Source of the DNA: Kitasatospora herbaricolor | Lineage (GTDB): Bacteria; Actinomycetota; Actinomycetes; Streptomycetales; Streptomycetaceae | Reading direction: 5' to 3' | Assembly: GCF_030813695.1 (NCBI RefSeq) | Contig: NZ_JAUSVA010000002.1 | Location: 8,517,501 to 8,581,500 of the forward strand | Length of the DNA: 64,000 nt | Shown here: positions 1-64,000 of the stretch, piece after piece | Numbering within the stretch: the first letter of the stretch is position 1 | Layout of the letters: each line of letters begins with the position of its first letter | Position numbers and translations under genes: made by a program | Notes under the pieces: generated by a model | What the model was told of the DNA's origin: nothing | Seen by the model: only the letters and a program-made list of their open reading frames with translations | The model's database searches: none

Positions 1-3000
1 TCGCCGCGGTGCTGGGCTACGCCACTCCCGAGGAGCTCGACCTGGACCGGGCCTTCCGGGACCTCGGCTTCGAATCGCTGACCGCCGTCCAGCTGCGTGA
101 CCGGATCGCCGCCGCCACCGGCCTGCGGCTGCCCCCCACGCTGGTGTTCAACCACCCGAGCCCGCGGGCCCTCGCCGCGCATCTGCACGGCCTGCTGCAC
201 GAGGGCGGCACCCGGGCCGAGGCCGACCGGGCCCCCGTCCGCACCCGGGCCGCCGCCGACGAACCGCTCGCGATCATCGGTATGGCGTGCCGTTACCCGG
301 GGGGTGTCGCCTCGCCGGACGACCTGTGGCGGCTGGTGGCGGAGGGGCGTGAGGCGCTGTCGGAGTTCCCGACGGACCGTGGCTGGGACCTCGACGGTCT
401 CTACGACCCGGACCCGGACCACACCGGCACCTCGTACACCCGGCACGGCGGATTCCTGGCCGGCGCCGCCGACTTCGACCCGGGGTTCTTCGGGATCAAC
501 CCGCGCGAGGCCCTCGCGATGGACCCGCAGCAGCGGCTGCTGCTGGAGGCTTCCTGGGAGGCGATGGAGAGCGCCGGCCTGGACCCGGCGGCGCTGCGCG
601 CCACCCCGGTCGGCGTCTTCACCGGGCTGATCTACACCGAGTACGGGGGCCGGGTCCGCGGCTCCGCACCCGACGCGGAGGGCTACCTCGGCACCGGCAG
701 TGCGGGCAGCGTCGCCTCCGGCCGGATCGCCTACACCTACGGGTTCGAGGGCCCGGCGGTGACGGTCGACACCGCCTGCTCGTCCTCGCTGGTCGCCCTG
801 CACCTCGCGGGCCAGGCCCTGCGCTCGGGCGAGTGCACGCTGGCCCTGGTCGGCGGCGCGACGGTGATGTCCACCCCGGACACGTTGATCGAGTTCAGCC
901 GTCAGCGCGGGCTCTCCCCGGACGGCCGCTGCCGGGCGTTCTCCGCCGACGCGGACGGCACGGGATTCGCCGAGGGCGTGGGCCTGCTGCTGGTGGAGCG
1001 GCTGTCGGACGCGCAGGCCAACGGGCACCCCGTGCTCGCGGTGGTGCGCGGTTCGGCGGTGAACCAGGACGGCGCCAGCAACGGTCTGACCGCTCCGCAC
1101 GGTCCTTCGCAGGAGCGGGTGATCCGGGCGGCGCTGGCGTCGGCGGGGCTGACCGCGGCGGACGTGGACGCGGTGGAGGCGCACGGGACGGGCACCCGGC
1201 TCGGTGACCCGATCGAGGCGCAGGCCCTGCTCGCCGCCTACGGCCAGGACCGCCCCGAGGACCGCCCGCTGCGACTGGGTTCGATCAAGTCGAACATCGG
1301 GCACGCGCAGGCGGCGGCCGGGGTGGCCGGTGTGATCAAGGTCGTGCAGGCGCTGCGGCACGAGGTGCTTCCCGCCACCCTGCATGTCGGCGAGCCCACC
1401 GCCCAGGTCGACTGGGAGGCCGGCGCCGTCGAGCTGCTCCGCGAGCCCGTTCCCTGGGTCAGGGGCGACCGGCCGCGCCGGGCCGGTGTCTCCGCCTTCG
1501 GCATGAGCGGTACCAACGCGCACGTCCTGATCGAGGAGGCGCCGGCCGTCCCGGTGCCCGCGGCCCCGGCGCCCGCCGTACCCGTTCCTGCCGTCCCCGC
1601 GGAGGAGTCCGCGAGCCCGCTGCCCGTTCCGGTGGTGGTGTCGGGTCGGTCGGAGGTGGCGTTGGGTGTGGCGGCTGGTCGGTTGGCGGGTTGGTTGGAG
1701 GGTGCGGGTTCGGGTGTGGGGTTGTCGGAGGTTGCTGGGTGGTCGGTGGTGCGTGGGGTGCGGCATGGGTTTGGTGGGGCGGTGGTGTCGGGTGATCGTG
1801 GTGAGGTGATTGCGGGGTTGCGGGCGTTGGCGTCGGGGGTGGCGCATCCGGCGGTGGTGTCGGGGCGTGCTGGTGGGTCGCCGGGTCGGGTGGTGTTGGT
1901 GTTCCCGGGTCAGGGTTCGCAGTGGGTGGGGATGGGTGTGGCGTTGGCGGGTGTGTCGCCGGTGTTCGCGGGGCGTCTTGCGGAGGCGGGGCGGGCGTTG
2001 GCGCCGTTCACGGATTGGTCGTTGGACGAGGCGTTGGTCGATCCGGTGTTGTTGGAGCGGGTTGACGTGGTGCAGCCGGTGTTGTGGGCGGTGATGGTGT
2101 CGTTGGCTGAGTTGTGGCGTTCGGCGGGGTTGCGGGTGGATGCGGTGGTGGGGCATTCGCAGGGGGAGATTGCGGCTGCCGTGGTGTCGGGGGCGTTGAG
2201 TCTGGAGGATGCGGCGGCGGTGGTGGCGTTGCGGTCGCGGGCGATCCGGGCGTTGTCGGGTGGGGGTGGGATGGCGTCGGTGCCGTTGTCGGTGGTCGAG
2301 GTCGAGGGTCTGTTGTCGCGGTGGGGTGGGGGGTTGGAGGTGGCGGCGGTGAACGGGCCGTCGTCGACGGTGGTGTCGGGTTCGGTCGGTGCGGTGGCGG
2401 GGTTGGTGGAGTGGGGTGAGGGTGCGGGGGTGCGGGTTCGTCGGGTTCCGGTGGATTACGCGTCGCATTCGGTGCAGGTGGAGTCGTTGCGTGGTGAGTT
2501 GTTGGAGGTGTTGAAGGGGGTTCGTCCGCGGGCGTCGTCGGTGCCGTTCTATTCGACGGTGTCGGGTGGGGTGGTGGACGGTGGGTCGTTGGACGCGGAG
2601 TACTGGTTCCGGAATCTGCGGGGTCGGGTGCGGTTCGAGGACACGGTGCGGGTGTTGGCGGGGGACGGGTTCACGACGTTCGTGGAGGCGAGTGCGCATC
2701 CGGTGTTGACGGTGGGGGTGCAGGAGACCCTTGCGGGGCGTGAGGACGTGTTGGTGACGGGGACGTTGCGGCGTAGGCGGGAGGATCATCGTCCGTTGCT
2801 GTCGGCGTTGGCGGCGGTGGAGTTGCACGGTCACCGGCTGACGTGGCCGGTGGAGGTGCCGGCGACCCCGCCGGGTCTGCCGACCTATCCCTTCCAGCAC
2901 CGCCACTACTGGCTCGACGCCGCCCCCGACATCAGCGACCCCGGGCACCTCGGCCTGCACACCGCCGGCCACCCGCTGCTCGACGCCACCACCGACCTCA

Positions 3001-6000
3001 CGGACGGCACCACCCTCTACACCAGCCGCATCTCGGCGAGCACCCACCCGTGGCTGCTCGACCACGCCGTCACCGGCACCCCGCTGCTGCCCGCCACCGC
3101 CTTCGTGGAGCTGGCCCTGCACGCCGGCCACCGCGGCGGCGTCCCGCAGCTGGCCGAACTCACCCTGGAGGCGGCCCTGTTGCTCGGGGACGGCGCCGTG
3201 CACGTCCAGACCACCGTGCAACCCGCCGACGACTCCGGCGCCCGGGCGCTGGCCGTCCACTCCCGGCCCGCCACCGCGGGGCCCGACGATCCGTGGACCC
3301 GGCACGCCACCGCCCTGCTCGTCCCGCAGTCCGACGCGCCCGCCGGGCCGCAACCGGCCGGCGCCTGGCCGCCCCCCGGCGCCGTCGCCGTGGACACCAC
3401 GGCGCTGTACGACACGCTCGCCGGGCACGGCTACGACTACGGTCCCGCCTTCCAGGGGGTCCGCGCCGTCTGGCGGCTGGACGGTGTCGTCCACGCGGAC
3501 ATCGCCCTGCCCGAGGACCGGGCGGCGGAGGCCGGCCGGTACGGCATCCATCCGGCCCTGCTCGACGCCGCCCTGCACCCGTTGGCCGCGGGCCTGCTGG
3601 CCGACGGCGCACCGGGCGCCGAGGCCCCGGCCACCGCCCTGCCCTTCGCCTGGACGGGCGTCACCCTGGCCGCGACCGGCGCCACCACGCTCCGGGTGCG
3701 CCTGGAGCGGACGGGCCCCGACTCGGTCGCCCTGACCGCCACCGACCCGGCGGGCGGCCCGGTCGCGGCCGTCGAGCGGATCGCGCTGCGACCGCTGGCC
3801 GCCGGCGCGCTGGCCGCGGCCCGCCCGTCCGGCCGCCACCAGGACGGGCTGCACCACCTGGCCTGGAAGCCCTCCGGCGCGCTCCCCGCGGACCGCGCGG
3901 ACTGGGTCCGGCTGCCCGAGCACGTCCTCGGGTCCGGCGCGGCCCTGCCCGACGCGGCCGCGCTCTTCACCGAGGGTGACGCGAAGGCCCCCGCCGGCGC
4001 CGTCCTGCCGCTCACCGTCCCGCCCGGCACCGATGTCGTCGCGGCCACCGCCGAGCTGCTCGGCCTGGTCCGGAGCTGGCCCGCCCAGGAGCACCTGGCC
4101 GGCACCCGGCTGACCGTGCTGACCCGGCACGCCGTCACCACCGGCCCCGCCGACGGCCGGGTGGAACCCGTGGCCGCGGCTCTCTGGGGCCTGCTGCGGA
4201 GCGCCGCCACCGAGCACCCCGGCCGCTTCGCCCTGCTCGACACCGACGACCGGCCCGGCTCCCCGGACGTGCTGGGCACCGCCCTCGCGCTGGACGAACC
4301 GCAACTCGCCCTGCGCGGGGGTGAGGTCCTCACCCCGGCGGTCGTCCCGCTGCCCGCCGAACCGGACCTCACCCCGCCCGCCGAGGGCGGTGCCTGGCGG
4401 CTCACCCCGACCGGCGACACCCTCGACGCCCTCGCCCTGCTGCCCGCACCGGACGCCGAACGGCCGCTCCTGCCCGGCGAGGTGCGCATCGCCGTCCGCG
4501 CCGCCGGGCTGAACTTCCGCGACGTGCTCATCACCCTCGGTGTCTACCCGGACCAGGCACAGCTCGGCACCGAGGCGGCCGGTCTGGTCACCGCCGTCGG
4601 CGAGGGCGTCAGCACGCTCGCCCCCGGCGACCGGGTCACCGGACTGGTGAACGGCGGCATCGGTCCGGTCGCGGTCACCGACCACCGGCTGCTCGCACGC
4701 ATCCCCGACGGCTGGACCTTCGCCCAGGCCGCCGCCGTGCCCGCGGCCTACCTCACCGCCTACTACGCGCTGGTCGACCTGGCCGCCCTGCGCCCCGGCG
4801 AACGGCTGCTGGTGCACTCGGCGGCCGGCGGGGTCGGCATCGCGGCCGTCCAGCTCGCCACCCACCTCGGCGCCGAGGTGTTCGGCACCGCCGGGCCCGG
4901 CAAGTGGGAGACGCTCGCGGCCCTCGGCATCGACCCGGCCCGCACCGCCTCCTCGCGCACGCTGGACTTCGAGCGGCAGTTCCTGGGGACCACGGCGGGG
5001 GAGGGCGTGGACGTGGTGCTGAACTCCTTCACCGACGACTTCGTCGACGCCTCCCTGCGACTCCTCCCGCGCGGCGGCCGGTTCGTCGAGATGGGCAAGG
5101 CTGACCTGCGGGACCCGGCCACCGTGGCCGGGCAGCACCCCGGGGTGACGTACCGCGCCTTCGACCTGCTGGAGACCGGGCCGCAGCGCATCGGCGAACT
5201 CCTCACCGAACTGCTGGCACTGTTCGGGAGCGGCGCGCTGACCCTGCCCCCGGTCACCGTCTGGCCCCTCGCCCGGGCCGGCGAGGCGATCCGCCACCTC
5301 GGCCAGGCCCGGCACACCGGCAAGGTCGTGGTCACCGTCCCGGCGCCGCTCGACCCGGCGGGCACCGTCCTGGTCACCGGAGGAACCGGCACCCTCGGCG
5401 CGCTGACCGCCCGCCACCTCGTCCGGGAGCACGGCGCCCGTCACCTGCTGCTGGTCGGCCGGCAGGGACCGCAGGCCCCCGGCGCGGCCGAGCTGGCCGC
5501 CGAACTGACCGGACTGGGCGCGCAGGTCACCGTCGCCGCCTGCGACGTGTCCGACCGCGACGCTCTGGCGGAACTGCTCGCCGGCGTCCCCGCCGAGCAC
5601 CCGCTCACCCTGGTGGTGCACGCCGCCGGCGCCCTGGCCGACGGCGTGCTGGAGTCCCTCGACGCGGAGCGGCTGGCGGCCGTCCTCGGCCCCAAGGCCC
5701 GCGCGGCCGGACACCTGGACGAGCTGACCCGGCAGGCGGACCTCGCCGACCTGGTGCTGTTCTCCTCCGTCTCCGGCGTGCTCGGCGGCGGCGGGCAGGC
5801 CAACTACGCCGCCGCCAACGCCTACCTGGACGCCCTCGCCCAGCGCCGCGCCGCCGACGGCCTCCCCGCGACCTCGCTCGCCTGGGGCCTGTGGCAGCAG
5901 GCGAGCGGTCTGACCGGCCACCTGGACGGCACCGACCGGGCGCGGCTGGCCCGCGGCGGCCTGGTGCCGCTGGGCGACCGCGAGGGCCTGGCGCTGCTGG

Positions 6001-6683
6001 ACGCGGCCCGGCGGACGGGGCGGCCGGCCGTCGTGACGGCCCGGTTCGACCTGCGGGCCGACGCCGGTCCGGACGACGTCCCGGCGCTGCTGCGGTCCCT
6101 GGTCCGCGCCCCGGCCCGGCGCAGCGCCGCCGCCGGGCCCGCCGCCGGGGCACCCGGGTCGCTGGCGACGCGCCTGGCCGCCCTGGACGCGGCCGGCCGG
6201 GCCGAGGCCCTGCTGCGGCTGGTGCGCTCGCAGGCCGCGGCCGTCCTCGGACACGGCACCGTCGAGGAGGTCGCCGACGACCGGGCGTTCAAGGAGATCG
6301 GCTTCGACTCGCTGACCGCCGTCGAGCTGCGCAACCGGCTCGGCGCGGCGACCGGACTGCGGCTGCCTCCCACCACGGTGTTCGACCACCCCACCCCGCA
6401 GGCCCTGGCAGGTCATCTGCACCGCACCCTCGCCCCCGAGGACGACGGCCCCGACCCGCTGCTGCGCGAACTCGACCGACTGGAGGCCCTGCTGCCGGCG
6501 CTGGCCGCCGCCGAGGGCACCCGCGGCGCGGTCGGCCGGCGGCTGCGGGAACTGCTCTGGCGCTTCGACGACGGTCCGGCCGAAACCGCCGCCGAGTCGG
6601 CGGCCGACCTGGCGACGGCCACCGACGAGGAACTGTTCGCCGCCCTGGACGACGAGTTCGACCGACCCGGAACGGAGTTCTGA
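1..6683 (+). CDS. Modular type I polyketide synthase, 3' part: ACP, then KS-AT-DH-ER-KR-ACP
   Basis: The 5' end lies outside the window; the reading frame is open from base 3. Numbering residues from the GTG at 9: the tail of an upstream ACP (phosphopantetheine Ser23 in GFESLTAV), then KS (about 85-510; Cys257, His392, His432), AT (Ser717 in GHSQG; YASH at 817-820, the methylmalonyl-CoA signature), DH (His1019 in [10 protein letters not shown], Asp1186), ER (about 1480-1775, NADPH motif [13 protein letters not shown]), KR (GGTGTLG near 1790; Ser1920, Tyr1933; ALADG at the LDD position, so B-type-like) and ACP (Ser2101). All catalytic residues needed for full reduction are visible. The last ~80 residues form an acidic C-terminal docking region, so the chain should pass to the next protein. 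One extension plus full reduction would leave a saturated, methyl-branched unit. The AT block (1630-2875) has a different base composition; see findings. Confidence 0.96.
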
Positions 6684-6684
6684 G

Positions 6685-9600
6685 ATGCCCGGGACGACCG
6701 CACCGACCACGACCGCACCGACCACGACCGCACCGACCACGACCGGCGCCGCCGTCGCCGAGGACAAGCTGCGCGACTACCTGCGGCGGGCCACGGCCGA
6801 TCTGCGCCAGGCCCGGCGCCGCATCCAGAGCCTGGAGGACCGCGCGCACGAGCCGATCGCCGTCGTCGGGATGGCCTGCCGGCTGCCCGGCGGGGTGCGC
6901 ACCCCCGAGGAACTCTGGGGGCTGCTCGCCGACGGCCGCGACGCCGTCGGCGGGTTCCCCGACGACCGGGGCTGGGACCTCGGCACGCTGTTCGACCCGG
7001 ACCCGGCCCACCCCGGCACCTCCTACGCCCGGGAGGGCGGATTCATCGAGGGCGCGGGGGAGTTCGACGCCTCCTTCTTCGGCCTCGGGCCGCGCGAGGC
7101 GCTGGCGATGGACCCGCAGCAGCGACTGCTGCTGGAGACCGCCTGGCGTACCTTCGAGTCCGCCGCCGTCGACCCGGCCGCGCTGCGCGGCAGCCGGACC
7201 GGGGCGTACGTCGGCATGATCGCGCAGGACTACGCACCCCGTCCGCACGAGGTCGACGGCGAGCTGGACGGCCACTTCATGACCGGCAACGCCGGCAGCA
7301 TCGCCTCCGGCCGGCTCGCCTACCACTTCGGGCTGCTCGGGCCCGCCCTCACCGTCGACACCGCCTGCTCCTCCTCACTGGTGGCCATGCACCTCGCCGC
7401 CCGCTCCCTGCGGTCCGGCGAGAGCGACCTCGCGCTGGCCGGCGGCGCCTGCGTGATGGCCCACCCCCGGGTCTTCCTGGAGTTCAGCCGCCAGCGCGGC
7501 CTGGCCCCGGACGGGCGCTGCAAGCCGTTCGCCGCCGCCGCGGACGGCACCGGACTCGCCGAGGGCGTCGGCCTGCTGCTGCTGGAGCGGCTCTCCGACG
7601 CCCGGGCCAACGGCCGCCGGGTGCTGGCCGTGCTGCGCGGCTCCGCCGTCAACCAGGACGGGCCCAGCAACGGGCTCACCGCCCCGAGCGGTCCCGCCCA
7701 GGAGGAGGTGATCCGGCAGGCCCTGGCCGACGCCCGGCTCACCCCCGAACAGGTCGACGCCGTCGAGGCGCACGGCACCGGCACCACCCTCGGCGACCCC
7801 ATCGAGGCCGGCGCGGTCCTCGCCGTCTACGGGCAGGGCGAGCGCGAACGGCCGCTGCGACTGGGATCGTTGAAGTCCAACATCGGCCACACCCAGGCCG
7901 CCGCCGGGGTGGCGGGCGTGATCAAGATGATCCTCGCCCTGCGGCACGACACCCTGCCCGCCACCCTGCACGTCGATGCGCCCACCCCGCACGTCGACTG
8001 GTCCGCCGGATCCGTCGAACTGCTCACCGAGGCCGTGCCCTGGCCGCGGACCGGCCGGCCGCGCCGGGCCGCCGTCTCCTCCTTCGGCATCAGCGGCACC
8101 AACGCCCACGTCGTGCTGGAGGAGGCACCCGGACCGGAGGCCGACGAGGACCTGCCGGTGGAGGAGGCCGCCGACCCGCGTGCCGACGCCGAACTGCCCT
8201 GGCTGCTCACCGCCCGTACCCCCGAGGCCCTGCGCACCCACGCGCTGGCCCTCGCCGCGCACGCGGCGGCCGGCGCCCACCGGGTGCCGGGCGACACCGC
8301 CCACTGGCTCGCCCACGGTCGGGCGCGCTTCCCCCACCGGGCGGCCGTGCTGACCGACCAGCCGGAGGAGATCGCCCCCGCCCTGCACGCCCTCGCGGCC
8401 GGCCGCGCCCACCCCGCGCTGGTGCGCGGCACGGCGGGGCTCCCCGGCCGGACGGCCTGGACCTTCTCCGGCCAGGGCTCCCAGCGGGCCGGGATGGGGC
8501 GCGAACTGTACGCGGAGTACCGGGAGTTCGCCAAAGCCCTGGACGAGGCCTGCGACGCGCTCGACCCGCATCTCGAACGCCCGCTGCGGGACGTCCTGTT
8601 CGCCGAACCGGGCACCCCGGACGCCGCCCTGCTGGACCGCACCCGCTACACCCAGCCCGCGCTGTTCGCCCACCAGAGCGCCCTGGCCCGGCTGCTCGGC
8701 ACCCGGCTCGCGCCGCCGGCCGCCGTCCTGGGCCACTCGATCGGCGAGATCTCGGCCGCCCACCTGGCCGGCGTGTTCGACCTGGAGTCGGCGGCCGCCC
8801 TGGTCGCGGCCCGGGCCCGGCTGATGGACGAACTCCCGGCCGGCGCCGGGGCGATGCTCTCCGTCCTGGCAGCCGAGCAGCAGGTCGTCGAGCTGCTCGA
8901 ACCCCACGGGGACGCGCTCGGCCTCGCCGCGGTCAACGGCCCCGCGTCCACCGTGGTGTCCGGCGACACCGAGGCGGTCGCCGCCCTGGAACGGACCTGC
9001 GCCGGGATCGGCCTGCGCACCCGCCGGCTGACGGTCTCGCACGCCTTCCACTCCGCGCACCTCGACCCGGTCCTGGAGCGGTTCCGTGCGGAGGCGGCCC
9101 GGATCTCCTACCGGCCGCCGCGGCTGCCGGTGATCAGCAACCTCACCGGCGAGCCCGCCGACCCGGAGCGGATCGCCGGCCCCGACCACTGGACCGAGCA
9201 CATCCGGGCCACCGTCCGCTTCGAGCAGGGCGTACGCAGCCTGCGCGACCAGCTCGGCATCACCGCGTACGTGGAGATCGGCCCGACCGCCACGCTCAGC
9301 GCGCTCACCGCCGTCGTCCATCCGGAGGCGGTGCACCTGGCGGCGCAGCGGCGCGAGCTGCCGCAGCCGCGGGCGTTCGCGGCGGTCCTCGCCGGGGCCG
9401 AGGTGCACGGCCTGCCGGTGAGCCGGCCGGCCCGGCCGGCGCCCGGCCCCGGGCCCCGCAGCGCGCCCGACACCGTCCCCGGGCATCCGTTCGCCGCGGA
9501 CCGCCACTGGCTGGCCACGCCCCTCCCGACCGGGGCCGGGCCCTCGGCCCGGGTGGAGGGCGGACATCCCGCCAAGGCCGCCGGCGGACTGCCCCCCGAC

Positions 9601-9906
9601 GACCCCGGCGCGCTGAGGCGGCAGTGGGAGGAGGCGGCCGAGGCGCAGCGCACCGAGCTGCTGCTGGCGCTGGTCCGGGAGCAGGCCGCGGCCGCCCTCG
9701 GTCACGAGGACCCGGCGGAGATCGGTGACCAGGACCGCTTCCAGGACATCGGCTTCTCCTCCTTCAGCGTCCTGGACCTGCGCAACCGGCTGGCCACGGC
9801 GACCGGCCTGGAGCTGCGCCCGGTGGTGGCCTTCGACCATCCGACCCCGGCCGAACTGGCCGCGCACCTGCACGGGCTGCTGGGCGCCGCCGCACCCGCG
9901 GCCTGA
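6685..9906 (+). CDS. Modular type I polyketide synthase, KS-AT-ACP module
   Basis: A 1073-residue single-module PKS starting one base after the previous stop (TGA-G-ATG), so the two are co-transcribed. The N-terminus is a Thr/Ala/Pro repeat followed by a helical docking segment (about 25-55). KS has Cys228 in the VDTACSSSL motif. AT has Ser685 in GHSIG and HAFH at 786-789, the malonyl-CoA signature. No DH, ER or KR lies between AT and ACP, so the module should leave a beta-keto unit. The ACP serine is Ser1026 in GFSSF, where the usual Asp/Glu before the serine is Ser. The protein stops about 10 residues after the ACP: no C-terminal docking tail and no thioesterase. It may be the last module with off-loading by a separate enzyme, or may hand its chain over in an unusual way. 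Confidence 0.95.
6696..6740 (+). repeat. Three exact 15-bp tandem repeats in the PKS N-terminus
   Basis: The unit gaccgcaccgaccac occurs three times without gaps and continues for 5 more bases. It codes for a Thr-Thr-Thr-Ala-Pro repeat ahead of the docking helix of the KS-AT-ACP protein. Such a repeat can change in number by slippage without breaking the frame; the encoded stretch is probably a flexible spacer. Confidence 0.95.
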
Positions 9907-9915
9907 TCGCCCGGC

Positions 9916-9975
9916 GCCCGTTCGCCCGGCGCCCGTTCGTCCGTCGCCCGTTCGTCCGTCGCCCGTTCGTCCGTC
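9916..9975 (+). repeat. 15-bp tandem repeats between the PKS and the monooxygenase gene
   Basis: Three exact copies of gcccgttcgtccgtc (9931-9975) follow one diverged copy (9916-9930). A second, shorter gtaccc/gtagcc-type repeat fills about 10000-10040. In the frame of the downstream monooxygenase the 15-mer reads Pro-Val-Arg-Pro-Ser and the frame is open back to 9725, inside the ACP coding region, so this DNA may be a former interdomain linker. Confidence 0.9.
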
Positions 9976-10060
9976 GGATCCGCAGTCCCGCACGTCACCC
10001 GTACCCGTAGCCGCACTCGTAGCCGTACCCGTACCCGTCGTCGAGGAGAGAGTCCCGGTC

Positions 10061-11122
10061 ATGCGCCTTGGAATCACCTATCTGAGCATCTCGCCCTCGG
10101 TGGACCGCGCGTCCGCACGGCAGAAGTACCTGGAGTTCGGCCGCCAGGTCGAATGGGCCAACGACAAGGGCTTCGCCGGGATCTGGGTCACCGAGCACCA
10201 CTTCTCCGGCTACAGCCTCAGCTCCTCACCGCTGCTGCTGCTCGGACACGCCGCCTCGCTCGCCCCCGACCTGCGGATCGGCACCGGCATCCTGGTGCTG
10301 CCGCTCTGGGACCCGGTCCGGCTCGTCGCCGACGTCAACAGCCTCGACCAGCTCTCGGGCGGTCGGCTGGACCTCGGCATCGGGCGCGGCTACCAGCCGC
10401 ACGAGTTCCTCGGCTTCGGCCGCGACCTGGAGAGCAGCCGGGCGGCCTACGAGGAGTCCGTCGATCTGGCGCTGCGGCTGCTCACCGAGACCGAGGTCAC
10501 CCACAAGGGGGAGTTCCACCGGATCGACGCCCCGGTCTCGGTGCTGCCGCCGTCCTTCCAGGCCCCGCACCCACCGGTCTGGGCGGCCGCCGTGAGCCCG
10601 GAGTCGACCCGCCACGCCGTCCGGCGCGGCTTCCACCTGCTGGGTCTGGCCCTGTCGACGCCGGAGGAAGTCGCCGAACAGTGGCGGACGGTGGCCGCGC
10701 TCGCGGCCGAGGAGGGCGTGGCGGCTCAGGGCCGCCAGTACGCCGTCAACCGCTTCGTGCACGTCGGCACCGATCCGGCCGGGCGGCGGGCGGCCGCCCG
10801 CGAGGTCGCCCGGCAGATCCAGACCTCCCGGGCGCTCGCCCAGGGCGCCTATCCGACCGGCGGTGTCCCGCCGATCCCCGCCGCCATCGATCCGGCCGAC
10901 GAGGAACTCGCCTACCAGCGGCTGCTTGCGGGCTCGCCCGAGCAGATCGTCGAGCAGCTCCGGGAGCTCGCCGCCGCCGGCGTCACCCAGGTCAACGCCG
11001 CCTTCGAGTACGGGACCCTGCCCGCGGAGACCGCGTTCGCGTCGATGCGGCTGTTCGCCTCCGACGTGATCCCGGCCCTGGCGGAGCAGCCCGTCGCCGA
11101 CCGTGCGGTCCCGGCCTCCTGA
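10061..11122 (+). CDS. Luciferase-like flavin-dependent monooxygenase linked to the PKS
   Basis: A 353-residue protein of the bacterial luciferase superfamily (TIM-barrel oxidoreductases using reduced FMN or F420). Visible family features are the N-terminal strand MRLGITYLS, the WVTEHHF motif near 45-52, and GRLDLGIGRGYQP near 105. The ATG was chosen because GAGGAGAG lies 10 bases upstream and the homologous region begins there; the frame is open further upstream through the repeat linker. It follows the last PKS gene on the same strand with no terminator seen between them, so it is probably a tailoring oxidase of the polyketide. Substrate and cofactor cannot be told from the sequence. Confidence 0.88.
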   Translation: MRLGITYLSISPSVDRASARQKYLEFGRQVEWANDKGFAGIWVTEHHFSGYSLSSSPLLLLGHAASLAPDLRIGTGILVLPLWDPVRLVADVNSLDQLSGGRLDLGIGRGYQPHEFLGFGRDLESSRAAYEESVDLALRLLTETEVTHKGEFHRIDAPVSVLPPSFQAPHPPVWAAAVSPESTRHAVRRGFHLLGLALSTPEEVAEQWRTVAALAAEEGVAAQGRQYAVNRFVHVGTDPAGRRAAAREVARQIQTSRALAQGAYPTGGVPPIPAAIDPADEELAYQRLLAGSPEQIVEQLRELAAAGVTQVNAAFEYGTLPAETAFASMRLFASDVIPALAEQPVADRAVPAS

Positions 11123-11132
11123 GAAGCCCGAG

Positions 11133-11158
11133 CGCCGCCCGGACGGTCCCGGGCGGCG
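11133..11158 (+). terminator. Stem-loop after the PKS/monooxygenase genes
   Basis: A perfect 10-bp GC stem (11133-11142 with 11149-11158) and 6-base loop starts 10 bases after the monooxygenase stop. No U-tract follows, which is usual for actinomycete terminators. Confidence 0.7.
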
Positions 11159-11732
11159 TCCGGCGTTGGTGTCCACCCCGGCCGCGAGGCAGGGCGCCGG
11201 CGGAACGGACGGTGCGGCCGGGGTGGAGTGAGGGGGATCCGGCGGCGTGACCGCGGTCGCCGGACCGGCCGGGTGACGCGGGTCAGGGGGCGGCCGTCGG
11301 TGCGTCGGCGTCGGTGGCGGTGTGCACCGGTGCGTCGGTGCCCGATCACCGTCCCGCCGACGGGACGGCGGGCCTGAGCCGCCGCCTCGGCCCGCGGCGG
11401 CCGCGGCGGCCGGTCCCAGGGCTGCCGCCGCCGTCACCAGTGACAGGGCCGGACCCGCGGCCGGCATGCCGACCCGTCGTGCCCGTTGTTGCATGTGCGA
11501 CTCCCCGGGCAGGACCACGAGCGAACCACCCTGTCGTGGAAGGGAGTTGTGACCTTGGAAGACTGCTGGCACCCGGTTCGGGGTAAGGTCGGGAGTGGCA
11601 CGCCGGTTCCAGGTCGCAACGGGCGCCCCGCAGTCTCTCCGGGTCGCTGTGCGGGACGAGTGCGCGAGGCCGCCGGAAGATGAATGCGTCGGGCTTCTTG
11701 TCGAACGGGTGCCCGATCACCATGATGCATCC
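11159..11732. other. Non-coding gap, nothing recognised
   Basis: About 570 bases separate the PKS region from the GH16 gene. Reading frames here have poor codon bias and no recognisable domain. A minus-strand frame from about 11494 begins like a signal peptide but runs into Pro/Arg-rich noise antisense to the monooxygenase. The GH16 promoter should lie in the right half. Confidence 0.5.
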
Positions 11733-13460
11733 ATGACATTTCTCATGGCGCGGCCACGACGCCGCGCGTGGAAGAGAGCGCTCTCATTGATACCCGTCGT
11801 CGCGGTCACGGTGGCGGCCACCGTCGTCGGGACGGCGAACGTCGAGGCGGCGTTGCCCCCGACCCCGTCGGGCTTCTCGCTCACCTGGAGCGACGACTTC
11901 AACGGTGCGTCCGGGGCCGGCATCGACCAGAGCCTGTGGAAGTACGACACCGGGCCGGGCAGCAACTTCGGCACCGGCGAGATCGAAACCATGACCAGCA
12001 GCACCTCGAACGTCTACTACGACGGCCAGGGCCACCTGGTCCTCCAGGCCCTGCACTCCGGCTCCGACCCGCGGAGCGGATGGACCTCCGGGCGCGTGGA
12101 GACCCAGTCGGCGAACTTCGGCGCACCGGCGGGCGGAGTCGTGCGCATCGAGTCCGTCCTGCAGCAGCCGAACGTCAACACCGCCAACGGGGCCGGGTAC
12201 TGGCCCGCGTTCTGGATGCTCGGCGCACCCCTGCGCGACGGGGTGACCTGGCCGAAGTCCGGCGAGATCGACATCATGGAGGACATCAACGGCCGCGGTT
12301 CCGTCTTCAGTACGATCCACTGCGGGGTGAACCCGGGCGGTCCGTGCAACGAGTCGACCGGCATCGGCTCGGGCGAGCGCGCCTGTCCGGGCTGCCAGAC
12401 CGGCTTCCACGACTACGCGACGGAGATCGACCGCTCGGTGTCGCCGGAGCAGATCCGGTTCTACCTCGACGGGAACAACTTCTTCACCGTCAACGCGGGC
12501 CAGGTGGACGCCGCGACCTGGGCCAACGCGATCGACCACCCGTTCTTCATCATCTACGACCTGGCGATCGGCGGCGGCTTCCCGGACGCCTACGGCGGGG
12601 GCCCGAACGCGGCCACGGTCTCGGGCGGCAAGCTGGTCATCGACTCGGTGGCCGTGTACAACAAGGGCCCCGGCGGTGGTGGCGGAGGCGGTTCGGCGAC
12701 GGGCCGGACGATCACCGGCCCCGGCGGCAAGTGCGTGGACGTGGCAGGCGACGACGTCGGCGGCGACGGCGCCGCGGTGCAACTGTGGGACTGCCAGTCG
12801 GGCGCCAAGGACCAGCACTGGACCTGGAGCGGCCAGACCCTGCAGACCCTCGGCAAGTGCCTGGACATCGCCGGCGGCAACAGCGCCGGGGGGACGAAGC
12901 TGCAACTCGCCACCTGCAACAGCGGCGGCTACCAGTCATGGGTGCGGCAGACCGACGGCTCGCTGCGGAACCCGGCCAGCGGCCGGTGCATCGACTCCCC
13001 GTCGGGAGCCACCGCGAACGGCACCCGGCTGCAGATCTGGGACTGCAACGGCTCCGGCGCCCAGAAGTTCACCATCGGCACCCCGATCTACGGCCCGGGC
13101 GGCAAGTGCGTGGACGTGGCGGGCGAGGACACCGGCGGCGACGGCACCGCCGTCCAGCTCTGGGACTGCCAGCAGGCCACCTCGCTCGACCAGAAGTGGA
13201 CCTGGAGCGGCCAGACCCTGCGCACGCTGGGCCGGTGCCTGGACATCGCCGGCGGCAACAGCGCCGCCGGCACGCAGCTCCAACTGGCCACCTGCAACGG
13301 CGGCGGCTACCAGAACTGGGTCGCCAACGCCGACGGTTCGCTGTCCAACCCGACCAGCGGCCGGTGCATCGACTCCCCGTCAGGAGCCACCGCGAACGGC
13401 ACCCGGCTGCAGATCTGGGACTGCAACGGCTCCGGCGCCCAGAAGTTCTCCCTGGCCTGA
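11733..13460 (+). CDS. Secreted GH16 beta-glucanase with tandem ricin-type lectin module
   Basis: A 575-residue extracellular glycosidase. The N-terminus is a basic then hydrophobic signal peptide (cleavage probably after VEA). The catalytic domain (about 40-315) carries the GH16 motif GEIDIMED with Glu178, Asp180 and Glu183 as nucleophile, helper and acid/base; the sequence resembles endo-beta-1,3-glucanases (laminarinases). A Gly-rich linker leads to two lectin segments with ricin-type QLWDC and QNW features (about 325-450 and 450-575), expected to bind polysaccharide. ATG 11733 was chosen because it precedes the basic region; 11745 is an alternative and neither has a clear Shine-Dalgarno sequence. 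A 12-bp palindrome lies within the signal-peptide codons. Confidence 0.92.
   Translation: MTFLMARPRRRAWKRALSLIPVVAVTVAATVVGTANVEAALPPTPSGFSLTWSDDFNGASGAGIDQSLWKYDTGPGSNFGTGEIETMTSSTSNVYYDGQGHLVLQALHSGSDPRSGWTSGRVETQSANFGAPAGGVVRIESVLQQPNVNTANGAGYWPAFWMLGAPLRDGVTWPKSGEIDIMEDINGRGSVFSTIHCGVNPGGPCNESTGIGSGERACPGCQTGFHDYATEIDRSVSPEQIRFYLDGNNFFTVNAGQVDAATWANAIDHPFFIIYDLAIGGGFPDAYGGGPNAATVSGGKLVIDSVAVYNKGPGGGGGGGSATGRTITGPGGKCVDVAGDDVGGDGAAVQLWDCQSGAKDQHWTWSGQTLQTLGKCLDIAGGNSAGGTKLQLATCNSGGYQSWVRQTDGSLRNPASGRCIDSPSGATANGTRLQIWDCNGSGAQKFTIGTPIYGPGGKCVDVAGEDTGGDGTAVQLWDCQQATSLDQKWTWSGQTLRTLGRCLDIAGGNSAAGTQLQLATCNGGGYQNWVANADGSLSNPTSGRCIDSPSGATANGTRLQIWDCNGSGAQKFSLA
11774..11785. promoter_or_regulatory. 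12-bp palindrome GAGAGCGCTCTC, possible LacI-family operator
   Basis: A perfect palindrome with the same AGCGCT core as the CebR operator TGGGAGCGCTCCCA but with A/T in place of G/C at two symmetric positions. It lies about 40 bases inside the GH16 reading frame. A binding role as an intragenic operator is inference. Confidence 0.4.
12715..13455 (+). repeat. Direct duplication encoding two lectin segments
   Basis: Two segments of about 370 bases (about 12715-13080 and 13090-13455) are near-identical over long runs at DNA level, for example the GGKCVDVAG, CLDIAGGNSA and CIDSPSGATANG codons. The high DNA identity points to recent or homogenised duplication inside the GH16 gene. Confidence 0.9.
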
Positions 13461-13554
13461 GCCGGCGCGGGACTGCAGCCGGGTACGGCGAGGGCGGCCG
13501 GAGACCGCCCTCCGCGACCTCGCGCACGGCCCTTGCCCGGCCGGCGCGGTCGTG

Positions 13555-13586
13555 GCTGCTGCGGGGCAGCTCCGCCCCGCAGCAGC
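13555..13586 (+). terminator. Terminator after the GH16 gene
   Basis: A perfect 13-bp stem (13555-13567 with 13574-13586) with a 6-base loop lies 95 bases after the GH16 stop and before the HEAT-repeat gene. Confidence 0.75.
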
Positions 13587-13697
13587 GCACGCTCCACCTG
13601 CGCCGAAAGCGGGCGTGGGTGGAGCGGGGGACGGGAAACGAGCCGGCCGCCCGGCCGCCCGGCCGTTCTGTCGGACCCGGCTGCGAGGATCGCGTCC

Positions 13698-15776
13698 ATG
13701 GATCTCGCTGACGCCCTCGCCGGCCTGGACGCCCACCCCTGGGCCCGCGTCTCGCACGCCTACGGCCCCGCGGAGGACCTGCCCGACCTGCTGCGCGCCC
13801 TCGCCGAGGGCGGGGAGAGCGCCGAGGAGGCGATCTCCGAGCTGTATTCGTGCATCCTCCACCAGGGCACGGTGTACCCCGCCAGCGTGGACGCCGTCCC
13901 GTACCTCGCCCGCATCGCCGTGGCAGCGGGCGCCGGAGCGACCGAAGTCCTGTGCCTGCTCGGCGGGTTGGCCGAGAGCGAGGACGAATGGGAGATCGCG
14001 CCGGGCGCCGTCCGGAGCGCCGTCGCCGATCAGATCCCGCTGTTGACAACGCTGCTGGCACACGAAGACGTGGACGTCCGGCTGGTCACCGCCTGGACAC
14101 TCGGCCACACCCGGGACGCCGATGCCGCCCTGGCCTCCCTGCGGGGGCGGTGGACGGCCGAGGCCGATCCCGGCGTCCGGGCCGAACTGCTCGTCGCGCT
14201 CGGCCGGGTGGACCTCCCCGGCGCCACCGTCGAAGCCCCCGCGCTGCTCGGCCCGGCCACGCCCGCGCCGCTGCGACTGGCCGCGCTCCGCATAGCCCTG
14301 GACGCCGCGGAGCCGTGGACCCAGGCCCACCACGACGCCGCGCTCGGCCTGCTGCCCGCCCGCCAATTCACCGTCGACCGCTACAGCTTGCACCACCGTG
14401 ACCCGCTGCCCGCGATCGTCGACACCCTGCTGCACCGCGAGAGCGAGGCCGACCACGAGAGCGCGTTCGCGCTGCTGGACGCCGCCCTGCGCGACGAGGA
14501 CCCCGAGGTACGGGCCGAGGCGCTCTCCGCGGCCCACCGCGCCTGCCACCTCTCCCGCAGCGCCCCGGAACGGCTCGTCCCGGCCATCGCCCCGCTCGCG
14601 GCCGCGCCCCAGGCGTCGGCCCTGCTCGGCGGCCTCGGCCCGGCCGGCGCCGAGGCCGCGCCCGTCCTCGCCGGACTTGCCGCCCGACCCGACGACGAGG
14701 CGGCCGACGATGCGCTGGCCGCGCTGGTCCGGGTCGCGCCCCGCCAGGCCGCCCCGCTGCTGGCCGGGGACCTCGACCGACGCCCCCGCGCGCTCGCCGC
14801 CGCAGCCGACTTCCAGGCTCCCCGCTTCCCCTACGACCCGGCCCTGCTCGCCGCCGTCCGCGCCCGGCTGGCCACGGCCGGGCTCGACAACAACGAGACG
14901 GCCCGACTGGTCCACCTGCTGCGCCGGTGGGGTCCGCAGGCGGCCGCCGCCCTGCCCGAGCTGTACGCCGTGCTGCCCGGATTCCCGTACGCCGCCACCG
15001 CCATCACCGCCGTCGCCGCCGCAGGTCCGCAGGCCGAGCGGGAGCGGGCCGGCAGCGTGCTCCGGGGTGCCGGCGGTTCGCTGGCGGTGGCTCGGGCCCA
15101 CCACGACCTCACCGCCGAGACCGACGTCCTGCTCGACGCCGTCGCCGAGGCGCTCGCCGGCCCGCGCGTGAGCGCGGAGGCCGCCGAAGGCGCCGCCGCC
15201 CTGGGCGCGGCGGCCGTCGGACTGCTCCCCGCCCTGCGGGCGGCGGTCGGCGAGGACGGCGGGACGACCGTCCCGCAACTGGACGGCGACATCGCTGTCG
15301 CCACGGCCCTGTGGCAGATCGACGGCGATGCCGAGGAAGCCGTCACGATCCTGGCCTCCGTCCTCGACCGCACCGCCGGCAACCAGCTCTGGTACCGGTG
15401 GACCGTCGTCCGCGCGCTCCGTGCCGCCGCCCTCCTCGGCGCGGGCGCCCGGCTCCTGATCCCCCGAGTGGAACAGCTGCTCGCCGACCCCGAGAAGGCG
15501 CCCGCCGCGGCCCTCGCCCTGCTCGCCGTCGCCGGCCCGGACGCCGTCGACCCCGTCCGACTCGCCGAAGCGGCTCTCCACTCGGCCGAGACGGGAGCGG
15601 ACGTCCCCGGCGCCTGCGAGGCTCTCCAAGCCCTCGGCGCCACCGCCCTGAGCGTCCACCAGCGGCGGCGCGTCGCCGAACTCGCGGAGAGGGACCGGCG
15701 CATCGTCGGCTCGGGTGTCGCGGGCGGCATCATCCGCGAGGACGAGCGACTGCGCGCCGCCCTGGCCGCCATCTGA
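13698..15776 (+). CDS. HEAT-repeat protein
   Basis: A 692-residue, Ala/Leu-rich cytoplasmic protein without signal peptide or membrane segment. It consists largely of helical repeats with HEAT/PBS-lyase features, for example DPEVRAEALSAAHRA and DVDVRLVTAWTLGHT. Such solenoids act as scaffolds for protein binding; no catalytic domain is seen. The ATG at 13698 is preceded by GAGGAT and begins the conserved-looking sequence MDLADALAGLD; the frame is open upstream without coding character. Similar large HEAT proteins are common and uncharacterised in Streptomyces. It converges with the secreted lectin gene downstream. Confidence 0.75.
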   Translation: MDLADALAGLDAHPWARVSHAYGPAEDLPDLLRALAEGGESAEEAISELYSCILHQGTVYPASVDAVPYLARIAVAAGAGATEVLCLLGGLAESEDEWEIAPGAVRSAVADQIPLLTTLLAHEDVDVRLVTAWTLGHTRDADAALASLRGRWTAEADPGVRAELLVALGRVDLPGATVEAPALLGPATPAPLRLAALRIALDAAEPWTQAHHDAALGLLPARQFTVDRYSLHHRDPLPAIVDTLLHRESEADHESAFALLDAALRDEDPEVRAEALSAAHRACHLSRSAPERLVPAIAPLAAAPQASALLGGLGPAGAEAAPVLAGLAARPDDEAADDALAALVRVAPRQAAPLLAGDLDRRPRALAAAADFQAPRFPYDPALLAAVRARLATAGLDNNETARLVHLLRRWGPQAAAALPELYAVLPGFPYAATAITAVAAAGPQAERERAGSVLRGAGGSLAVARAHHDLTAETDVLLDAVAEALAGPRVSAEAAEGAAALGAAAVGLLPALRAAVGEDGGTTVPQLDGDIAVATALWQIDGDAEEAVTILASVLDRTAGNQLWYRWTVVRALRAAALLGAGARLLIPRVEQLLADPEKAPAAALALLAVAGPDAVDPVRLAEAALHSAETGADVPGACEALQALGATALSVHQRRRVAELAERDRRIVGSGVAGGIIREDERLRAALAAI

Positions 15777-15821
15777 TCCCGGGGTTGCTCCTGGACCTGT
15801 GTCGCACGGCGCGTCGGCCGA

Positions 15822-15853
15822 CGTGGGGGCCGCCCGAGGAGGCGGCCCCCACG
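15822..15853. terminator. Bidirectional terminator between convergent genes
   Basis: A perfect 13-bp stem (15822-15834 with 15841-15853) with loop CGAGGA lies between the HEAT-repeat gene stop and the stop of the minus-strand lectin gene. Confidence 0.85.
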
Positions 15854-15886
15854 CGTCGTGCCGGGGAGGCGGTCAGGTCACCGCGC

Positions 15887-18373
15887 TCACTGGATCGTCC
15901 ACTGCTGGGTGGCCAACCCGTTGCTCGCCTGCTGGGTCACCGGTGCGTTGTCGGAGGTCGAGGCGGTGGTGAGCAGCAGTCCGCTCCTGACGGACGCGAC
16001 GGTGAACGCCCCACTCGTCTGCTTGGTGAGGATCCAGCGCTGGTTCGCGCCGCCGGTGCAGGTCCACTGGATGACCTGGGCACCCGCGGCGGTGGAGCCG
16101 CCGCTGACGTCGGCGCAGAGCCCCGACAGGCCGTTGACGAGCTGGTAGGAGCCGTCCGACTGGCGGGTGAACTGCCAGTTCTGGTTCGTCCCGCCGTTGG
16201 CGGTCCAGGTGATGAGCTGGGTGCCGGCGGCCGTGCTGTGGTTCGGGTCGTCCAGCGCCTTGCCACCCGTCACGACGGTGTGCGTCCCGGTGAGGTCGGT
16301 GCCGGCCGGGTTGACGGTCCAGCTGAAGGTGGCCGAGCCGGCGGCCGTGCCGGACGAGGCGGTGACCGTCACGGTCGAGGTGCCGGCCGTGGTCGGCGTG
16401 CCGGTGATCAGGCCGGAGGAGGAGATCGACAGCCCGGCGGGCAGGCCGGTCGCGGAGAAGGTCAGAGCCTTGTTCTGCGAGTCGGCGGCAGCGATCTGGA
16501 CGGAGGCCGCGGTGCCCACGGTGCCGGTCCGGGAGCCGGGGTCGGTGACCAGGACGGTCTCGGCGGCCGTCCCGGTCGCGGTCACGGTGAGGGTCTGGTC
16601 GTCCGAGGCACGGGTGCCGCCGACGGAGTTGCCCGTGCTGTTGGTCCAGTAGCGGGCGGGCGTGGTCTCGGTGAGCCGGGTGGTGTCCGAGGATAGGCCG
16701 ATCACCAGGCCGCTGTAGCGGTTGACCAGGCGGTACGTGCCGTCCTTGGCGCCCGTCGCGGACTTGTCGGCGATGACGAACCACTGCTGCCCGACCGTGG
16801 GGCCGCCCGTTCCGGGCGCGTTGACGGTCGGCCTGGCTGCCCAGGCCCGGCCCGAGGTCGCCGAGGAGTCGACACCCAGGAGCCCGCCGGTGGAGGAGTT
16901 GCCGATCCGGTACGAGCCGTCGCCGTTGGAGGTGAACGACCAGGCCTCCAGGGCCGATCCGGTGCCGGTGGCCAGTGAGGTCGTCGTGGCGCCGCCGGAG
17001 GTCTGGGCGAGGATCCGGCCGGACCCGTTGGCGATCCTGTAGGTCTTGGCCGGGTCGAAGGGCGCCGCGGCGGGCGTGGGGGAGTCGATGGTGATGTTGG
17101 CGTACTCGCCCGAGGAGCTCGCGCAGGAGATCGAGCAGTACGCCCGGAAGGTCTTGCCGACGATGGTGGAGCTGGTCCTGTTCGCACCGTCGAGGAACCA
17201 GCGGTACCACGAGGCGTCGTGGTAGCTGCCGGTGTCGCCGATCAGGGTCCACTTCTGCGTGGCGAGATCGGCGGTGGCGTAGAACTGCCGCGGGGCGTTG
17301 CCGCTCTGGTCGACCTGCTGGGGCTCGCCGATGTACAGCCCGAGATAGGCGTTGTAGGTCACGTCCATCACGAACAGCGGGGAGGTCGCCGGGGCCTTGC
17401 CGGCCGCCACCTGCTCGCTGACGGTACCCGTGCTCGCCGGGCTGTACTCGGACGCCGCCGGGGTGTAGCCGGTGTCGCCCGCGCCGGTGACCGGTACCAG
17501 GTTGCTCTCCTTGCCACCCGCACCGGGCTGCGACCAGGCGCCGTCGTACCACTTCTGCCAGGTGCCGGGCGCCATCTTGCCGGCGATCGGTGCTCGCGCC
17601 ACGTGCTCGTGGAACGCCTTCCAGCCGCCGGACTTGTCCACGAGGCGCGAGCCGTAGAAGACGTAGAAGTAGCCCGAGGCGGTGTCCACCAGGAGGCGCT
17701 GGTCACCGTCGCCGTAGTAATAGGTCTTGTTGGGGAAGGCCGCGGTGTCGTTGCGCGCGGTGCTGTACGGGGAGGTGATGACCTTGTCCTTGATGGTCCA
17801 GGTCCGGCCCTGGTCCTTGGAGAGCGCGTAGTCGATGGCGTCGAAGTGGAGGCCGTCGCCGAACGGCTGCGGGGTGAACTCGTTGTGGACCAGTCCGTAC
17901 CAGTCGCCGGTGTCCGGGTCGACCCACACGCCGGACAGGTCGCAGTAGTTCTTCTGCGCGTAGCCCGATCCCGCGGGGGCCGCTGTCGAGGTCAGGCCGG
18001 TGGGACTGTTGTTGCACCGCCAGGTGGTGTCGTTGTTCTTGTCGTTCGCGTTGGCCGGGTTGACGGCGTTGCTGGTCGCGGTCGAGCGGGTGGCGGTGTC
18101 GAGGTTGGTGCCGGTGAAGAAGTCCCAGTAGCGGGGCTCGTTCGTGCCGTACAGCGCCGCGGACTGCTGGAACCAGAACGTCCCGTCCTTGTCGATGTAG
18201 GGACTGGCCGGGGTGTCGGTCGGGTGCCCGTAGGAGCCGGTCGTCCCGACGGTCACCGTGTAGGCGGGTGCGGCCGCCGCCGCGGGGGCCGGCGACGCCG
18301 CCGTGCCGCCGGCCACCGCCAGAGCGGTGGCGACGAACGCGACGGCGAGCCTTCTCACCTGGGGAACTGGCAT
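15887..18373 (-). CDS. Secreted propeller-lectin protein, paralogue A
   Basis: An 828-residue exported protein of no family I can name exactly. Signal peptide at 1-35 (Ala-rich, AAAAAPAYT cleavage region). Residues about 40-440 are Trp/Tyr/Gly-rich beta structure with repeated phrases (DKDGTFWFQ, SKDQGRTWTI, PLFVMDVTYN) that look like a sialidase-type or GH43-like beta-propeller. About 440-600 is a beta-trefoil-like lectin stretch (GDGSYRI, DGTYRLVNRYSGL). About 600-690 is a bacterial Ig-like domain of the putative-Ig type (LPAGLSISSSGLITGTP). The C-terminus is a second ricin-type trefoil with TNQNWQF and NQRWIL repeats. Start chosen from GAAGGAG 7 bases upstream. Paralogue B at 20729-23203 shares the same order throughout. 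It probably binds or degrades an extracellular polysaccharide or glycoconjugate. Confidence 0.88.
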   Translation of the reverse strand: MPVPQVRRLAVAFVATALAVAGGTAASPAPAAAAAPAYTVTVGTTGSYGHPTDTPASPYIDKDGTFWFQQSAALYGTNEPRYWDFFTGTNLDTATRSTATSNAVNPANANDKNNDTTWRCNNSPTGLTSTAAPAGSGYAQKNYCDLSGVWVDPDTGDWYGLVHNEFTPQPFGDGLHFDAIDYALSKDQGRTWTIKDKVITSPYSTARNDTAAFPNKTYYYGDGDQRLLVDTASGYFYVFYGSRLVDKSGGWKAFHEHVARAPIAGKMAPGTWQKWYDGAWSQPGAGGKESNLVPVTGAGDTGYTPAASEYSPASTGTVSEQVAAGKAPATSPLFVMDVTYNAYLGLYIGEPQQVDQSGNAPRQFYATADLATQKWTLIGDTGSYHDASWYRWFLDGANRTSSTIVGKTFRAYCSISCASSSGEYANITIDSPTPAAAPFDPAKTYRIANGSGRILAQTSGGATTTSLATGTGSALEAWSFTSNGDGSYRIGNSSTGGLLGVDSSATSGRAWAARPTVNAPGTGGPTVGQQWFVIADKSATGAKDGTYRLVNRYSGLVIGLSSDTTRLTETTPARYWTNSTGNSVGGTRASDDQTLTVTATGTAAETVLVTDPGSRTGTVGTAASVQIAAADSQNKALTFSATGLPAGLSISSSGLITGTPTTAGTSTVTVTASSGTAAGSATFSWTVNPAGTDLTGTHTVVTGGKALDDPNHSTAAGTQLITWTANGGTNQNWQFTRQSDGSYQLVNGLSGLCADVSGGSTAAGAQVIQWTCTGGANQRWILTKQTSGAFTVASVRSGLLLTTASTSDNAPVTQQASNGLATQQWTIQ

Positions 18374-18681
18374 CGGTGAACTCCTTCTTCTTGACGGTCC
18401 GCCCGAGCAGGGCTCTGCGAGCCGGCGCCACCGGGGCATCCGAACGGGTCGACGCGGCGGGTGCGCGGGTCCTGCCGCGGGCCATGAGATCGGTGCGTGT
18501 CCGTCCGGCGGGGTCGCCTGTCGGCACGGGTGCTCGACGGGCCGCGGGCGGGCCCGGCGCGCGATCACTCATGCGAGTCACAGTCATCATGTGAGGCCGG
18601 GACGGCTCAGTCCATCGACAAATCCTGGCGAGGACTTGGACTTTCCGCGCGTCCTGCCGCCGGGCCGGACGGGCGGACCGT
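18374..18681. other. Upstream region of propeller-lectin gene A
   Basis: Contains the strong Shine-Dalgarno GAAGGAG (18380-18386, minus strand) of the paralogue A gene and presumably its promoter. A near-palindrome ACTCATGCGAGT occurs around 18568-18579. No gene or clear -35/-10 pair is seen. Confidence 0.5.
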
Positions 18682-19467
18682 TCACACGCACAGGACGTCG
18701 ACGTTCCGCTGTCCGAACTCCTCGGTGATCTCCTTCGGCGCGCCGCTGTCCGTCACCAGGACCGACAGCGATCCGGTCGGGCAGATCTGGGCGAAGGCCC
18801 GCCTGCCCAGCTTGGAGGAGTCGGCCACCACGATCACCGTCGCGGCGCGCTCGGCGAGGGCGCGGTCGGCGGTGGCCGCCTCCTGGTCGCGGGTCGCCGC
18901 GCCGAAGTGCGGGTGGACGGCGTCGACGCCCAGGACCGCGTAGTCGAGCGAGAGCCCCTGGACGGGGAGCGCCGCGAGGGGGCCGACCAGGTCGTAGGAG
19001 TTGGTCCTGGCGATCCCGCCGGTGACCACCAGTTTGATCCGCGGGCGGATCGCGAGTTCGACGGCGATGTTGATGGCGTTGGTGACGACGGTCAGCGCCG
19101 GGGCCCCGGTCTCCTCGGCGGGACCGGACCGGACGGACAGTTCGCGGGCCACCACGGAAGTCGTGCTGCCGCCGTTGATCCCGACCGTCGAGCCGGGCGG
19201 GATCAGATCGGCCGCGGCCTTGGCGATGCGCTCCTTCCGCCCCGCTCGGCTGGTCGTCCGGTAACTCAGCGGCAGGGCGTGGGTGACGGCACCGAGCGCC
19301 GCGCCACCGTGCGTTCGGGTCAGGAGCATCTGCCGGTCCAGCGTGTCCAGGTCCCGGCGGACGGTCGACACGGAACAGTCCACCAGTTCGGCGGCTTCAC
19401 CGCTGCCCAGACTGCCCCTTTCGCCGAGGGCGTCCAGAAGCCTGGTCCACCGGTCTTGCGCACCCAT
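18682..19467 (-). CDS. DeoR/GlpR-family transcriptional regulator
   Basis: 261 residues. The N-terminal winged helix (about 15-65) has the family pattern SGEAAELVDCSVSTVRRDL followed by the linker motif THGGA. The C-terminal DeoR sensor domain (about 85-255) has GINGGSTTSVVAREL and VVADSSKLGRRAFAQ, typical of phosphosugar-binding members related to ribose isomerase folds. AAGGAGGAAA just upstream of the ATG at 19467 makes a strong start. The 5' end overlaps the AraC-type gene by 71 bases in another frame, so the two regulators are probably translated from one message. Position between two secreted lectin paralogues suggests control of these by a sugar phosphate. Confidence 0.9.
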   Translation of the reverse strand: MGAQDRWTRLLDALGERGSLGSGEAAELVDCSVSTVRRDLDTLDRQMLLTRTHGGAALGAVTHALPLSYRTTSRAGRKERIAKAAADLIPPGSTVGINGGSTTSVVARELSVRSGPAEETGAPALTVVTNAINIAVELAIRPRIKLVVTGGIARTNSYDLVGPLAALPVQGLSLDYAVLGVDAVHPHFGAATRDQEAATADRALAERAATVIVVADSSKLGRRAFAQICPTGSLSVLVTDSGAPKEITEEFGQRNVDVLCV

Positions 19468-20563
19468 CGATTTCCTCCTTGCCCGCCCCGACGTTCGTCG
19501 TGGGTGGGGCTTCAGGTCCAGGCGGGCCCGTCGGTCGGGCCGGACAGGTCAACTCCTCAGGCCCGAAGCTCGGTTGAGCGTGCGATGCCGGGCGGGCGGG
19601 GCCGGGGTCGCGCTCCTGGGCGACCGGGGCGGCGGCCGGCGGCGTCGCCGAGCGGTCGGGTACCTGCGAGCGGTCGTGCTCCACCATCGGCGGATCGTCC
19701 GGTCCGGGCACCGACTCGCTCCAGCCGCCGGGCACTTGACGGCGCTGCTGCCGGCGGAACCGGACCGGCGGGACGCCGACGCGTTTGGCGAACATGCGGC
19801 TGAAGTACGCGGCGTCGGTGTGGCCCACGCGGACGGCGACGTCGTGGACCGGTAGTTCGGTGTTCGTCAGCAGATCCTTGGCAACGCTGAGCCGGGCCTC
19901 GATCAGGTACTCCTTCAGGCTGGTCCCGGTGCTGCGGCGGACCACGTCCCGCAGGACGGGCAGGGCGAGACCGCAGCGCGCGGCGTGATCCTCGACGCTG
20001 ATGGGGAGCAGGGCGTTGCGGGTGAGGTTCCGCAGCAGGGGATCACCGTCGTCCGTGACGTCCGTCCGGGCGTGCCAGAGGGCGATGAGCACGTCGTGCA
20101 CGGCGGCGGACGCCTCGACCTGGAACAGCGGACTGCCGCCACGGGCGGCCCGGACGATGCGGCCGACGGCGTCGTTGATCCGGCCGGTGGCGCTGAGCGG
20201 AACCGGTGCGTCGTCGGGGGAGAAGAGCCCGAGCTCCGAGTACGCCTCGACGGCTGAACCCGAGAATTCCACGAACGACTCCTCCCAGCCGGTCTCAGGG
20301 TTCGGCGCGTAGTGGTGTTCGACGCCGGGGAGCAGCCAGAGCAGTGCCGGGCCGAGCACCTGGTGACGGGGGCCGCCGTTCGCGGAGAACCACCCCCGTC
20401 CGGAGGAGACGACGACGGCCACATGACGGTCCAGGGTGCGCGGCCCGACGGCGGGCAGCGGTCCGCGTTGCAGGCCGACCCCGAGGCAGACCAGGCCGAG
20501 CTTCCAGTGCACGTCCGCTGCGGTGAAGTAGCGCATCCAGGTCTGGTACCGCACTCCGTTCAC
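19397..20563 (-). CDS. AraC-family transcriptional regulator with long C-terminal tail
   Basis: 388 residues. An N-terminal cupin-like sensor region (about 15-110, with VEHHYAPNP) precedes the two helix-turn-helix motifs (about 180-275; VEDHAARCGLALPVLRDVV and VHDVAVRVGHTDAAYFSRMF). Normal family members end near residue 280; here about 110 Pro/Arg-rich residues follow with no homology I recognise, running into the start of the DeoR gene. The tail may be real, or it may reflect a frameshift or readthrough. The start is GTG 20563 with GGAGG unusually close; GTG 20554 fits the ribosome site better. Confidence 0.85.
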   Translation of the reverse strand: MNGVRYQTWMRYFTAADVHWKLGLVCLGVGLQRGPLPAVGPRTLDRHVAVVVSSGRGWFSANGGPRHQVLGPALLWLLPGVEHHYAPNPETGWEESFVEFSGSAVEAYSELGLFSPDDAPVPLSATGRINDAVGRIVRAARGGSPLFQVEASAAVHDVLIALWHARTDVTDDGDPLLRNLTRNALLPISVEDHAARCGLALPVLRDVVRRSTGTSLKEYLIEARLSVAKDLLTNTELPVHDVAVRVGHTDAAYFSRMFAKRVGVPPVRFRRQQRRQVPGGWSESVPGPDDPPMVEHDRSQVPDRSATPPAAAPVAQERDPGPARPASHAQPSFGPEELTCPARPTGPPGPEAPPTTNVGAGKEEIDGCARPVDQASGRPRRKGQSGQR

Positions 20564-20660
20564 ACCCTCCGATCCAGCGTCACTCGGTGGTCGTCCGGCC
20601 GAGGGCGGGCGAGCCGCGGGCCCTCCCGGGGCGGGGGAGTGGTCCCGTCCGGGCGCGAAG

Positions 20661-20687
20661 GGGCCCTGCGGGGTCTCCGCAGGGCCC
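20661..20687 (-). terminator. Terminator after propeller-lectin gene B
   Basis: A perfect 11-bp stem (20661-20671 with 20677-20687) and 5-base loop lies 40 bases beyond the paralogue B stop, separating it from the AraC gene on the same strand. Confidence 0.8.
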
Positions 20688-20728
20688 GTTCGTCACGGCC
20701 GGTCAGGTCGGCCCGTACGGGCGGACGG

Positions 20729-23203
20729 TCAGCTGATGGTCCAGCGCTGCTGGGCGGTGCCGGTGTCGGTCTGCTGGGTGACCAGGGCGCCGTCGGAGGT
20801 GGAGGCGGTGCTCAGGGAGAGTCCGCTGCTCTTGGAGGTGATCTTGTAGCCGCCGGTGACGGCGGTGACCACCCAGTGCTGGTTGACGCCGCCGGTGCAG
20901 GTCCACTGGATGATCTGGGCGCCGGCGGCGGTGGAGCCGCCGCTGACGTCCATGCAGAGGTTGGAGAGGCCGTTGACGATCTGGTAGCTGCCGTCCGCCT
21001 GCTGGGTGAAGACCCAGTTCTGGTTGGTGCCGCCGTTGGTGGTCCAGGTGATCAGCTGGGTGCCCTGGTTCAGCGAGTGGTTGGGGTCGTCGAGGGCCTT
21101 GCCGCCGGTGACCAGGGTGTGGGTGCCGTTGAGGACCGGGTTGACGGCCCAGGTGAAGGAGGTCGTGCCGGTGGCGGTGCCGGAGGAGGCGGTGACGGTG
21201 ACCGTCGAGGATCCGGTGGTGGTCGGGGTGCCGGTGATCAGGCCGGCGGAGCTGATCGACAGGCCGGCGGGCAGGCCGGTGGCGGTGAAGGTGAGGGCCT
21301 TGCCGACGGAGTCGTTGGCGGTGAGCTGGAGCGAGACGGCCGTGTTGACCTTGCCGGACTGGTTGCCGGGGCCGGTGACCGTGACGAGTTCGGGTGCCGG
21401 GCCGGTCTGGGTGAGGGTGAGGGTCTGCTCGTTCGCGGTGCGGGTCCCGCCGACCGTGTTGCCGGTGGTGTTGGTCCAGCTGCGGGTGGGGGTGGTCTCG
21501 GCGAGGCGGCCGGAGTCGGCGGACAGGCCGATCACCAGGCCGCTGTAGCGGTTGACCAGCTTGAAGGTACCGGTGGCCGTTCCGGAGGTGGTGGTGCCGG
21601 GGATGACCCACCACTGCTGTCCGATGTTGGGACCGCTCGGTCCGGCGGCGGTGACGGTGGGCTGGGCGCCCCAGGCGCGGCCGGCGGTGGCGGTGGAGTC
21701 GACGCCGAGCAGCTGGCCGGTGGAGGCGTTGACGATCCGGTAGGAGCCGTCGCCGTTGCCGGCGAAGATCCAGGACTCCAGGGTCGTGCCGGTGGCGGTG
21801 GCCACCGAGGTGGTGGCGGTGCTGCCCGAGACCTGGGCCAGGACGCGGCCGGCCCCGCTGCTGATCCGGTAGGACTTTGTCTCGTCCACGGGTGCGGGGG
21901 CGGTGGCGGAGGCGCCGAGGTTCACGTCGACGTACTCGCCGGAGGAGCCGTTGGAGCAGCCGAACGAGCAGTAGGACCGGAAGCTCTTGCCGACGATCGT
22001 GTTGTTGGTCCTGTTCGCGCTGTCGAGGAACGAGCGGTACCAGGAGGCGGTGTGGTAGCTGCCGGTGTCGCCGAGCAGGAACCACTTCTGGGTGGAGAGG
22101 TCGTCGGTGGCGTAGAACTGCTGGGGCGCCGAACCGCTCTGATCGACCGCCTGCGGCTCGCCGATGTACAGCTTCAGGTAGGCGTTGTAGGTGATGTCCA
22201 TGACGAACAGCGGCGAGGTCGCGGGCATCGTGCCGGCGGCGATCTGCTGGGCCGCGGTGCCGGTGTTCGCCGGGTTGTACTCGCCGGACACCGGGGTGTA
22301 GCCGGTGGTGCTGCCGGATCCGACCGGGACCATGTTGCTCTCCTGGCCGCCGACGCCGGGCTGGGTCCAGGCGCCGTTGTACCACTTCTGCCAGGAGCTC
22401 GGTGCCATCTTGCCGGAGATCGGGGCGCGGGCCACGTGCTCGTAGAACGCGGCCCAGCCGCCGTTCTTGTCGACGATCCGCGAGCCGTAGTAGACGTAGA
22501 AGTACCCGGAGGCGGTGTCCACGTACAGGCGCTGGTCGCCGTCGCCGTACGAGTAGGTCTGGTTCGGGAAGGCGGTGGTGTCGCCCCGGGTGGTGCTGTA
22601 CGGGGAGGTGATCACGTGGCTCTTGATGTCCCAGGTCCTGCCCTGGTCCTTGGACACCGTGTAGTCGATCGCGTCGTAGTGCAGGCCGTCGCCGAAGGGC
22701 TGCGGGCTGAACTCGTTGTGCACCAGGCCGTACCAGTCGCCGGTGTCCGGGTCGACCCACACCCCGGCGAGGTCGCAGTAGTTCTTCTGGGCGTAGTTGG
22801 AGCCGCTGGGCGCGTACGTGGCCTGGACGCCGGTGGGGCTGTTGTTGCAGCGCCAGGTGGTGTCGTTGTTCTTGTCGCTGCTGTTCGCGGGGTTCACGTA
22901 GTTGCTGATCGCGCTGGAGCGGGTGGCGGTGTCGAAGTCGGTACCGGTGAAGAAGTCCCAGTACCGGACCTCGTTGGCGCCGTAGAGGGCGGCGGACTGC
23001 TGGAAGTAGAAGGTGCCGTCCTTGTCGACGTACGGGGAGGCCTGGGTGTCCGTCGGGTGCGTGTACGGGACGGGGGACCCGACGCCGACGGTGTACGTGG
23101 CGGTGGGCGGGGTCGCCGATGCGGGGGACGCAACGGTGCCTGACAGCGTCAGGACGGTGGCGGCGAAGACCGCCGCCATCGCTCTGCGGGAGAGAGCGGA
23201 CAA
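20729..23203 (-). CDS. Secreted propeller-lectin protein, paralogue B (TTG start)
   Basis: 824 residues, co-linear with paralogue A: signal peptide (1-32, ending SPASA), propeller-like domain, internal lectin segment, putative-Ig domain (LPAGLSISSAGLITGTP) and C-terminal ricin-type trefoil (NQNWVF, NQHWVV). I place the start at TTG 23203 because GAAGGAG sits 6 bases upstream, exactly as in paralogue A, and because it begins a proper signal peptide (MSALSRRAMAAVF); an in-frame GTG at 23227 has no ribosome site and would put that Shine-Dalgarno inside the coding region. The function should match A: a secreted carbohydrate-binding protein, possibly enzymatic. Differences are mostly conservative, so the copies have been kept under selection. 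Confidence 0.87.
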   Translation of the reverse strand: MSALSRRAMAAVFAATVLTLSGTVASPASATPPTATYTVGVGSPVPYTHPTDTQASPYVDKDGTFYFQQSAALYGANEVRYWDFFTGTDFDTATRSSAISNYVNPANSSDKNNDTTWRCNNSPTGVQATYAPSGSNYAQKNYCDLAGVWVDPDTGDWYGLVHNEFSPQPFGDGLHYDAIDYTVSKDQGRTWDIKSHVITSPYSTTRGDTTAFPNQTYSYGDGDQRLYVDTASGYFYVYYGSRIVDKNGGWAAFYEHVARAPISGKMAPSSWQKWYNGAWTQPGVGGQESNMVPVGSGSTTGYTPVSGEYNPANTGTAAQQIAAGTMPATSPLFVMDITYNAYLKLYIGEPQAVDQSGSAPQQFYATDDLSTQKWFLLGDTGSYHTASWYRSFLDSANRTNNTIVGKSFRSYCSFGCSNGSSGEYVDVNLGASATAPAPVDETKSYRISSGAGRVLAQVSGSTATTSVATATGTTLESWIFAGNGDGSYRIVNASTGQLLGVDSTATAGRAWGAQPTVTAAGPSGPNIGQQWWVIPGTTTSGTATGTFKLVNRYSGLVIGLSADSGRLAETTPTRSWTNTTGNTVGGTRTANEQTLTLTQTGPAPELVTVTGPGNQSGKVNTAVSLQLTANDSVGKALTFTATGLPAGLSISSAGLITGTPTTTGSSTVTVTASSGTATGTTSFTWAVNPVLNGTHTLVTGGKALDDPNHSLNQGTQLITWTTNGGTNQNWVFTQQADGSYQIVNGLSNLCMDVSGGSTAAGAQIIQWTCTGGVNQHWVVTAVTGGYKITSKSSGLSLSTASTSDGALVTQQTDTGTAQQRWTIS

Positions 23204-23209
23204 GGGGAA

Positions 23210-23216
23210 CTCCTTC
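23210..23216 (-). promoter_or_regulatory. Ribosome binding site deciding a TTG start
   Basis: GAAGGAG on the minus strand, 6 bases before TTG 23203. The same AAGGAGTTC sequence precedes the ATG of paralogue A, which supports both starts. Confidence 0.8.
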
Positions 23217-23981
23217 GGTGGCAACACGCAGTGTGGGGGAGGGGTGCGTGAGCAGCGGCCTCGGCCGTCCGGGAGCGGGGCACGAGTGTCGGACGGGACG
23301 GCCGGACGGGACAGCCGGACGAAACGGCTGGAGGGGGCATCGGGTGTGGTGACGCCGAGTGGACCGGTGCGATCGCTCCTGCGCAGGCGTGTCGGTCCGG
23401 CCGGTCGTGGCGGAGCTGCTGTCGTCGTGCGCGCCGTGCCGGCAACACTCCGTCGGAACGGTCGGATGGTGACCCGTTCGGTGATCGTGTGCCCTGGCCA
23501 CGCCGGAAAGACAGGCTACTGCTTGCAGCAAGTTGCGCTTAGCTGACTCTATTCGAGCAACTTGAAGCAAACGGTGGCACTGTCGGCAGGTGAAGTCAAG
23601 AGCGTCACCGCCGAGGCTTTCCGCAGAAGCCGCCCTCCCCGGCCTCGCGAGAAGAGCGGGCCGCCGCCGCTCCGAGCCCCGTTCGGGCGCGCGGAAGCGC
23701 CGGGTCCGCACGGCCGGCAGGGGAGCCCTTCGCCGCGGGCGGGAGCTCTGTGCGGCCCGGTTGACGGGCCGGCAGCGGCCATGGAGGAACCCGGTTCGGT
23801 GGGCCGGTGGCGGGCATGGTCGAGCCCGGTTCGGTGGGTCGCCGGGGTCGTGGTCGAGCCCGGCCGCCCCGCCCGGTGATCCGGGTCGGTCGGGGGAGGG
23901 AGGGACAGCGGGAGGCGGGCGGGAGGGACAGCGGGAGGCGGGCGGGAGTGGTGGCCGGGGCAGGGGGTGCCCCGCCGGACC
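23217..23981. other. Non-coding gap with inverted and tandem repeats
   Basis: This 765-bp gap between paralogue B and the ROK gene holds an inverted repeat at 23523-23570, copies of a cccggttcggtggg-like motif (about 23788-23860) and a 23-bp tandem repeat of a Gly/Ala-rich G-rich unit (about 23898-23943). No gene is seen. The G-rich repeat lies just downstream of the ROK gene on its strand. Confidence 0.6.
23523..23570. promoter_or_regulatory. Imperfect inverted repeat, possible operator or promoter element
   Basis: ttgcagcaagttgc (23523-23536) and gcaacttgaagcaa (23557-23570) are inverted copies with 12 of 14 matches, in an AT-richer stretch about 320-370 bases upstream of the paralogue B start. 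Binding protein unknown. Confidence 0.4.
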
Positions 23982-25328
23982 TCAGGCGGACCGGTACTCG
24001 TCGTCCGCCGCCACCGGCCTGAGCGGAACGACGGAGGGGTCCTGGAAGATGCCTTCGAGGGCGAGGTGGGCGCCGCCCCGGGCGGCGTTGGAGAGGCCGA
24101 GCGTCGAGGCGGTCACGACCACCCGCCCGGGGGTGGGCGCGATCCTGCGGTCGTCGAGGACCCGCTGCGCCGCGTCCACCAGGTAGCGGCCGAACACGGC
24201 GAAGTAGCCGCCGAGGACGATTCTTGGCGGGTTGAGTACGTCCACCAGGATGCCGAGTCCCAGGGCCAGGTCGTCGGCGAGGGCGGCCAGGGCGGCGAGC
24301 GTGCGGGGCTCGCCCGCGTCGGCGCGGCCCAGCAGGTCGTCGAGCCGGTCGGCGAGGTCGACGGACAGGTCGTGGACCCGGTCGGAGGGGTCCGCGGCGG
24401 CGTTGAGGAAGGCCTGTAGTCCGACGGCGACCTCCCAGCAGCCGGTCCGTCCGCAGGCGCAGGGCCGGTCGAGGCGGTCGAGCCTCATGTGGCCGATCTC
24501 CGAGCCGCGGATCAGTTTGCCGCCCGAGATGCTGGCCCCGCCGACGCCGATCCCGCCGGTGACGTAGACGAGTTCGCGGACGTCGGCGCCGGGGGCGGCC
24601 AGGTACTCGGCGAGGGCGCCGGACTCGGCGTCGTTCTCGACCAGGACGGGCGGTGCGTGCCGCCCGAGCCGTGCGCGCAGCTCGTGGACCGCCCGTACGT
24701 CGCGCCAGCCGAAGTTGGTGGCCACCGCGACCGTGCCGGAGGCGGCGTCCACCGACCCCTGGGTGACGAGCGTGATCCCGATGGCGTGCATGCCGAGGTC
24801 GGCCACCGCGCTGAGGCAGTCGGCGACCTGGTCGGCGACCTCGCGCAGGGCGGCCTGCGGGGTGAGTGCGGGCACGTCCAGGGCGCGGCGGTCCTCGTGG
24901 ACGACGGTGCCGCGCAGGTCCAGGGCGAGGACGGTGATGTGGTCGGGGCCGATCTCGGCGCCGACGCCGCAGATCCAGCGGCCGTCGAGGTCGACCATCC
25001 GGTGCGGGCGGCCGACCGCGCCGGCCCGGTCCAGCTCGCCCTCGCGGACCAGTCCGCGCTGGATGAGGTCCCCGACCAGGACCGACACCGTCGCCTTGGG
25101 CAGGCCGGTCGCGGCCGCGAGATGGGTGCGGGACTGCGCACCGCTCTCCCGCAGGTGACGCAGCATCACGCTCAAGTTGGTGCGGCGCAGCGAGGCTTTG
25201 TCGGCGGGCTCAGGGTAGCCCGCCATGATGCCGCTCGCCGCGGAGGGGGCCGCTGTGCCCGCGTGGGCGTGGCCGGCTGCGCCCATGCCCGGGCCCGTAC
25301 CTGTGGTGCCGCGCTGGTCCTGCCGCAC
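23982..25328 (-). CDS. ROK-family transcriptional repressor (NagC/XylR type)
   Basis: 448 residues. An N-terminal winged helix (about 45-100; LRRTNLSVMLRHLRESG, SRTHLAAATGLPKATVS) is followed by the ROK actin-like fold with VENDAESGALAE, the glycine-rich YVTGGIGVGGASISGG, and the zinc-site motif CACGRTGCWE preceded by GHM. ROK repressors bind a sugar or sugar phosphate and lose DNA affinity. The GTG start at 25328 has GAGGAG 5 bases upstream; the first ~35 residues are low complexity. The gene is divergent from a sugar-binding lipoprotein/permease operon and is very probably its repressor. Promoters for both directions carry similar TTAGTT/AACTAA elements in the 370-bp gap. Confidence 0.92.
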   Translation of the reverse strand: MRQDQRGTTGTGPGMGAAGHAHAGTAAPSAASGIMAGYPEPADKASLRRTNLSVMLRHLRESGAQSRTHLAAATGLPKATVSVLVGDLIQRGLVREGELDRAGAVGRPHRMVDLDGRWICGVGAEIGPDHITVLALDLRGTVVHEDRRALDVPALTPQAALREVADQVADCLSAVADLGMHAIGITLVTQGSVDAASGTVAVATNFGWRDVRAVHELRARLGRHAPPVLVENDAESGALAEYLAAPGADVRELVYVTGGIGVGGASISGGKLIRGSEIGHMRLDRLDRPCACGRTGCWEVAVGLQAFLNAAADPSDRVHDLSVDLADRLDDLLGRADAGEPRTLAALAALADDLALGLGILVDVLNPPRIVLGGYFAVFGRYLVDAAQRVLDDRRIAPTPGRVVVTASTLGLSNAARGGAHLALEGIFQDPSVVPLRPVAADDEYRSA

Positions 25329-25369
25329 GTGGTCTCCTCGTTCCGGGGCCTGTCCGCAGGCCGGTGCTG

Positions 25370-25387
25370 ATCTTACCCATGTTAGTT
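25370..25387 (-). promoter_or_regulatory. Putative ROK-gene -10 region with half-site
   Basis: On the minus strand a TAAGAT hexamer (25375-25370) lies about 40 bases before the ROK start, and an AACTAAC element (25387-25381) sits where the promoter spacer should be. The -35 match is weak, so this is tentative. Confidence 0.4.
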
Positions 25388-25577
25388 GATGCATGGTCTG
25401 AAATAACCACCCGCGCGGTTCGGCTCGGGCCGCCGGGGATCGGGTCCGGGAAGCGTACCGGCCGCTGGCTGCGGGTGCGAAGCATCTGGAAGATTCCGTT
25501 CCCGACCAGGAGATTGCACGCTGCTGTCCGGGGCGGGAGGTGGCCGGACCCGGTCGCATCACGTTCCGGCTGGGCTC

Positions 25578-25618
25578 TTGACAGCGCGATTCTTAATTAA
25601 CACACTGGCGGAACTAAC
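25578..25618 (+). promoter_or_regulatory. Promoter of the sugar ABC operon with probable ROK operator
   Basis: A perfect -35 TTGACA (25578-25583) is followed after 17 bases by CACACT (25601-25606) as -10. The palindrome TTAATTAA (25593-25600) fills the end of the spacer and AACTAAC (25612-25618) follows at about the start point. XylR-type ROK repressors bind TTAGTT/AACTAA-like half-sites, so repressor binding here would block the polymerase. The operator role is inference. Confidence 0.6.
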
Positions 25619-25698
25619 AACCCGCAGTGTTCGGCGGGTCCCCCACCACCGCGCCGGGCCGAGCCCCTCGCGCGGTAGGCAGAGATGAGGACCTCCCC

Positions 25699-26997
25699 AT
25701 GAAGTCGCGCCCGTTCAGAGCGGCCACCCTCGTTATGGCGATCACGTCGCTTGCCGCCGTTGCCGCTTGCGGCTCCGGGGGAGCGAGTGATCAGGCGTCC
25801 GGTCCGGTGAAGATCGAGTTCTGGGGTTGGGCCCCGGGCTACGAGAAGTCGGTGGAGTTGTTCAACGCCTCCCACCCGGGCGTCCAGGTCACGTACAGCA
25901 AGATCTCGCCCGGCTCGAAGGGCGGCTACACCAAGATGCTGAGCGCGGTGAAGGCGGGCAACGCCCCCTGTGTGGGTTCGGTGGGGTTCGAGACGCTGCC
26001 GACGTTCGCGGCGGCGGGGGCGTTGCAGGACGCGACGGCGGCGGCGGCGCCGTTCGCGAAGGAGTACGGGGCTTCGGCGTTCGCGCAGTCCGGGGTGGCG
26101 GGGCACACCTACGGCCTGCCGGTGGACATCGCCCCGATGGGCCTGATCTACCGCAAGGACCTGTTCGCCAAGTACGGCATCAACGAGGCGCCGAGGACGT
26201 GGGAGGAGTACGCGGCCGACGCCCAGGTCATCCACGCCGCCGACCCGAACGCCTACATCGGCTACTTCGGCAACGACGCCTACAACTTCGCGGGCCTGGC
26301 CCAGCAGGCGGGCGCCAAGTGGTTCGCCACCGGCGGCGAGAAGTGGACCGTCGACGTGAACGACGCCGCCACGAAGAAGGTCGCCGCGTTCTGGCAGGGC
26401 CTGATCGACAAGAAGCTCGTCAAGGTCGTCCCGAGCTTCGACACCGCCCTCTACAAGGGCATGGGCGAGGGCACGATCCTCTCCGACGTCAACGCGGTGT
26501 GGGACACCCCGATCCTCGCCGACAGCGTCAAGCAGACCTCCGGCAACTGGGCGGTGGCGCCGATGCCGGTCTGGGACGCGGCCAAGCCCGCCTCCGGAAA
26601 CGCCGGCGGCACCCCCAACGCCGTGCTGAAGGGCTGCGCCCACGTGAAGGAGGCGGTGGAGTTCGCGCACTGGTTCGGCACCGACCCCGCCAGCGTCACC
26701 AACCTGATCAAGGAGACCGGCATCTACCCCGCCGCCCTCACCGGCCTGGACAACCCGGCGCTCACCGAGCCCAACCCCTTCTACGGCGGCCAGAAGATCT
26801 TCGACGTGTTCAAGGCGAGCGCCGCCCAGGTCGATGCCGGCTTCCAGTGGGGCCCGGTGATGACCAAGACCTCCGGCGCCCTCGGCGACGGCCTCGGCAA
26901 GGCCGGCGCCGGCACCACCACCCTGGACGCCGCCCTGGCCGACACCCAGGCCCAGACGCTGGCGGAGATGAAGACCCAGGGCATGGAAATCGGCTGA
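25699..26997 (+). CDS. Sugar ABC transporter substrate-binding lipoprotein
   Basis: 432 residues, solute-binding family 1 (extracellular). The signal peptide ends in a lipobox with Cys24 (AVAACGSGG). The mature part begins KIEFWGWAPGYEKSVELFN, typical of oligosaccharide-binding proteins, and ends with the family's C-terminal helical region. The ATG has GAGG 8 bases upstream. It heads an operon with two permeases and the DUF5107 gene. It shares the phrases FWGWAPGY, KISPGS and GGY with the orphan binding protein at 31485-32780, so both probably recognise related sugars. The sugar is not predictable. Confidence 0.93.
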   Translation: MKSRPFRAATLVMAITSLAAVAACGSGGASDQASGPVKIEFWGWAPGYEKSVELFNASHPGVQVTYSKISPGSKGGYTKMLSAVKAGNAPCVGSVGFETLPTFAAAGALQDATAAAAPFAKEYGASAFAQSGVAGHTYGLPVDIAPMGLIYRKDLFAKYGINEAPRTWEEYAADAQVIHAADPNAYIGYFGNDAYNFAGLAQQAGAKWFATGGEKWTVDVNDAATKKVAAFWQGLIDKKLVKVVPSFDTALYKGMGEGTILSDVNAVWDTPILADSVKQTSGNWAVAPMPVWDAAKPASGNAGGTPNAVLKGCAHVKEAVEFAHWFGTDPASVTNLIKETGIYPAALTGLDNPALTEPNPFYGGQKIFDVFKASAAQVDAGFQWGPVMTKTSGALGDGLGKAGAGTTTLDAALADTQAQTLAEMKTQGMEIG

Positions 26998-26999
26998 CC

Positions 27000-28001
27000 A
27001 TGCACCCCGCACCCACCACCCCCACCACCGCGGCCCCGGTGCGCTCCCACGAGGAGCGCACCGGGCCCGCCCCGAAACCGTCCGGCCCGACGCCAGCCCC
27101 CGCCCCACGGGGGCGCGCCGTCGACTGGCGTCGCTGGACACCGCTGGGCTTCCTGCTCCCCTTCGGGACCCTGTTCCTGATCACCTTCGTCGCGCCGATC
27201 TGCTACGCCCTGCATCAGAGCCTGTTCAAGTTGCACCGCTCGGGTCTGGGGCTCACCCCGCCGTCGACGGTGTTCACCGGGTTGTCGAACTACGCGGACG
27301 CGCTGGCGGACGGGGCGTTCACGTCCTCGGTGGTGCGGGTGCTGCTGATCGGTGCCGTCCAGGTGCCGCTGATGCTGGGCCTGGCGCTGCTGCTGGCGTT
27401 GCTGCTGGATGCGCGCCGCACGCCCGGCAAACGGTTCTTCCGGTTGGCGTTCTTCCTGCCGTACGCGATCCCGGGTGTGATCGGCGGGCTGATGTGGTCC
27501 TTCCTCTACCAGCCGGACGTCAGCCCGATCGCCGACGCGCTGGCCGGCATCGGCCTGCACGTCGACTTCACCTCGGACAGCTGGCTGCCCTGGTCGGTCG
27601 GCAACATCCTCACCTGGGGCTGGACCGGCTACAACATGATCGTCATCCACTCCGCCCTCAAGGCCATCCCGGGCGAGCTGACGGAGGCCGCGGCCCTGGA
27701 CGGCTGCACCGGCTGGCGCCTGGCCTGGCACGTGAAGATCCCGCTGGTGCGGCCCGCCCTGTTGATGACCACGGTGTTCTCCATCATCGGCACCGCGCAG
27801 CTCTACAACGAGCCGGTCGTCATGAAGGCCGTCGCCCCGAACCTCTCCAGCAGTTGGACGCCGATCATGGCGGCCCAGAACGAGGTCGCGGCGAACAACT
27901 ACCACGCGGCGGCGACCCGCTCGGTCCTCCTCGCGCTGGTGATCTTCGTCCTCTCGTTCGGATTCATGCGGTTCGTCAACAAGCGCGGAGCGGCACTGTG
28001 A
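27000..28001 (+). CDS. Sugar ABC transporter permease, MalF type
   Basis: 333 residues. A Pro-rich cytoplasmic N-terminus (about 1-45) precedes six membrane segments. The binding-protein-dependent permease signature is EAAALDGCTGWRLAWHVKIP (about 235-255), the loop that docks the ATPase. The ATG lies 2 bases after the stop of the binding-protein gene. No ATPase gene is in the locus; in Streptomyces such CUT1 importers usually share the MsiK ATPase encoded elsewhere. Confidence 0.93.
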   Translation: MHPAPTTPTTAAPVRSHEERTGPAPKPSGPTPAPAPRGRAVDWRRWTPLGFLLPFGTLFLITFVAPICYALHQSLFKLHRSGLGLTPPSTVFTGLSNYADALADGAFTSSVVRVLLIGAVQVPLMLGLALLLALLLDARRTPGKRFFRLAFFLPYAIPGVIGGLMWSFLYQPDVSPIADALAGIGLHVDFTSDSWLPWSVGNILTWGWTGYNMIVIHSALKAIPGELTEAAALDGCTGWRLAWHVKIPLVRPALLMTTVFSIIGTAQLYNEPVVMKAVAPNLSSSWTPIMAAQNEVAANNYHAAATRSVLLALVIFVLSFGFMRFVNKRGAAL

Positions 28002-28894
28002 ACAAGGCTTCGAGGATCCCGGTGAAGCAGTCGTCCGCCGGCCCGGCGCGGGCCGGCGCCACCCGTGCGGCGGGGCGCATCGGAGTGCTCGCCGTCCTGG
28101 TGCTCGCCGCGCTCTACTCCCTGCTGCCGGTGTGGTGGCTGGTCGTCTCCGCGACCAAGGGCAGCAGTGACCTGTTCTCCAGCAACGGGTTCTGGTTCGC
28201 CGGCCGGATCGAGATCGTGCGGAACGTCTCCACCCTGCTCGGCGTCCAGGACGGCATCTACGGACGCTGGCTGCTGAACAGCCTCCTCTACGCGGTCGGC
28301 GGCGCCCTCGCCGCGACGCTGTTGTCCGCGATGGCGGGCTACGTGCTGGCGAAGTACACCTTCCGGGGCCGTGAGGCGGTGTTCAACACCGTGCTCGGCG
28401 CGATCCTCATCCCCGCGCCGCTGTTCGCGCTGCCGCTCTACCTGATGTTCTCCGCCACCCACATCGTGAACACCTTCTGGGCGGTGTTCATCCCCAGCAT
28501 CGTCAGCCCCTTCGGCGTCTACCTCTCCCGCATCTACGCCGCAGCCGCCGTCCCCGACGAACTGCTGGAGGCCGGACGCATCGACGGCGCCGGCGAGTTC
28601 AGGATCTTCCGCTCCATCGCCCTGCGGGTCCTGCAGCCCTCACTCGTCACGATCTTCCTGTTCCAGTTCGTGACCATCTGGACCAACTACCTGCTGCCCT
28701 CCCTGATGCTCGCCAACGACCGGCTGCAACCGGTCACGGTCGGCCTGGTCGCCTGGAAGGAACAACGCGGCCAGACCGTCCCCTACAACCTCATCATCAC
28801 CGGCGCCCTGCTCTCCGTGATCCCCATCGTGGTGATGTTCCTCCTGCTGCAGCGCTACTGGAAGGCCGGACTCACCTCCGGCAGCGTCAAGTAG
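27998..28894 (+). CDS. Sugar ABC transporter permease, MalG type
   Basis: 298 residues with six predicted membrane segments, starting with GTG that overlaps the previous stop by 4 bases (GTGA), so it is translationally coupled to the MalF-type permease. The EAA-type loop reads ELLEAGRIDGAGEFRIFRSI (about 188-207). It forms the heterodimeric membrane channel with its upstream neighbour for import of the sugar delivered by the 25699 lipoprotein. Confidence 0.93.
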   Translation: MNKASRIPVKQSSAGPARAGATRAAGRIGVLAVLVLAALYSLLPVWWLVVSATKGSSDLFSSNGFWFAGRIEIVRNVSTLLGVQDGIYGRWLLNSLLYAVGGALAATLLSAMAGYVLAKYTFRGREAVFNTVLGAILIPAPLFALPLYLMFSATHIVNTFWAVFIPSIVSPFGVYLSRIYAAAAVPDELLEAGRIDGAGEFRIFRSIALRVLQPSLVTIFLFQFVTIWTNYLLPSLMLANDRLQPVTVGLVAWKEQRGQTVPYNLIITGALLSVIPIVVMFLLLQRYWKAGLTSGSVK

Positions 28895-28933
28895 CCCACC
28901 AACCCGCCCACCAACCCGCCCCCCGGACCCACC

Positions 28934-29091
28934 CGGCAGGCCAGGAGACCCACCGGGTGGGCCCGCCCAGACCCACCGGGTGGGCCCGCCCAGACCCACC
29001 GGGTGGGCCCGCCCGCGCACCGACCGCTGGGCCCGTCCGCCCGTCCGCCCGTCCGCCCGTCCGCCCGTCCGCCGGGTCTCCTGGCCTGCCG
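28934..29091 (+). repeat. Structured intergenic element: 18-bp inverted repeat around palindromic tandem repeats
   Basis: A perfect 18-bp inverted repeat (28934-28951 with 29074-29091) encloses three copies of the palindrome CCCACCGGGTGGG (28949-28961, 28972-28984, 28995-29007; period 23), then about five gtccgccc repeats (about 29034-29070). It lies between the MalG-type permease and the DUF5107 gene. In RNA it can fold as one long closing stem with internal hairpins, which could terminate, attenuate or stabilise the operon message. Confidence 0.85.
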
Positions 29092-29175
29092 CGCCCCGGC
29101 CCGGTGCCGGTGCGGGTCGGCGGTTGTCGGGACTCGTGGCCCACCAACAATTTCTTCGAAGAGGCATGGCAACTG

Positions 29176-31140
29176 ATGAGTGAGCTGCGGCTGACCACCC
29201 TGACCCTGCCGACCGCCGCGGTCGGCCCGGTCAACCCCCTCCCCCCGCTGTTCGGCGCCACCGACCTGCACCAGGTCGAGGACACCTCGCAGGCCGACGA
29301 GGAGATGCGCCACAACATCGGCTACGGCCGCGTCCCCTCCGTCATGCCCTACCTCATCCAGGACGGCTACACCCGCGAACGCGCACCCGCCGAGCACCCG
29401 GTGGCGGTGCTGGAGAACGCCACGCTGCGGGCCACCTTCCTGCTCGGCGCCGGCGGCCGCCTCTGGTCCCTGATCCACAAACCCACCGGACGCGAACTCC
29501 TCTTCCGCAACCCCGTCTTCCAACCCGCCAACCTCGCCCTGCGCGGCGCCTGGCTGGCCGGCGGCGTCGAATGGAACATCGCCACCATCGGCCACACCCC
29601 CACCACCTGCGAACCCCTGCACACCGCCCGCCTCACCCGCCCCGACGGCACCCCCGTCCTACGGATGTGGGAGTACGAACGCATCCGCGGCGTCGTCTAC
29701 CAGATCGACGCCCACCTGCCCGACGACTCCCAGGTCCTGCTCGTCCACATCCGCATCACCAACCCCCGCGACACCACCGTCCCCATGTACTGGTGGTCCA
29801 ACATCGCCGTCCCCGAAGCCCCCGACGTGCGCGTGCTGGCACCCGCCGACGCCGCCTGGCAGTTCTCCTACGACCGCCGCATCCACCACATCGACCTGCC
29901 CGCCCCCCACGGCACCGACCTCACCCGCACCACCCGCTCCCGCGACGCCGCCGACTACTTCTTCGACATCCCCGACCACCGACGCCACTGGATCACCGCC
30001 CTCGACGCGAGCGGCCGCGGCCTGGTCCAAACCTCCACCCGCCGCCTGCGCGGCCGCAAACTCTTCCTCTGGGGACAGGGCGAAGGCGGCCGCCACTGGC
30101 AGGAATGGCTCTCCGAACCCGGCCACGCCTACCTCGAGATCCAGGCCGGCCTCGCCCGCACCCAACTCGAACACCTCCCCATGCCCGCCGGCGCCCAATG
30201 GTCCTGGACCGAGGCCTACGGCCTCCTGGAAGCCGACCCCGACGCCGTCCACAGCACCGACTGGACCACCGCCCGGGAAGCCGCGCAGCACAGCCTGGAC
30301 CAGCTCCTCCCACAGAGCGCACTGGACGCCGAACTCCAAGCCGCCACCCACTGGATCGACCAACAACCCGACGAGATCCTCCACACCGGCTCCGGCTGGG
30401 GCGCCCTCGAACACCACCGCCGCACCAAAACCGGCGAAGCCCCCCTCAGCACCCCCGGCGCACCCTTCCCCGACACCACCCTCGGCCCCGAACAGGCCCC
30501 CTGGCTCGAACTCCTCCACCACGGACGCATCACCGCCGACCCCGGCCGGGCACCCGCCTCCCACCAGAGCGACCCCGCCTGGGGGGACCCGCTCCGCGCC
30601 GCCGACGGCTGGCTCGCCCAACTCCACCTCGGCACCCTCCACGCCCACACCGGCGACCACCAAGCCGCCCGCAAAGCCTGGCAACACTCCCTCGAACTGC
30701 ACCCCACCCCCTGGGCCTGGCGCAACCTCGCCACCCTCGCCGCCCACACCGGCGACCCCGACGAGGCCGCCCACGCCTACCGCCAAGCACTCCAACTCGC
30801 CCCCACCCTGCTCCCCCTCGTCCTGGAGAGCGCCGGCCTCCTGCTCCGGGCCGGCCACCCCCAGGAGGTACTGGAGCACCTCGACACACTCGACACCACC
30901 CAACGCGCAACCGGCCGGGTCCGCTGGACCGAGGCCCGCGCCGCCCTCGACACCGGCGACACCGACCGCTGCGGACGCCTCCTCCACGAAGGCATCGAGG
31001 TCGCCGACATCCGCGAAGGCGAGAGCTCCCTCCACGAACTCTGGTTCGCCCACCAACGCGCGACCAGCGACAGCACACCCGGCCTCCCACTCCCGCGCGC
31101 CTACGACTTCCGGATGCTCACCGCGGACGAGGCCGGCTGA
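29176..31140 (+). CDS. DUF5107 protein with C-terminal tetratricopeptide repeats
   Basis: 654 residues, no signal peptide, so cytoplasmic. The N-terminal part (about 60-400) matches my knowledge of DUF5107: beta-rich, with LLGAGGRLWSLIHKPTGREL and GGVEWNIA, resembling the galactose-mutarotase-like/GH beta-supersandwich. About 480-600 are TPR units (LHAHTGDHQAARKAWQHSLE, NLATLAAHTGDPDEAAHAY). ATG 29176 begins the conserved region. It follows the permeases after the structured element, a context that suggests a role in handling the imported sugar (glycosidase- or epimerase-like), but no catalytic residues can be assigned. Confidence 0.85.
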   Translation: MSELRLTTLTLPTAAVGPVNPLPPLFGATDLHQVEDTSQADEEMRHNIGYGRVPSVMPYLIQDGYTRERAPAEHPVAVLENATLRATFLLGAGGRLWSLIHKPTGRELLFRNPVFQPANLALRGAWLAGGVEWNIATIGHTPTTCEPLHTARLTRPDGTPVLRMWEYERIRGVVYQIDAHLPDDSQVLLVHIRITNPRDTTVPMYWWSNIAVPEAPDVRVLAPADAAWQFSYDRRIHHIDLPAPHGTDLTRTTRSRDAADYFFDIPDHRRHWITALDASGRGLVQTSTRRLRGRKLFLWGQGEGGRHWQEWLSEPGHAYLEIQAGLARTQLEHLPMPAGAQWSWTEAYGLLEADPDAVHSTDWTTAREAAQHSLDQLLPQSALDAELQAATHWIDQQPDEILHTGSGWGALEHHRRTKTGEAPLSTPGAPFPDTTLGPEQAPWLELLHHGRITADPGRAPASHQSDPAWGDPLRAADGWLAQLHLGTLHAHTGDHQAARKAWQHSLELHPTPWAWRNLATLAAHTGDPDEAAHAYRQALQLAPTLLPLVLESAGLLLRAGHPQEVLEHLDTLDTTQRATGRVRWTEARAALDTGDTDRCGRLLHEGIEVADIREGESSLHELWFAHQRATSDSTPGLPLPRAYDFRMLTADEAG

Positions 31141-31171
31141 ACAAGCCGGGGCACTCCCCGAGGTGAGGCCA

Positions 31172-31194
31172 CCACCGGCACCGCATGCCGGTGG
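31172..31194 (+). terminator. Stem-loop after the DUF5107 gene
   Basis: A 9-bp stem (31172-31180 with 31186-31194) and 5-base loop begins 31 bases after the stop. Confidence 0.6.
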
Positions 31195-31267
31195 CCCGTC
31201 ATCGACCCTGCCGTCCACCTCTGCTGTCCGACCGTTTCACGACGGCAAGTCAGTTCCGCGCGTCCCC

Positions 31268-31329
31268 CGCCTCGGCGGCTGCGCTCCACCATGTGCCCGT
31301 GCCTGCGGTGGAGCGCAGCCGCCGAGGCG
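31268..31329. repeat. 23-bp perfect inverted repeat in the convergent gap
   Basis: Arms 31268-31290 and 31307-31329 are exact inverted copies around a 16-base loop. A smaller hairpin (ggatgc/gcatcc) follows at about 31341-31358. They sit in the 344-bp gap between convergent genes. A bidirectional terminator is likeliest; a relic of a mobile-element end cannot be excluded. Confidence 0.85.
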
Positions 31330-31484
31330 CGTCGGGTTCCGGGATGCTCCGGGGCATCCGGCGTCGCATGGTCGGCGAGGCGCCACCCCCCGTCCCGGTC
31401 GCCCTGGGGCTGGGCGGGGGTTCCTGCCCGGGCCGAGTGGCGCCTGACGGGTGGGGTGGGGGCCGTGTCCGTCCGCGGCAGAGG

Positions 31485-32780
31485 TCAGTTGGCGGCGATG
31501 TCGATGCCTTTGCCCCGCATGGCCTCGACGGTCCGGTCACGTACGGTCTCCAGGGCGGTTCGGAGGGGTGTGTGGTTGGCCACCGCCTTGGTCAGCTCGG
31601 TGCTCAGGGCGGCGGAGGTCTCGTTCATCACCGGCCCCCAGGACCAGTCGGTGCTGCTCCGGGCGTTCCGGAAGACGTCGAAGATCACCTGGTCGCCGAA
31701 GTACGGGTCCGGCCGGTTGAGCGCGGGGAGGGTGTCGGCGGTGATCGCCGCGGGGTAGATGCCGGCCTTGTCCACCAGGATCTCCAGCGACTTGCGGTCG
31801 CGGCCGAACCAGTTGGCGAACTCCAGCGCTGCCTCGCTCTCACGGCAGCCCTTGACGAGCGCAGTGGCGGATCCGCCGTCGAACCCGGTGGAGGCGTCGC
31901 CCGCGCTCCAGCGGGGCATGGGTGCCACCCCCCACAGGCCTGCGGCCCCGGCCGCCTTCTGGGTGAGCAGACCCGAGAACCAGGCGGGTGCCGGTACGGC
32001 CGCGACCGTTCCGTTCTGCAGGTCGGTGAACAGGTCGTCGCTGTAGGCCTTTTCGGCCTTCACCAGGTCCTTGTCGAGGAGGGACTGCCAGTACGCGGTG
32101 ACCTTTGTGGCGTTCGGGTTGGTGGTGTTCACCTTCCAGGTGTGCCCCTTGACGTCGAACCAACTGCCGCCCGCCTGTGCGGTGAGGGCGGTGAACCACC
32201 AGGGGTCGTCGGCCGTGAAGGCGGTCAGGTGGCGCTCCGGGGCGGCCTGCCGCAGGCGCGCGGCGTCCGCTGCGAAGTCCTGCCAGGTGGCCTCCGGCTT
32301 CAGGCCGTACTGGGCGTACACGTCCCGGCGGTAGTAGAGGGCCATCGGGCCGAGATCGACGGGGAACCCGTAGACCTCCCCGGCGACGCTGGTCTGCTGC
32401 CAGGCGGACTCGCTGTACTGGACCCGCTCGCCGACGACGCCCTGACTGATCGGCAGAAGGGCTCCTTCGGCGACGAAGCTCGGAAGGGACTCGTAGCCCA
32501 TCTGGATGAGGCACGGCGCGGTGCCGTCCTTGACGGCCGTCTGCATTGCGGCGTAACCGCCCTGACTGCCTGGCGAGATCTTCCGGAACTCGACGTGGAC
32601 GCGGGGATGGGTGCTGTTGAACTGCGCTGTTGCTTCCTGGTACCCGGGAGCCCAGCCCCAGAACGTCAGGGTCGTCGGCTTTGTCCCGGCTGCTCCTGCG
32701 GGTCCGCACGACGCCATGCCGGTGAGGGTGGCGAGCGCTGCGAGAGCCGCGAGCGCGCGGCGGGCGGAGGGTCTGCACAT
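31485..32780 (-). CDS. Orphan sugar-binding lipoprotein of an ABC transporter
   Basis: 431 residues, family 1 solute-binding protein with lipobox GMASC (Cys25). It shares long stretches with the binding protein at 25699-26997 (FWGWAPGYQE, EFRKISPGSQGGY, NAVWD-like and IYPAAI regions), so it is a paralogue. No permease or ATPase gene adjoins it, so it may deliver a second sugar to the nearby MalF/MalG-type pair or act in sensing. AAGGA precedes the ATG at 32780. The promoter region 200-290 bases upstream is separate from that of the ROK-linked operon. Confidence 0.9.
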   Translation of the reverse strand: MCRPSARRALAALAALATLTGMASCGPAGAAGTKPTTLTFWGWAPGYQEATAQFNSTHPRVHVEFRKISPGSQGGYAAMQTAVKDGTAPCLIQMGYESLPSFVAEGALLPISQGVVGERVQYSESAWQQTSVAGEVYGFPVDLGPMALYYRRDVYAQYGLKPEATWQDFAADAARLRQAAPERHLTAFTADDPWWFTALTAQAGGSWFDVKGHTWKVNTTNPNATKVTAYWQSLLDKDLVKAEKAYSDDLFTDLQNGTVAAVPAPAWFSGLLTQKAAGAAGLWGVAPMPRWSAGDASTGFDGGSATALVKGCRESEAALEFANWFGRDRKSLEILVDKAGIYPAAITADTLPALNRPDPYFGDQVIFDVFRNARSSTDWSWGPVMNETSAALSTELTKAVANHTPLRTALETVRDRTVEAMRGKGIDIAAN

Positions 32781-33277
32781 GGATGGTCCTTAGCGAGGAG
32801 GGGATCGCGTGCGGGACGGGCGGTCGGCGCCGCGTGCGGGGCGCCGCGCGGGCTCAGGGCCGGGCCTGCACGGCGGGTTCTGCGGCATCGAGGAGCCGGC
32901 CGACTCGGGCAGGGCGACACCACGGGGCGCCCCGGCGTGGAGTTCCCACGGGGCGGCTGCGGCGGCGTCGGGGTGTGGCCGCTGCGGCTTGGCGGAGGCT
33001 GGTTCGGATGCGCCGAGAAGGGCAGCTCTGCAATAACATGCAGTATCCAGCCATGTATCAAGCAATTGTCAACAGAAAAGCTCAAGATGTTGCACCGGCG
33101 GCCTCATTGTGACGCGCGGACGCAGGCTCGGAGGGGGCCCGGCCCAGGGCGAGCGCGGAGGCCGGACGTGGTGATCGGGGCCGGCCGCCACGGTCGCACG
33201 GGAGGCGTGCGGTTCGGCGCGTGAACGACGGGCGCGGGGTGCGGGAAGCGGGCGGCACTCTGGGGGAGCATGCCGAC
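32781..33277. other. Upstream region of the orphan binding protein, AT-rich island
   Basis: Mostly GC-rich non-coding DNA, with a distinct AT-rich island at about 33025-33090. That island contains the candidate minus-strand promoter listed separately. No gene is supported. Confidence 0.6.
33042..33072 (-). promoter_or_regulatory. Candidate promoter of the orphan sugar-binding protein
   Basis: On the minus strand, TTGACA (33072-33067) is followed by TGGATACT, giving a -10-like hexamer 17-19 bases away. Two GATAC direct repeats and CATG inverted copies overlap it and may be regulator sites. The transcript would have a leader of about 260 bases. Confidence 0.45.
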
Positions 33278-33898
33278 ATGGACATCGAATCGCTCGTACT
33301 CACCCGCCGCGCCTTGCACGCGGTCGCGGAGCTGGTCCTGGCCGGCCCGCAGTTCCGGACCAGTGGCACGATCAGGCTGCGTGCCTCCCTCGGCGGCTTC
33401 GCCACCAGGGCCGAGCCGAACGTGCAGGTCGTCGGCGCGGATCTGGTGGCGCCGGGGCAGCGGCTCTTCATGGAGCGGACCACCTGTGCCGAGCTGGCGG
33501 CTGCGATCGGGGTCGCGGCCGGCGCGCCCGCGGGGCTCTACCGGGACGGGTCCGGTGTCGGTCCCGAGGACGTGATCGAAGTCGATCCGCAGCAGGCGCA
33601 CTGGATCGCGCACTGTTTCGCGGCCGGCGATGCCGCACTGCGCCGGATGTTCCCCGGCGCGGATCCGGTCATCTGGCCCGAGCACTTCGACATCGGCGTG
33701 ACCGAGGCCGCGGTCAACTACGGCGTCTCCCCGGGCGACGACCACCAGGCGGAGCCGTACGCGTACGTAGGCCCGCACGCCCGGCAGCAGGGGGAGTTCT
33801 GGAACGCGCCGTTCGGCGCGGTGGCCACGATCCGCGAGCTCGGCGGGGTGGACGGTGTGCTGACCTTCTTCGAGCAGGGCCGCCGGCTGATCGACTGA
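33278..33898 (+). CDS. Hypothetical protein
   Basis: 206 residues, soluble, without signal or membrane segment; I do not recognise a named domain. Notable stretches are TIRLRASLGGFATR, DPQQAHWIAHCFAAGDAALR, VIWPEHFDIGV and NYGVSPGDDHQAEPYAYVGP, and codon bias is normal. The ATG at 33278 follows GGGGGAG by about 9 bases; an upstream in-frame GTG at 33221 adds a low-complexity extension and is unlikely. The downstream neighbour is a convergent pirin gene, giving no functional clue. Confidence 0.75.
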   Translation: MDIESLVLTRRALHAVAELVLAGPQFRTSGTIRLRASLGGFATRAEPNVQVVGADLVAPGQRLFMERTTCAELAAAIGVAAGAPAGLYRDGSGVGPEDVIEVDPQQAHWIAHCFAAGDAALRRMFPGADPVIWPEHFDIGVTEAAVNYGVSPGDDHQAEPYAYVGPHARQQGEFWNAPFGAVATIRELGGVDGVLTFFEQGRRLID

Positions 33899-34055
33899 CC
33901 GGCGGCGGCTCCGCGCGGCGCCGGCGGACAATGGGGGACACGGTGGCGCCGGACGAGTCGATCCAGGGTCCGACCCCGGAGGGGGCGACGCGACCGCCGC
34001 CTTGCCGCCGCCGGCGCGCCGTGGACGAGGTCCACCGCGCGCCGGGGCGGGCGGG

Positions 34056-34835
34056 TCAGGATCGGCGGGCCAAGGTGGCGTGCATCTCCCACACCAGGAT
34101 CTCCGCCGGCTCGACGGCGGTGACCTTCTGCCCGCCGGTCGCGGTGAAGCGTACGGCGTCACCGGTGCCCAGCGGGCCGGACCCCTCCAGTACGGCCTTG
34201 CCCCGGGGGACGAAGAGGTGCAGGAAGGGGGCGTCGGGCAGCTCGACGCTCTGGCCGGGCTGCAGGCGGGCGACGAGCAGCGCCGCGTGGCGGTTCCTGA
34301 TGCGGATGGCGGAGTCGCCGGCGTACCTGTCCATGCCCGAGGCCACCGGCACCAGGCCGCCGGACAGCAGCTCGTCGTCGATCTCGCGCTGCTCGTAGCC
34401 CGGCGTGACGCCGCGCTCGTCGGGGACGACCCACATCTGGACGAAGTGGACGGGGTCGGTGTGGGCATCGGTGCCGCCGAGGCGCCAGGAGTCGTTCTTC
34501 TCCGAGTGCAGGATGCCGGCGCCGGCGCTCATCCGCTGGGCGAGTCCGGGGTAGATCACGCCGGAGTGGCCGGTGGAGTCCTGGTGGACCAGGGAGCCCT
34601 GCATCACCCAGGTGACGATCTCCATGTCGCGGTGCGGGTGGGTCTCGAAGCCGCTGCCCGGTTGGACGATGTCGTCGTTGTTGACGAGCAGCAGCCCGTG
34701 GTGGGTGTTGGCGGGATCGAAGTGTCCGCCGAAGGAGAAGGAGTGCTTGGAGTCCAGCCAGTCGATCTTCGTGGCGAGGCGGTCGCCGGCGCGGCGGACG
34801 TCGGTCTGCGGACGGTTCGCGGTGGTGTTCAACAC
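34056..34835 (-). CDS. Pirin-family bicupin protein (first copy)
   Basis: 259 residues. Two cupin halves; the metal-binding motifs are FDPANTHHGLLLVNNDD and FETHPHRDMEIVTWVMQGSL followed by HQDSTGH and the late Glu in ILHSEKN, all as in pirins/quercetinases. Members bind Fe or another metal and act as quercetin 2,3-dioxygenase or as redox sensors. The GTG start at 34835 has AAAGGA upstream and a good N-terminus. It is divergent from the alpha/beta hydrolase gene over about 200 bases with a palindromic site. Confidence 0.9.
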   Translation of the reverse strand: MLNTTANRPQTDVRRAGDRLATKIDWLDSKHSFSFGGHFDPANTHHGLLLVNNDDIVQPGSGFETHPHRDMEIVTWVMQGSLVHQDSTGHSGVIYPGLAQRMSAGAGILHSEKNDSWRLGGTDAHTDPVHFVQMWVVPDERGVTPGYEQREIDDELLSGGLVPVASGMDRYAGDSAIRIRNRHAALLVARLQPGQSVELPDAPFLHLFVPRGKAVLEGSGPLGTGDAVRFTATGGQKVTAVEPAEILVWEMHATLARRS

Positions 34836-34905
34836 GTGGTCCTTTCGGCGGTCCGGGGATCTCGTCACGCCCGGACGGTGTCTCGCGGCACCTGTACGAC
34901 CGAAC

Positions 34906-34925
34906 ATAGTTCATCTTTCAACTAT
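34906..34925. promoter_or_regulatory. Palindromic site ATAGTT-N8-AACTAT between pirin and hydrolase genes
   Basis: Perfect 6-bp arms separated by 8 bases, in the only AT-rich stretch of the divergent gap. The form resembles sites of MarR/HxlR-type regulators; no such gene is in the vicinity. Control of both divergent genes is inference. Confidence 0.5.
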
Positions 34926-35036
34926 TCCGTGCCTTGAAGGGCGGGACGAGGAGGCCGCCCGTACGCTGGCGCAGAGCGGCCGTGCCGGCGCGTGCCGGCG
35001 CGTGCCGGCACCGAACCACACCTCATGGAGACGCCC

Positions 35037-36008
35037 ATGACGCACGACTTCGAGCCGGTCCGGCCCGTACTGGAACCGGCGGCCGCGGCCTTCGCGCAGG
35101 CCACGGCCGAGCCCCCGTACCTGTTCGAGCTGGCGCCGGCGGACGGTCGCAAGGCGGTCGACGAGGTCCAGTCGGGCCCCGTGGAGCTGCCGTCGGTCGA
35201 CGAGGAGTGGATCACCGTGCCGGGCGGGCCGACCGGCGGCGTCCGGGCCCGGATCGTCCGGCCGGCCGGTGCGGTCGGCGTCCTCCCGGTGATCCTCTAC
35301 ATCCACGGCGCCGGCTGGGTGTTCGGCAACGCGCACACCCACGACCGGCTGGTGCGGGAGCTGGCCGTCGGGGCGGGCGCGGCCGTGGTGTTCCCCGAGT
35401 ACGACCTGTCGCCCGAGGCCCGCTACCCGGTCGCGATCGAGCAGAACTACGCCGTCGCGCAGTGGATCGTCCGCGAGGGCGCGAGCAGGTGGCTGGACGG
35501 CGCGCGGCTGGCCGTCGCGGGTGACTCGGTGGGCGGCAACATGAGCGCCGCGCTGACCCTGATGGCGAAGGAGCGCGGCGACGTGGCGCTCCGGCACCAG
35601 GTGCTGTTCTACCCGGTGACCGACGCGGCCTTCGACACCCCTTCGTACCAGCAGTTCGCGACCGGCTACTTCCTGCGCCGCGACGGCATGCGGTGGTTCT
35701 GGGACCAGTACACGACCGACCCGGCGCAGCGCGCCGAGATCACCGCCTCCCCGCTGCGGGCCACCACCGGGCAGCTGGCCGGCCTGCCCGCCGCCCTGGT
35801 GATCACCGGCGAGGCCGACGTGCTGCGCGACGAGGGCGAGGCGTACGCCGACAAGCTCCGGGCGGCCGGCGTCCCGGTGACCGCGGTGCGCTTCCAGGGC
35901 GTCATCCACGACTTCGTGATGCTCAACGCCCTGCGGGAGACCCACGCCGCCGAGGCCGCGATCACCCTGGCCGCCCGGACCCTGCACGACGCCCTGCACA
36001 CCGGCTGA
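35037..36008 (+). CDS. Alpha/beta hydrolase, HSL-type esterase
   Basis: 323 residues of the hormone-sensitive-lipase family. The oxyanion motif is HGAG (variant of HGGG, near residue 87), the nucleophile motif is GDSVGG (GDSAGG variant) and PEYDLSPEARYP is typical; late Asp (EADVLRDEG) and His (VIHDF) complete the triad. It should hydrolyse small carboxylic esters in the cytoplasm. The ATG at 35037 follows GGAG by 5 bases. It is divergent from the pirin gene with a shared palindrome, so the two may respond to one signal. Confidence 0.92.
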   Translation: MTHDFEPVRPVLEPAAAAFAQATAEPPYLFELAPADGRKAVDEVQSGPVELPSVDEEWITVPGGPTGGVRARIVRPAGAVGVLPVILYIHGAGWVFGNAHTHDRLVRELAVGAGAAVVFPEYDLSPEARYPVAIEQNYAVAQWIVREGASRWLDGARLAVAGDSVGGNMSAALTLMAKERGDVALRHQVLFYPVTDAAFDTPSYQQFATGYFLRRDGMRWFWDQYTTDPAQRAEITASPLRATTGQLAGLPAALVITGEADVLRDEGEAYADKLRAAGVPVTAVRFQGVIHDFVMLNALRETHAAEAAITLAARTLHDALHTG

Positions 36009-36061
36009 CCTCCATGCGCCCGCCGACGCCCCTGCGCCGGTCCCCGCGCCCCGGGGTGCGG

Positions 36062-36092
36062 TGGGGGCGGGGAGAGCGAATCCCCCCGCCCC
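36062..36092. terminator. Possible terminator between convergent hydrolase and pirin genes
   Basis: A G/C-rich imperfect stem (gggggcgggga with tccccccgcccc) in the 93-bp convergent gap. The pairing has a bulge, so confidence is moderate. Confidence 0.45.
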
Positions 36093-36101
36093 GGTCGGGC
36101 C

Positions 36102-37064
36102 TCAACCGAGCCGGCCGCGGGCCTTCAGCGGTGTCACCGGGAGCTGCGGAGCGGGGACCGGAGGACCGTCGTAGCCGTGCACGGTTCCGAAGCGGCCGCC
36201 GGACATCCAGTCCGTCCGGGCCCGGGTGATCTCCTCCCCGGTCCGGCCGACGAAGTTCCACCACATCACGAGCTTCTCCTCGAACGGCTCCCCGCCCAGC
36301 AGGAGCAGCGAGCCGTCGGCGAGGGCGCGCAGCGGCAGCTCGCGGCGCCCGCTGCCCAGGTAGAGCATCGATCCGGGCTCCAGGCGGACGCCGTCCACCT
36401 CGGTCATACCCGACATGGTCAGCACGGCGTACTCGAAGTCGGGCTCAAGGGGGAGCCGGACGGACCCGCCCTCGCGCAGGGTGAGGTCGACGCCGACCAG
36501 CGGGGTGTGGACGGTTCCGGGTGAGGTGGTGCCGTCGAGGGAGCCCAGGATCACCGTGCCGTGCAGCCCGGCCGCGGTCACCTCGGGGAGGTCGGCGTGG
36601 TGCTCGAAGGCGGGGGCGGTGTGCCGGTGGGCGTCGGGCAGGGCGACCCAGAGCTGGGCGCCGTGCAGCAGCCGGGCGTGCTCGCGCGGGGACTCCTCGG
36701 AGTGCGAGACGGCCCGGCCGGCGGTCATCAGCCCGAGTTCGCGCGGACGGACGGTCTGCAGGCTGCCGAGACTGTCGCGGTGCAGCACCTCGCCCTCGTG
36801 CAGCCAGCTGACGGTCTGCAGCCCGATGTGCGGATGCGGGGGCACCTGCATGCCGGGCTGGTCGGCGATGTCGTCCGGCCCGTAGTGGTCGACGAAGCAC
36901 CAGGCGCCGACCATCCGCCGGCCGAGGTTCGGCAGCAGCCGGCGCACGACGGTGCTGCCGCCCAGCGCGGTCTCACGGGGCGCCAGCAACTCCCTGACGG
37001 GCCCGCCCGGCACCCGTTCCCGCCCGCCGCGCACGACTGGGGCCCTCCGGTCGGACTCGCTCAT
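36102..37064 (-). CDS. Pirin-family bicupin protein (second copy)
   Basis: 320 residues. The N-terminal cupin has FVDHYGPDDI, HPHIGLQTVSWLHEGEVLHR and MTAGRAVSHSEES, the pirin metal motif set; the C-terminal cupin is present. It differs clearly from the pirin at 34056-34835 (only moderate similarity), so the copies are not recent duplicates. The ATG overlaps the OsmC gene stop by 4 bases (ATGA), making it the third gene of a coupled operon GNAT-OsmC-pirin. Oxidative or electrophile stress is the likely theme. Confidence 0.9.
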   Translation of the reverse strand: MSESDRRAPVVRGGRERVPGGPVRELLAPRETALGGSTVVRRLLPNLGRRMVGAWCFVDHYGPDDIADQPGMQVPPHPHIGLQTVSWLHEGEVLHRDSLGSLQTVRPRELGLMTAGRAVSHSEESPREHARLLHGAQLWVALPDAHRHTAPAFEHHADLPEVTAAGLHGTVILGSLDGTTSPGTVHTPLVGVDLTLREGGSVRLPLEPDFEYAVLTMSGMTEVDGVRLEPGSMLYLGSGRRELPLRALADGSLLLLGGEPFEEKLVMWWNFVGRTGEEITRARTDWMSGGRFGTVHGYDGPPVPAPQLPVTPLKARGRLG

Positions 37065-37546
37065 GCCTGATCGGCTCCCTTGCTGCGGGCCGCGACCACG
37101 GGCGTGGCGCCGGCCACGGCCAGGGTGACGGGCGTCCGTTCGGCGATGTCCAGGAGCCGGGCGCGCTGCGCCTCGTCCAGATCGCCGACCAGGTCGATGC
37201 GGCGGGTGATGCGCGCCGACCGGTCGGATCCCTTCTCGTAGCCCAGGTGCACCCGGACGGTCTCCAGCGGCCACTGCTTGCGCTGCGCGTACATCCGCAG
37301 CGTGATCGCGGTGCAGGAGCCGAGCGCGGACAGCAGCAGGCCGACCGGCGTGGTGGCGGTGTCGCCGCCGCCGGCCGAGGCCGGCTCGTCGGCGGTCAGG
37401 TGGTGCCGGCCGGAGCGGATGTCCACGCGGTAGTCCTCGCCCGTGCTGGTGGCCAGGACGGCGGCGGACCGGACGAACTCCGGTGCGGCGGTGGTGGTGT
37501 CGGGGGAGTCGGCGGCCGCGCCGGGGGCGGCCGGGGCGGCGGTCAC
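37061..37546 (-). CDS. OsmC-family protein lacking the second cysteine
   Basis: 161 residues. The OsmC/Ohr fold is recognised from PVGLLLSALGSCTAITLRMY, with peroxidatic-type Cys78, and the late motif IAERTPVTLAV. In thiol peroxidases that late motif carries a resolving Cys (CPV); here it is Thr, and Cys78 is the only cysteine in the protein. Peroxide reduction would then need another thiol, or the protein has another role. GTG start overlaps the GNAT stop by 4 bases. N-terminal ~20 residues are low complexity. Confidence 0.88.
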   Translation of the reverse strand: MTAAPAAPGAAADSPDTTTAAPEFVRSAAVLATSTGEDYRVDIRSGRHHLTADEPASAGGGDTATTPVGLLLSALGSCTAITLRMYAQRKQWPLETVRVHLGYEKGSDRSARITRRIDLVGDLDEAQRARLLDIAERTPVTLAVAGATPVVAARSKGADQA

Positions 37547-37848
37547 AGGCCGAAGCGGGTGCGCTGGGCCTGGGGGACCAGGTCGACGTAGTCCGGGTGC
37601 TTGGTCAGCCAGCCGCGGATGAAGGGGCAGTACGGGAGCACGTCCGCGCCCCGCTCCCGGGCGGCGTCGAGGGCGGCGCGGGCCAGCACGCCGGCGAGAC
37701 CGCGCCCCGCGAACGCGGGGTCGATCTCGGTGTGGATGAAGGCCAGTTCGTTCTCGTGCCGGAAGTACTCGGCGAAGCCGGCGAGTTCGCCGTCCTCCGT
37801 GATCTCGAACCGCGAACGGTCGGGGTTGTCCGTGACGGTGGTCGTCAT
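37543..37848 (-). CDS. Small GNAT-type N-acetyltransferase (COG2388-like)
   Basis: 101 residues, matching the short GNAT family typified by YjdJ. Visible motifs are the Q/RxxGxG/A equivalent FAGRGLAGVLARAAL and the C-terminal PYCPFIRGWLTKHPDYVDLV. The acyl acceptor is unknown. GGAGGAACG before ATG 37848 is a strong start. It leads the three-gene coupled operon with the OsmC protein and second pirin, about 50 bases behind a good promoter. Confidence 0.9.
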   Translation of the reverse strand: MTTTVTDNPDRSRFEITEDGELAGFAEYFRHENELAFIHTEIDPAFAGRGLAGVLARAALDAARERGADVLPYCPFIRGWLTKHPDYVDLVPQAQRTRFGL

Positions 37849-38396
37849 CGTTCCTCCAGGGTCGTGGGTGGCGGGCGTCCGGCCCGCCATCGAGGTTAAT
37901 TTAGCATTCAACAAGTTATCGATCAAGGAAGGCGGCTGGCGCGGGCGCCGGCTGGTGCGTGCGGGTCCCGTCGGACCAGGCGATCGAGCGGTCCCTTGAC
38001 GTCGGCCACCCGCCGAAGGTGGTGGGCTGTCCGTCGACCAGGGCTTCCGGCCGGCTCGTCGCCGGGGTCGGAGTCCGCGAACTCACTCCCAGGGCAACGG
38101 AGTCCGCGCCGCGATCCGCGAAACCCGGGGCGACGGGGCCTCCGTCACGACGGCAGTCGCCCCCAGCCCGCGCCCGCCCGCGCTCGCGACACCGCCGGCT
38201 GTGCCGAACCGCCCGGTGCCCGGCGCCGCATCGACCCTCGACACGCCACGTTCGTCGTCTCGGCCCCCGGCCCCCTACGTCACCCGGAGGAGCACGGCAC
38301 CGAGCAGAAACCGACCAACTCGCGCCGCTGCACCTTCACTTGACCGCCCCCGCCGCAAGGGCGGAAGTTCACCTGGATCCGCGAGCATGGGCGGCC
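37849..38396. other. Divergent intergenic region between GNAT operon and phosphatase
   Basis: Holds the GNAT-operon promoter at its left edge. The right half is GC-rich, codes for nothing convincing and must contain the phosphatase promoter, which I cannot place. Confidence 0.5.
37898..37926 (-). promoter_or_regulatory. Promoter of the GNAT-OsmC-pirin operon
   Basis: Minus-strand -35 TTGATC (37926-37921) and -10 TAAATT (37903-37898) with a 17-base spacer, in a short AT-rich island; the GNAT ATG is 50 bases downstream. Sigma-70-type (HrdB-like) by consensus. Confidence 0.6.
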
Positions 38397-39938
38397 ATGA
38401 GAAACCTCAGTCGCCGCATCTTCATCTTAGGCGGGCTCACCACCGCGGGCGCCGCCGCACTCCAGGTCGGGGCGACGGCTCAGCCGTCGGCCGCCGCCAC
38501 CACGCCCTTCCCCTTCACGCTCGGCGTCGCCTCCGGGGAGCCGGACGACAACAGCGTGGTGCTCTGGACGCGTCTGGCTCCGACCCCGACCAACGCGGAC
38601 GGCCAGGGCGGCATGCCCAACGCCGACGTCGCCGTCGACTGGCAGCTGTCGACCGACCAGAACTTCACCACCCTCGTCAGCTCCGGTACGGTCACCGCCC
38701 GCTACGCGCAGGCCCACTCCGTGCACGTGCTGGCGGGTGGACTCGCCCCGGACTCGGAGTACTACTACCGGTTCCGGGCCCAGGGGTTCATCTCCTCGGT
38801 GGGCCGGACCCGCACCGCACCGGCGCAGAACACGGTCGGGCGTGACTTCACGATGGCCTTCGCCTCGTGCGCCCACTACGAGAGCGGCTACTACACCGCC
38901 TACCGGCGGATGGCCGACGACCGCCCCGACCTGATCCTGCACCTGGGCGACTACATCTACGAGGGCGGCGCCGGCACCGGCGGGGTGCGCCAGCACCTCG
39001 GCAGCGAGATCGTGTCGCTGGCCGACTACCGCCGCCGCTACGCGCTCTACCGCACCGACCCGGACCTCCAGGCCGCGCACGCGATCGCGCCGTGGCTGGT
39101 GGTGCCGGACGACCACGAGGTGGAGAACAACTACGCCGACATGGTGCGCGCCGACAGCAGCCCCGTGCTGACGGCCGCGCAGTGGACGGCGCGACGCACC
39201 GCCGCGTACCAGGCGTACTTCGAGAACATGCCGCTGCGGGCCGCGGCGACGCCGTCCGGCAACAGCATCCAGCTCTACCGCCGGGTCCGCTGGGGCACCC
39301 TCGCCACCTTCCACATGCTCGACACCCGCCAGTTCCGCGACGACCAGGCCTGCGGCGACGGGACGAAGGTCTGCGCCGACGCCGACCTGGCGAACCGTTC
39401 GATCACCGGCGCGGCCCAGGAGGCGTGGCTGCTCGACGGACTCGGCCAGCACCTGAGCACCTGGGACCTCATCGGCCAGCAGGTCTTCTTCGCCCGCAAC
39501 GTCAACTCCGCGGGCGCGATGAACATGGACGCCTGGGACGGGTACCGGGCCAGCCGGACGCGGATCCAGCAGGGCATCATCGACCGGGCCGTGCGCAACC
39601 CCGTCGTCCTCACCGGCGACGTGCACGCGTCCTGGGGCAACGACCTGAAGGCCGACTACGCCGACCCGTCCTCGGCGACGATCGGCTCCGAGCTGGTCTG
39701 CACATCCATCACCAGCGGCGGCAACGGAAGCGCCACCACGACGATCCCCAACGGATCGCTCAATCCGCACCTGCGCTTCTACTCCAACCAGCGCGGCTAC
39801 GTCCGCACGCACGTCACGCCGGCGCAAATCACCGCCGACTTCAGGTCGGTGGCGACGGTGACCGAGCACGGCGCGGCGGCGACCACCGCCCGGACCTTTG
39901 TCATCCACGACGGACAGCCGGGGTTGGCCGATGCGTAA
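38397..39938 (+). CDS. phoD: PhoD-type alkaline phosphatase/phosphodiesterase, Tat-exported
   Basis: 513 residues. Twin-arginine signal SRRIFILGG at 5-13, so it should be exported folded. The phosphatase domain has GVASGEPDDNSVVLWTR, LHLGDYIYEG, PDDHEVENNY and TGDVHASW, the metal-binding motifs of PhoD-like enzymes that release phosphate from esters. Codon 11 is TTA (38427-38429), which in Streptomyces needs the bldA tRNA; translation may therefore wait for development. The ATG at 38397 was chosen for the twin-arginine signal; no clear Shine-Dalgarno. It overlaps the next gene by 8 bases. PhoP control is known for the family, but I see no certain PHO box. Confidence 0.88.
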   Translation: MRNLSRRIFILGGLTTAGAAALQVGATAQPSAAATTPFPFTLGVASGEPDDNSVVLWTRLAPTPTNADGQGGMPNADVAVDWQLSTDQNFTTLVSSGTVTARYAQAHSVHVLAGGLAPDSEYYYRFRAQGFISSVGRTRTAPAQNTVGRDFTMAFASCAHYESGYYTAYRRMADDRPDLILHLGDYIYEGGAGTGGVRQHLGSEIVSLADYRRRYALYRTDPDLQAAHAIAPWLVVPDDHEVENNYADMVRADSSPVLTAAQWTARRTAAYQAYFENMPLRAAATPSGNSIQLYRRVRWGTLATFHMLDTRQFRDDQACGDGTKVCADADLANRSITGAAQEAWLLDGLGQHLSTWDLIGQQVFFARNVNSAGAMNMDAWDGYRASRTRIQQGIIDRAVRNPVVLTGDVHASWGNDLKADYADPSSATIGSELVCTSITSGGNGSATTTIPNGSLNPHLRFYSNQRGYVRTHVTPAQITADFRSVATVTEHGAAATTARTFVIHDGQPGLADA

Positions 39939-41193
39939 ACTCTCCGTACTCGGCGCGGTCGTCGCCGGATTCGCCGCGGCCCTCGCCATGGTCGCCCCGG
40001 CCTCGGCGGCCGGGCCCTCGTCCTGGGTGACCGCGAACAGCGACTCCACCGGTGACCAGGACACCTCCTCGATCGCGGCCAACCGCCTCGGCGACGTCGC
40101 GGTGGTCTGGGAGGACGACCGCGACTCGACCGCCCCGGCCGACGACGCGCACAGTGACGTGTGGGTGCGGATGTTCCGCAACGGCGTCTCCGCCTACGAG
40201 TCGAAGCTCTCGGCCGGCGGGACGGCGGGGGTGGCCTGGCGGCACCTCCAGCCCGACGTGGGCCTCGACGACCGCGGCAACGCCGTCGTCGTGTGGGCGG
40301 AGGACCCGGACGGCAACGGGTTCTACAACATCGTCTACCGGGTGCTCTCCCCGGCCGGTGCGGTCCTCGGCTCCGGTCGGGCCAACGCGAACTCCGACGG
40401 CCAGCAGATCCATCCGCGCGTCGCGGTCGACCCGGACGGCGCGCCGGGCAGCACCGGCGCGGTGGCGTTCTCCGTGGTGTGGGAGGACATCCAGGGCACC
40501 GCGGCCGCGACGGTGAAGGCGGCCGGGTTCACCGGGACCACGACCAAGGCCTACGAGGTGACGGTCAACGCGACCGGCGGCGCGCACCACAACCCCGACG
40601 TCGCGACCTCCGCCTCGGGCGACGCCGTCGTCGTCTGGGACGACGACACCGACAACAACGGCTCCTACCAGATCGGTCTGGTGAAGCTGGCCAAGGCGAA
40701 CGGGGCGGTCGCACTCACCCGCCGCAGCGCCAACAGTTTCGCCGGCGGCCAGCAGCAGCGTCCGGCCGTGGCCGCCGACTTCAACGGCGACTTCGCCGTG
40801 GCATGGGAGTCCGACCACACCGGTACCCGCGGTGTCTGGGCCCGGTCGTTCACCGCCGCCGGTACCGCCGGCTCGGCCGAGGTCGAGATCTCCGCCGGAC
40901 CCGGAGCCGGCAACCCCACCGTCGGCATCGACGACCAGCGCGACGCCGTGGTCGGCTGGAGCGTCGCCGGCACCGATCCGGCGGTCCGGGCCCGGGGCCT
41001 CAACCCGGACGGCACCTTCGCCGGCCGGCTGCCGGCCCAGTCCGTCAGTCAGGTCACGACCGGTCGGCAGGAGCAGGCCGCGGTGGCCTCCTCCCCGTTC
41101 GGTGCACTCGCGATCTCGTACACCGATGACAACGACGGCAACAGCTTCGACCAGGTCCTGCTGAGTCTGGGGGCGACCAACTCGGACTGGTGA
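39931..41193 (+). CDS. Secreted repeat protein, probable beta-propeller
   Basis: 420 residues. Signal peptide 1-28 (ending APASA). The mature protein has repeats of about 45-60 residues with VVWEDDRDS, VVVWAEDPDGNG, FSVVWEDIQG, VVWDDDTDNNG and AVAWESDHTG, a pattern of bladed beta-propellers with Asp-rich, possibly Ca-binding loops. I know no defined function. The ATG overlaps the phosphatase stop by 8 bases (ATGCGTAA), so it is translated with the phosphatase and may act with it outside the cell. Confidence 0.85.
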   Translation: MRKLSVLGAVVAGFAAALAMVAPASAAGPSSWVTANSDSTGDQDTSSIAANRLGDVAVVWEDDRDSTAPADDAHSDVWVRMFRNGVSAYESKLSAGGTAGVAWRHLQPDVGLDDRGNAVVVWAEDPDGNGFYNIVYRVLSPAGAVLGSGRANANSDGQQIHPRVAVDPDGAPGSTGAVAFSVVWEDIQGTAAATVKAAGFTGTTTKAYEVTVNATGGAHHNPDVATSASGDAVVVWDDDTDNNGSYQIGLVKLAKANGAVALTRRSANSFAGGQQQRPAVAADFNGDFAVAWESDHTGTRGVWARSFTAAGTAGSAEVEISAGPGAGNPTVGIDDQRDAVVGWSVAGTDPAVRARGLNPDGTFAGRLPAQSVSQVTTGRQEQAAVASSPFGALAISYTDDNDGNSFDQVLLSLGATNSDW

Positions 41194-41514
41194 CGTCCGC
41201 TCGATCCACGGACGTCCGCCGGGCCGCCCGGTCGGGAGATCCGGCAGGCGGGTCCGGAACCGCGCGGGAACGCGGTTCTCCGGTACCCCTGTCGGACCAC
41301 CTCCACAGGGTGGCCCGGCGGGCGTCCGGGTCCGGGGGTGGGCCCCTGCTCGACCGCGGCCAGTGCTGAAGGGATGTCAAGAGCCCGCGCGCAGCCCAGG
41401 TGTCCGCAAGCGCTCGCGCGGCACGCCGGCTTCAGGATTGTGCTACGGCCGAGGGAGGACGCTCGTGCAGGGGCCGGCCCGGTGGCCCTGCCCCGGTGCT
41501 TCTGATCTGCGGCG

Positions 41515-41732
41515 ACGACCGTAGAGTGGCCTGCGCAGCTGGTTCGCCCTGTCCGCCAGGCAGGCGCGTCGCAAGAGGGAACCCGGTGGGAATCCGGGAC
41601 TGCCCCGCAGCGGTGAGCGGGAACGACCGCCGTCATACGCACTGGGCCAAGGCGGCCCGGGAAGCGACGGCCAGTAGGAGTCCGCCCTTCACAGGGGTGG
41701 GCGCGCCCGCGAGTCCGAAGACCTGCCGCTGC
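41515..41732 (+). ncRNA. Cobalamin riboswitch
   Basis: Characteristic conserved blocks are present in order: GGGAACCCGGTGGGAATCC and ACTGCCCCGCAGCGGTGAG (the receptor core, 41577-41617), the B12-box-like GGCCAGTAGGAG (41669-41680), and GAGTCCGAAGACCTGCC (41711-41727). The distal end is followed by a GC hairpin (gcccgcgg 41731-41738 with ccgcgggc 41767-41774) that could serve as the expression platform. These motifs are close to consensus, so I regard the aptamer as functional. The outer stem limits are approximate. The ligand by family is adenosyl- or methylcobalamin; expected effect is repression when the cofactor is abundant. Confidence 0.93.
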
Positions 41733-41860
41733 CCGCGGACCGCCACGGTCCGTGGTCCCACCGGACCCCGCGGGCGGGTCGGCGGCGGGGAGGGACGCGC
41801 ACGCGCACCTCCCGCTCCTGCGCGTACCCGGGGTCTCCTGAACTCGCGAAGGAGAGTTCC

Positions 41861-42004
41861 GTGCAGCAGACCGAGTGGCCGGGTGCCCCCGGGGCCGTGA
41901 ACCGTCGAGGCCCGGACAGCGGGGCGACGGCAGGCCGGTCCGCCGGCTCCGGCGCGGCCGGGATCCGGCCGGGCGCTCCGACGACCGGCGGGGTGGCCCG
42001 GTGA
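41861..42004 (+). CDS. 47-residue ORF behind the cobalamin riboswitch
   Basis: GTG start with a strong Shine-Dalgarno (GAAGGAG, 41849-41855) 5 bases upstream, ending TGA at 42004 and overlapping the thioesterase GTG by 4 bases. The peptide is Gly/Ala/Pro/Arg-rich and hydrophilic (begins VQQTEWPGAPGAVNRRG), with no membrane segment, so it is not a CbtB-type cobalt transporter subunit. It may be a leader peptide, a real small protein, or a remnant left by deletion of the normal riboswitch target. Confidence 0.55.
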   Translation: MQQTEWPGAPGAVNRRGPDSGATAGRSAGSGAAGIRPGAPTTGGVAR

Positions 42005-42486
42005 CGATGCCCCCTGCCGTCTCCCGGACCCCGACGGACTCGGCGGTCACCCTGGCCCACATCATGAGCGAGCACGACACCAACCTCTACGGGACGGTGC
42101 ACGGCGGCGTCGTGATGAAGCTGATCGACGACGCCGCGGCCGCGGCCGCCGGCCGGCACGCGGGTGTCCCCGCGGTCACCGTGTCGGTGGAGGAGATGTC
42201 CTTCCTCGCGCCGGTGCGGGCCGGTGACCTCCTGACGGTCCTGGCCCGTGTCGATCACGCCGGGCGCAGCTCGATGTACGTCTCGGTGGTGGTGACGGCG
42301 GAACGGTGGAACCTCACCGGGCCGGTGACGAGGGTGGCGACGGCGCAACTGGTCTTCGTCGCCGTCGACGCGGACGGGCAGCCGCACCGTGTGCCGGCGC
42401 TGGTCCCGGAGAGCACCGTCGAGCAGCGCCGCGAGCGTCTTGCCCGTGAGCGCCGCGCTCGGCGGGCGAAGGGGCCGGCCGGCTGA
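42001..42486 (+). CDS. Acyl-CoA thioesterase, hotdog fold
   Basis: 161 residues. The hotdog family signature is visible: TLAHIMSEHDTNLYGTVHGG with the helix VVMKLIDDAAAAAAGRHA, as in YciA/Acot7-type acyl-CoA thioesterases; the Asp in the helix is likely catalytic. C-terminal ~20 residues are Arg-rich. The start is GTG 42001 overlapping the 47-residue ORF, or ATG 42007. Position in a cobalamin-riboswitch transcript is unusual for this enzyme and would link acyl-CoA release to B12 status, perhaps through methylmalonyl- or propionyl-CoA; that link is inference. Confidence 0.88.
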   Translation: MTMPPAVSRTPTDSAVTLAHIMSEHDTNLYGTVHGGVVMKLIDDAAAAAAGRHAGVPAVTVSVEEMSFLAPVRAGDLLTVLARVDHAGRSSMYVSVVVTAERWNLTGPVTRVATAQLVFVAVDADGQPHRVPALVPESTVEQRRERLARERRARRAKGPAG

Positions 42487-43125
42487 CCTGGCCGACCGGC
42501 TGACCCTCAGCACCCAGGTCCGTCCGGGCCCCCGACCCCGACCCCGCCCTGACCCGGAGGGGAACCCGGGGCCCGGACGGACCGGCCGTCACCAGGGCGC
42601 GCAGTGCGCCGTGCGGCCGTGCTCACACCGCCCGGTGGGCGTGGAATCCCCGCCCGCTCTTGCGGCCGAGCAGTCCGGCCTCGACCATCCGGGCGAGCAT
42701 CGGCGGGGGAGCGTAGAGCGGCTCCTTGTACTCGTCGTACATCGGGCGCCCCGCCCGCCCGCGCGCCGCACTGGCCCGCTCCGGCGTCCCGCTCCGGCCG
42801 GGCCGCGGGCGTCCTCGGGCCTTTGCGAGGGGCCGGGCCCAGGTGCCAGGACGGCCGGTACCACGTGCAGGTCTGAATTATTAACGGGCCCGGTGCCGTC
42901 GAGGCCTCCGGCGGCCGGGACCAGAACCGGCCCCCTGCGGATCCGGCCCCTTCGGGTGGTGCCGGCCTGCCCGAGGGGACCGGCCGGCACCCCTGCTCGG
43001 CCCGGCGGCGGGGGAGGGTGCCCCCGCCGCCGGGCCGCCACCCGTGACCGCGCGCCGAGCCGCCGGGCGCCTCCGTCCGACCGCCTCCGTCCGCCCGCGC
43101 CCGGCGCGCCGCGACACCCGTCAGT
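42487..43125. other. Gap of 639 bases with a pseudogene remnant
   Basis: Between thioesterase and amidase genes. Apart from the dehydrogenase remnant at 42623-42742, I see only GC-rich DNA with no supported gene and a short AT-rich spot (about 42875-42886). Confidence 0.6.
42623..42742 (-). pseudogene. C-terminal remnant of 3-hydroxyacyl-CoA dehydrogenase
   Basis: The minus strand from ATG 42742 to TGA 42623 reads as the last 39 residues of 3-hydroxybutyryl-CoA dehydrogenase: MYDEYKEPLYAPPPMLARMV followed by EAGLLGRKSGRGFHAH, which is the conserved end of that family. Upstream of the Met the reading frame loses homology at once, so the NAD-binding and most of the catalytic domains are absent. 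A deletion or rearrangement removed about 250 residues. Confidence 0.82.
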
Positions 43126-44862
43126 TCACTGCGCCGCCAGGCGCGGCGTGCGCGGCGGCACCGTGCGCCGGCTGCCCGTCGCCTCGAAGGCCGCGCCGAG
43201 GGCCAGCAGCGCGTTGTCGTCGTAGGCCCGGCCGGCGAAGGTCAGCCCGACGGGCATGCCGGTGTCCGCCATGGTGCCCATCGGCACGGTCACGGTCGGG
43301 ATGCCGAGGTGACGGGGCACCAGGTTGCCGTTCGCGACCCAGACACCGTTGCGCCAGCCCAGCTCGGCGGACGCCTCGCAGACGTCCATGTCCGCGGGCC
43401 CCACGTCGGCGACCGCGGGGAACACCACCGCGTCCAGGCGCAGGTCGTCCATCCACAGCTCCAGGTCGACCCGGCGGGTCTCCTCCAGCCCGCGCAGCCC
43501 CTCTTCGAGGTGCGGCATGTCGGTGAAGGACGCGTACGGGCGCTCGCGCACCAGGCGCGGGTAGTCGCCGATCGTGTCGTCGAAGCCGGTGTAGCGGTCG
43601 GGGAGTTCGCCCTGCTGCTTGGGCCAGATGCGGTCGGGGTCGACCTCGGCCAGGGTGGCGAGCGCCGGGTCGCCGTTGGCCCGCAGGAAGTCGTCCCACG
43701 CCCAGGCGGACAGGTCCTCGATCTCGACGGCGAGGAAGTCGCGGCCGACCAGGCCGCGGGTGTGCAGCGAGGGCGCCTCGGGGCGGTCGGACTCGTAGTT
43801 GGACACGACGGGGAAGTCGACCTCGACCACCTCGGCGCCGGCGGCCTCCAGGTCGCGGCGTGCGGCTTCCCACAGGGCGATCACCGACGGGCGCGTGTCG
43901 ATCCGCTGCCCGGTCTGGCCGCCGATGCCGCCGTCGGGGTTGGTGCCGGCGCCGGGGTCGGCGTTGATGTACATCCTGGGTACGCCGACGCGCTTGCCGG
44001 CGAGTGCGGCGTGCGCCGTCCGGGCGTCGGCGGGTGCGAGGGCCGGGTACGAGTCGGGCCGCACCTGCGACGCCGAGGGCAGCGGGACCCAGGGCTGCGC
44101 ACGCCACAGGTCGCCGCGCGTCTCCGGGTCGTCGGCGACGATGACGTCCAGCAGTTCGAACAGGTCGGCCATGGTGCGGGTGTGCGGGACCACGACGTCC
44201 ATGGTCGGCACCAGCGGCCAGTTGCCGCGCACCGAGATCACGCCGCGGCTGGGCGTGTAGGCGCACAGCGCGTTGTTCGAGGCGGGCGCCCGGCCCGACG
44301 ACCAGGTCTCCTCGCCGAGGCCGAACGCGCCGAACGACGCCGCCGTCGCGGTGCCGGAGCCGTTGGAGGAGCCGGAGCCGTAGGCGCTGGTGAGCCAGTC
44401 GGCGCTGTACGGGCTCTCCGCGCGGCCGTACACGCCGCGCTGCATGCCGCCGTTCGCCATCGGCGGCATGTTGGTCAGCCCTATCAGGACGGCCCCGCCC
44501 GCGCGCAGCCGCTCGACGGCGAAGGCGTCACGCTGGGCGACGAGGTGCTCGAAGGCGGGCGAGCCGGCCGCGGCGGTCAGTCCCTTCGCGAGGTAGCTGT
44601 CCTTCGCGGTGTAGGGGATGCCGTCCAGCGGGCCGAGCGTCTCGCCGCGCGCGCGGCGGGCGTCGGAGGCCTCCGCCTCGGCGCGGGCCTCCGGGTTCAT
44701 CACCACCATCGCGTTGAGAGCGGTGCCGGTGCCGGGCCGGTCGTACGCGTCGATCCGCGCGAGGTAGGCGTCGAGCAGGCCGACCGCGGTGGTCTCACCT
44801 TTCTCCAGCGCCGCGCGCAGGTCGGCGATACCGGTCTCCACAACGTCGAATCGGCGCGTCAT
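43126..44862 (-). CDS. Amidase-signature hydrolase
   Basis: 578 residues. Amidase-signature catalytic elements: Lys in IPYTAKDSYLAKG (about 95), and the Ser/cis-Ser segment YGSGSSNGSGTATAASFGAF, where Gly-Ser-Ser is kept but the family's GGSSGG is GSGSSNG. The C-terminus has PTVTVPMG. It hydrolyses an unknown amide; length fits long amidases rather than GatA (about 490). AGGAGACACCCGT precedes ATG 44862. Divergent from a TetR gene over 136 bases with a palindrome, so repression by that TetR protein is likely. Confidence 0.9.
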   Translation of the reverse strand: MTRRFDVVETGIADLRAALEKGETTAVGLLDAYLARIDAYDRPGTGTALNAMVVMNPEARAEAEASDARRARGETLGPLDGIPYTAKDSYLAKGLTAAAGSPAFEHLVAQRDAFAVERLRAGGAVLIGLTNMPPMANGGMQRGVYGRAESPYSADWLTSAYGSGSSNGSGTATAASFGAFGLGEETWSSGRAPASNNALCAYTPSRGVISVRGNWPLVPTMDVVVPHTRTMADLFELLDVIVADDPETRGDLWRAQPWVPLPSASQVRPDSYPALAPADARTAHAALAGKRVGVPRMYINADPGAGTNPDGGIGGQTGQRIDTRPSVIALWEAARRDLEAAGAEVVEVDFPVVSNYESDRPEAPSLHTRGLVGRDFLAVEIEDLSAWAWDDFLRANGDPALATLAEVDPDRIWPKQQGELPDRYTGFDDTIGDYPRLVRERPYASFTDMPHLEEGLRGLEETRRVDLELWMDDLRLDAVVFPAVADVGPADMDVCEASAELGWRNGVWVANGNLVPRHLGIPTVTVPMGTMADTGMPVGLTFAGRAYDDNALLALGAAFEATGSRRTVPPRTPRLAAQ

Positions 44863-44956
44863 ACGGGTGTCTCCTGAGGGTCGGGTCGGCCGAGCCGCTG
44901 GGCGTCGAACCGATCGCGTGCGGCCGCCGTGCTTCCACTGCACTGACTAGATTTTC

Positions 44957-44966
44957 AGTCTAGACT
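44957..44966. promoter_or_regulatory. Palindromic operator candidate AGTCTAGACT
   Basis: A perfect 10-bp palindrome with nearby CTAG-containing partial copies (44947-44950, 44972-44975) in the gap between the divergent amidase and TetR genes, typical of TetR-type autoregulation. Palindrome seen; the role is inference. Confidence 0.5.
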
Positions 44967-44998
44967 ACAGATCTAGGTCCCAGAATCGAGATGAGCCC

Positions 44999-45727
44999 AT
45001 GCCGACGCCGCCGCCAGAGTCCGAGCCCGTACGGCCGCAACGCCTCCCCGCGGCGGAAGGCGTGACCGGCCCCGCGACGGCCACCGGGCCGGGTGCCGCC
45101 GCCCAGCCCCTTCGGGCCCCGGCCGACAGGAAGCGCCGGCCCAGCGGCGACGAGGCGCGGGGGCGGGCGATGCGGGCCGCCATCAGCGCCATCGCGGAGA
45201 AGGGCACCGCGGCCGTGCGGATGTCGGACATCGCGGCGCGGGCCGGCATGAGCACCGGGCACATCCTCTACCACTTCGGCAGGAAGGACCGCCTCCTGCT
45301 CGAAGTCCTCGCCTGGAGCGAGGCGGACCTCGGCGCCCGGTTCCAGCAGGCCGCGGACGAGGCCGCGTCCCCCGCCGAGAAGCTGGCCCTGTTCGTCCGC
45401 TTCTACCTGCCCCGCCACCAGGGCGACGAACGCTACGCCCTGTGGACGCAGGTGCTGGCCCAGCGCCACGACGACGCCGGCCGGCACCTCCTCACCGCGT
45501 TGTCCGACGCCTGGGAGGAGCGCCTGGAAGCCATCCTCCGGGAGGGGCGGGCGCTGGGGCGGTTCGCCGATGTGGACCCTTCCGAGTTCGTCATCAGGGC
45601 CGTGGCCATGCTCAACGGGCTCTCCGGCGACGTGATGTTCGGACGCTCGCGCTGGCAGCACGCCTCCGCGCACGCGTTCGCCCTGTCCGCCCTCGAACGC
45701 GAACTGCGGCCGGCCGGCGTGGCCTGA
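44999..45727 (+). CDS. TetR-family transcriptional regulator
   Basis: 242 residues. Helix-turn-helix near 65-105: AISAIAEKGTAAVRMSDIAA and RAGMSTGHILYHFGRKDRLL; the C-terminal ligand domain follows and ends with VMFGRSRW. The N-terminal ~45 residues are Pro/Ala-rich and precede the normal TetR start, so a later start is possible. It faces the amidase gene and probably represses it, with the amide substrate or product as inducer. Confidence 0.88.
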   Translation: MPTPPPESEPVRPQRLPAAEGVTGPATATGPGAAAQPLRAPADRKRRPSGDEARGRAMRAAISAIAEKGTAAVRMSDIAARAGMSTGHILYHFGRKDRLLLEVLAWSEADLGARFQQAADEAASPAEKLALFVRFYLPRHQGDERYALWTQVLAQRHDDAGRHLLTALSDAWEERLEAILREGRALGRFADVDPSEFVIRAVAMLNGLSGDVMFGRSRWQHASAHAFALSALERELRPAGVA

Positions 45728-45989
45728 GGAGACGTCCCGGGCAGGGTCCCGGTCGAAAACCGACGTGCCGTCATGTCAATTGCTGCGAGCCGGCCCTGGC
45801 GCGGCGCCACCCGACGGTAAGTCATCCGACTCAAACGAAGCGCCTTACCGACCGTCAGATGCCGGAGGCCGCGGAGGCCTGCCGAGGAGCACAGTGGCGG
45901 ACAGCGGGGCGGGCGGCCGCCGGTGTGCAGTCACTCCGGGGCCGCGCCGTACCCGTTCCCTTCATGACATCCACAGGCCAGGAGTCCGT

Positions 45990-46994
45990 GTGAACCTCTC
46001 CCTGAAGCCATGGCGGACAGCCGTCGTGGCGTTGCTGACGGCCCTCTCCGTCCTCTTCCTCTCCGACTCCTCGGCCTTCGCCGTGCAGAACGGGGAGGGC
46101 GTCGTCTGGAGCGAGGAGGTCGAGAACAACGTCGCCGTCCAGACCGCCGGCGGCATGGTCGAGGCGCGCGACCCGAACAACGGGATCCTCGTCCAGACGT
46201 GGCGCGGCTACGACAACGTGATCTACCTGTCGGTCAACCACGGCCGGGTGACGCCGATGCCGGGGGCGACGACGTACGCCAACCCCGTGGTGGTGTGGCG
46301 GTGGTCGAGCGGCGACAACGCGGTCTTCCGGGTGTTCCACACCGGCACCAACGGATTCGTCTTCTACACGGACGTGTCGACCGTCGGCGTCAACCACCTC
46401 CCCAACATCCAGCCGTGGTGGAACCAGGTCCCCAACGGCGCGGCGACGCCGAACACCTTCCCCGTGACGGCCGCGGCGCTGCCGAACAACAGCATCTACC
46501 TGGCCTTCCGAGGCTCCAGCAGCACCGAGATCTGGGGCCAGTTCTTCAGCGGGACGAGCAACCAGTGGAGCAACCCCGCGCGCGTGACCGATGCGCGGAG
46601 CGACTCCGCCCCCGCGCTGGCCTTCAGCCGCAGCACCAACATCACCGTCCTCGCCTGGCGCGGCACGGACAGCCAGATGAACCTCGTCCGCCAGTCCTGG
46701 GGCGAGAGCTGGTGGTGGGGCCACGACGTCCTGCCCGGGGTCGCGGCGGACGGGCAGCCCGCCGTGGCGATGGCGGACGGTTCGCACGGGCAGCTCGCCA
46801 CCCGCCGGCTGGGGAGCCATCAGATCTCCCTCACGTCGGTCTTCTCGACCGGTGGATGGCAGGGCTACTGGGACGCCGAGAACACCGGGCGGGTGGTCAG
46901 CGCCATCTCCCTCGTCGCCTACGCGACCACGGTCTACCTGCTGGCCCAGCAGTACAACGGCGTGGTCAGCTGGAAGCCGTCGCGGCAGTTCTGA
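45990..46994 (+). CDS. Secreted protein of unknown function, beta-propeller-like repeats
   Basis: 334 residues with a signal peptide (1-30, ending SSAFA). The mature sequence is Trp/Ser/Asn-rich with spaced repeats: VQTWRGYDNVIYLSVNH, IYLAFRGSSSTEIWGQFF, VLAWRGTDSQMNLVRQSW, that look like blades of a fungal-lectin-type propeller with roughly 55-residue units. GTG 45990 follows AGGAG by 5 bases; the frame is open upstream but without coding character. No enzymatic motif is seen; carbohydrate binding is an inference. Confidence 0.8.
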   Translation: MNLSLKPWRTAVVALLTALSVLFLSDSSAFAVQNGEGVVWSEEVENNVAVQTAGGMVEARDPNNGILVQTWRGYDNVIYLSVNHGRVTPMPGATTYANPVVVWRWSSGDNAVFRVFHTGTNGFVFYTDVSTVGVNHLPNIQPWWNQVPNGAATPNTFPVTAAALPNNSIYLAFRGSSSTEIWGQFFSGTSNQWSNPARVTDARSDSAPALAFSRSTNITVLAWRGTDSQMNLVRQSWGESWWWGHDVLPGVAADGQPAVAMADGSHGQLATRRLGSHQISLTSVFSTGGWQGYWDAENTGRVVSAISLVAYATTVYLLAQQYNGVVSWKPSRQF

Positions 46995-47105
46995 CCTCCG
47001 CCAGGAGGACGGAGCCGTCGCGGCCCGGGACGCCGCCTGCGGGCGTCGCCCCGGGCGCGGCCGCCCCGACGGCCGAAGCCGGCCCGCAGTTCACCGTCAG
47101 GCTGC

Positions 47106-47150
47106 CCCGACCCGACCCCACCCGACCCGACCCGATCCGATCCGACCCGG
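47106..47150 (+). repeat. Short cccga tandem repeat
   Basis: About eight imperfect copies of cccga/tccga in the gap before the DUF4916 gene. Noncoding, slippage-prone; no role seen. Confidence 0.7.
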
Positions 47151-47249
47151 GCCCCGCTCCCGGTGGCCGGGAGTCGTCGCCGGGGCAGGAAATGAGGCCG
47201 CAGCCCCGCCCTCGGCACGGCGGTGCGCCGGGAACCGTATGATCGGTCA

Positions 47250-47786
47250 ATGTCTGACACGACGGAAACCACGCCCGGCTGGCTTGCTCCCGAGGAACTG
47301 GAGAGCACCCGGGCCAGGATGCCGATCCTGTACGTCGAGGCCGTGCCGGTCCGCGTCGACGAGGCAGGCGAGGTCACCCGGGTCGGGCTCCTGCTGCGGA
47401 TGGCTCCGGACGGGACGGTCAGCCGGACGCTGGTCTCCGGCCGGGTGCTGCACCACGAGCGGATCCGGGACGCACTGCTGCGGCACCTGGAGAAGGACCT
47501 CGGCCCGGTGGCGCTGCCGCGGGTCCCGGCCTCGCTCCAGCCGTTCACGGTCGCCGAGTACTTCCCGACCCCGGGCGTCACCGAGTTCCACGACCCCCGC
47601 CAGCACGCGGTGTCCCTGGCCTACATCATCCCGGTGGCCGGCGACTGCCGGCCGCGGCAGGACGCCCTCGACCTGGTCTGGTTCAGCCCCGAGGAAGCCG
47701 CGTCGCCCGTGGTCCAGCAGGAGATGCCCGGCGGACAGGGCGTCCTGCTCAAGCGTGCCCTCGCGCATGTGGGCTGCCTGACCTGA
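47250..47786 (+). CDS. DUF4916 (NUDIX-like) protein
   Basis: 178 residues. It matches DUF4916 proteins I recall, from WLAPEELESTRARMPILYVEAVPVRVDE and the C-terminal DALDLVWFSPEEAA; these are distant NUDIX-fold members lacking a full NUDIX box (no GX5EX7REUXEEXGU pattern here), so pyrophosphatase activity is not assured. ATG 47250 starts directly before the conserved Ser-Asp-Thr; no clear Shine-Dalgarno. Confidence 0.8.
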   Translation: MSDTTETTPGWLAPEELESTRARMPILYVEAVPVRVDEAGEVTRVGLLLRMAPDGTVSRTLVSGRVLHHERIRDALLRHLEKDLGPVALPRVPASLQPFTVAEYFPTPGVTEFHDPRQHAVSLAYIIPVAGDCRPRQDALDLVWFSPEEAASPVVQQEMPGGQGVLLKRALAHVGCLT

Positions 47787-48002
47787 CCCGGTCGGGCCCC
47801 GTCCGCGGGCAGCCGTCGGCGGGGGCACCGCGGCTGCCTGCTTCGCCGGCCGCCGCCGGGCCGACCGAGAAGGACGGCCGCGACCGCTTCGCACTCGGGG
47901 CCGGGTCCACTCCCCGGGCAAGGTGGGCCGTTCGGGTGAGGTTCGAGCCGGGAGCACGAGTCCCGGGCGCAGCTCCCGGTTCGCGGTGGTTGAGTCGCCT
48001 GC

Positions 48003-49367
48003 ATGAGCAAGAGTGACCTCGGGGACCTGTTCGGCAACCGCTTCCTGACCGTGCCCGCACCTTCGGAGACCTTTCCGGAGAAGGGAATGACCGCGACGGA
48101 CGCCATGCGGCTGGTGGACGAGGACCTCGTCATGGAGGGCGACCCGCAGCGCAACCTCGCCACGTTCGTGACCACGTGGATGGAGCCGGAGGCGCAGCGG
48201 ATCATCGCCGAGAACCTCCACCGGAACTTCATCGATCACGCCGAGTACCCGATCTCCGCGGAGATCGAGCAGCGCTGTGTCCGGATGCTCGCCGATCTCT
48301 TCCACGCGCCGGGCAGGACCACCGGGTGCCGGACGCAGGGCTCGTCCGAGGCGATCATGCTCGGCGCGCTCTCGCTGAAGTGGAAGTGGCGGGAGCGTCG
48401 CAAGGCGGCGAACCTGTCGGTCGAGCGGCCGAACCTGGTGTTCGGCGGTGACGTCCATGTCGTCTGGGAGAAGTTCTGCCGGTACTTCGACGTCGAGCCG
48501 CGCATCGTGCCGCTCGCCGAGAACAAGTACACGATCGGCCCCGAGGACGTGGAGCCCCATCTCGACGAGAACACCATCGGCGTGGTCGCCGTCGTCGGCA
48601 CCACGTTCACCGGCCACATGGACGACGTCGTCGGGATCGACAAGCTCCTGCGGGGAGTCCGCAAGGAGCGGGACCTCGACATCCCGATCCACGTCGACGG
48701 TGCCAGCGGCGGCTTCGTGTGGCCCTTCCTCTACCCGGACTCGAAGTGGGACTTCCGGCTGGAGCAGGTCCGGTCGATCAACGTCTCGGGACACAAGTAC
48801 GGCCTGGTCTACCCCGGCATCGGCTGGCTGGTCTTCCGTGAGGAGTCGGACCTGGCCCAGGACCTCGTGTTCTACGAGAACTATCTGGGAAAGACCGACG
48901 CGACGTTCACGCTGAACTTCTCGACCGGTGCGTCGATGGTGCTCGCGCAGTACTACAACTTCGTCCGGCTGGGTCGCGAGGGCTACACCTACGTCATGGA
49001 GACGATGCAGACGAACGCCCGCGCACTGGCGGACAATCTGCGTGACAGCGGCCGCTTCGAGGTGATCGGCAGCGGTCTTGAGCAGTTGCCGCTGGTCGCC
49101 TTCCGCCTTTCCGGCAAGCACGCCTACGACGAGTCCGACATCGCCTGGCAGCTCTCGGCCGAGCGTGGCTGGATGGTGCCGGCCTACACGCTCCCGCCCA
49201 ACGCGGAGCGGGTGAAGATCCTGCGGGCCCTGGTCAAGGAGACCCTGAGCCGAGGCCAGATCGACCGGCTGACGCAGGACATCGCCGATGCGTGTGCCAC
49301 CTTGGACCGCAAGGGGGCGGCCCACGCCGTCGAGCGGGCCCAGGTCAAACGCGGCACCGGCTACTGA
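48003..49367 (+). CDS. gadB: Glutamate decarboxylase
   Basis: 454 residues, the usual length. PLP enzyme of group II decarboxylases: TTGCRTQGSSEAIMLGALS, GTTFTGHMDDV, IHVDGASGGFVWPF and the PLP-binding Lys265 in NVSGHKYG. It converts glutamate to GABA with uptake of a proton, giving acid resistance or nitrogen supply. Bacterial gad genes often sit with a GABA antiporter; none is adjacent here. It lies 75 bases before a GH15 gene on the same strand; joint transcription is possible. Confidence 0.96.
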   Translation: MSKSDLGDLFGNRFLTVPAPSETFPEKGMTATDAMRLVDEDLVMEGDPQRNLATFVTTWMEPEAQRIIAENLHRNFIDHAEYPISAEIEQRCVRMLADLFHAPGRTTGCRTQGSSEAIMLGALSLKWKWRERRKAANLSVERPNLVFGGDVHVVWEKFCRYFDVEPRIVPLAENKYTIGPEDVEPHLDENTIGVVAVVGTTFTGHMDDVVGIDKLLRGVRKERDLDIPIHVDGASGGFVWPFLYPDSKWDFRLEQVRSINVSGHKYGLVYPGIGWLVFREESDLAQDLVFYENYLGKTDATFTLNFSTGASMVLAQYYNFVRLGREGYTYVMETMQTNARALADNLRDSGRFEVIGSGLEQLPLVAFRLSGKHAYDESDIAWQLSAERGWMVPAYTLPPNAERVKILRALVKETLSRGQIDRLTQDIADACATLDRKGAAHAVERAQVKRGTGY

Positions 49368-49442
49368 CCGGGGCGAGTCGCCCTTCTCCCACCTGGCACG
49401 CCGGACGGTGGGCACACCGTAGCCATTGCGGATTGGACGCTG

Positions 49443-51266
49443 ATGGACCGCTATCCTCCGATCGCCGATCACGGCCTGGTGGGTGACCTGCAGACCGCCG
49501 CCCTGGTGTCCTCGCAGGGCGTGGTGAACTGGTTCTGCTCGCCGAGGTTCGATTCGCCGAGCGTCTTCGGCTCGCTGCTCGATCACGATCGCGGCGGGCA
49601 CTTCCGGCTCGCGCCGGAGCACTCGGACATGTCGTGCAAGCAGCTCTACTACCCGGACACCGGCGTGCTGGTGACCCGGTTCATGTCGCCGGACGGCGTC
49701 GGCGAGGTCGTCGACTGGATGCCGGCGAACACGAACCGCACCCCGACCGACCGCCACAGCCTGATGCGGGTGATCCGGGCGGTGCGCGGCACCGTGCGCT
49801 TCGTTCTGGAGTGCCGGCCCCGCTTCGACTACGGCCGGGCCGGGCACGAGCTGGGGCTGAACGGGCAGGACGCGGTCTTCCGCGGGCCCGGGATCACCGG
49901 GCACCTCCAGGCCAGCTTCCCGCTGGAGCGGGACGGGCAGGACGTCCGCGGCGCCGTCACCCTGAGCATCGGGGAGTCCGCCGCCGCCGTCTTCACCACC
50001 TGCGCTGCCGACGGCGCGCCGCCGCCCCCGCTCAGCGTGGAGGACATCACGGCGAAGCTCTGGGGCGAGGTGGACTTCTGGCAGAACTGGCTGCACACCT
50101 CCCGCTACCGGGGCCGCTGGGCCGAGATGGTGAACCGTTCGGCCATCACGCTGAAGCTCCTCACCTACCACCCCTCGGGTGCCCCGGTCGCCGCGGCCAC
50201 GATGGGCCTGCCCGAGCAGGTGGGGGGTGAGCGCAACTGGGACTACCGCTACTCGTGGATCCGGGACGGCTCGCTCTCCGTCCGGGCGCTGCTGGACCTC
50301 GGGTTCGTCGAGGAGGCGACCTCGTTCACGAAGTGGCTGGGCGACCGGATGCGCGACCGGGCCGACCTGCCCGGTGAGCGGTTGCAGATCATGTACCGGG
50401 TCGACGGCGACCCGCACCTCACCGAGGAGATCCTGGACCACTGGGAGGGCTACCGGGGCTCGCGTCCGGTACGGGCCGGAAACGCCGCCGCCGACCAGCT
50501 CCAGCTGGACATCTACGGCGAGGCGCTCTACGCGATGGCCGAGGGCCTGGACGTCGGCACCGAGCTGGGCTACCACGGCTGGAAGGGCCTGGCCCGGACC
50601 CTCGACTGGCTCTGCGACAACTGGGACCGCCCGGACGAGGGCATCTGGGAGACCCGCGGCGGGCGCAACGACTTCACCTACAGCCGGGTGATGTGCTGGG
50701 TCGCCTTCGACCGGGGCATGCGCCTGGCGATCGAACTCAGCCGGCCCGCCGACATCCCGCGCTGGCGCGTCGCCCGGGACAGCATCCTCGAACAGGTGAT
50801 GAACAAGGGCTGGAGCCGGACCGAGCAGGCCCTGGTGCAGCACTACGGCGGCGATGTCCTGGACGCCTCGCTGCTGCTCGTCCCCCGGGTGGGGTTCCTC
50901 GCCGCGAGGAGCCCCGGGTGGCTCTCCACGCTGGACGCCATGGAGCGCAAGCTCGTCTCGGACAGTCTCGTGTACCGCTACGACCCGGCGGCCTCCCCGG
51001 ACGGGCTGCGCGGCTCGGAGGGCACGTTCAGCCTCTGCACCTACCTCTACGTCGACGCCCTGGCCCGGGCGGGGCGGGTCCGCCCGGCCCGGTACACCTT
51101 CGAGAAGATGCACACCTACGCCAACCACGTGGGGCTGTTCGCCGAGGAGATCGGCCCCAGCGGCGAGCAGCTCGGGAACTTCCCGCAGGCGTTCACCCAC
51201 CTGTCGCTCATCATGGCGGCGTCGACCCTGGACGAGGCCCTCGACAAGCTGCGCGCGCGGTCCTGA
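49443..51266 (+). CDS. GH15 glycoside hydrolase (glucoamylase/trehalase-like)
   Basis: 607 residues, no signal peptide, so cytoplasmic. Typical GH15 features: MDRYPPIADHGLVGDLQTAA start, RNWDYRYSWIRDGS, the acid region RPDEGIWETRGG (about 398-409) and the base region GEQLGNFPQAFTHLSLI near the C-terminus. Cytoplasmic actinobacterial members hydrolyse trehalose or maltooligosaccharides; sequence alone does not decide between these. It follows the glutamate decarboxylase gene. Confidence 0.94.
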   Translation: MDRYPPIADHGLVGDLQTAALVSSQGVVNWFCSPRFDSPSVFGSLLDHDRGGHFRLAPEHSDMSCKQLYYPDTGVLVTRFMSPDGVGEVVDWMPANTNRTPTDRHSLMRVIRAVRGTVRFVLECRPRFDYGRAGHELGLNGQDAVFRGPGITGHLQASFPLERDGQDVRGAVTLSIGESAAAVFTTCAADGAPPPPLSVEDITAKLWGEVDFWQNWLHTSRYRGRWAEMVNRSAITLKLLTYHPSGAPVAAATMGLPEQVGGERNWDYRYSWIRDGSLSVRALLDLGFVEEATSFTKWLGDRMRDRADLPGERLQIMYRVDGDPHLTEEILDHWEGYRGSRPVRAGNAAADQLQLDIYGEALYAMAEGLDVGTELGYHGWKGLARTLDWLCDNWDRPDEGIWETRGGRNDFTYSRVMCWVAFDRGMRLAIELSRPADIPRWRVARDSILEQVMNKGWSRTEQALVQHYGGDVLDASLLLVPRVGFLAARSPGWLSTLDAMERKLVSDSLVYRYDPAASPDGLRGSEGTFSLCTYLYVDALARAGRVRPARYTFEKMHTYANHVGLFAEEIGPSGEQLGNFPQAFTHLSLIMAASTLDEALDKLRARS

Positions 51267-51471
51267 GCCGAGGTCGACCGGTTCGCCGCGCAGGCGCAGC
51301 CGTTCTGCGGTCACGGCTGCGACGGCGTGCACGGGCGCGGGCGACCTCCGGTGCCCACCGCGTGCCCTGCACGCCGCGGGCGGGTGCCGGCGCAGCGGCG
51401 GCGCCGGGCGCGTGACACCAACGGCTCATGACGCCTTGCACCTCGGCGGGCGAGCGGCCTCTGATGGAACC

Positions 51472-51906
51472 ATGCAGTCATCTCCTCCGAACTCCCCGAC
51501 ACAGGTGCCACCGCTGGAGCGTTCGCACTGGGTGGCCTTCGCCGGAATCCTCCTGATGCTGAGCGGACTGTTCGACATCATCAACGGGTTCGTCGCGATC
51601 CTCGACCACGGCTACTACGAGACGACCGCCAACCACGGCAATCGTCTGCTGATCTTCAACTACACCGCGTGGGGCTGGATCTGGGTGGTCGTGGGCATCG
51701 CTCAGGTGCTGGCCAGCCTGGGTGTGCTGCTGGGCGTCAGAGCGGCCCGGATCACCGGCATCGTGCTGGCCTCCTTCTGCCTGGTGGGCCAGATGATGTT
51801 CATCTCGGCCTTCCCCTACTGGTCGCTGTTCACGATGCTCATGTCCGTGCTGGTGATCTACGGGCTGCTGGCCGAGCCGCACCATGTCGAGGGTCTACGG
51901 GTCTGA
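51472..51906 (+). CDS. Small four-helix membrane protein (DUF7144-like)
   Basis: 144 residues with four hydrophobic segments (about 20-42, 65-88, 92-108, 115-135), N-terminus Pro-rich. The motif WVAFAGILLMLSGLFDIINGF is common in Streptomyces small membrane proteins of unknown function. It lies about 205 bases after the GH15 gene; role unknown. Confidence 0.82.
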   Translation: MQSSPPNSPTQVPPLERSHWVAFAGILLMLSGLFDIINGFVAILDHGYYETTANHGNRLLIFNYTAWGWIWVVVGIAQVLASLGVLLGVRAARITGIVLASFCLVGQMMFISAFPYWSLFTMLMSVLVIYGLLAEPHHVEGLRV

Positions 51907-52095
51907 CCGGGGCCCCGCGGGGGGATTTCCCGGTCCCCGTGGGGCCGCTCCCGGCGGTCACTCGGTGTCTTCGCCGGTGGGGCCTCGCCCGGGGCGTCGC
52001 GACCCCCGGGCGAGGCTCGTCGCGCGTTCGGCCGTCGGTGGCAGCGTGTCCCCCGGACGGGGGGCCCTGCCGGGCCGACGTCGCGGGGCGCGGCC

Positions 52096-53049
52096 TCAGT
52101 GGCCGGGTCCGGTGACCACGTTGGCCAGGGGCGCGCCCGTGCGGTGGCGTTCCAGTTGGCTGCGGATCAGGCGCAGGGCTCGTGGCAGGAAGGCGGAGCT
52201 GTTGCCGCCCACGTGGGGGCTGATCAGGGTGCGGGGGGCGTGCCAGAGCGGGTGGCCGGGGGGCAGCGGCTCGGGGTCGGTGACGTCCAGGGCGGCGGCG
52301 AGGCGTCCGCGCTCCAGCTCCGCGAGCAGGGCGGTGGTGTCCACCACCGGCCCGCGCGCGACGTTGACCAGCAGCGCGTCGTCCTTCATCGCGGCGAGGA
52401 AGCGGGCGTCCACCAGCCCCCGCGTCTGCGCGGTCAGCGGGAGGGTCAGCACCACCACGTCCGCCCGCGGTACCAGGTCCATCAGCTCGGTCAGCGGCCG
52501 GACCGGGCCGCGCGCGGTGGCGCGGGCGGTGCGGGCCACCCGCAGGACGTCGCATTCGAAGGGGACGAGCCGCTCCTCGACGGCGGCGCCGATCGACCCG
52601 TGGCCGACCAGCAGCACGGTGCGGTCGGCCAGCGCGGTGCCGGGGCCGTCCTGCCAGACCTCGCGGTCCTGCGCCCGGACGAAGCCGGGCACGCCGCGCA
52701 GCGCGGCGAGGATCAGCGTCAGCGCCAGCTCGGCGGTGCTCGCGTCGTGGACGCCGCGGGCGTTGCAGAGCGTCACCCCGGGGGGAATGAAGGGCAGCAG
52801 GTCGTCGACGCCGGCCGACAGGCTCTGCACGGCCCGCAGCCGGGGCATCCGCTCCAGCAACGGCAGCGCGGCGGCGGTCCGGGTGTAGGGGACGACGAAG
52901 AACTCCACCGACCGGAGCACCGGTTCGGGCGGCGGAGCGCCCCGGCCGTCCCAGACGGCCGCCGCGAGGCCGGCCGCGCCGACCTGCTCGGCCGGATACG
53001 GGAGGAGGACGGCCGGGGACCCGGCGGGTACGTCGGACAGGCGGCTCAT
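52096..53049 (-). CDS. D-isomer-specific 2-hydroxyacid dehydrogenase
   Basis: 317 residues. NAD(P)-binding GHGSIG, catalytic Arg in VNVARGPVVD, Glu in DVTDPEPLPPGHPLW and His in LISPHVGG, as in glyoxylate/hydroxypyruvate reductase-like enzymes. It reduces a 2-keto acid to a D-hydroxyacid; substrate unknown. ATG 53049 begins MSRLSDVPAGS; the upstream extension is Arg-rich and unlikely. Confidence 0.92.
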   Translation of the reverse strand: MSRLSDVPAGSPAVLLPYPAEQVGAAGLAAAVWDGRGAPPPEPVLRSVEFFVVPYTRTAAALPLLERMPRLRAVQSLSAGVDDLLPFIPPGVTLCNARGVHDASTAELALTLILAALRGVPGFVRAQDREVWQDGPGTALADRTVLLVGHGSIGAAVEERLVPFECDVLRVARTARATARGPVRPLTELMDLVPRADVVVLTLPLTAQTRGLVDARFLAAMKDDALLVNVARGPVVDTTALLAELERGRLAAALDVTDPEPLPPGHPLWHAPRTLISPHVGGNSSAFLPRALRLIRSQLERHRTGAPLANVVTGPGH

Positions 53050-53327
53050 GAGGCGATCCCAGCAGCTGACCGGCGCCGCCGCAATCACCCGGGCCGCCGC
53101 AGCTCCCGTCCGTCCCCCTCCGGCGGCCCCGGCCGGTCCGGCCGCTGGGCCGTCCGGGTGGACCGGCCCCGCGCGGGGAGCAGCGAGGCGGGTGCGGGTG
53201 CGGGGTGTCCGACTGCGGCGGCGACGGCTTTCGCGGTGACGGGCCTGTCCGGGCCGGGAAGGTGACCGCGACACCCCCGGCGGCGCCGTACCCGCCGGGT
53301 GCCGGGTCGGGGTGCGAAGCTCGACGG

Positions 53328-54428
53328 ATGATCGACCGTATCCGCGCAGGCCTCACCCGATGGACCGTCACCGTGCCGCTGCTCGCACTGGTGACGCTGG
53401 CGCTGACGTGGGGGCGGTCGCTGCCGGGCGCGGTGGTGGCCGTGGTGGCGGCGTTCCTGGCCGGGGCGGTGCTCGCGGCGGTGCACCATGCCGAGGTGAT
53501 CGCGCACCGGGTGGGCGAGCCCTTCGGGTCCTTGGTGCTGGCCGTGGCGGTGACGATCATCGAGGTGGCGTTGATCGTGACCCTCATGGCCGGTGCGCCG
53601 GTGAAGAACGCGACCCTGGCCCGTGACACCGTCTTCGCCGCCGTCATGATCACCTGCAACGGCATCCTCGGGCTGTCGATCCTGCTGGCGGCGCTCCGTC
53701 ACCGTGTCGCCGTCTTCAACGCGGAGGGCACCGGCGCGGCCTTCGCCACCATCGCGACGCTCGCCACCCTGAGCCTGGTGCTGCCGACGTTCACCACCAG
53801 CACGCCGGGCCCGCAGTTCAACACCGCCCAGCTCACCTTCGCCGCCGTGGCCTCCCTCGGGCTGTACGGGCTCTTCGTCGCCACCCAGACGCTGCGCCAC
53901 CGCGACTACTTCCTCCAGGTCACCGCCGAGGGGGAGCTGCTGGACGAGGACGACCACGGCGAACTGCCCAGCTCGCGGGAGGCCCTGACGAGCCTCGGCC
54001 TGCTCGGGGTCGCCCTGGTCGCCGTGGTGGGCCTGGCGAAGGTCGTCTCGCCGACCATCGAGTCGGCCGTCGCCGACGCGGGCCTGCCGGCGTCCGTGGT
54101 GGGTGTGGTGATCGCCCTGCTCGTCCTGTTGCCGGAGACGATCGCGGCGTTGCGGGCGGCCGTCGGCAACCGGGTGCAGACCAGCCTCAACCTGGCGCTC
54201 GGCTCGGCGCTGGCGAGCATCGGACTGACCGTACCCGCGGTGGCGGTGGCCTCCGTGTGGCTGAGCGGGCCGCTCGTCCTGGGGCTGGGCCCGACGCACA
54301 TGGTGCTGCTGGCGCTGACGGTGGCGATCGGCACGCTGACGGTCATCCCGCGCCGGGCGACACCGCTCCAAGGGGCCGTCCACCTGTCGGTCCTCGCGGC
54401 GTACCTGGTGCTCGCCGTCAGCCCTTGA
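53328..54428 (+). CDS. chaA: Ca2+/H+ antiporter (CaCA family, ChaA-like)
   Basis: 366 residues with about 11 membrane segments. The two alpha repeats are GEPFGSLVLAVAVTIIEVAL (about 60-79) and LPETIAALRAAVGNRVQTSL (about 264-283), with the conserved acidic residues and NxALGSALASIGLT. It expels Ca2+ or K+/Na+ in exchange for protons at the cell membrane. ATG 53328 begins the first helix. It ends at a strong bidirectional terminator. Confidence 0.92.
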   Translation: MIDRIRAGLTRWTVTVPLLALVTLALTWGRSLPGAVVAVVAAFLAGAVLAAVHHAEVIAHRVGEPFGSLVLAVAVTIIEVALIVTLMAGAPVKNATLARDTVFAAVMITCNGILGLSILLAALRHRVAVFNAEGTGAAFATIATLATLSLVLPTFTTSTPGPQFNTAQLTFAAVASLGLYGLFVATQTLRHRDYFLQVTAEGELLDEDDHGELPSSREALTSLGLLGVALVAVVGLAKVVSPTIESAVADAGLPASVVGVVIALLVLLPETIAALRAAVGNRVQTSLNLALGSALASIGLTVPAVAVASVWLSGPLVLGLGPTHMVLLALTVAIGTLTVIPRRATPLQGAVHLSVLAAYLVLAVSP

Positions 54429-54556
54429 CGGGTCGGGACGCCGCCCGGAGGCGCCGCGTCCCGCCGGCGCGGGGGAGTTCCCCCGAGGGGGTCCGGGCCG
54501 GGCCCACGCGTGCGCCTCGACCGGATCGGCCCGTCCCCCCCGCGGCTGCGGTCCTC

Positions 54557-54599
54557 CCCGCCATCCCTGTTCGGGCGGCGCCCGAACAGGGATGGCGGG
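54557..54599. terminator. Strong bidirectional terminator
   Basis: A perfect 20-bp stem (54557-54576 with 54580-54599) with a 3-base loop, between the antiporter stop and the convergent glycosidase stop at 54604. The longest perfect terminator-type stem in the window. Confidence 0.93.
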
Positions 54600-54603
54600 T
54601 TGA

Positions 54604-56712
54604 TCAGACGACGGTCCGGCAGACCGTCCCGTTCAGCCTGAAGACCGTCGGGGACGGGTTGGCGCCGTTGTTGCCGCCGACGAAGCCGAAGTCGGCGGAG
54701 TTGCCGCCGTTCGGTGCGAGCCGCGCGTTGTACTCGCCGTTGGTCACCCGGACGTGCTGCCCCGACCCGGTGACGCTCGCGTTCCACCACGAGCCGACGG
54801 ACTGCCCGGTCGACGGCCAGTCGAAGTCCAGCGTCCAGCCGTTGATGTCCGCGGGGCCGAGGTTGCTCACCACGACTCCGGCCACGAAGCCGTTGCCCCA
54901 GCCGGCGGTCACCTGGTACGAGACGGTGCAGGTGCTGTCGTTCGGCGTGCCGGTGGTGAAGGTCAGCGGCACGGAGGGCCGGGAGAGGCGCCCCGCCTGG
55001 TCCCTGGCCAGCACGTTGACCGTGTGCCGGGTGCCCGGCGGCAGGTTGTGGAGCGTCGCGGTGGTGCCGGTGGAGGTGCCGAGCGACTGCAGGGTGGTGC
55101 CGAGCTGCTCGTAGACCTCGTACTTGTCCACCGAGCCGGCGGCGGCCGGCCAGCTCAGGGTGACGGTGCCGGCGCCCACCGAGGTGGTCCGCGGTGCGCC
55201 CGGGGTGCCGACGGTGGCGGCGGTCGAGCCGGTGCCGGGCTTCGGGTGGACGGTCAGCACGGTGACGGAGTACGGGGCCAGGGTCGCCGAGGAGGAGGTG
55301 GCGGTGCCGGTCGCGTCCACCAGGCCGTCGTCGCCGGGCGCCCATCGCTGGACCGAGGGGGCCGCGGCGGCGGGGGTGAAGCCCGGGTAGCGCAGGTCCA
55401 CGGTGTGCGGGGCGGTGGAACTCTTGTTCAGCAGCAGGACGCTGAGGTCCCCGTCGGCCCGGAGCACCGCGTGCGACGAGACCTCGGAGCCGGAGCTGCC
55501 GGAGGCCACCATGCTGTCGCCCGGATCACTGAGGGCGCCGAGCGCCTTGATGCCGTAGTACGGCGCGAACGGGGTGTTCACGGCCGGCTCGCAGACACTG
55601 CCGGTGCAGCTGCCGTTCGACAGCATGCCCATGTCGCCGTAGTCCGTCTCACCGCCCACGGTGGTGATGGCGCCCGCGCCGTTGTGGGTGTCCCACCAGT
55701 CCACGGTGAAGACGCCGTTCTCCAGCGCCGTGATCATGGCCTCCGCGGCGAACAGGCCGTTGGGGCGGCTGGTGAAGGCGCCGCTGCCGGAGTTGGAGTT
55801 CACCTCGGTCATCGCGATGCCGATGTTCGCGGAGTCGGCCCCCGCGTACCGGTCCACCAGGTTGCGCACTTCGCGCAGCTCACCGGGCAGTTGCCGCACG
55901 GCGGCGAGCGACTGGTCGCCGTCGCTGGCGTTGGGGTACCAGTGGACGCTGACGAAGTCGATGTCGTGGGCGACGGCCGCGAGCACCGTGTGGTTCCAGT
56001 CGGCGGTGTCGCCGGCGGCCACGATCCCGTCCGGCCAGTTGCCGGGCATGGTGAGCACCGCGCCGATCCTGACGGTGGGGTCGACGGCCTTCATGGCCGT
56101 GGCGTACGCCTTGACCTCCCTGGCGTACTGGTCCGGTGTCCGGTCCGCGTGGGTGTCGTTCTCCCAGCCGTTACCGTAGACGCCGTTGCCGTAGATCTCG
56201 TTGCCGATCTCCCAGTACTTCGCCCCGTAGCCCTTGGTGATGTTGGCGTACCGGACCCAGTCCGCTGCCTCCTGGGCCGTGCCGGAGCCGTAGTTGGCGA
56301 TCAGGATCGGCTGGGCCCCGGAGGCCTGCACCGTTCCCATGAAGGCGTCGAAGCCGGTGCCCGGGGCGACGTAGCCGCCGGGTGCGGTGTTGTCGACCCA
56401 GTGGTAGATGTCGGAGTAGGAGCCGCCCGGGTAGCGCAGCGCGCCGATCCCGGCGGCCTTGTACAGGGCGGTCACCTGGGGGTCGTTCATGGACGAGTCC
56501 CAGATGGCGGTGTTGGCGCCGAGCGCGGCTGGGCTGACGGTGCCCAGGCCCGCGCTCGCGTTGACCGTGACCGTGGTGTCACCGGTGGCGGCCGGGTCGG
56601 CCGCGACGGCGGGGGTGGACAGCGGCAGGGCCGCCGCCAGCACGGCCAGGGCGGCCGAGGCCGTCACGGCGAAGGGGCGACGGAGCCGGTCTCGTCTCCT
56701 GCGGAACAGCAT
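54604..56712 (-). CDS. Secreted clan GH-A glycosidase with Fn3 and CBM2
   Basis: 702 residues. Signal peptide 1-37 (ending PAVAA). Catalytic (beta/alpha)8 domain with acid/base Glu in KYWEIGNEIYGNG and likely nucleophile Glu in AMTEVNSNSG, as in GH51/GH39-type arabinofuranosidases. A beta-sandwich region, a fibronectin III domain (about 505-590) and a C-terminal CBM2 (about 600-702; WGNGFVAGVVVSNLGP, WTLDFDWP) follow, targeting it to plant cell walls. ATG 56712 has GGGAGGAA upstream. A perfect CebR box lies 125 bases upstream, so induction by cello-oligosaccharides is likely. Confidence 0.9.
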   Translation of the reverse strand: MLFRRRRDRLRRPFAVTASAALAVLAAALPLSTPAVAADPAATGDTTVTVNASAGLGTVSPAALGANTAIWDSSMNDPQVTALYKAAGIGALRYPGGSYSDIYHWVDNTAPGGYVAPGTGFDAFMGTVQASGAQPILIANYGSGTAQEAADWVRYANITKGYGAKYWEIGNEIYGNGVYGNGWENDTHADRTPDQYAREVKAYATAMKAVDPTVRIGAVLTMPGNWPDGIVAAGDTADWNHTVLAAVAHDIDFVSVHWYPNASDGDQSLAAVRQLPGELREVRNLVDRYAGADSANIGIAMTEVNSNSGSGAFTSRPNGLFAAEAMITALENGVFTVDWWDTHNGAGAITTVGGETDYGDMGMLSNGSCTGSVCEPAVNTPFAPYYGIKALGALSDPGDSMVASGSSGSEVSSHAVLRADGDLSVLLLNKSSTAPHTVDLRYPGFTPAAAAPSVQRWAPGDDGLVDATGTATSSSATLAPYSVTVLTVHPKPGTGSTAATVGTPGAPRTTSVGAGTVTLSWPAAAGSVDKYEVYEQLGTTLQSLGTSTGTTATLHNLPPGTRHTVNVLARDQAGRLSRPSVPLTFTTGTPNDSTCTVSYQVTAGWGNGFVAGVVVSNLGPADINGWTLDFDWPSTGQSVGSWWNASVTGSGQHVRVTNGEYNARLAPNGGNSADFGFVGGNNGANPSPTVFRLNGTVCRTVV

Positions 56713-57016
56713 GGGGGAGTTCCTCCCGGGTGGAGCGCCGGTCCGTGGCCACGCCGCGGAGCCGGACGACGGACGGGGAACTGTGCGGTGCACGGCGCCG
56801 CGTCGGTGGTGGAGGACGCGTGCGACGGCTGGAGCGTGGGAGCGCTCCCATGATGGGAGGGTGCGCCGGCCATGTCAATCTTCCTGACACGCCGAAACGC
56901 AGGAGCCTCACAGGGCGGGAGCCGGAGGCCCGCGGCCGTGCGGCACTTCGTGCGGCCGGCCGCGAATGGAGCCGGCTCCCGCTCATCAGGCCCTGGAACC
57001 GGCCGTCTAGGCTGGT
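56713..57016. other. Divergent intergenic region with the CebR box
   Basis: Holds the Shine-Dalgarno and promoter region of the glycosidase on the left and the methyltransferase start on the right. Apart from the operator at 56837-56850 nothing else is recognised. Confidence 0.6.
56837..56850. promoter_or_regulatory. CebR/CelR operator TGGGAGCGCTCCCA
   Basis: A perfect 14-bp palindrome identical to the consensus bound by the LacI-family regulator CebR in Streptomyces (CelR in Thermobifida), released by cellobiose. It is 125 bases upstream of the CBM2-bearing glycosidase and also upstream of the divergent methyltransferase gene. Confidence 0.92.
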
Positions 57017-57883
57017 GTGGTGACTGATGAGCAGGAGCGGGTGCAGCCGTCGGGAGTGTGGGCCACGGCGGTGGGGGTGGCCAGGGTGCGGGCGCTGGAG
57101 ACCGCGCGGGAGGACGCGCTGTTCCGCGACCCGGTGGCTCAGGCCTTCGCCACCGCCGGCGGCCTGTGGCCCTCCTCGGCCCGGATGCGTGAGGACGGGG
57201 ACGAGGACGAGGCCGCGCGGCGCCGCCGGCTGGCCGTGTCCTTCTCCATCGTCATCAGGACGAAGTTCCTCGACGACCTGCTGCAGCAGGCCTCCGCGTC
57301 CGGGGTCCGGCAGGTCGTGCTGCTCGGCGCCGGCATGGACAGCCGGGCCTTCCGGATGGACTGGCCCGAGGACACCCGGCTGTTCGAGGTCGACACCGCC
57401 GCGCCGCTGGACTTCAAGGCTTCGGTGCTGGGCCAGGAACGGGCCGTCGCACGCTGCGAGCGGATCACCGTCGCGGTGGATCTGCGTGAGGACTGGCCGG
57501 GCGTCTTGGCCGCCGCAGGGCATGACCCGGCCCGGCCGACCGTGTGGATCGCCGAAGGCCTGCTGATCTACCTGCCCGCGGACGCGGTGGAGCTGCTGCT
57601 GACCCGGATCGGCGCGCTCTCGGCGGCAGGGAGTCGGATGGGGCTGACCCTGGGCTCGCGCGGCGTGATCGAGCGCTTCGGAGCGGACGCCACGCCGGGA
57701 TCGGCGGCGTCCCTGTGGGTTTCGGAGATGCCCGACGACCCGGTGGGCTGGCTGGCCGGGCACGGCTGGGAGGCCGACAGCCGGACCCTGCGCGAGTGCG
57801 CCGCCGCCTACGGCCGCCCGGTCAGCACCCCGCCGCAGCGTGAGGAACGGCCCGGCGGGCTGATCTCGGCGGTCCGCCGGTAG
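57017..57883 (+). CDS. S-adenosylmethionine-dependent methyltransferase (LCMT/TIGR00027 type)
   Basis: 288 residues of the leucine-carboxymethyltransferase-like family frequent in actinomycetes. The SAM site is VVLLGAGMDSRAFRM (about 98-112) followed by FEVDTAA, and IAEGLLIYLP is typical. The substrate is unknown. Two in-frame GTG codons (57017, 57020) compete as start and neither has a strong ribosome site. Convergent with the CPCC-barstar gene. Confidence 0.9.
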   Translation: MVTDEQERVQPSGVWATAVGVARVRALETAREDALFRDPVAQAFATAGGLWPSSARMREDGDEDEAARRRRLAVSFSIVIRTKFLDDLLQQASASGVRQVVLLGAGMDSRAFRMDWPEDTRLFEVDTAAPLDFKASVLGQERAVARCERITVAVDLREDWPGVLAAAGHDPARPTVWIAEGLLIYLPADAVELLLTRIGALSAAGSRMGLTLGSRGVIERFGADATPGSAASLWVSEMPDDPVGWLAGHGWEADSRTLRECAAAYGRPVSTPPQREERPGGLISAVRR

Positions 57884-57917
57884 AGGGCGCCCGCAGCGCT
57901 GGCGGGCGCCGGGCACC

Positions 57918-58622
57918 TCAGCCCTGTCGGTCGTCCGGGTCGTACTCGACGGTGAAGGGGAAGCCGTGGGTGACGGCGAACGCGCGGAATCGGGTCAGCT
58001 GCTGACCGAGCAGGGCGGCCGCTGACGGTACTCGGAGTTCCAGTTCGGCCCAGTGCGCGAAGCTCAGGTTGTCGGGCATCGCGACGAGACCGGTGATCGC
58101 GTCCCAGAGCGCGGCCCAGTTCATCCCGTAGAAGTCGGGAAAGCCGAGCTCGCGCTTGAGGAGGGCGTGCAGGTCGCGCTCGCCACGCACCTGGCCGACG
58201 TCGATCACCACGTGTCGGTCCGGTTCCGGCTCCGGCTCCTCCGGGAGCCCCCAGAAGGAGGGGAGCCACCAGCACAGGACGGACGGGTCATCGGGCTCCG
58301 GGCGGTGATCCTCGTCCCGCCGGTCTTCGAAGAGGTCCGTGGCGAGGTCGATCGGGCGCCAGCCGGGAGCCGTCGGTTCGTCGGCCGTAGGGGGTCGTAC
58401 GAACCGCAGGCCCGGGTGGTCGAAAGCCCCGATCTCCTGGAAGTTCCACTGCGCCTGGATCAGCCGGACCTGGTTGGCGCCGCCCGGTTCGAGCGGCCAC
58501 CGGAACTGCGCCGCGTCGTCCTCCCAGAAGCAGACCGGGCACGTGATGCCCGAACCGGGCCAGCCTTCCTCCAGGTCGAAGACGAGACGGCCGCAGCAGG
58601 GGCAGGGCCGACGGGTGTCCAC
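57918..58622 (-). CDS. CPCC zinc-ribbon and barstar-domain fusion, putative immunity protein
   Basis: 234 residues. The N-terminus carries the cysteine-rich CPCC domain: PCPCCGRLVFD with the second pair CPVCFWEDD, which should bind zinc. The C-terminal domain is barstar-like: VIDVGQVRGERDLHALLKRE, then FPDFYGMNWAALWDAITGL, the ribonuclease-inhibitor motif. Both domains occur as immunity or toxin-neutralising proteins in polymorphic toxin systems. No toxin gene is adjacent, so it is an orphan here. GTG 58622 is favoured because GGGAAAG lies before it and it starts right at the CPCC domain; GTG 58649 would add 9 residues. Confidence 0.82.
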   Translation of the reverse strand: MDTRRPCPCCGRLVFDLEEGWPGSGITCPVCFWEDDAAQFRWPLEPGGANQVRLIQAQWNFQEIGAFDHPGLRFVRPPTADEPTAPGWRPIDLATDLFEDRRDEDHRPEPDDPSVLCWWLPSFWGLPEEPEPEPDRHVVIDVGQVRGERDLHALLKRELGFPDFYGMNWAALWDAITGLVAMPDNLSFAHWAELELRVPSAAALLGQQLTRFRAFAVTHGFPFTVEYDPDDRQG

Positions 58623-58818
58623 CGCGCCAGTCTTTCCCGGACCGACCACCGACCGCCACCCGATTTCGGCGGGCGGTCATTTGTAGCCGTCCGGGAGACA
58701 GTCCTGGTACCCGACCGGCCCGCCGCCTGCTCCGCGCCGTCGTGCGGCCGGCAGCGACAGGCGGCGGCCTCAGGCGTGCACCGGCGCCGCCGAGTTGCCC
58801 GCCGGCCGCCGATCCCGG

Positions 58819-58869
58819 CACGGACGGTGGAGGCGGGACACCCGCGGTGTCCCCTCCCCACCGTCCGTG
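58819..58869 (-). terminator. Terminator of the ABC/monooxygenase operon
   Basis: Twelve-bp arms (58819-58830 with 58858-58869) and an inner gggacacc/ggtgtccc stem with a 3-base loop, 13 bases beyond the last gene's stop. Strong. Confidence 0.9.
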
Positions 58870-58881
58870 TGCGGCGGTGCG

Positions 58882-59907
58882 TCAGGCGCCGACGAGCCCC
58901 ACCAGCTCGGCCAGCCGGGTGTAGGACTCCCGGCGGTCGGCCGGGTCGTAGGTGTTCGCCACCACCATCACCTCGTCGGCCCCGGACTCGGCCACGAAGG
59001 ACTTCAGCTTCGCCGCCACCGTCGCGGGGCCGCCGACGACCTCCGCGCGCAGGTCGTTCAGCGGAGCCGAGGACTGCGCGACCGCCTCCGCCGGCGTCGG
59101 CCGGTACGCCAGCGCCTCCTCCACCGGCAGCAGTGCCGAGGAGTTGCCGGCCGCGTGCTGCGCCAGCGCGAGCCGCCACGGCGTGGCGAGCGCGTCGGCG
59201 TGCGCGTCGTCCCGGCCCACCACCACCGTCAGGGTGAGGATCGCCCACGGCCGCGCACCCTCGTACGCGGGCACGAACTCCTCCCGGTAGCGGCGCAGCG
59301 CCAGGAAGGCGTTGGCCGGGTCCTGGTAGGCCGCCAGGTAGGCGTAGCCCAGGCCGAGCCGGCCGGCCACGGCGCCCGAGGACGGGCTGCCGCCCAGCAG
59401 GAAGACCCCGGGCAGCGGTGCGTCGTCCGGCACCGCCCGGACGGACGCCAGCTCGTGCCCGGCCGGCAGCGTTCCCCGTCCGCCGAAGGCCAGGAGCTGG
59501 AGGAGCTGCGCGGTGAAGATCTCGGGGGCGGGCGAGGAACGGCGCAGCGCGGCCGCGGTGGGCCCGTGCTCGGTGCCGCTGGAACGGCCGATGCCGAGGT
59601 CGATCCGGCCCGGATGCAGGGCCTCCAGGGTCCGGAACTGCTCGGCCACGTGCAGCGGCGCGTGGTTGGGCAGCAGCATGCCGCCGGCGCCGATCCGCAG
59701 CCGGGTGGTACGGGCCGCGAGGTGGGCGATGACGATCTCGGGCGCCGAGATGCCCACCGCCGCCTGCGCGTGGTGCTCGGCCACCCAGTACCGGCTGAAG
59801 CCGAGCTCCTCGACGTGCCGGGCGAGTCGGACGGCTTCGCCCAGCAGCTCGCCGGTGCTCACGCCGGCCCGGCGGGGCCCCTGGTCGAGGACGGAGAACG
59901 CGGTCAT
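58882..59907 (-). CDS. Luciferase-like monooxygenase, MsnO8-type
   Basis: 341 residues of the LLM superfamily, group with FSVLDQGPRR at the N-terminus, RYWVAEHHAQAAVG and GRIDLGIGRSSGT. AGGAAG before ATG 59907. It is the last gene of a minus-strand operon (124 bases after the upstream monooxygenase) whose terminator lies just beyond. It probably oxidises an S- or N-containing compound with reduced flavin; the substrate is unknown. Confidence 0.9.
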   Translation of the reverse strand: MTAFSVLDQGPRRAGVSTGELLGEAVRLARHVEELGFSRYWVAEHHAQAAVGISAPEIVIAHLAARTTRLRIGAGGMLLPNHAPLHVAEQFRTLEALHPGRIDLGIGRSSGTEHGPTAAALRRSSPAPEIFTAQLLQLLAFGGRGTLPAGHELASVRAVPDDAPLPGVFLLGGSPSSGAVAGRLGLGYAYLAAYQDPANAFLALRRYREEFVPAYEGARPWAILTLTVVVGRDDAHADALATPWRLALAQHAAGNSSALLPVEEALAYRPTPAEAVAQSSAPLNDLRAEVVGGPATVAAKLKSFVAESGADEVMVVANTYDPADRRESYTRLAELVGLVGA

Positions 59908-60031
59908 GGCGACTTCCTGAGGGTTCGGCCCCCGGCGTGCGGGGGGCGTGGATCGGTGGTGGCACCCGGCGGCAGGGCTGCGCCGCCGGGGTGCCGGCCG
60001 GCCTGCGGGCCGACGGCTCGGGCCGGGCGGT

Positions 60032-61189
60032 TCACACGCCCGCCGCGGCCGGGTAGGGGTGTGCGACGCCGAAGTGCTCGCGCAGCGTCGTCCCCCGGTA
60101 GTCGGACCGGTAGACGCCGCGCTTCTGCAGGATCGGCACCACCAGTTCGACGAAGGCCTGCAGCCCGTCGGCGAAGACGTCCGGCATCAGGGTGAAGCCG
60201 TCGGCGGCCCCCGAGGCGAACCACTCCTCGGCGACGTCCGCGACGTGCTCGGGCGTGCCGACGGCCTCGATGTGCGCCCCCCGCCACGGCGCGTGGCCGG
60301 CGAGGTCGTCCAGCCGCTCCAGCCGCCTGAGCGCCTCGCCGCGGCTGTCCGCGATGGTGGTCATCAGCCCGGGCAGGATCTTGACCGACCGGGGGTCGCG
60401 CCCGTGCCGCTCCGCGCGGGCCCGGACGTCGGCGGCGTAGGCCAGCGCCACGTCAGGCGTCTTGGCTCCGGAGAACACCACGTCGGCGGTGCGCCCGGCC
60501 AGTTCGCGGCCCGGCTCGGAGGCGCCGGCCTGCACGACCAGCGGGTGGCCCTGCGCCGAGGGCGGCAGCGGCAGTGGCCCGCGGACCTGGAAGTGCTGCC
60601 CGCGGTGGTCGATCGGCCGCAGCCGGCGGGGGTCGGTGAAGCGCCCGGTCCGCACGTCCGCCACCAGCGCCTCGGGCTCCCAGCTGCGCCACAGGCCCTT
60701 GACGATGTCGACGAACTCCTCGGCGCGCGCGTAGCGGTCGGTCCGCGGCGGGAGGCCGCTGCCGCCGAAGTTGGCGGCCACCTGCGGGATGTACGTGGTG
60801 ACGGCGTTCCAGCCGGCGCGGCCGCCGCTGAGGACGTCCAGCGACTTGAACCGGCGGGCGATGTTGTAGGGCTCGTTGGAGGTGGTGGAGGCGGTGGCGA
60901 TCAGGCCGATCCGCTCGGTGGCCGCGGCGACCGCGGTCAGGATGAGGGTCGGCTCCAGGTAGTAGGCGCCGTGCGGGCTCTGGTCGATGTCGCCGAAGAC
61001 GCCTGGCGTGTCGGAGAGGAAGACCGCGTCCATCCGGCCGCGTTCGGCGAGGCGCGCGGCTTCCACCCAGGTCTCCACCTTGGCGAAGCCGTGCGGGTCG
61101 GAGCCGGGTTCACGCCATGCGGCGGGGTGGACGCCCATGGCGCCGCCGACCATGTGCAGGTTGAGGTGGAGCTCACGTCCGGTGCTCAT
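60032..61189 (-). CDS. NtaA/SnaA/DszA-family flavin-dependent monooxygenase
   Basis: 385 residues. Signature start LHLNLHMVGGAMGVHPAAWR and SGRAGWNAVT-like SGGRAGWNAVTTYIP, with C-terminal PHVFADGLQ-type TLMPDVFADGLQAFV. The family uses FMNH2 from a separate reductase to oxidise nitrilotriacetate, sulfones, pristinamycin precursors and similar substrates. AGGAAGGCCC precedes the ATG, which overlaps the ABC gene by 17 bases. In an operon with peptide-type transporter genes, so the imported compound is probably its substrate. Confidence 0.93.
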   Translation of the reverse strand: MSTGRELHLNLHMVGGAMGVHPAAWREPGSDPHGFAKVETWVEAARLAERGRMDAVFLSDTPGVFGDIDQSPHGAYYLEPTLILTAVAAATERIGLIATASTTSNEPYNIARRFKSLDVLSGGRAGWNAVTTYIPQVAANFGGSGLPPRTDRYARAEEFVDIVKGLWRSWEPEALVADVRTGRFTDPRRLRPIDHRGQHFQVRGPLPLPPSAQGHPLVVQAGASEPGRELAGRTADVVFSGAKTPDVALAYAADVRARAERHGRDPRSVKILPGLMTTIADSRGEALRRLERLDDLAGHAPWRGAHIEAVGTPEHVADVAEEWFASGAADGFTLMPDVFADGLQAFVELVVPILQKRGVYRSDYRGTTLREHFGVAHPYPAAAGV

Positions 61190-62909
61190 GGGCCTTCCTG
61201 GGGGACGGGCCGTCCAGTTGCGGGACGGCGTCGAGCAGTGCGCGGGTGTACGGGTGCCGCGGTGCGGCGAAGACCTCACCGACGTCGCCGGCCTCGACCG
61301 TCCGGCCGTCCTTCATCACCAGGACCTCGTCGGCGATGTGGTGGACGACCCCGAGGTCGTGGGAGATGAAGACGTACGCGACGCCCAGTTCGGCCTGGAG
61401 GTCCAGGAGGAGGTCCAGCACCTGCGCCTGGATGGAGACGTCGAGTGCGGCCACCGGCTCGTCCAGGACGATGATCCGTGGGTGCGGGGCCAGTGCCCGG
61501 GCGATCGCCACCCGTTGGCGCTGCCCGCCGGACAACTGGCGCGGCCGGCGCCGCAGCAGGTCCCGGCCGAGCCCGACCTGGTCCATCAACTCGTCGACCC
61601 GGCAGGCGTGCTCGCCGCGCGGCAGGCCGGTGGCGGCCAGCGGTTCGGCGAGGATCCGGGCCACGGTGTAGCGGGGGTCGAAGCTGCTGAGCGGATCCTG
61701 GTGGACGACCTGGACCCGCCGGTGCAGCGCGCGCCGCTCCCGGGCGGACAGGCCGAGCCAGGACGTCCCCTCCACCTCGACGGAGCCGGTGTCCGGCGGG
61801 GTGAGCCCGAGCAGGAGGCGCCCGGTGGTGCTCTTGCCCGAGCCGGACTCGCCGACGATGCCCAGCGTGCGGCCGGCCCGCAGGGTGAACGAGACGTCCT
61901 CCACCGCGGTCAGCCGGCCGTGCCCCGCCACGGCGAAGGACTTGCCGATGCCCCGGGCGGCGAGCACCACCGGAGCCCCCGCCGGGTCGGCGTGCCGCGG
62001 CAGCGGGATGCCGGCGCGCGGGCCGGAGAGCCGGGTGCCGCGGGCGTGCGCGTGCGGCACCGCGTCCAGGAGCTGCCGGGTGTACGGATGAACGGGGTTC
62101 GCCAGAACCTCGGCCGTGGGCCCCTCCTCGACGACCTCGCCGTCCTTCATCACCAGCACCCGGTCGGCGACCTTCGCCACCACCGCCAGGTCGTGGCTGA
62201 TCAGCAGCAGCGCCATGCCGGCCCGCCGCCGCTCCGCCAGCAGGTCGAGGATCTGCGCCTGCACCGTGACGTCCAGGGCGGTGGTCGGCTCGTCGGCGAT
62301 CAGCAGGGCGGGGCCGGCCGCGATCGCCGAGGCGATCAGGGCCCGCTGGCGCAGACCGCCCGAGAGCTCGTGCGGATACTGCCGGGCCCGTAGCTCCGGG
62401 TCGGGCACGCCCGCGTCGGCGAGCAGCCGCAGCACCCGTTCGGGCACCTCGGCGCGCGGGACGCTGCGGTGGGCGTGCAGGGCCTCGGCGATCTCGTCCC
62501 CCACCCGGCGCAGCGGGTCGAGGGAGACCAGGGCGTCCTGCAGGACGAAGCCGATCCGGCGCCCGCGCAGCGGCCGCCACTGACGGCCGGTCAGCGCTCC
62601 CACCTCGCGGCCGTCGATCCTGAAGGTGTCGGCGGTCACCCGCGCTCCGGGGCCGGCCAGGCCGACCAGGCTGCGCGCGGTCACGCTCTTGCCCGAGCCG
62701 GACTCCCCGACCAGGGCGACGCTCTCGCCGGCCCGCACGGTGAGCGACAGCCCGCGCACCGCCCTGACCACCGCCCGGCGGCCGGGGAAGGAGACGTCGA
62801 GCCCGCGCAGCTCCACCAGCGGCTGCGCCCCGTGGTCGGGGGTCGGCGTGCCGGCGCCGGTCGCGCTGCCGCGACGCGGTCGGGTGCCGGTTCCCGGGTC
62901 GCCGATCAT
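61173..62909 (-). CDS. Dipeptide/oligopeptide-type ABC ATPase, two ATPase domains fused
   Basis: 578 residues with two complete nucleotide-binding domains (DppD-DppF fusion). Walker A GESGSGKS at 68-75 and again near 345; signatures LSGGLRQRALIA and LSGGQRQRVAIA; Walker B LLIADEPTTALD and IIVLDEPVAALD. It powers the DppB/DppC permease pair. ATG overlaps the permease stop by 4 bases. No substrate-binding protein is within the window. Confidence 0.95.
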   Translation of the reverse strand: MIGDPGTGTRPRRGSATGAGTPTPDHGAQPLVELRGLDVSFPGRRAVVRAVRGLSLTVRAGESVALVGESGSGKSVTARSLVGLAGPGARVTADTFRIDGREVGALTGRQWRPLRGRRIGFVLQDALVSLDPLRRVGDEIAEALHAHRSVPRAEVPERVLRLLADAGVPDPELRARQYPHELSGGLRQRALIASAIAAGPALLIADEPTTALDVTVQAQILDLLAERRRAGMALLLISHDLAVVAKVADRVLVMKDGEVVEEGPTAEVLANPVHPYTRQLLDAVPHAHARGTRLSGPRAGIPLPRHADPAGAPVVLAARGIGKSFAVAGHGRLTAVEDVSFTLRAGRTLGIVGESGSGKSTTGRLLLGLTPPDTGSVEVEGTSWLGLSARERRALHRRVQVVHQDPLSSFDPRYTVARILAEPLAATGLPRGEHACRVDELMDQVGLGRDLLRRRPRQLSGGQRQRVAIARALAPHPRIIVLDEPVAALDVSIQAQVLDLLLDLQAELGVAYVFISHDLGVVHHIADEVLVMKDGRTVEAGDVGEVFAAPRHPYTRALLDAVPQLDGPSPRKAHEHRT

Positions 62910-63724
62910 CGGGTCACCCGCCCTTCGGCCCGGTCCTGCAGCCACTGCCCGAGCGCCGAGACGGCCAGCACGGCGACGGTGATCGCCGCACCGGGGAAGA
63001 CCGCGGTCCACCAGGCGACGTCGACGTAGTCGCCGCTGCCGGCGAGCATCGCGCCCCATTCCGCGGTCGGTGGCTGCGGGCCCAGGCCCAGGAAGCTGAG
63101 CGCCGAACCGGTGACGATCATGCCGCCGACGCCGACCGTGGCGAGCGCCAGCAGCGGGCCGACCGCGTTGGGAACGATGTGCCGCAGGACGACCTGCAGC
63201 CTGGACCAGCCGAGGACGGTCGCCGCCTCGACGAACTGGGCGCCGCGGATCCGCAGCACCTCGGCGCGCACCAGCCGGGCGTACCCGGGCAGGGTGACCA
63301 GCGCCAGGCCCGCCACCAGGTTGCCGGTGCCGGTGCCGAGCACCGCGACGACCAGCAGGACGAGCAGCACGCCGGGGATGGACATCAGGACGTCCAGCAG
63401 CCGGCCCACCACCTGGTCGGCCGCCCGGCCGCCCTGGGCGGCGACGACCCCGACCACCGTGCCGGCGGCGAGCGCCAGGACGGAGGCGGAGAGGCCGATC
63501 AGCAACGACGGCCGGGCGCCGTGCACCACGCGGGACCAGATGTCGCGCCCGTTCTCGTCGGTGCCCAGCCAGTGGCCGGAGCCGGGCGGCAGCAGGGTGC
63601 TCGCCGGGTCGGCCGCGTCCGGCCCGGTGCCGGTGAACAGGTCGGGCGCCAGCGCGGCCAGCAGGAGCAGGGCGCAGGAGACGAACGCCAGGACGACGCC
63701 GGGGCGCCAACGGGTGATTGCCAC
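62906..63724 (-). CDS. Dipeptide-type ABC permease, DppC-like
   Basis: 272 residues, about six membrane segments. N-terminal motif GTDENGRDIWSRVVHGARPS is typical of DppC/OppC; the ATPase-docking EAA loop is EAATVLGWSRLQVVLRHIVP. GTG 63724 follows GAGGAGGAAACC, a strong ribosome site. Operon member, 10 bases behind the next permease. Confidence 0.95.
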   Translation of the reverse strand: MAITRWRPGVVLAFVSCALLLLAALAPDLFTGTGPDAADPASTLLPPGSGHWLGTDENGRDIWSRVVHGARPSLLIGLSASVLALAAGTVVGVVAAQGGRAADQVVGRLLDVLMSIPGVLLVLLVVAVLGTGTGNLVAGLALVTLPGYARLVRAEVLRIRGAQFVEAATVLGWSRLQVVLRHIVPNAVGPLLALATVGVGGMIVTGSALSFLGLGPQPPTAEWGAMLAGSGDYVDVAWWTAVFPGAAITVAVLAVSALGQWLQDRAEGRVTR

Positions 63725-63734
63725 GGTTTCCTCC

Positions 63735-64000
63735 TCAGGCCTCTCGGGTGCGCAGCCGCGGGTCGATCAGGCGGTACGACAGGTCGACGGCGGTGTTGAC
63801 GACGGTGTAGACCAGGCCGGCCACCAGCACGATCCCGATGACCAGCGGCAGGTCCTTGTTGCGGACGGCGGTGACCGCCAGCGTGCCCAGGCCCTGCCGG
63901 GAGAAGACCGATTCGACGACCACCGCCCCGCCGATCAGCGAGCCGGTGAGCCAGCCGACCAGTGTCGCCACCGGCAGCAGTCCGTGCCGCAGTCCGTGCC
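63735..64000 (-). CDS. Dipeptide-type ABC permease, DppB-like, C-terminal part
   Basis: Only the last part is in the window (gene continues past the right edge). The reading frame has the DppB C-terminal pattern GGAVVVESVFSRQGLG and ends with DLSYRLIDPRL, as usual for DppB/OppB. First gene of the operon seen here; the binding protein probably lies farther upstream. Confidence 0.92.
   Translation of the reverse strand, partial: HGLRHGLLPVATLVGWLTGSLIGGAVVVESVFSRQGLGTLAVTAVRNKDLPLVIGIVLVAGLVYTVVNTAVDLSYRLIDPRLRTREA

Follow-up and report, generated by a model that had tools for sequence, protein, structure and literature searches.

In a 64,000-nucleotide stretch of Kitasatospora herbaricolor DNA, referred to here as the window, a cobalamin riboswitch stands before a 47-codon open reading frame (ORF) and an acyl-CoA thioesterase (TE), and there is little doubt, as far as sequence can tell, that this TE is a genuine member of the B12 regulon. 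The preliminary description of this DNA had named a new regulon member as one of two readings, and comparison of related loci bears this one out. A switch leads the TE, in one of three arrangements, in 12 of the 13 genus orthologs and at 41 of the 43 loci from named genomes; because the scan retrieves genes close to the query, these fractions do not give frequencies among all thioesterases. Riboswitches for cobalamin occur widely, and the genes they control are commonly grouped under synthesis, transport and isozymes. That the TE recurs behind them suggests a role, not yet listed, in the way these bacteria respond to B12 shortage.

The aptamer occupies positions 41522-41744 of the forward strand and matches the full RF00174 covariance model (positions 1-189) with a cmscan score of 83.1 bits (E = 5.8e-19) against a gathering score of 31.5, in keeping with the near-consensus motifs noted earlier. 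It is the best of seven RF00174 matches in the whole genome (9.58 Mb), six of which lie above the cut-off. A chance riboswitch is ruled out by this full-length match far above the cut-off, together with the conserved placement. Elsewhere in the window (1215-1289, reverse strand), the Rfam model ASpks, which describes a mycobacterial RNA antisense to a polyketide synthase gene, gives a match of 75 bits; this is probably conserved polyketide synthase coding sequence on the opposite strand.

The end of the aptamer is separated by 96 nt from a conserved platform, AACTCGCGAAGGAGAGTT (41841-41858, forward strand), which can form a short hairpin and carries the ribosome site AAGGAG (41849-41854) 6 nt 5' of the GTG at 41861. 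In relatives a near-identical platform precedes both TE and metE, and the source genome has one ahead of its own metE as well. Upstream, the stretch CTCCTGCGCG (41815-41824, forward strand) is complementary to the platform segment CGCGAAGGAG at 9 of 10 bases (shuffle p = 0.006) and is a candidate anti-Shine-Dalgarno element; the platform-complementary stretch begins 28 nt upstream of the platform. Among relatives, complementarity of at least 9/10 occurs in 13 of 27 long linkers versus 0 of 21 short ones, with median shuffle p values of 0.13 and 0.90, respectively. This assignment is suggestive only. Folding of the leader gave a stability not above that of shuffled sequences. A kissing loop between L5 and the platform was also considered and is without support, L5 being variable while the platform hardly varies. 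By whatever route, we infer that B12 binding represses TE through the switch.

The ribosome site serves the 47-codon ORF (41861-42004 including the stop, forward strand), whose TGA (42002-42004) overlaps the GTG start of TE at 42001 to give the four-base overlap GTGA (42001-42004). The preliminary description had reported this strong ribosome site and the four-base overlap, and both hold with the TE start at GTG 42001. The corresponding ORFs of 7 of 8 relatives, the source genome counted, stop at the TE start; in these seven in-phase loci they measure 141, 144, 78, 90, 36, 45 and 138 nt. The exception, in L014, is out of phase and runs into TE. The probability of at least 7 of 8 being in phase by chance is 0.0026 if the sequences were independent, which related sequences are not. 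The residues themselves are not kept. In the closest pair, differing codons are nonsynonymous to synonymous in a ratio of 15:2 for the ORF and 3:17 for TE. Over the four pairs compared, this first one included, the ORF gives 15:2, 10:6, 14:2 and 16:7, and the TE of the same pairs 3:17, 5:23, 4:21 and 7:38. The ORF matches nothing in Pfam or NCBIfam. A functional 47-residue peptide is thus rejected, there being neither a family nor constraint at the protein level, and with it goes the idea that the ORF is a riboswitch target in its own right. Because its phase is kept and its residues are not, the most plausible reading of the ORF is that of a translational coupler for TE, a role we consider probable. 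In L017-L019 and in the Streptomyces loci examined, except L087 and L096, TE itself begins at the platform.

The TE (42001-42486, forward strand; alternative start ATG 42007) consists of a single hotdog domain, Pfam 4HBT (74 bits against a gathering score of 20.6; E = 1.3e-20). The solved structures nearest to it by sequence are those of cytosolic acyl-CoA thioester hydrolases (E = 9.3e-35), and the stretch DTN...HGG..MKLID, a candidate site for the catalytic Asn/Asp of ACOT7-like enzymes, aligns with both domains of ACOT7. We take this ACOT7/YciA-like family to be broad in acyl-CoA specificity. The nearest named relatives of the TE are in Kitasatospora indigofera and Kitasatospora sp. MBT63, and a search of plasmids gave no match at E ≤ 1e-20.

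The targets listed for cobalamin regulons in the consulted part of one survey are B12 synthesis, B12 transport, cobalt transport and isozymes of B12 enzymes (PMC3766115). The TE lies outside these four classes, and the short ORF has no family that could place it in one. As had been remarked from the window alone, the usual B12 targets are absent behind this switch; they are switch-led elsewhere in the genome. Indeed, the genes behind the other six RF00174 matches encode MetE, CobD, NrdA, NicO, CobN and CbtA, the CbtA switch being a sub-threshold match and the others lying above the cut-off. The possibility that the window switch was taken from a B12 gene now without one was therefore rejected. 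The TE is an odd target among the switches of this genome, and its switch no stand-in for a missing one.

Within the genus, TE was found at E ≤ 1e-30 in 13 of 70 genomes, with the riboswitch directly upstream in 11. The twelfth switch-led ortholog, in K. aureofaciens ATCC 10762 (G051), has the order riboswitch-metE-TE (MetE identified by Pfam), and here the metE stop overlaps the TE start just as the stop of the short ORF does in the window. In the thirteenth genome (G014) a C-terminal metE fragment precedes TE, and no riboswitch lies within 9 kb. One of the eleven direct loci (G103, also L055) reads riboswitch-TE-riboswitch-metE, a tandem seen again in L078, L093 and L095, the riboswitches of L093 being recognized by pattern only. 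The named set comprises 43 TE loci from 42 organisms: 33 directly behind the switch, seven behind metE and one, in Metallococcus carri, in the order riboswitch-nrdA-nrdB-TE. Two have no switch above threshold, L062 and L053, the latter a copy of G014. Streptomyces lavendulae CCM 3239 has the order riboswitch-TE. Ten of the 43 repeat genus genomes and take their results from there; the other 33 were scanned by cmscan themselves. In L092 the TE reading frame is truncated, and that of L089 diverges from about codon 75 onwards, damage which implies that TE can be lost. A metE match (E ≤ 1e-60, fragments counted) was obtained in 10 of the 13 TE-bearing genus genomes versus 26 of the 57 others. Most of the loci listed differ in the genes downstream of TE; a few have a neighbour in common (L064 and L077, for example), and no shared co-oriented downstream gene that would name a pathway was seen among them.

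Some loci carry more than this basic unit. In Streptomycetaceae bacterium MP113-05 (L058) three cobalamin riboswitch matches (641-766, 4572-4791 and 5440-5591, forward strand) surround one TE within 5 kb. In G027 (L042) the cobalamin riboswitch of the TE unit is followed, about 1.5 kb further downstream, by an M-box magnesium riboswitch of 133.7 bits (6143-6317, forward strand). Streptomyces sp. ERV7 has TE on two contigs (L061 and L062; 5001-5378) with the same 76% match, and a riboswitch above threshold on only one of them.

A related gene served as control. TE-like matches (E ≤ 1e-25) occur in 304 of 394 Streptomycetaceae, and most of the matches listed are to a second streptomycete TE of about 56-63% identity. 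After removal of seven duplicates from 44 loci of this second TE, the riboswitch core was found in none of the 37 distinct loci within 1.5 kb on each side, and none of the 37 gave an nrd match. Similarly, no RF00174 match was found within about 1.5 kb in 18 loci outside the genus. The linkage is thus kept across species and absent from a related control gene, which leads to the view that TE recurrently joins the B12-shortage regulon. Exceptions that count against this view are G014 (L053) and L062, and also G397, whose TE is 72% identical but has no switch in about 6 kb upstream.

The second reading offered at the outset, a deletion that put the riboswitch before a new gene, survives in part. 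On the TE tree the metE-TE loci do not group together (seven changes in one analysis and six in another, with G014 and L097 counted among them), so that metE was lost or gained repeatedly. Behind the riboswitch of L097/L195 lies a metE with a frame break, and metE-like N-terminal residues are found between switch and TE in L096 and L087. The E-values of these N-terminal remnants are not separable from background, and the call rests on their position directly behind the switch. In L011 and L015 the short ORFs begin GTGAAGCGCACC, close to the GTGAACCGCACC of K. aureofaciens metE; this likeness would fit a deletion scar, although it is too short to prove one. Such fossils favour the loss of metE between switch and TE in some lines, G014, L096 and L087 among them. 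The TE, however, is not a newly captured gene, because it is already downstream in the riboswitch operon where metE is intact, as in K. aureofaciens. It had also been proposed that orthologous loci be compared, and that a usual B12 gene deleted just here in relatives would count against a regulon link. Loss of metE is indeed indicated in some of them, but the link is not thereby accidental.

The preliminary description further took a nearby dehydrogenase remnant as a sign of past rearrangement. The remnant is real: window positions 42606-42741 (reverse strand) match, at 93% over 138 bases, a stretch of K. indigofera in which an intact dehydrogenase-like gene, not far from TE, has its 3' end. 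That species has the same switch-ORF-TE order, with the dehydrogenase-like gene intact about 1.5 kb away, followed by what we take to be glyoxylate-shunt genes; the name dehydrogenase is itself our reading of the protein. By this comparison, the remnant records a separate, recent deletion downstream of TE.

A different set of operons was encountered in the Metallococcus family, where 31 of 119 sampled genomes have TE (E ≤ 1e-20). The order riboswitch-nrdA-nrdB-TE on one strand is found in five genomes (L088, L184, L185, L188 and L189), L191 has riboswitch-TE, and Flexivirga caeni (L086) riboswitch-metE-TE. Pfam identified NrdA and NrdB in L088; in the other four they were recognized by tblastn with the L088 proteins (37-40% identity). 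TE overlaps the preceding gene in L088, L184 and L189 and follows nrdB after 44 nt in L188 and after more than 200 nt in L185; co-transcription is least sure in the last of these, since TE could have its own promoter there. In L184 (4745-6010, forward strand) and L189 (1576-2847, reverse strand) an additional gene lies between nrdB and TE, presumably Nramp metal transporter-like by its motif. Its presence in switch-led nrdAB-TE operons might tie B12 shortage to the metal supply of the class I reductase. In L191 three cobalamin riboswitches surround one TE, before, behind and divergent from it (907-1131 and 2042-2251, reverse strand; 2530-2709, forward strand). Counting against the linkage, no switch lead was found for 24 of the 31 TE-bearing genomes, in four by cmscan some kb upstream and in 19 by pattern within 1.5 kb, with one locus not fetched.

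Four of the five nrdAB-linked TEs belong to another clade. On the TE tree, those of L184, L185, L188 and L189, together with L191, cluster with paralogs that lack a switch (100/99) and away from the switch-linked TEs of streptomycetes; L088 and L086 form long branches of unsure placement. The tree was built from 128 columns, with many forks unresolved and a bootstrap that had not settled. Class-wide searches with the TEs of L086 and L088 led to loci that, among those examined, were nearly all from Streptomycetaceae. Because the five TEs fall with switch-less paralogs, at least two recruitments of TE are indicated, and two is the smallest number that we would defend from the tree.

What might a thioesterase do when B12 is scarce? 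In switch-led operons it is accompanied by MetE and NrdAB, the two classical isozymes that need no B12, and this directs attention to B12 shortage in itself and away from methionine or DNA synthesis. Adenosylcobalamin-dependent acyl-CoA mutases are the problem left unsolved under such shortage. Above the cut-off, prpD, the mark of the methylcitrate alternative, occurs in none of the 70 genus genomes, TE-bearing or not (weak matches in nine). The methylcitrate route was discarded as a discriminator, as prpD is absent from TE-less genomes too and provides no contrast. YciA, a distant relative of the TE, acts as a hydrolase on methylsuccinyl- and mesaconyl-CoA upon expression in Methylorubrum, according to the part of the report consulted (PMC9529712). 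Idle mutases, absence of prpD and the YciA activity together led to the proposal that the TE is a relief valve. With B12 bound, the riboswitch would hold TE low. When B12 is short, the ribosome site would be used and the 47-codon ORF translated, and ribosomes stopping at its TGA would restart on the overlapping TE start. The enzyme would then hydrolyse acyl-CoAs that accumulate while adenosylcobalamin-dependent mutases stand idle; the first candidates are methylmalonyl-CoA and propionyl-CoA, from which it is made, followed by ethylmalonyl- or isobutyryl-CoA. Hydrolysis would free CoA and let the acids leave. In this the TE would work alongside MetE and NrdAB, which take the place of B12 enzymes.

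We consider this explanation as a whole, a B12-switched and ORF-coupled TE acting as an acyl-CoA relief valve, moderately probable. Its most tentative part is that the TE acts on what B12-dependent mutases use as substrates, or on precursors of these, which is possible rather than probable. The generalization that actinobacterial cobalamin regulons hold a further class, a CoA-relief thioesterase recruited at least twice (in metE and nrdAB operons) and kept under its own switch after loss of metE, falls slightly short of an even chance. In such a scheme, the recurrence of TE behind switches predicts a B12-shortage problem that enzyme replacement does not solve, namely CoA trapped in mutase substrates. 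Ordinary streptomycetes would allow a direct test of the prediction, which also matters for the supply of methylmalonyl-CoA in antibiotic producers.

The TE could also be a true regulon member acting on other acyl-CoAs, tuning, for example, fatty-acid or starter-unit pools as the supply of propionyl- and methylmalonyl-CoA shifts, with no relief valve. The broad specificity that we ascribe to the family would allow this, and no neighbour names a substrate; the recurrent link with B12 shortage, however, makes the substrates of B12 enzymes the simpler assumption, and we regard this alternative as rather unlikely. A role in methionine metabolism, such as hydrolysis of homocysteine thiolactone formed when methionine synthesis stalls, would account for the seven named loci in which TE is linked to metE and for the four riboswitch-TE-riboswitch-metE tandems. 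It is hard to reconcile with nrdAB operons that have no metE in between, with TE-bearing genomes that lack a metE match, or with a family that hydrolyses CoA esters, and of the alternatives it seems to us the least credible.

Hitchhiking, in which the switch serves or once served metE or nrdAB and TE is a leftover passenger under functionless B12 control, is improbable as well. The scatter of metE-TE operons on the TE tree and the metE remnants between switch and TE are what it would predict, and TE- and metE-aptamers do intermingle, on a poorly resolved tree. A mere passenger would nevertheless hardly be found directly behind the switch in 33 of 43 named loci despite differing neighbours. Moreover, G034, G056 and G058, three genus genomes that have TE but gave no metE match, keep the switch before TE, and nrdAB operons acquired a TE of another clade. 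The reading of TE as a relief valve is the one retained here.

Full-text literature searches, with subscription papers and supplements outside their scope, listed no title or abstract that describes a thioesterase under a cobalamin riboswitch. In those papers mentioning both that were consulted, they are unrelated in the accessible parts of the texts (PMC4465626, PMC8620254, PMC7205611, PMC2700814, PMC13194489), and the main text of the regulon survey cited above (PMC3766115), as far as it was available, contains neither "thioesterase" nor "Streptomyc".

Among known systems, the metE B12 riboswitch of Streptomyces belongs to the same aptamer family, and the metE switch of the source genome itself, with its near-identical platform, is 87% identical to the TE switch. 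However, the Streptomyces metE switch controls an isozyme of a B12 enzyme, whereas that of the window controls a thioesterase. The S. coelicolor metE switch is reported, in the part of the source consulted, to terminate transcription (PMC4365011), whereas a search of the window leader for a T-run terminator found none. The nearest solved proteins by sequence, ACOT7 chains (PDB 6vfy and 4zv3; E = 9.3e-35 and 1.3e-34), fuse two hotdog domains, both of which match the TE, while the TE has one. YciA (HI0827; PDB 1yli and 3bjk) is also a hotdog acyl-CoA thioesterase with significant similarity to the TE (E = 2.9e-11), but at 55.3 bits against an NCBIfam equivalog cut-off of 162 the TE is no YciA ortholog by that test. 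The switch of nrdAB, the class I ribonucleotide reductase, has TE in the same operon in the five genomes described above. In K. herbaricolor, by comparison, nrdA has a separate switch and the TE of the window stands alone behind its own.
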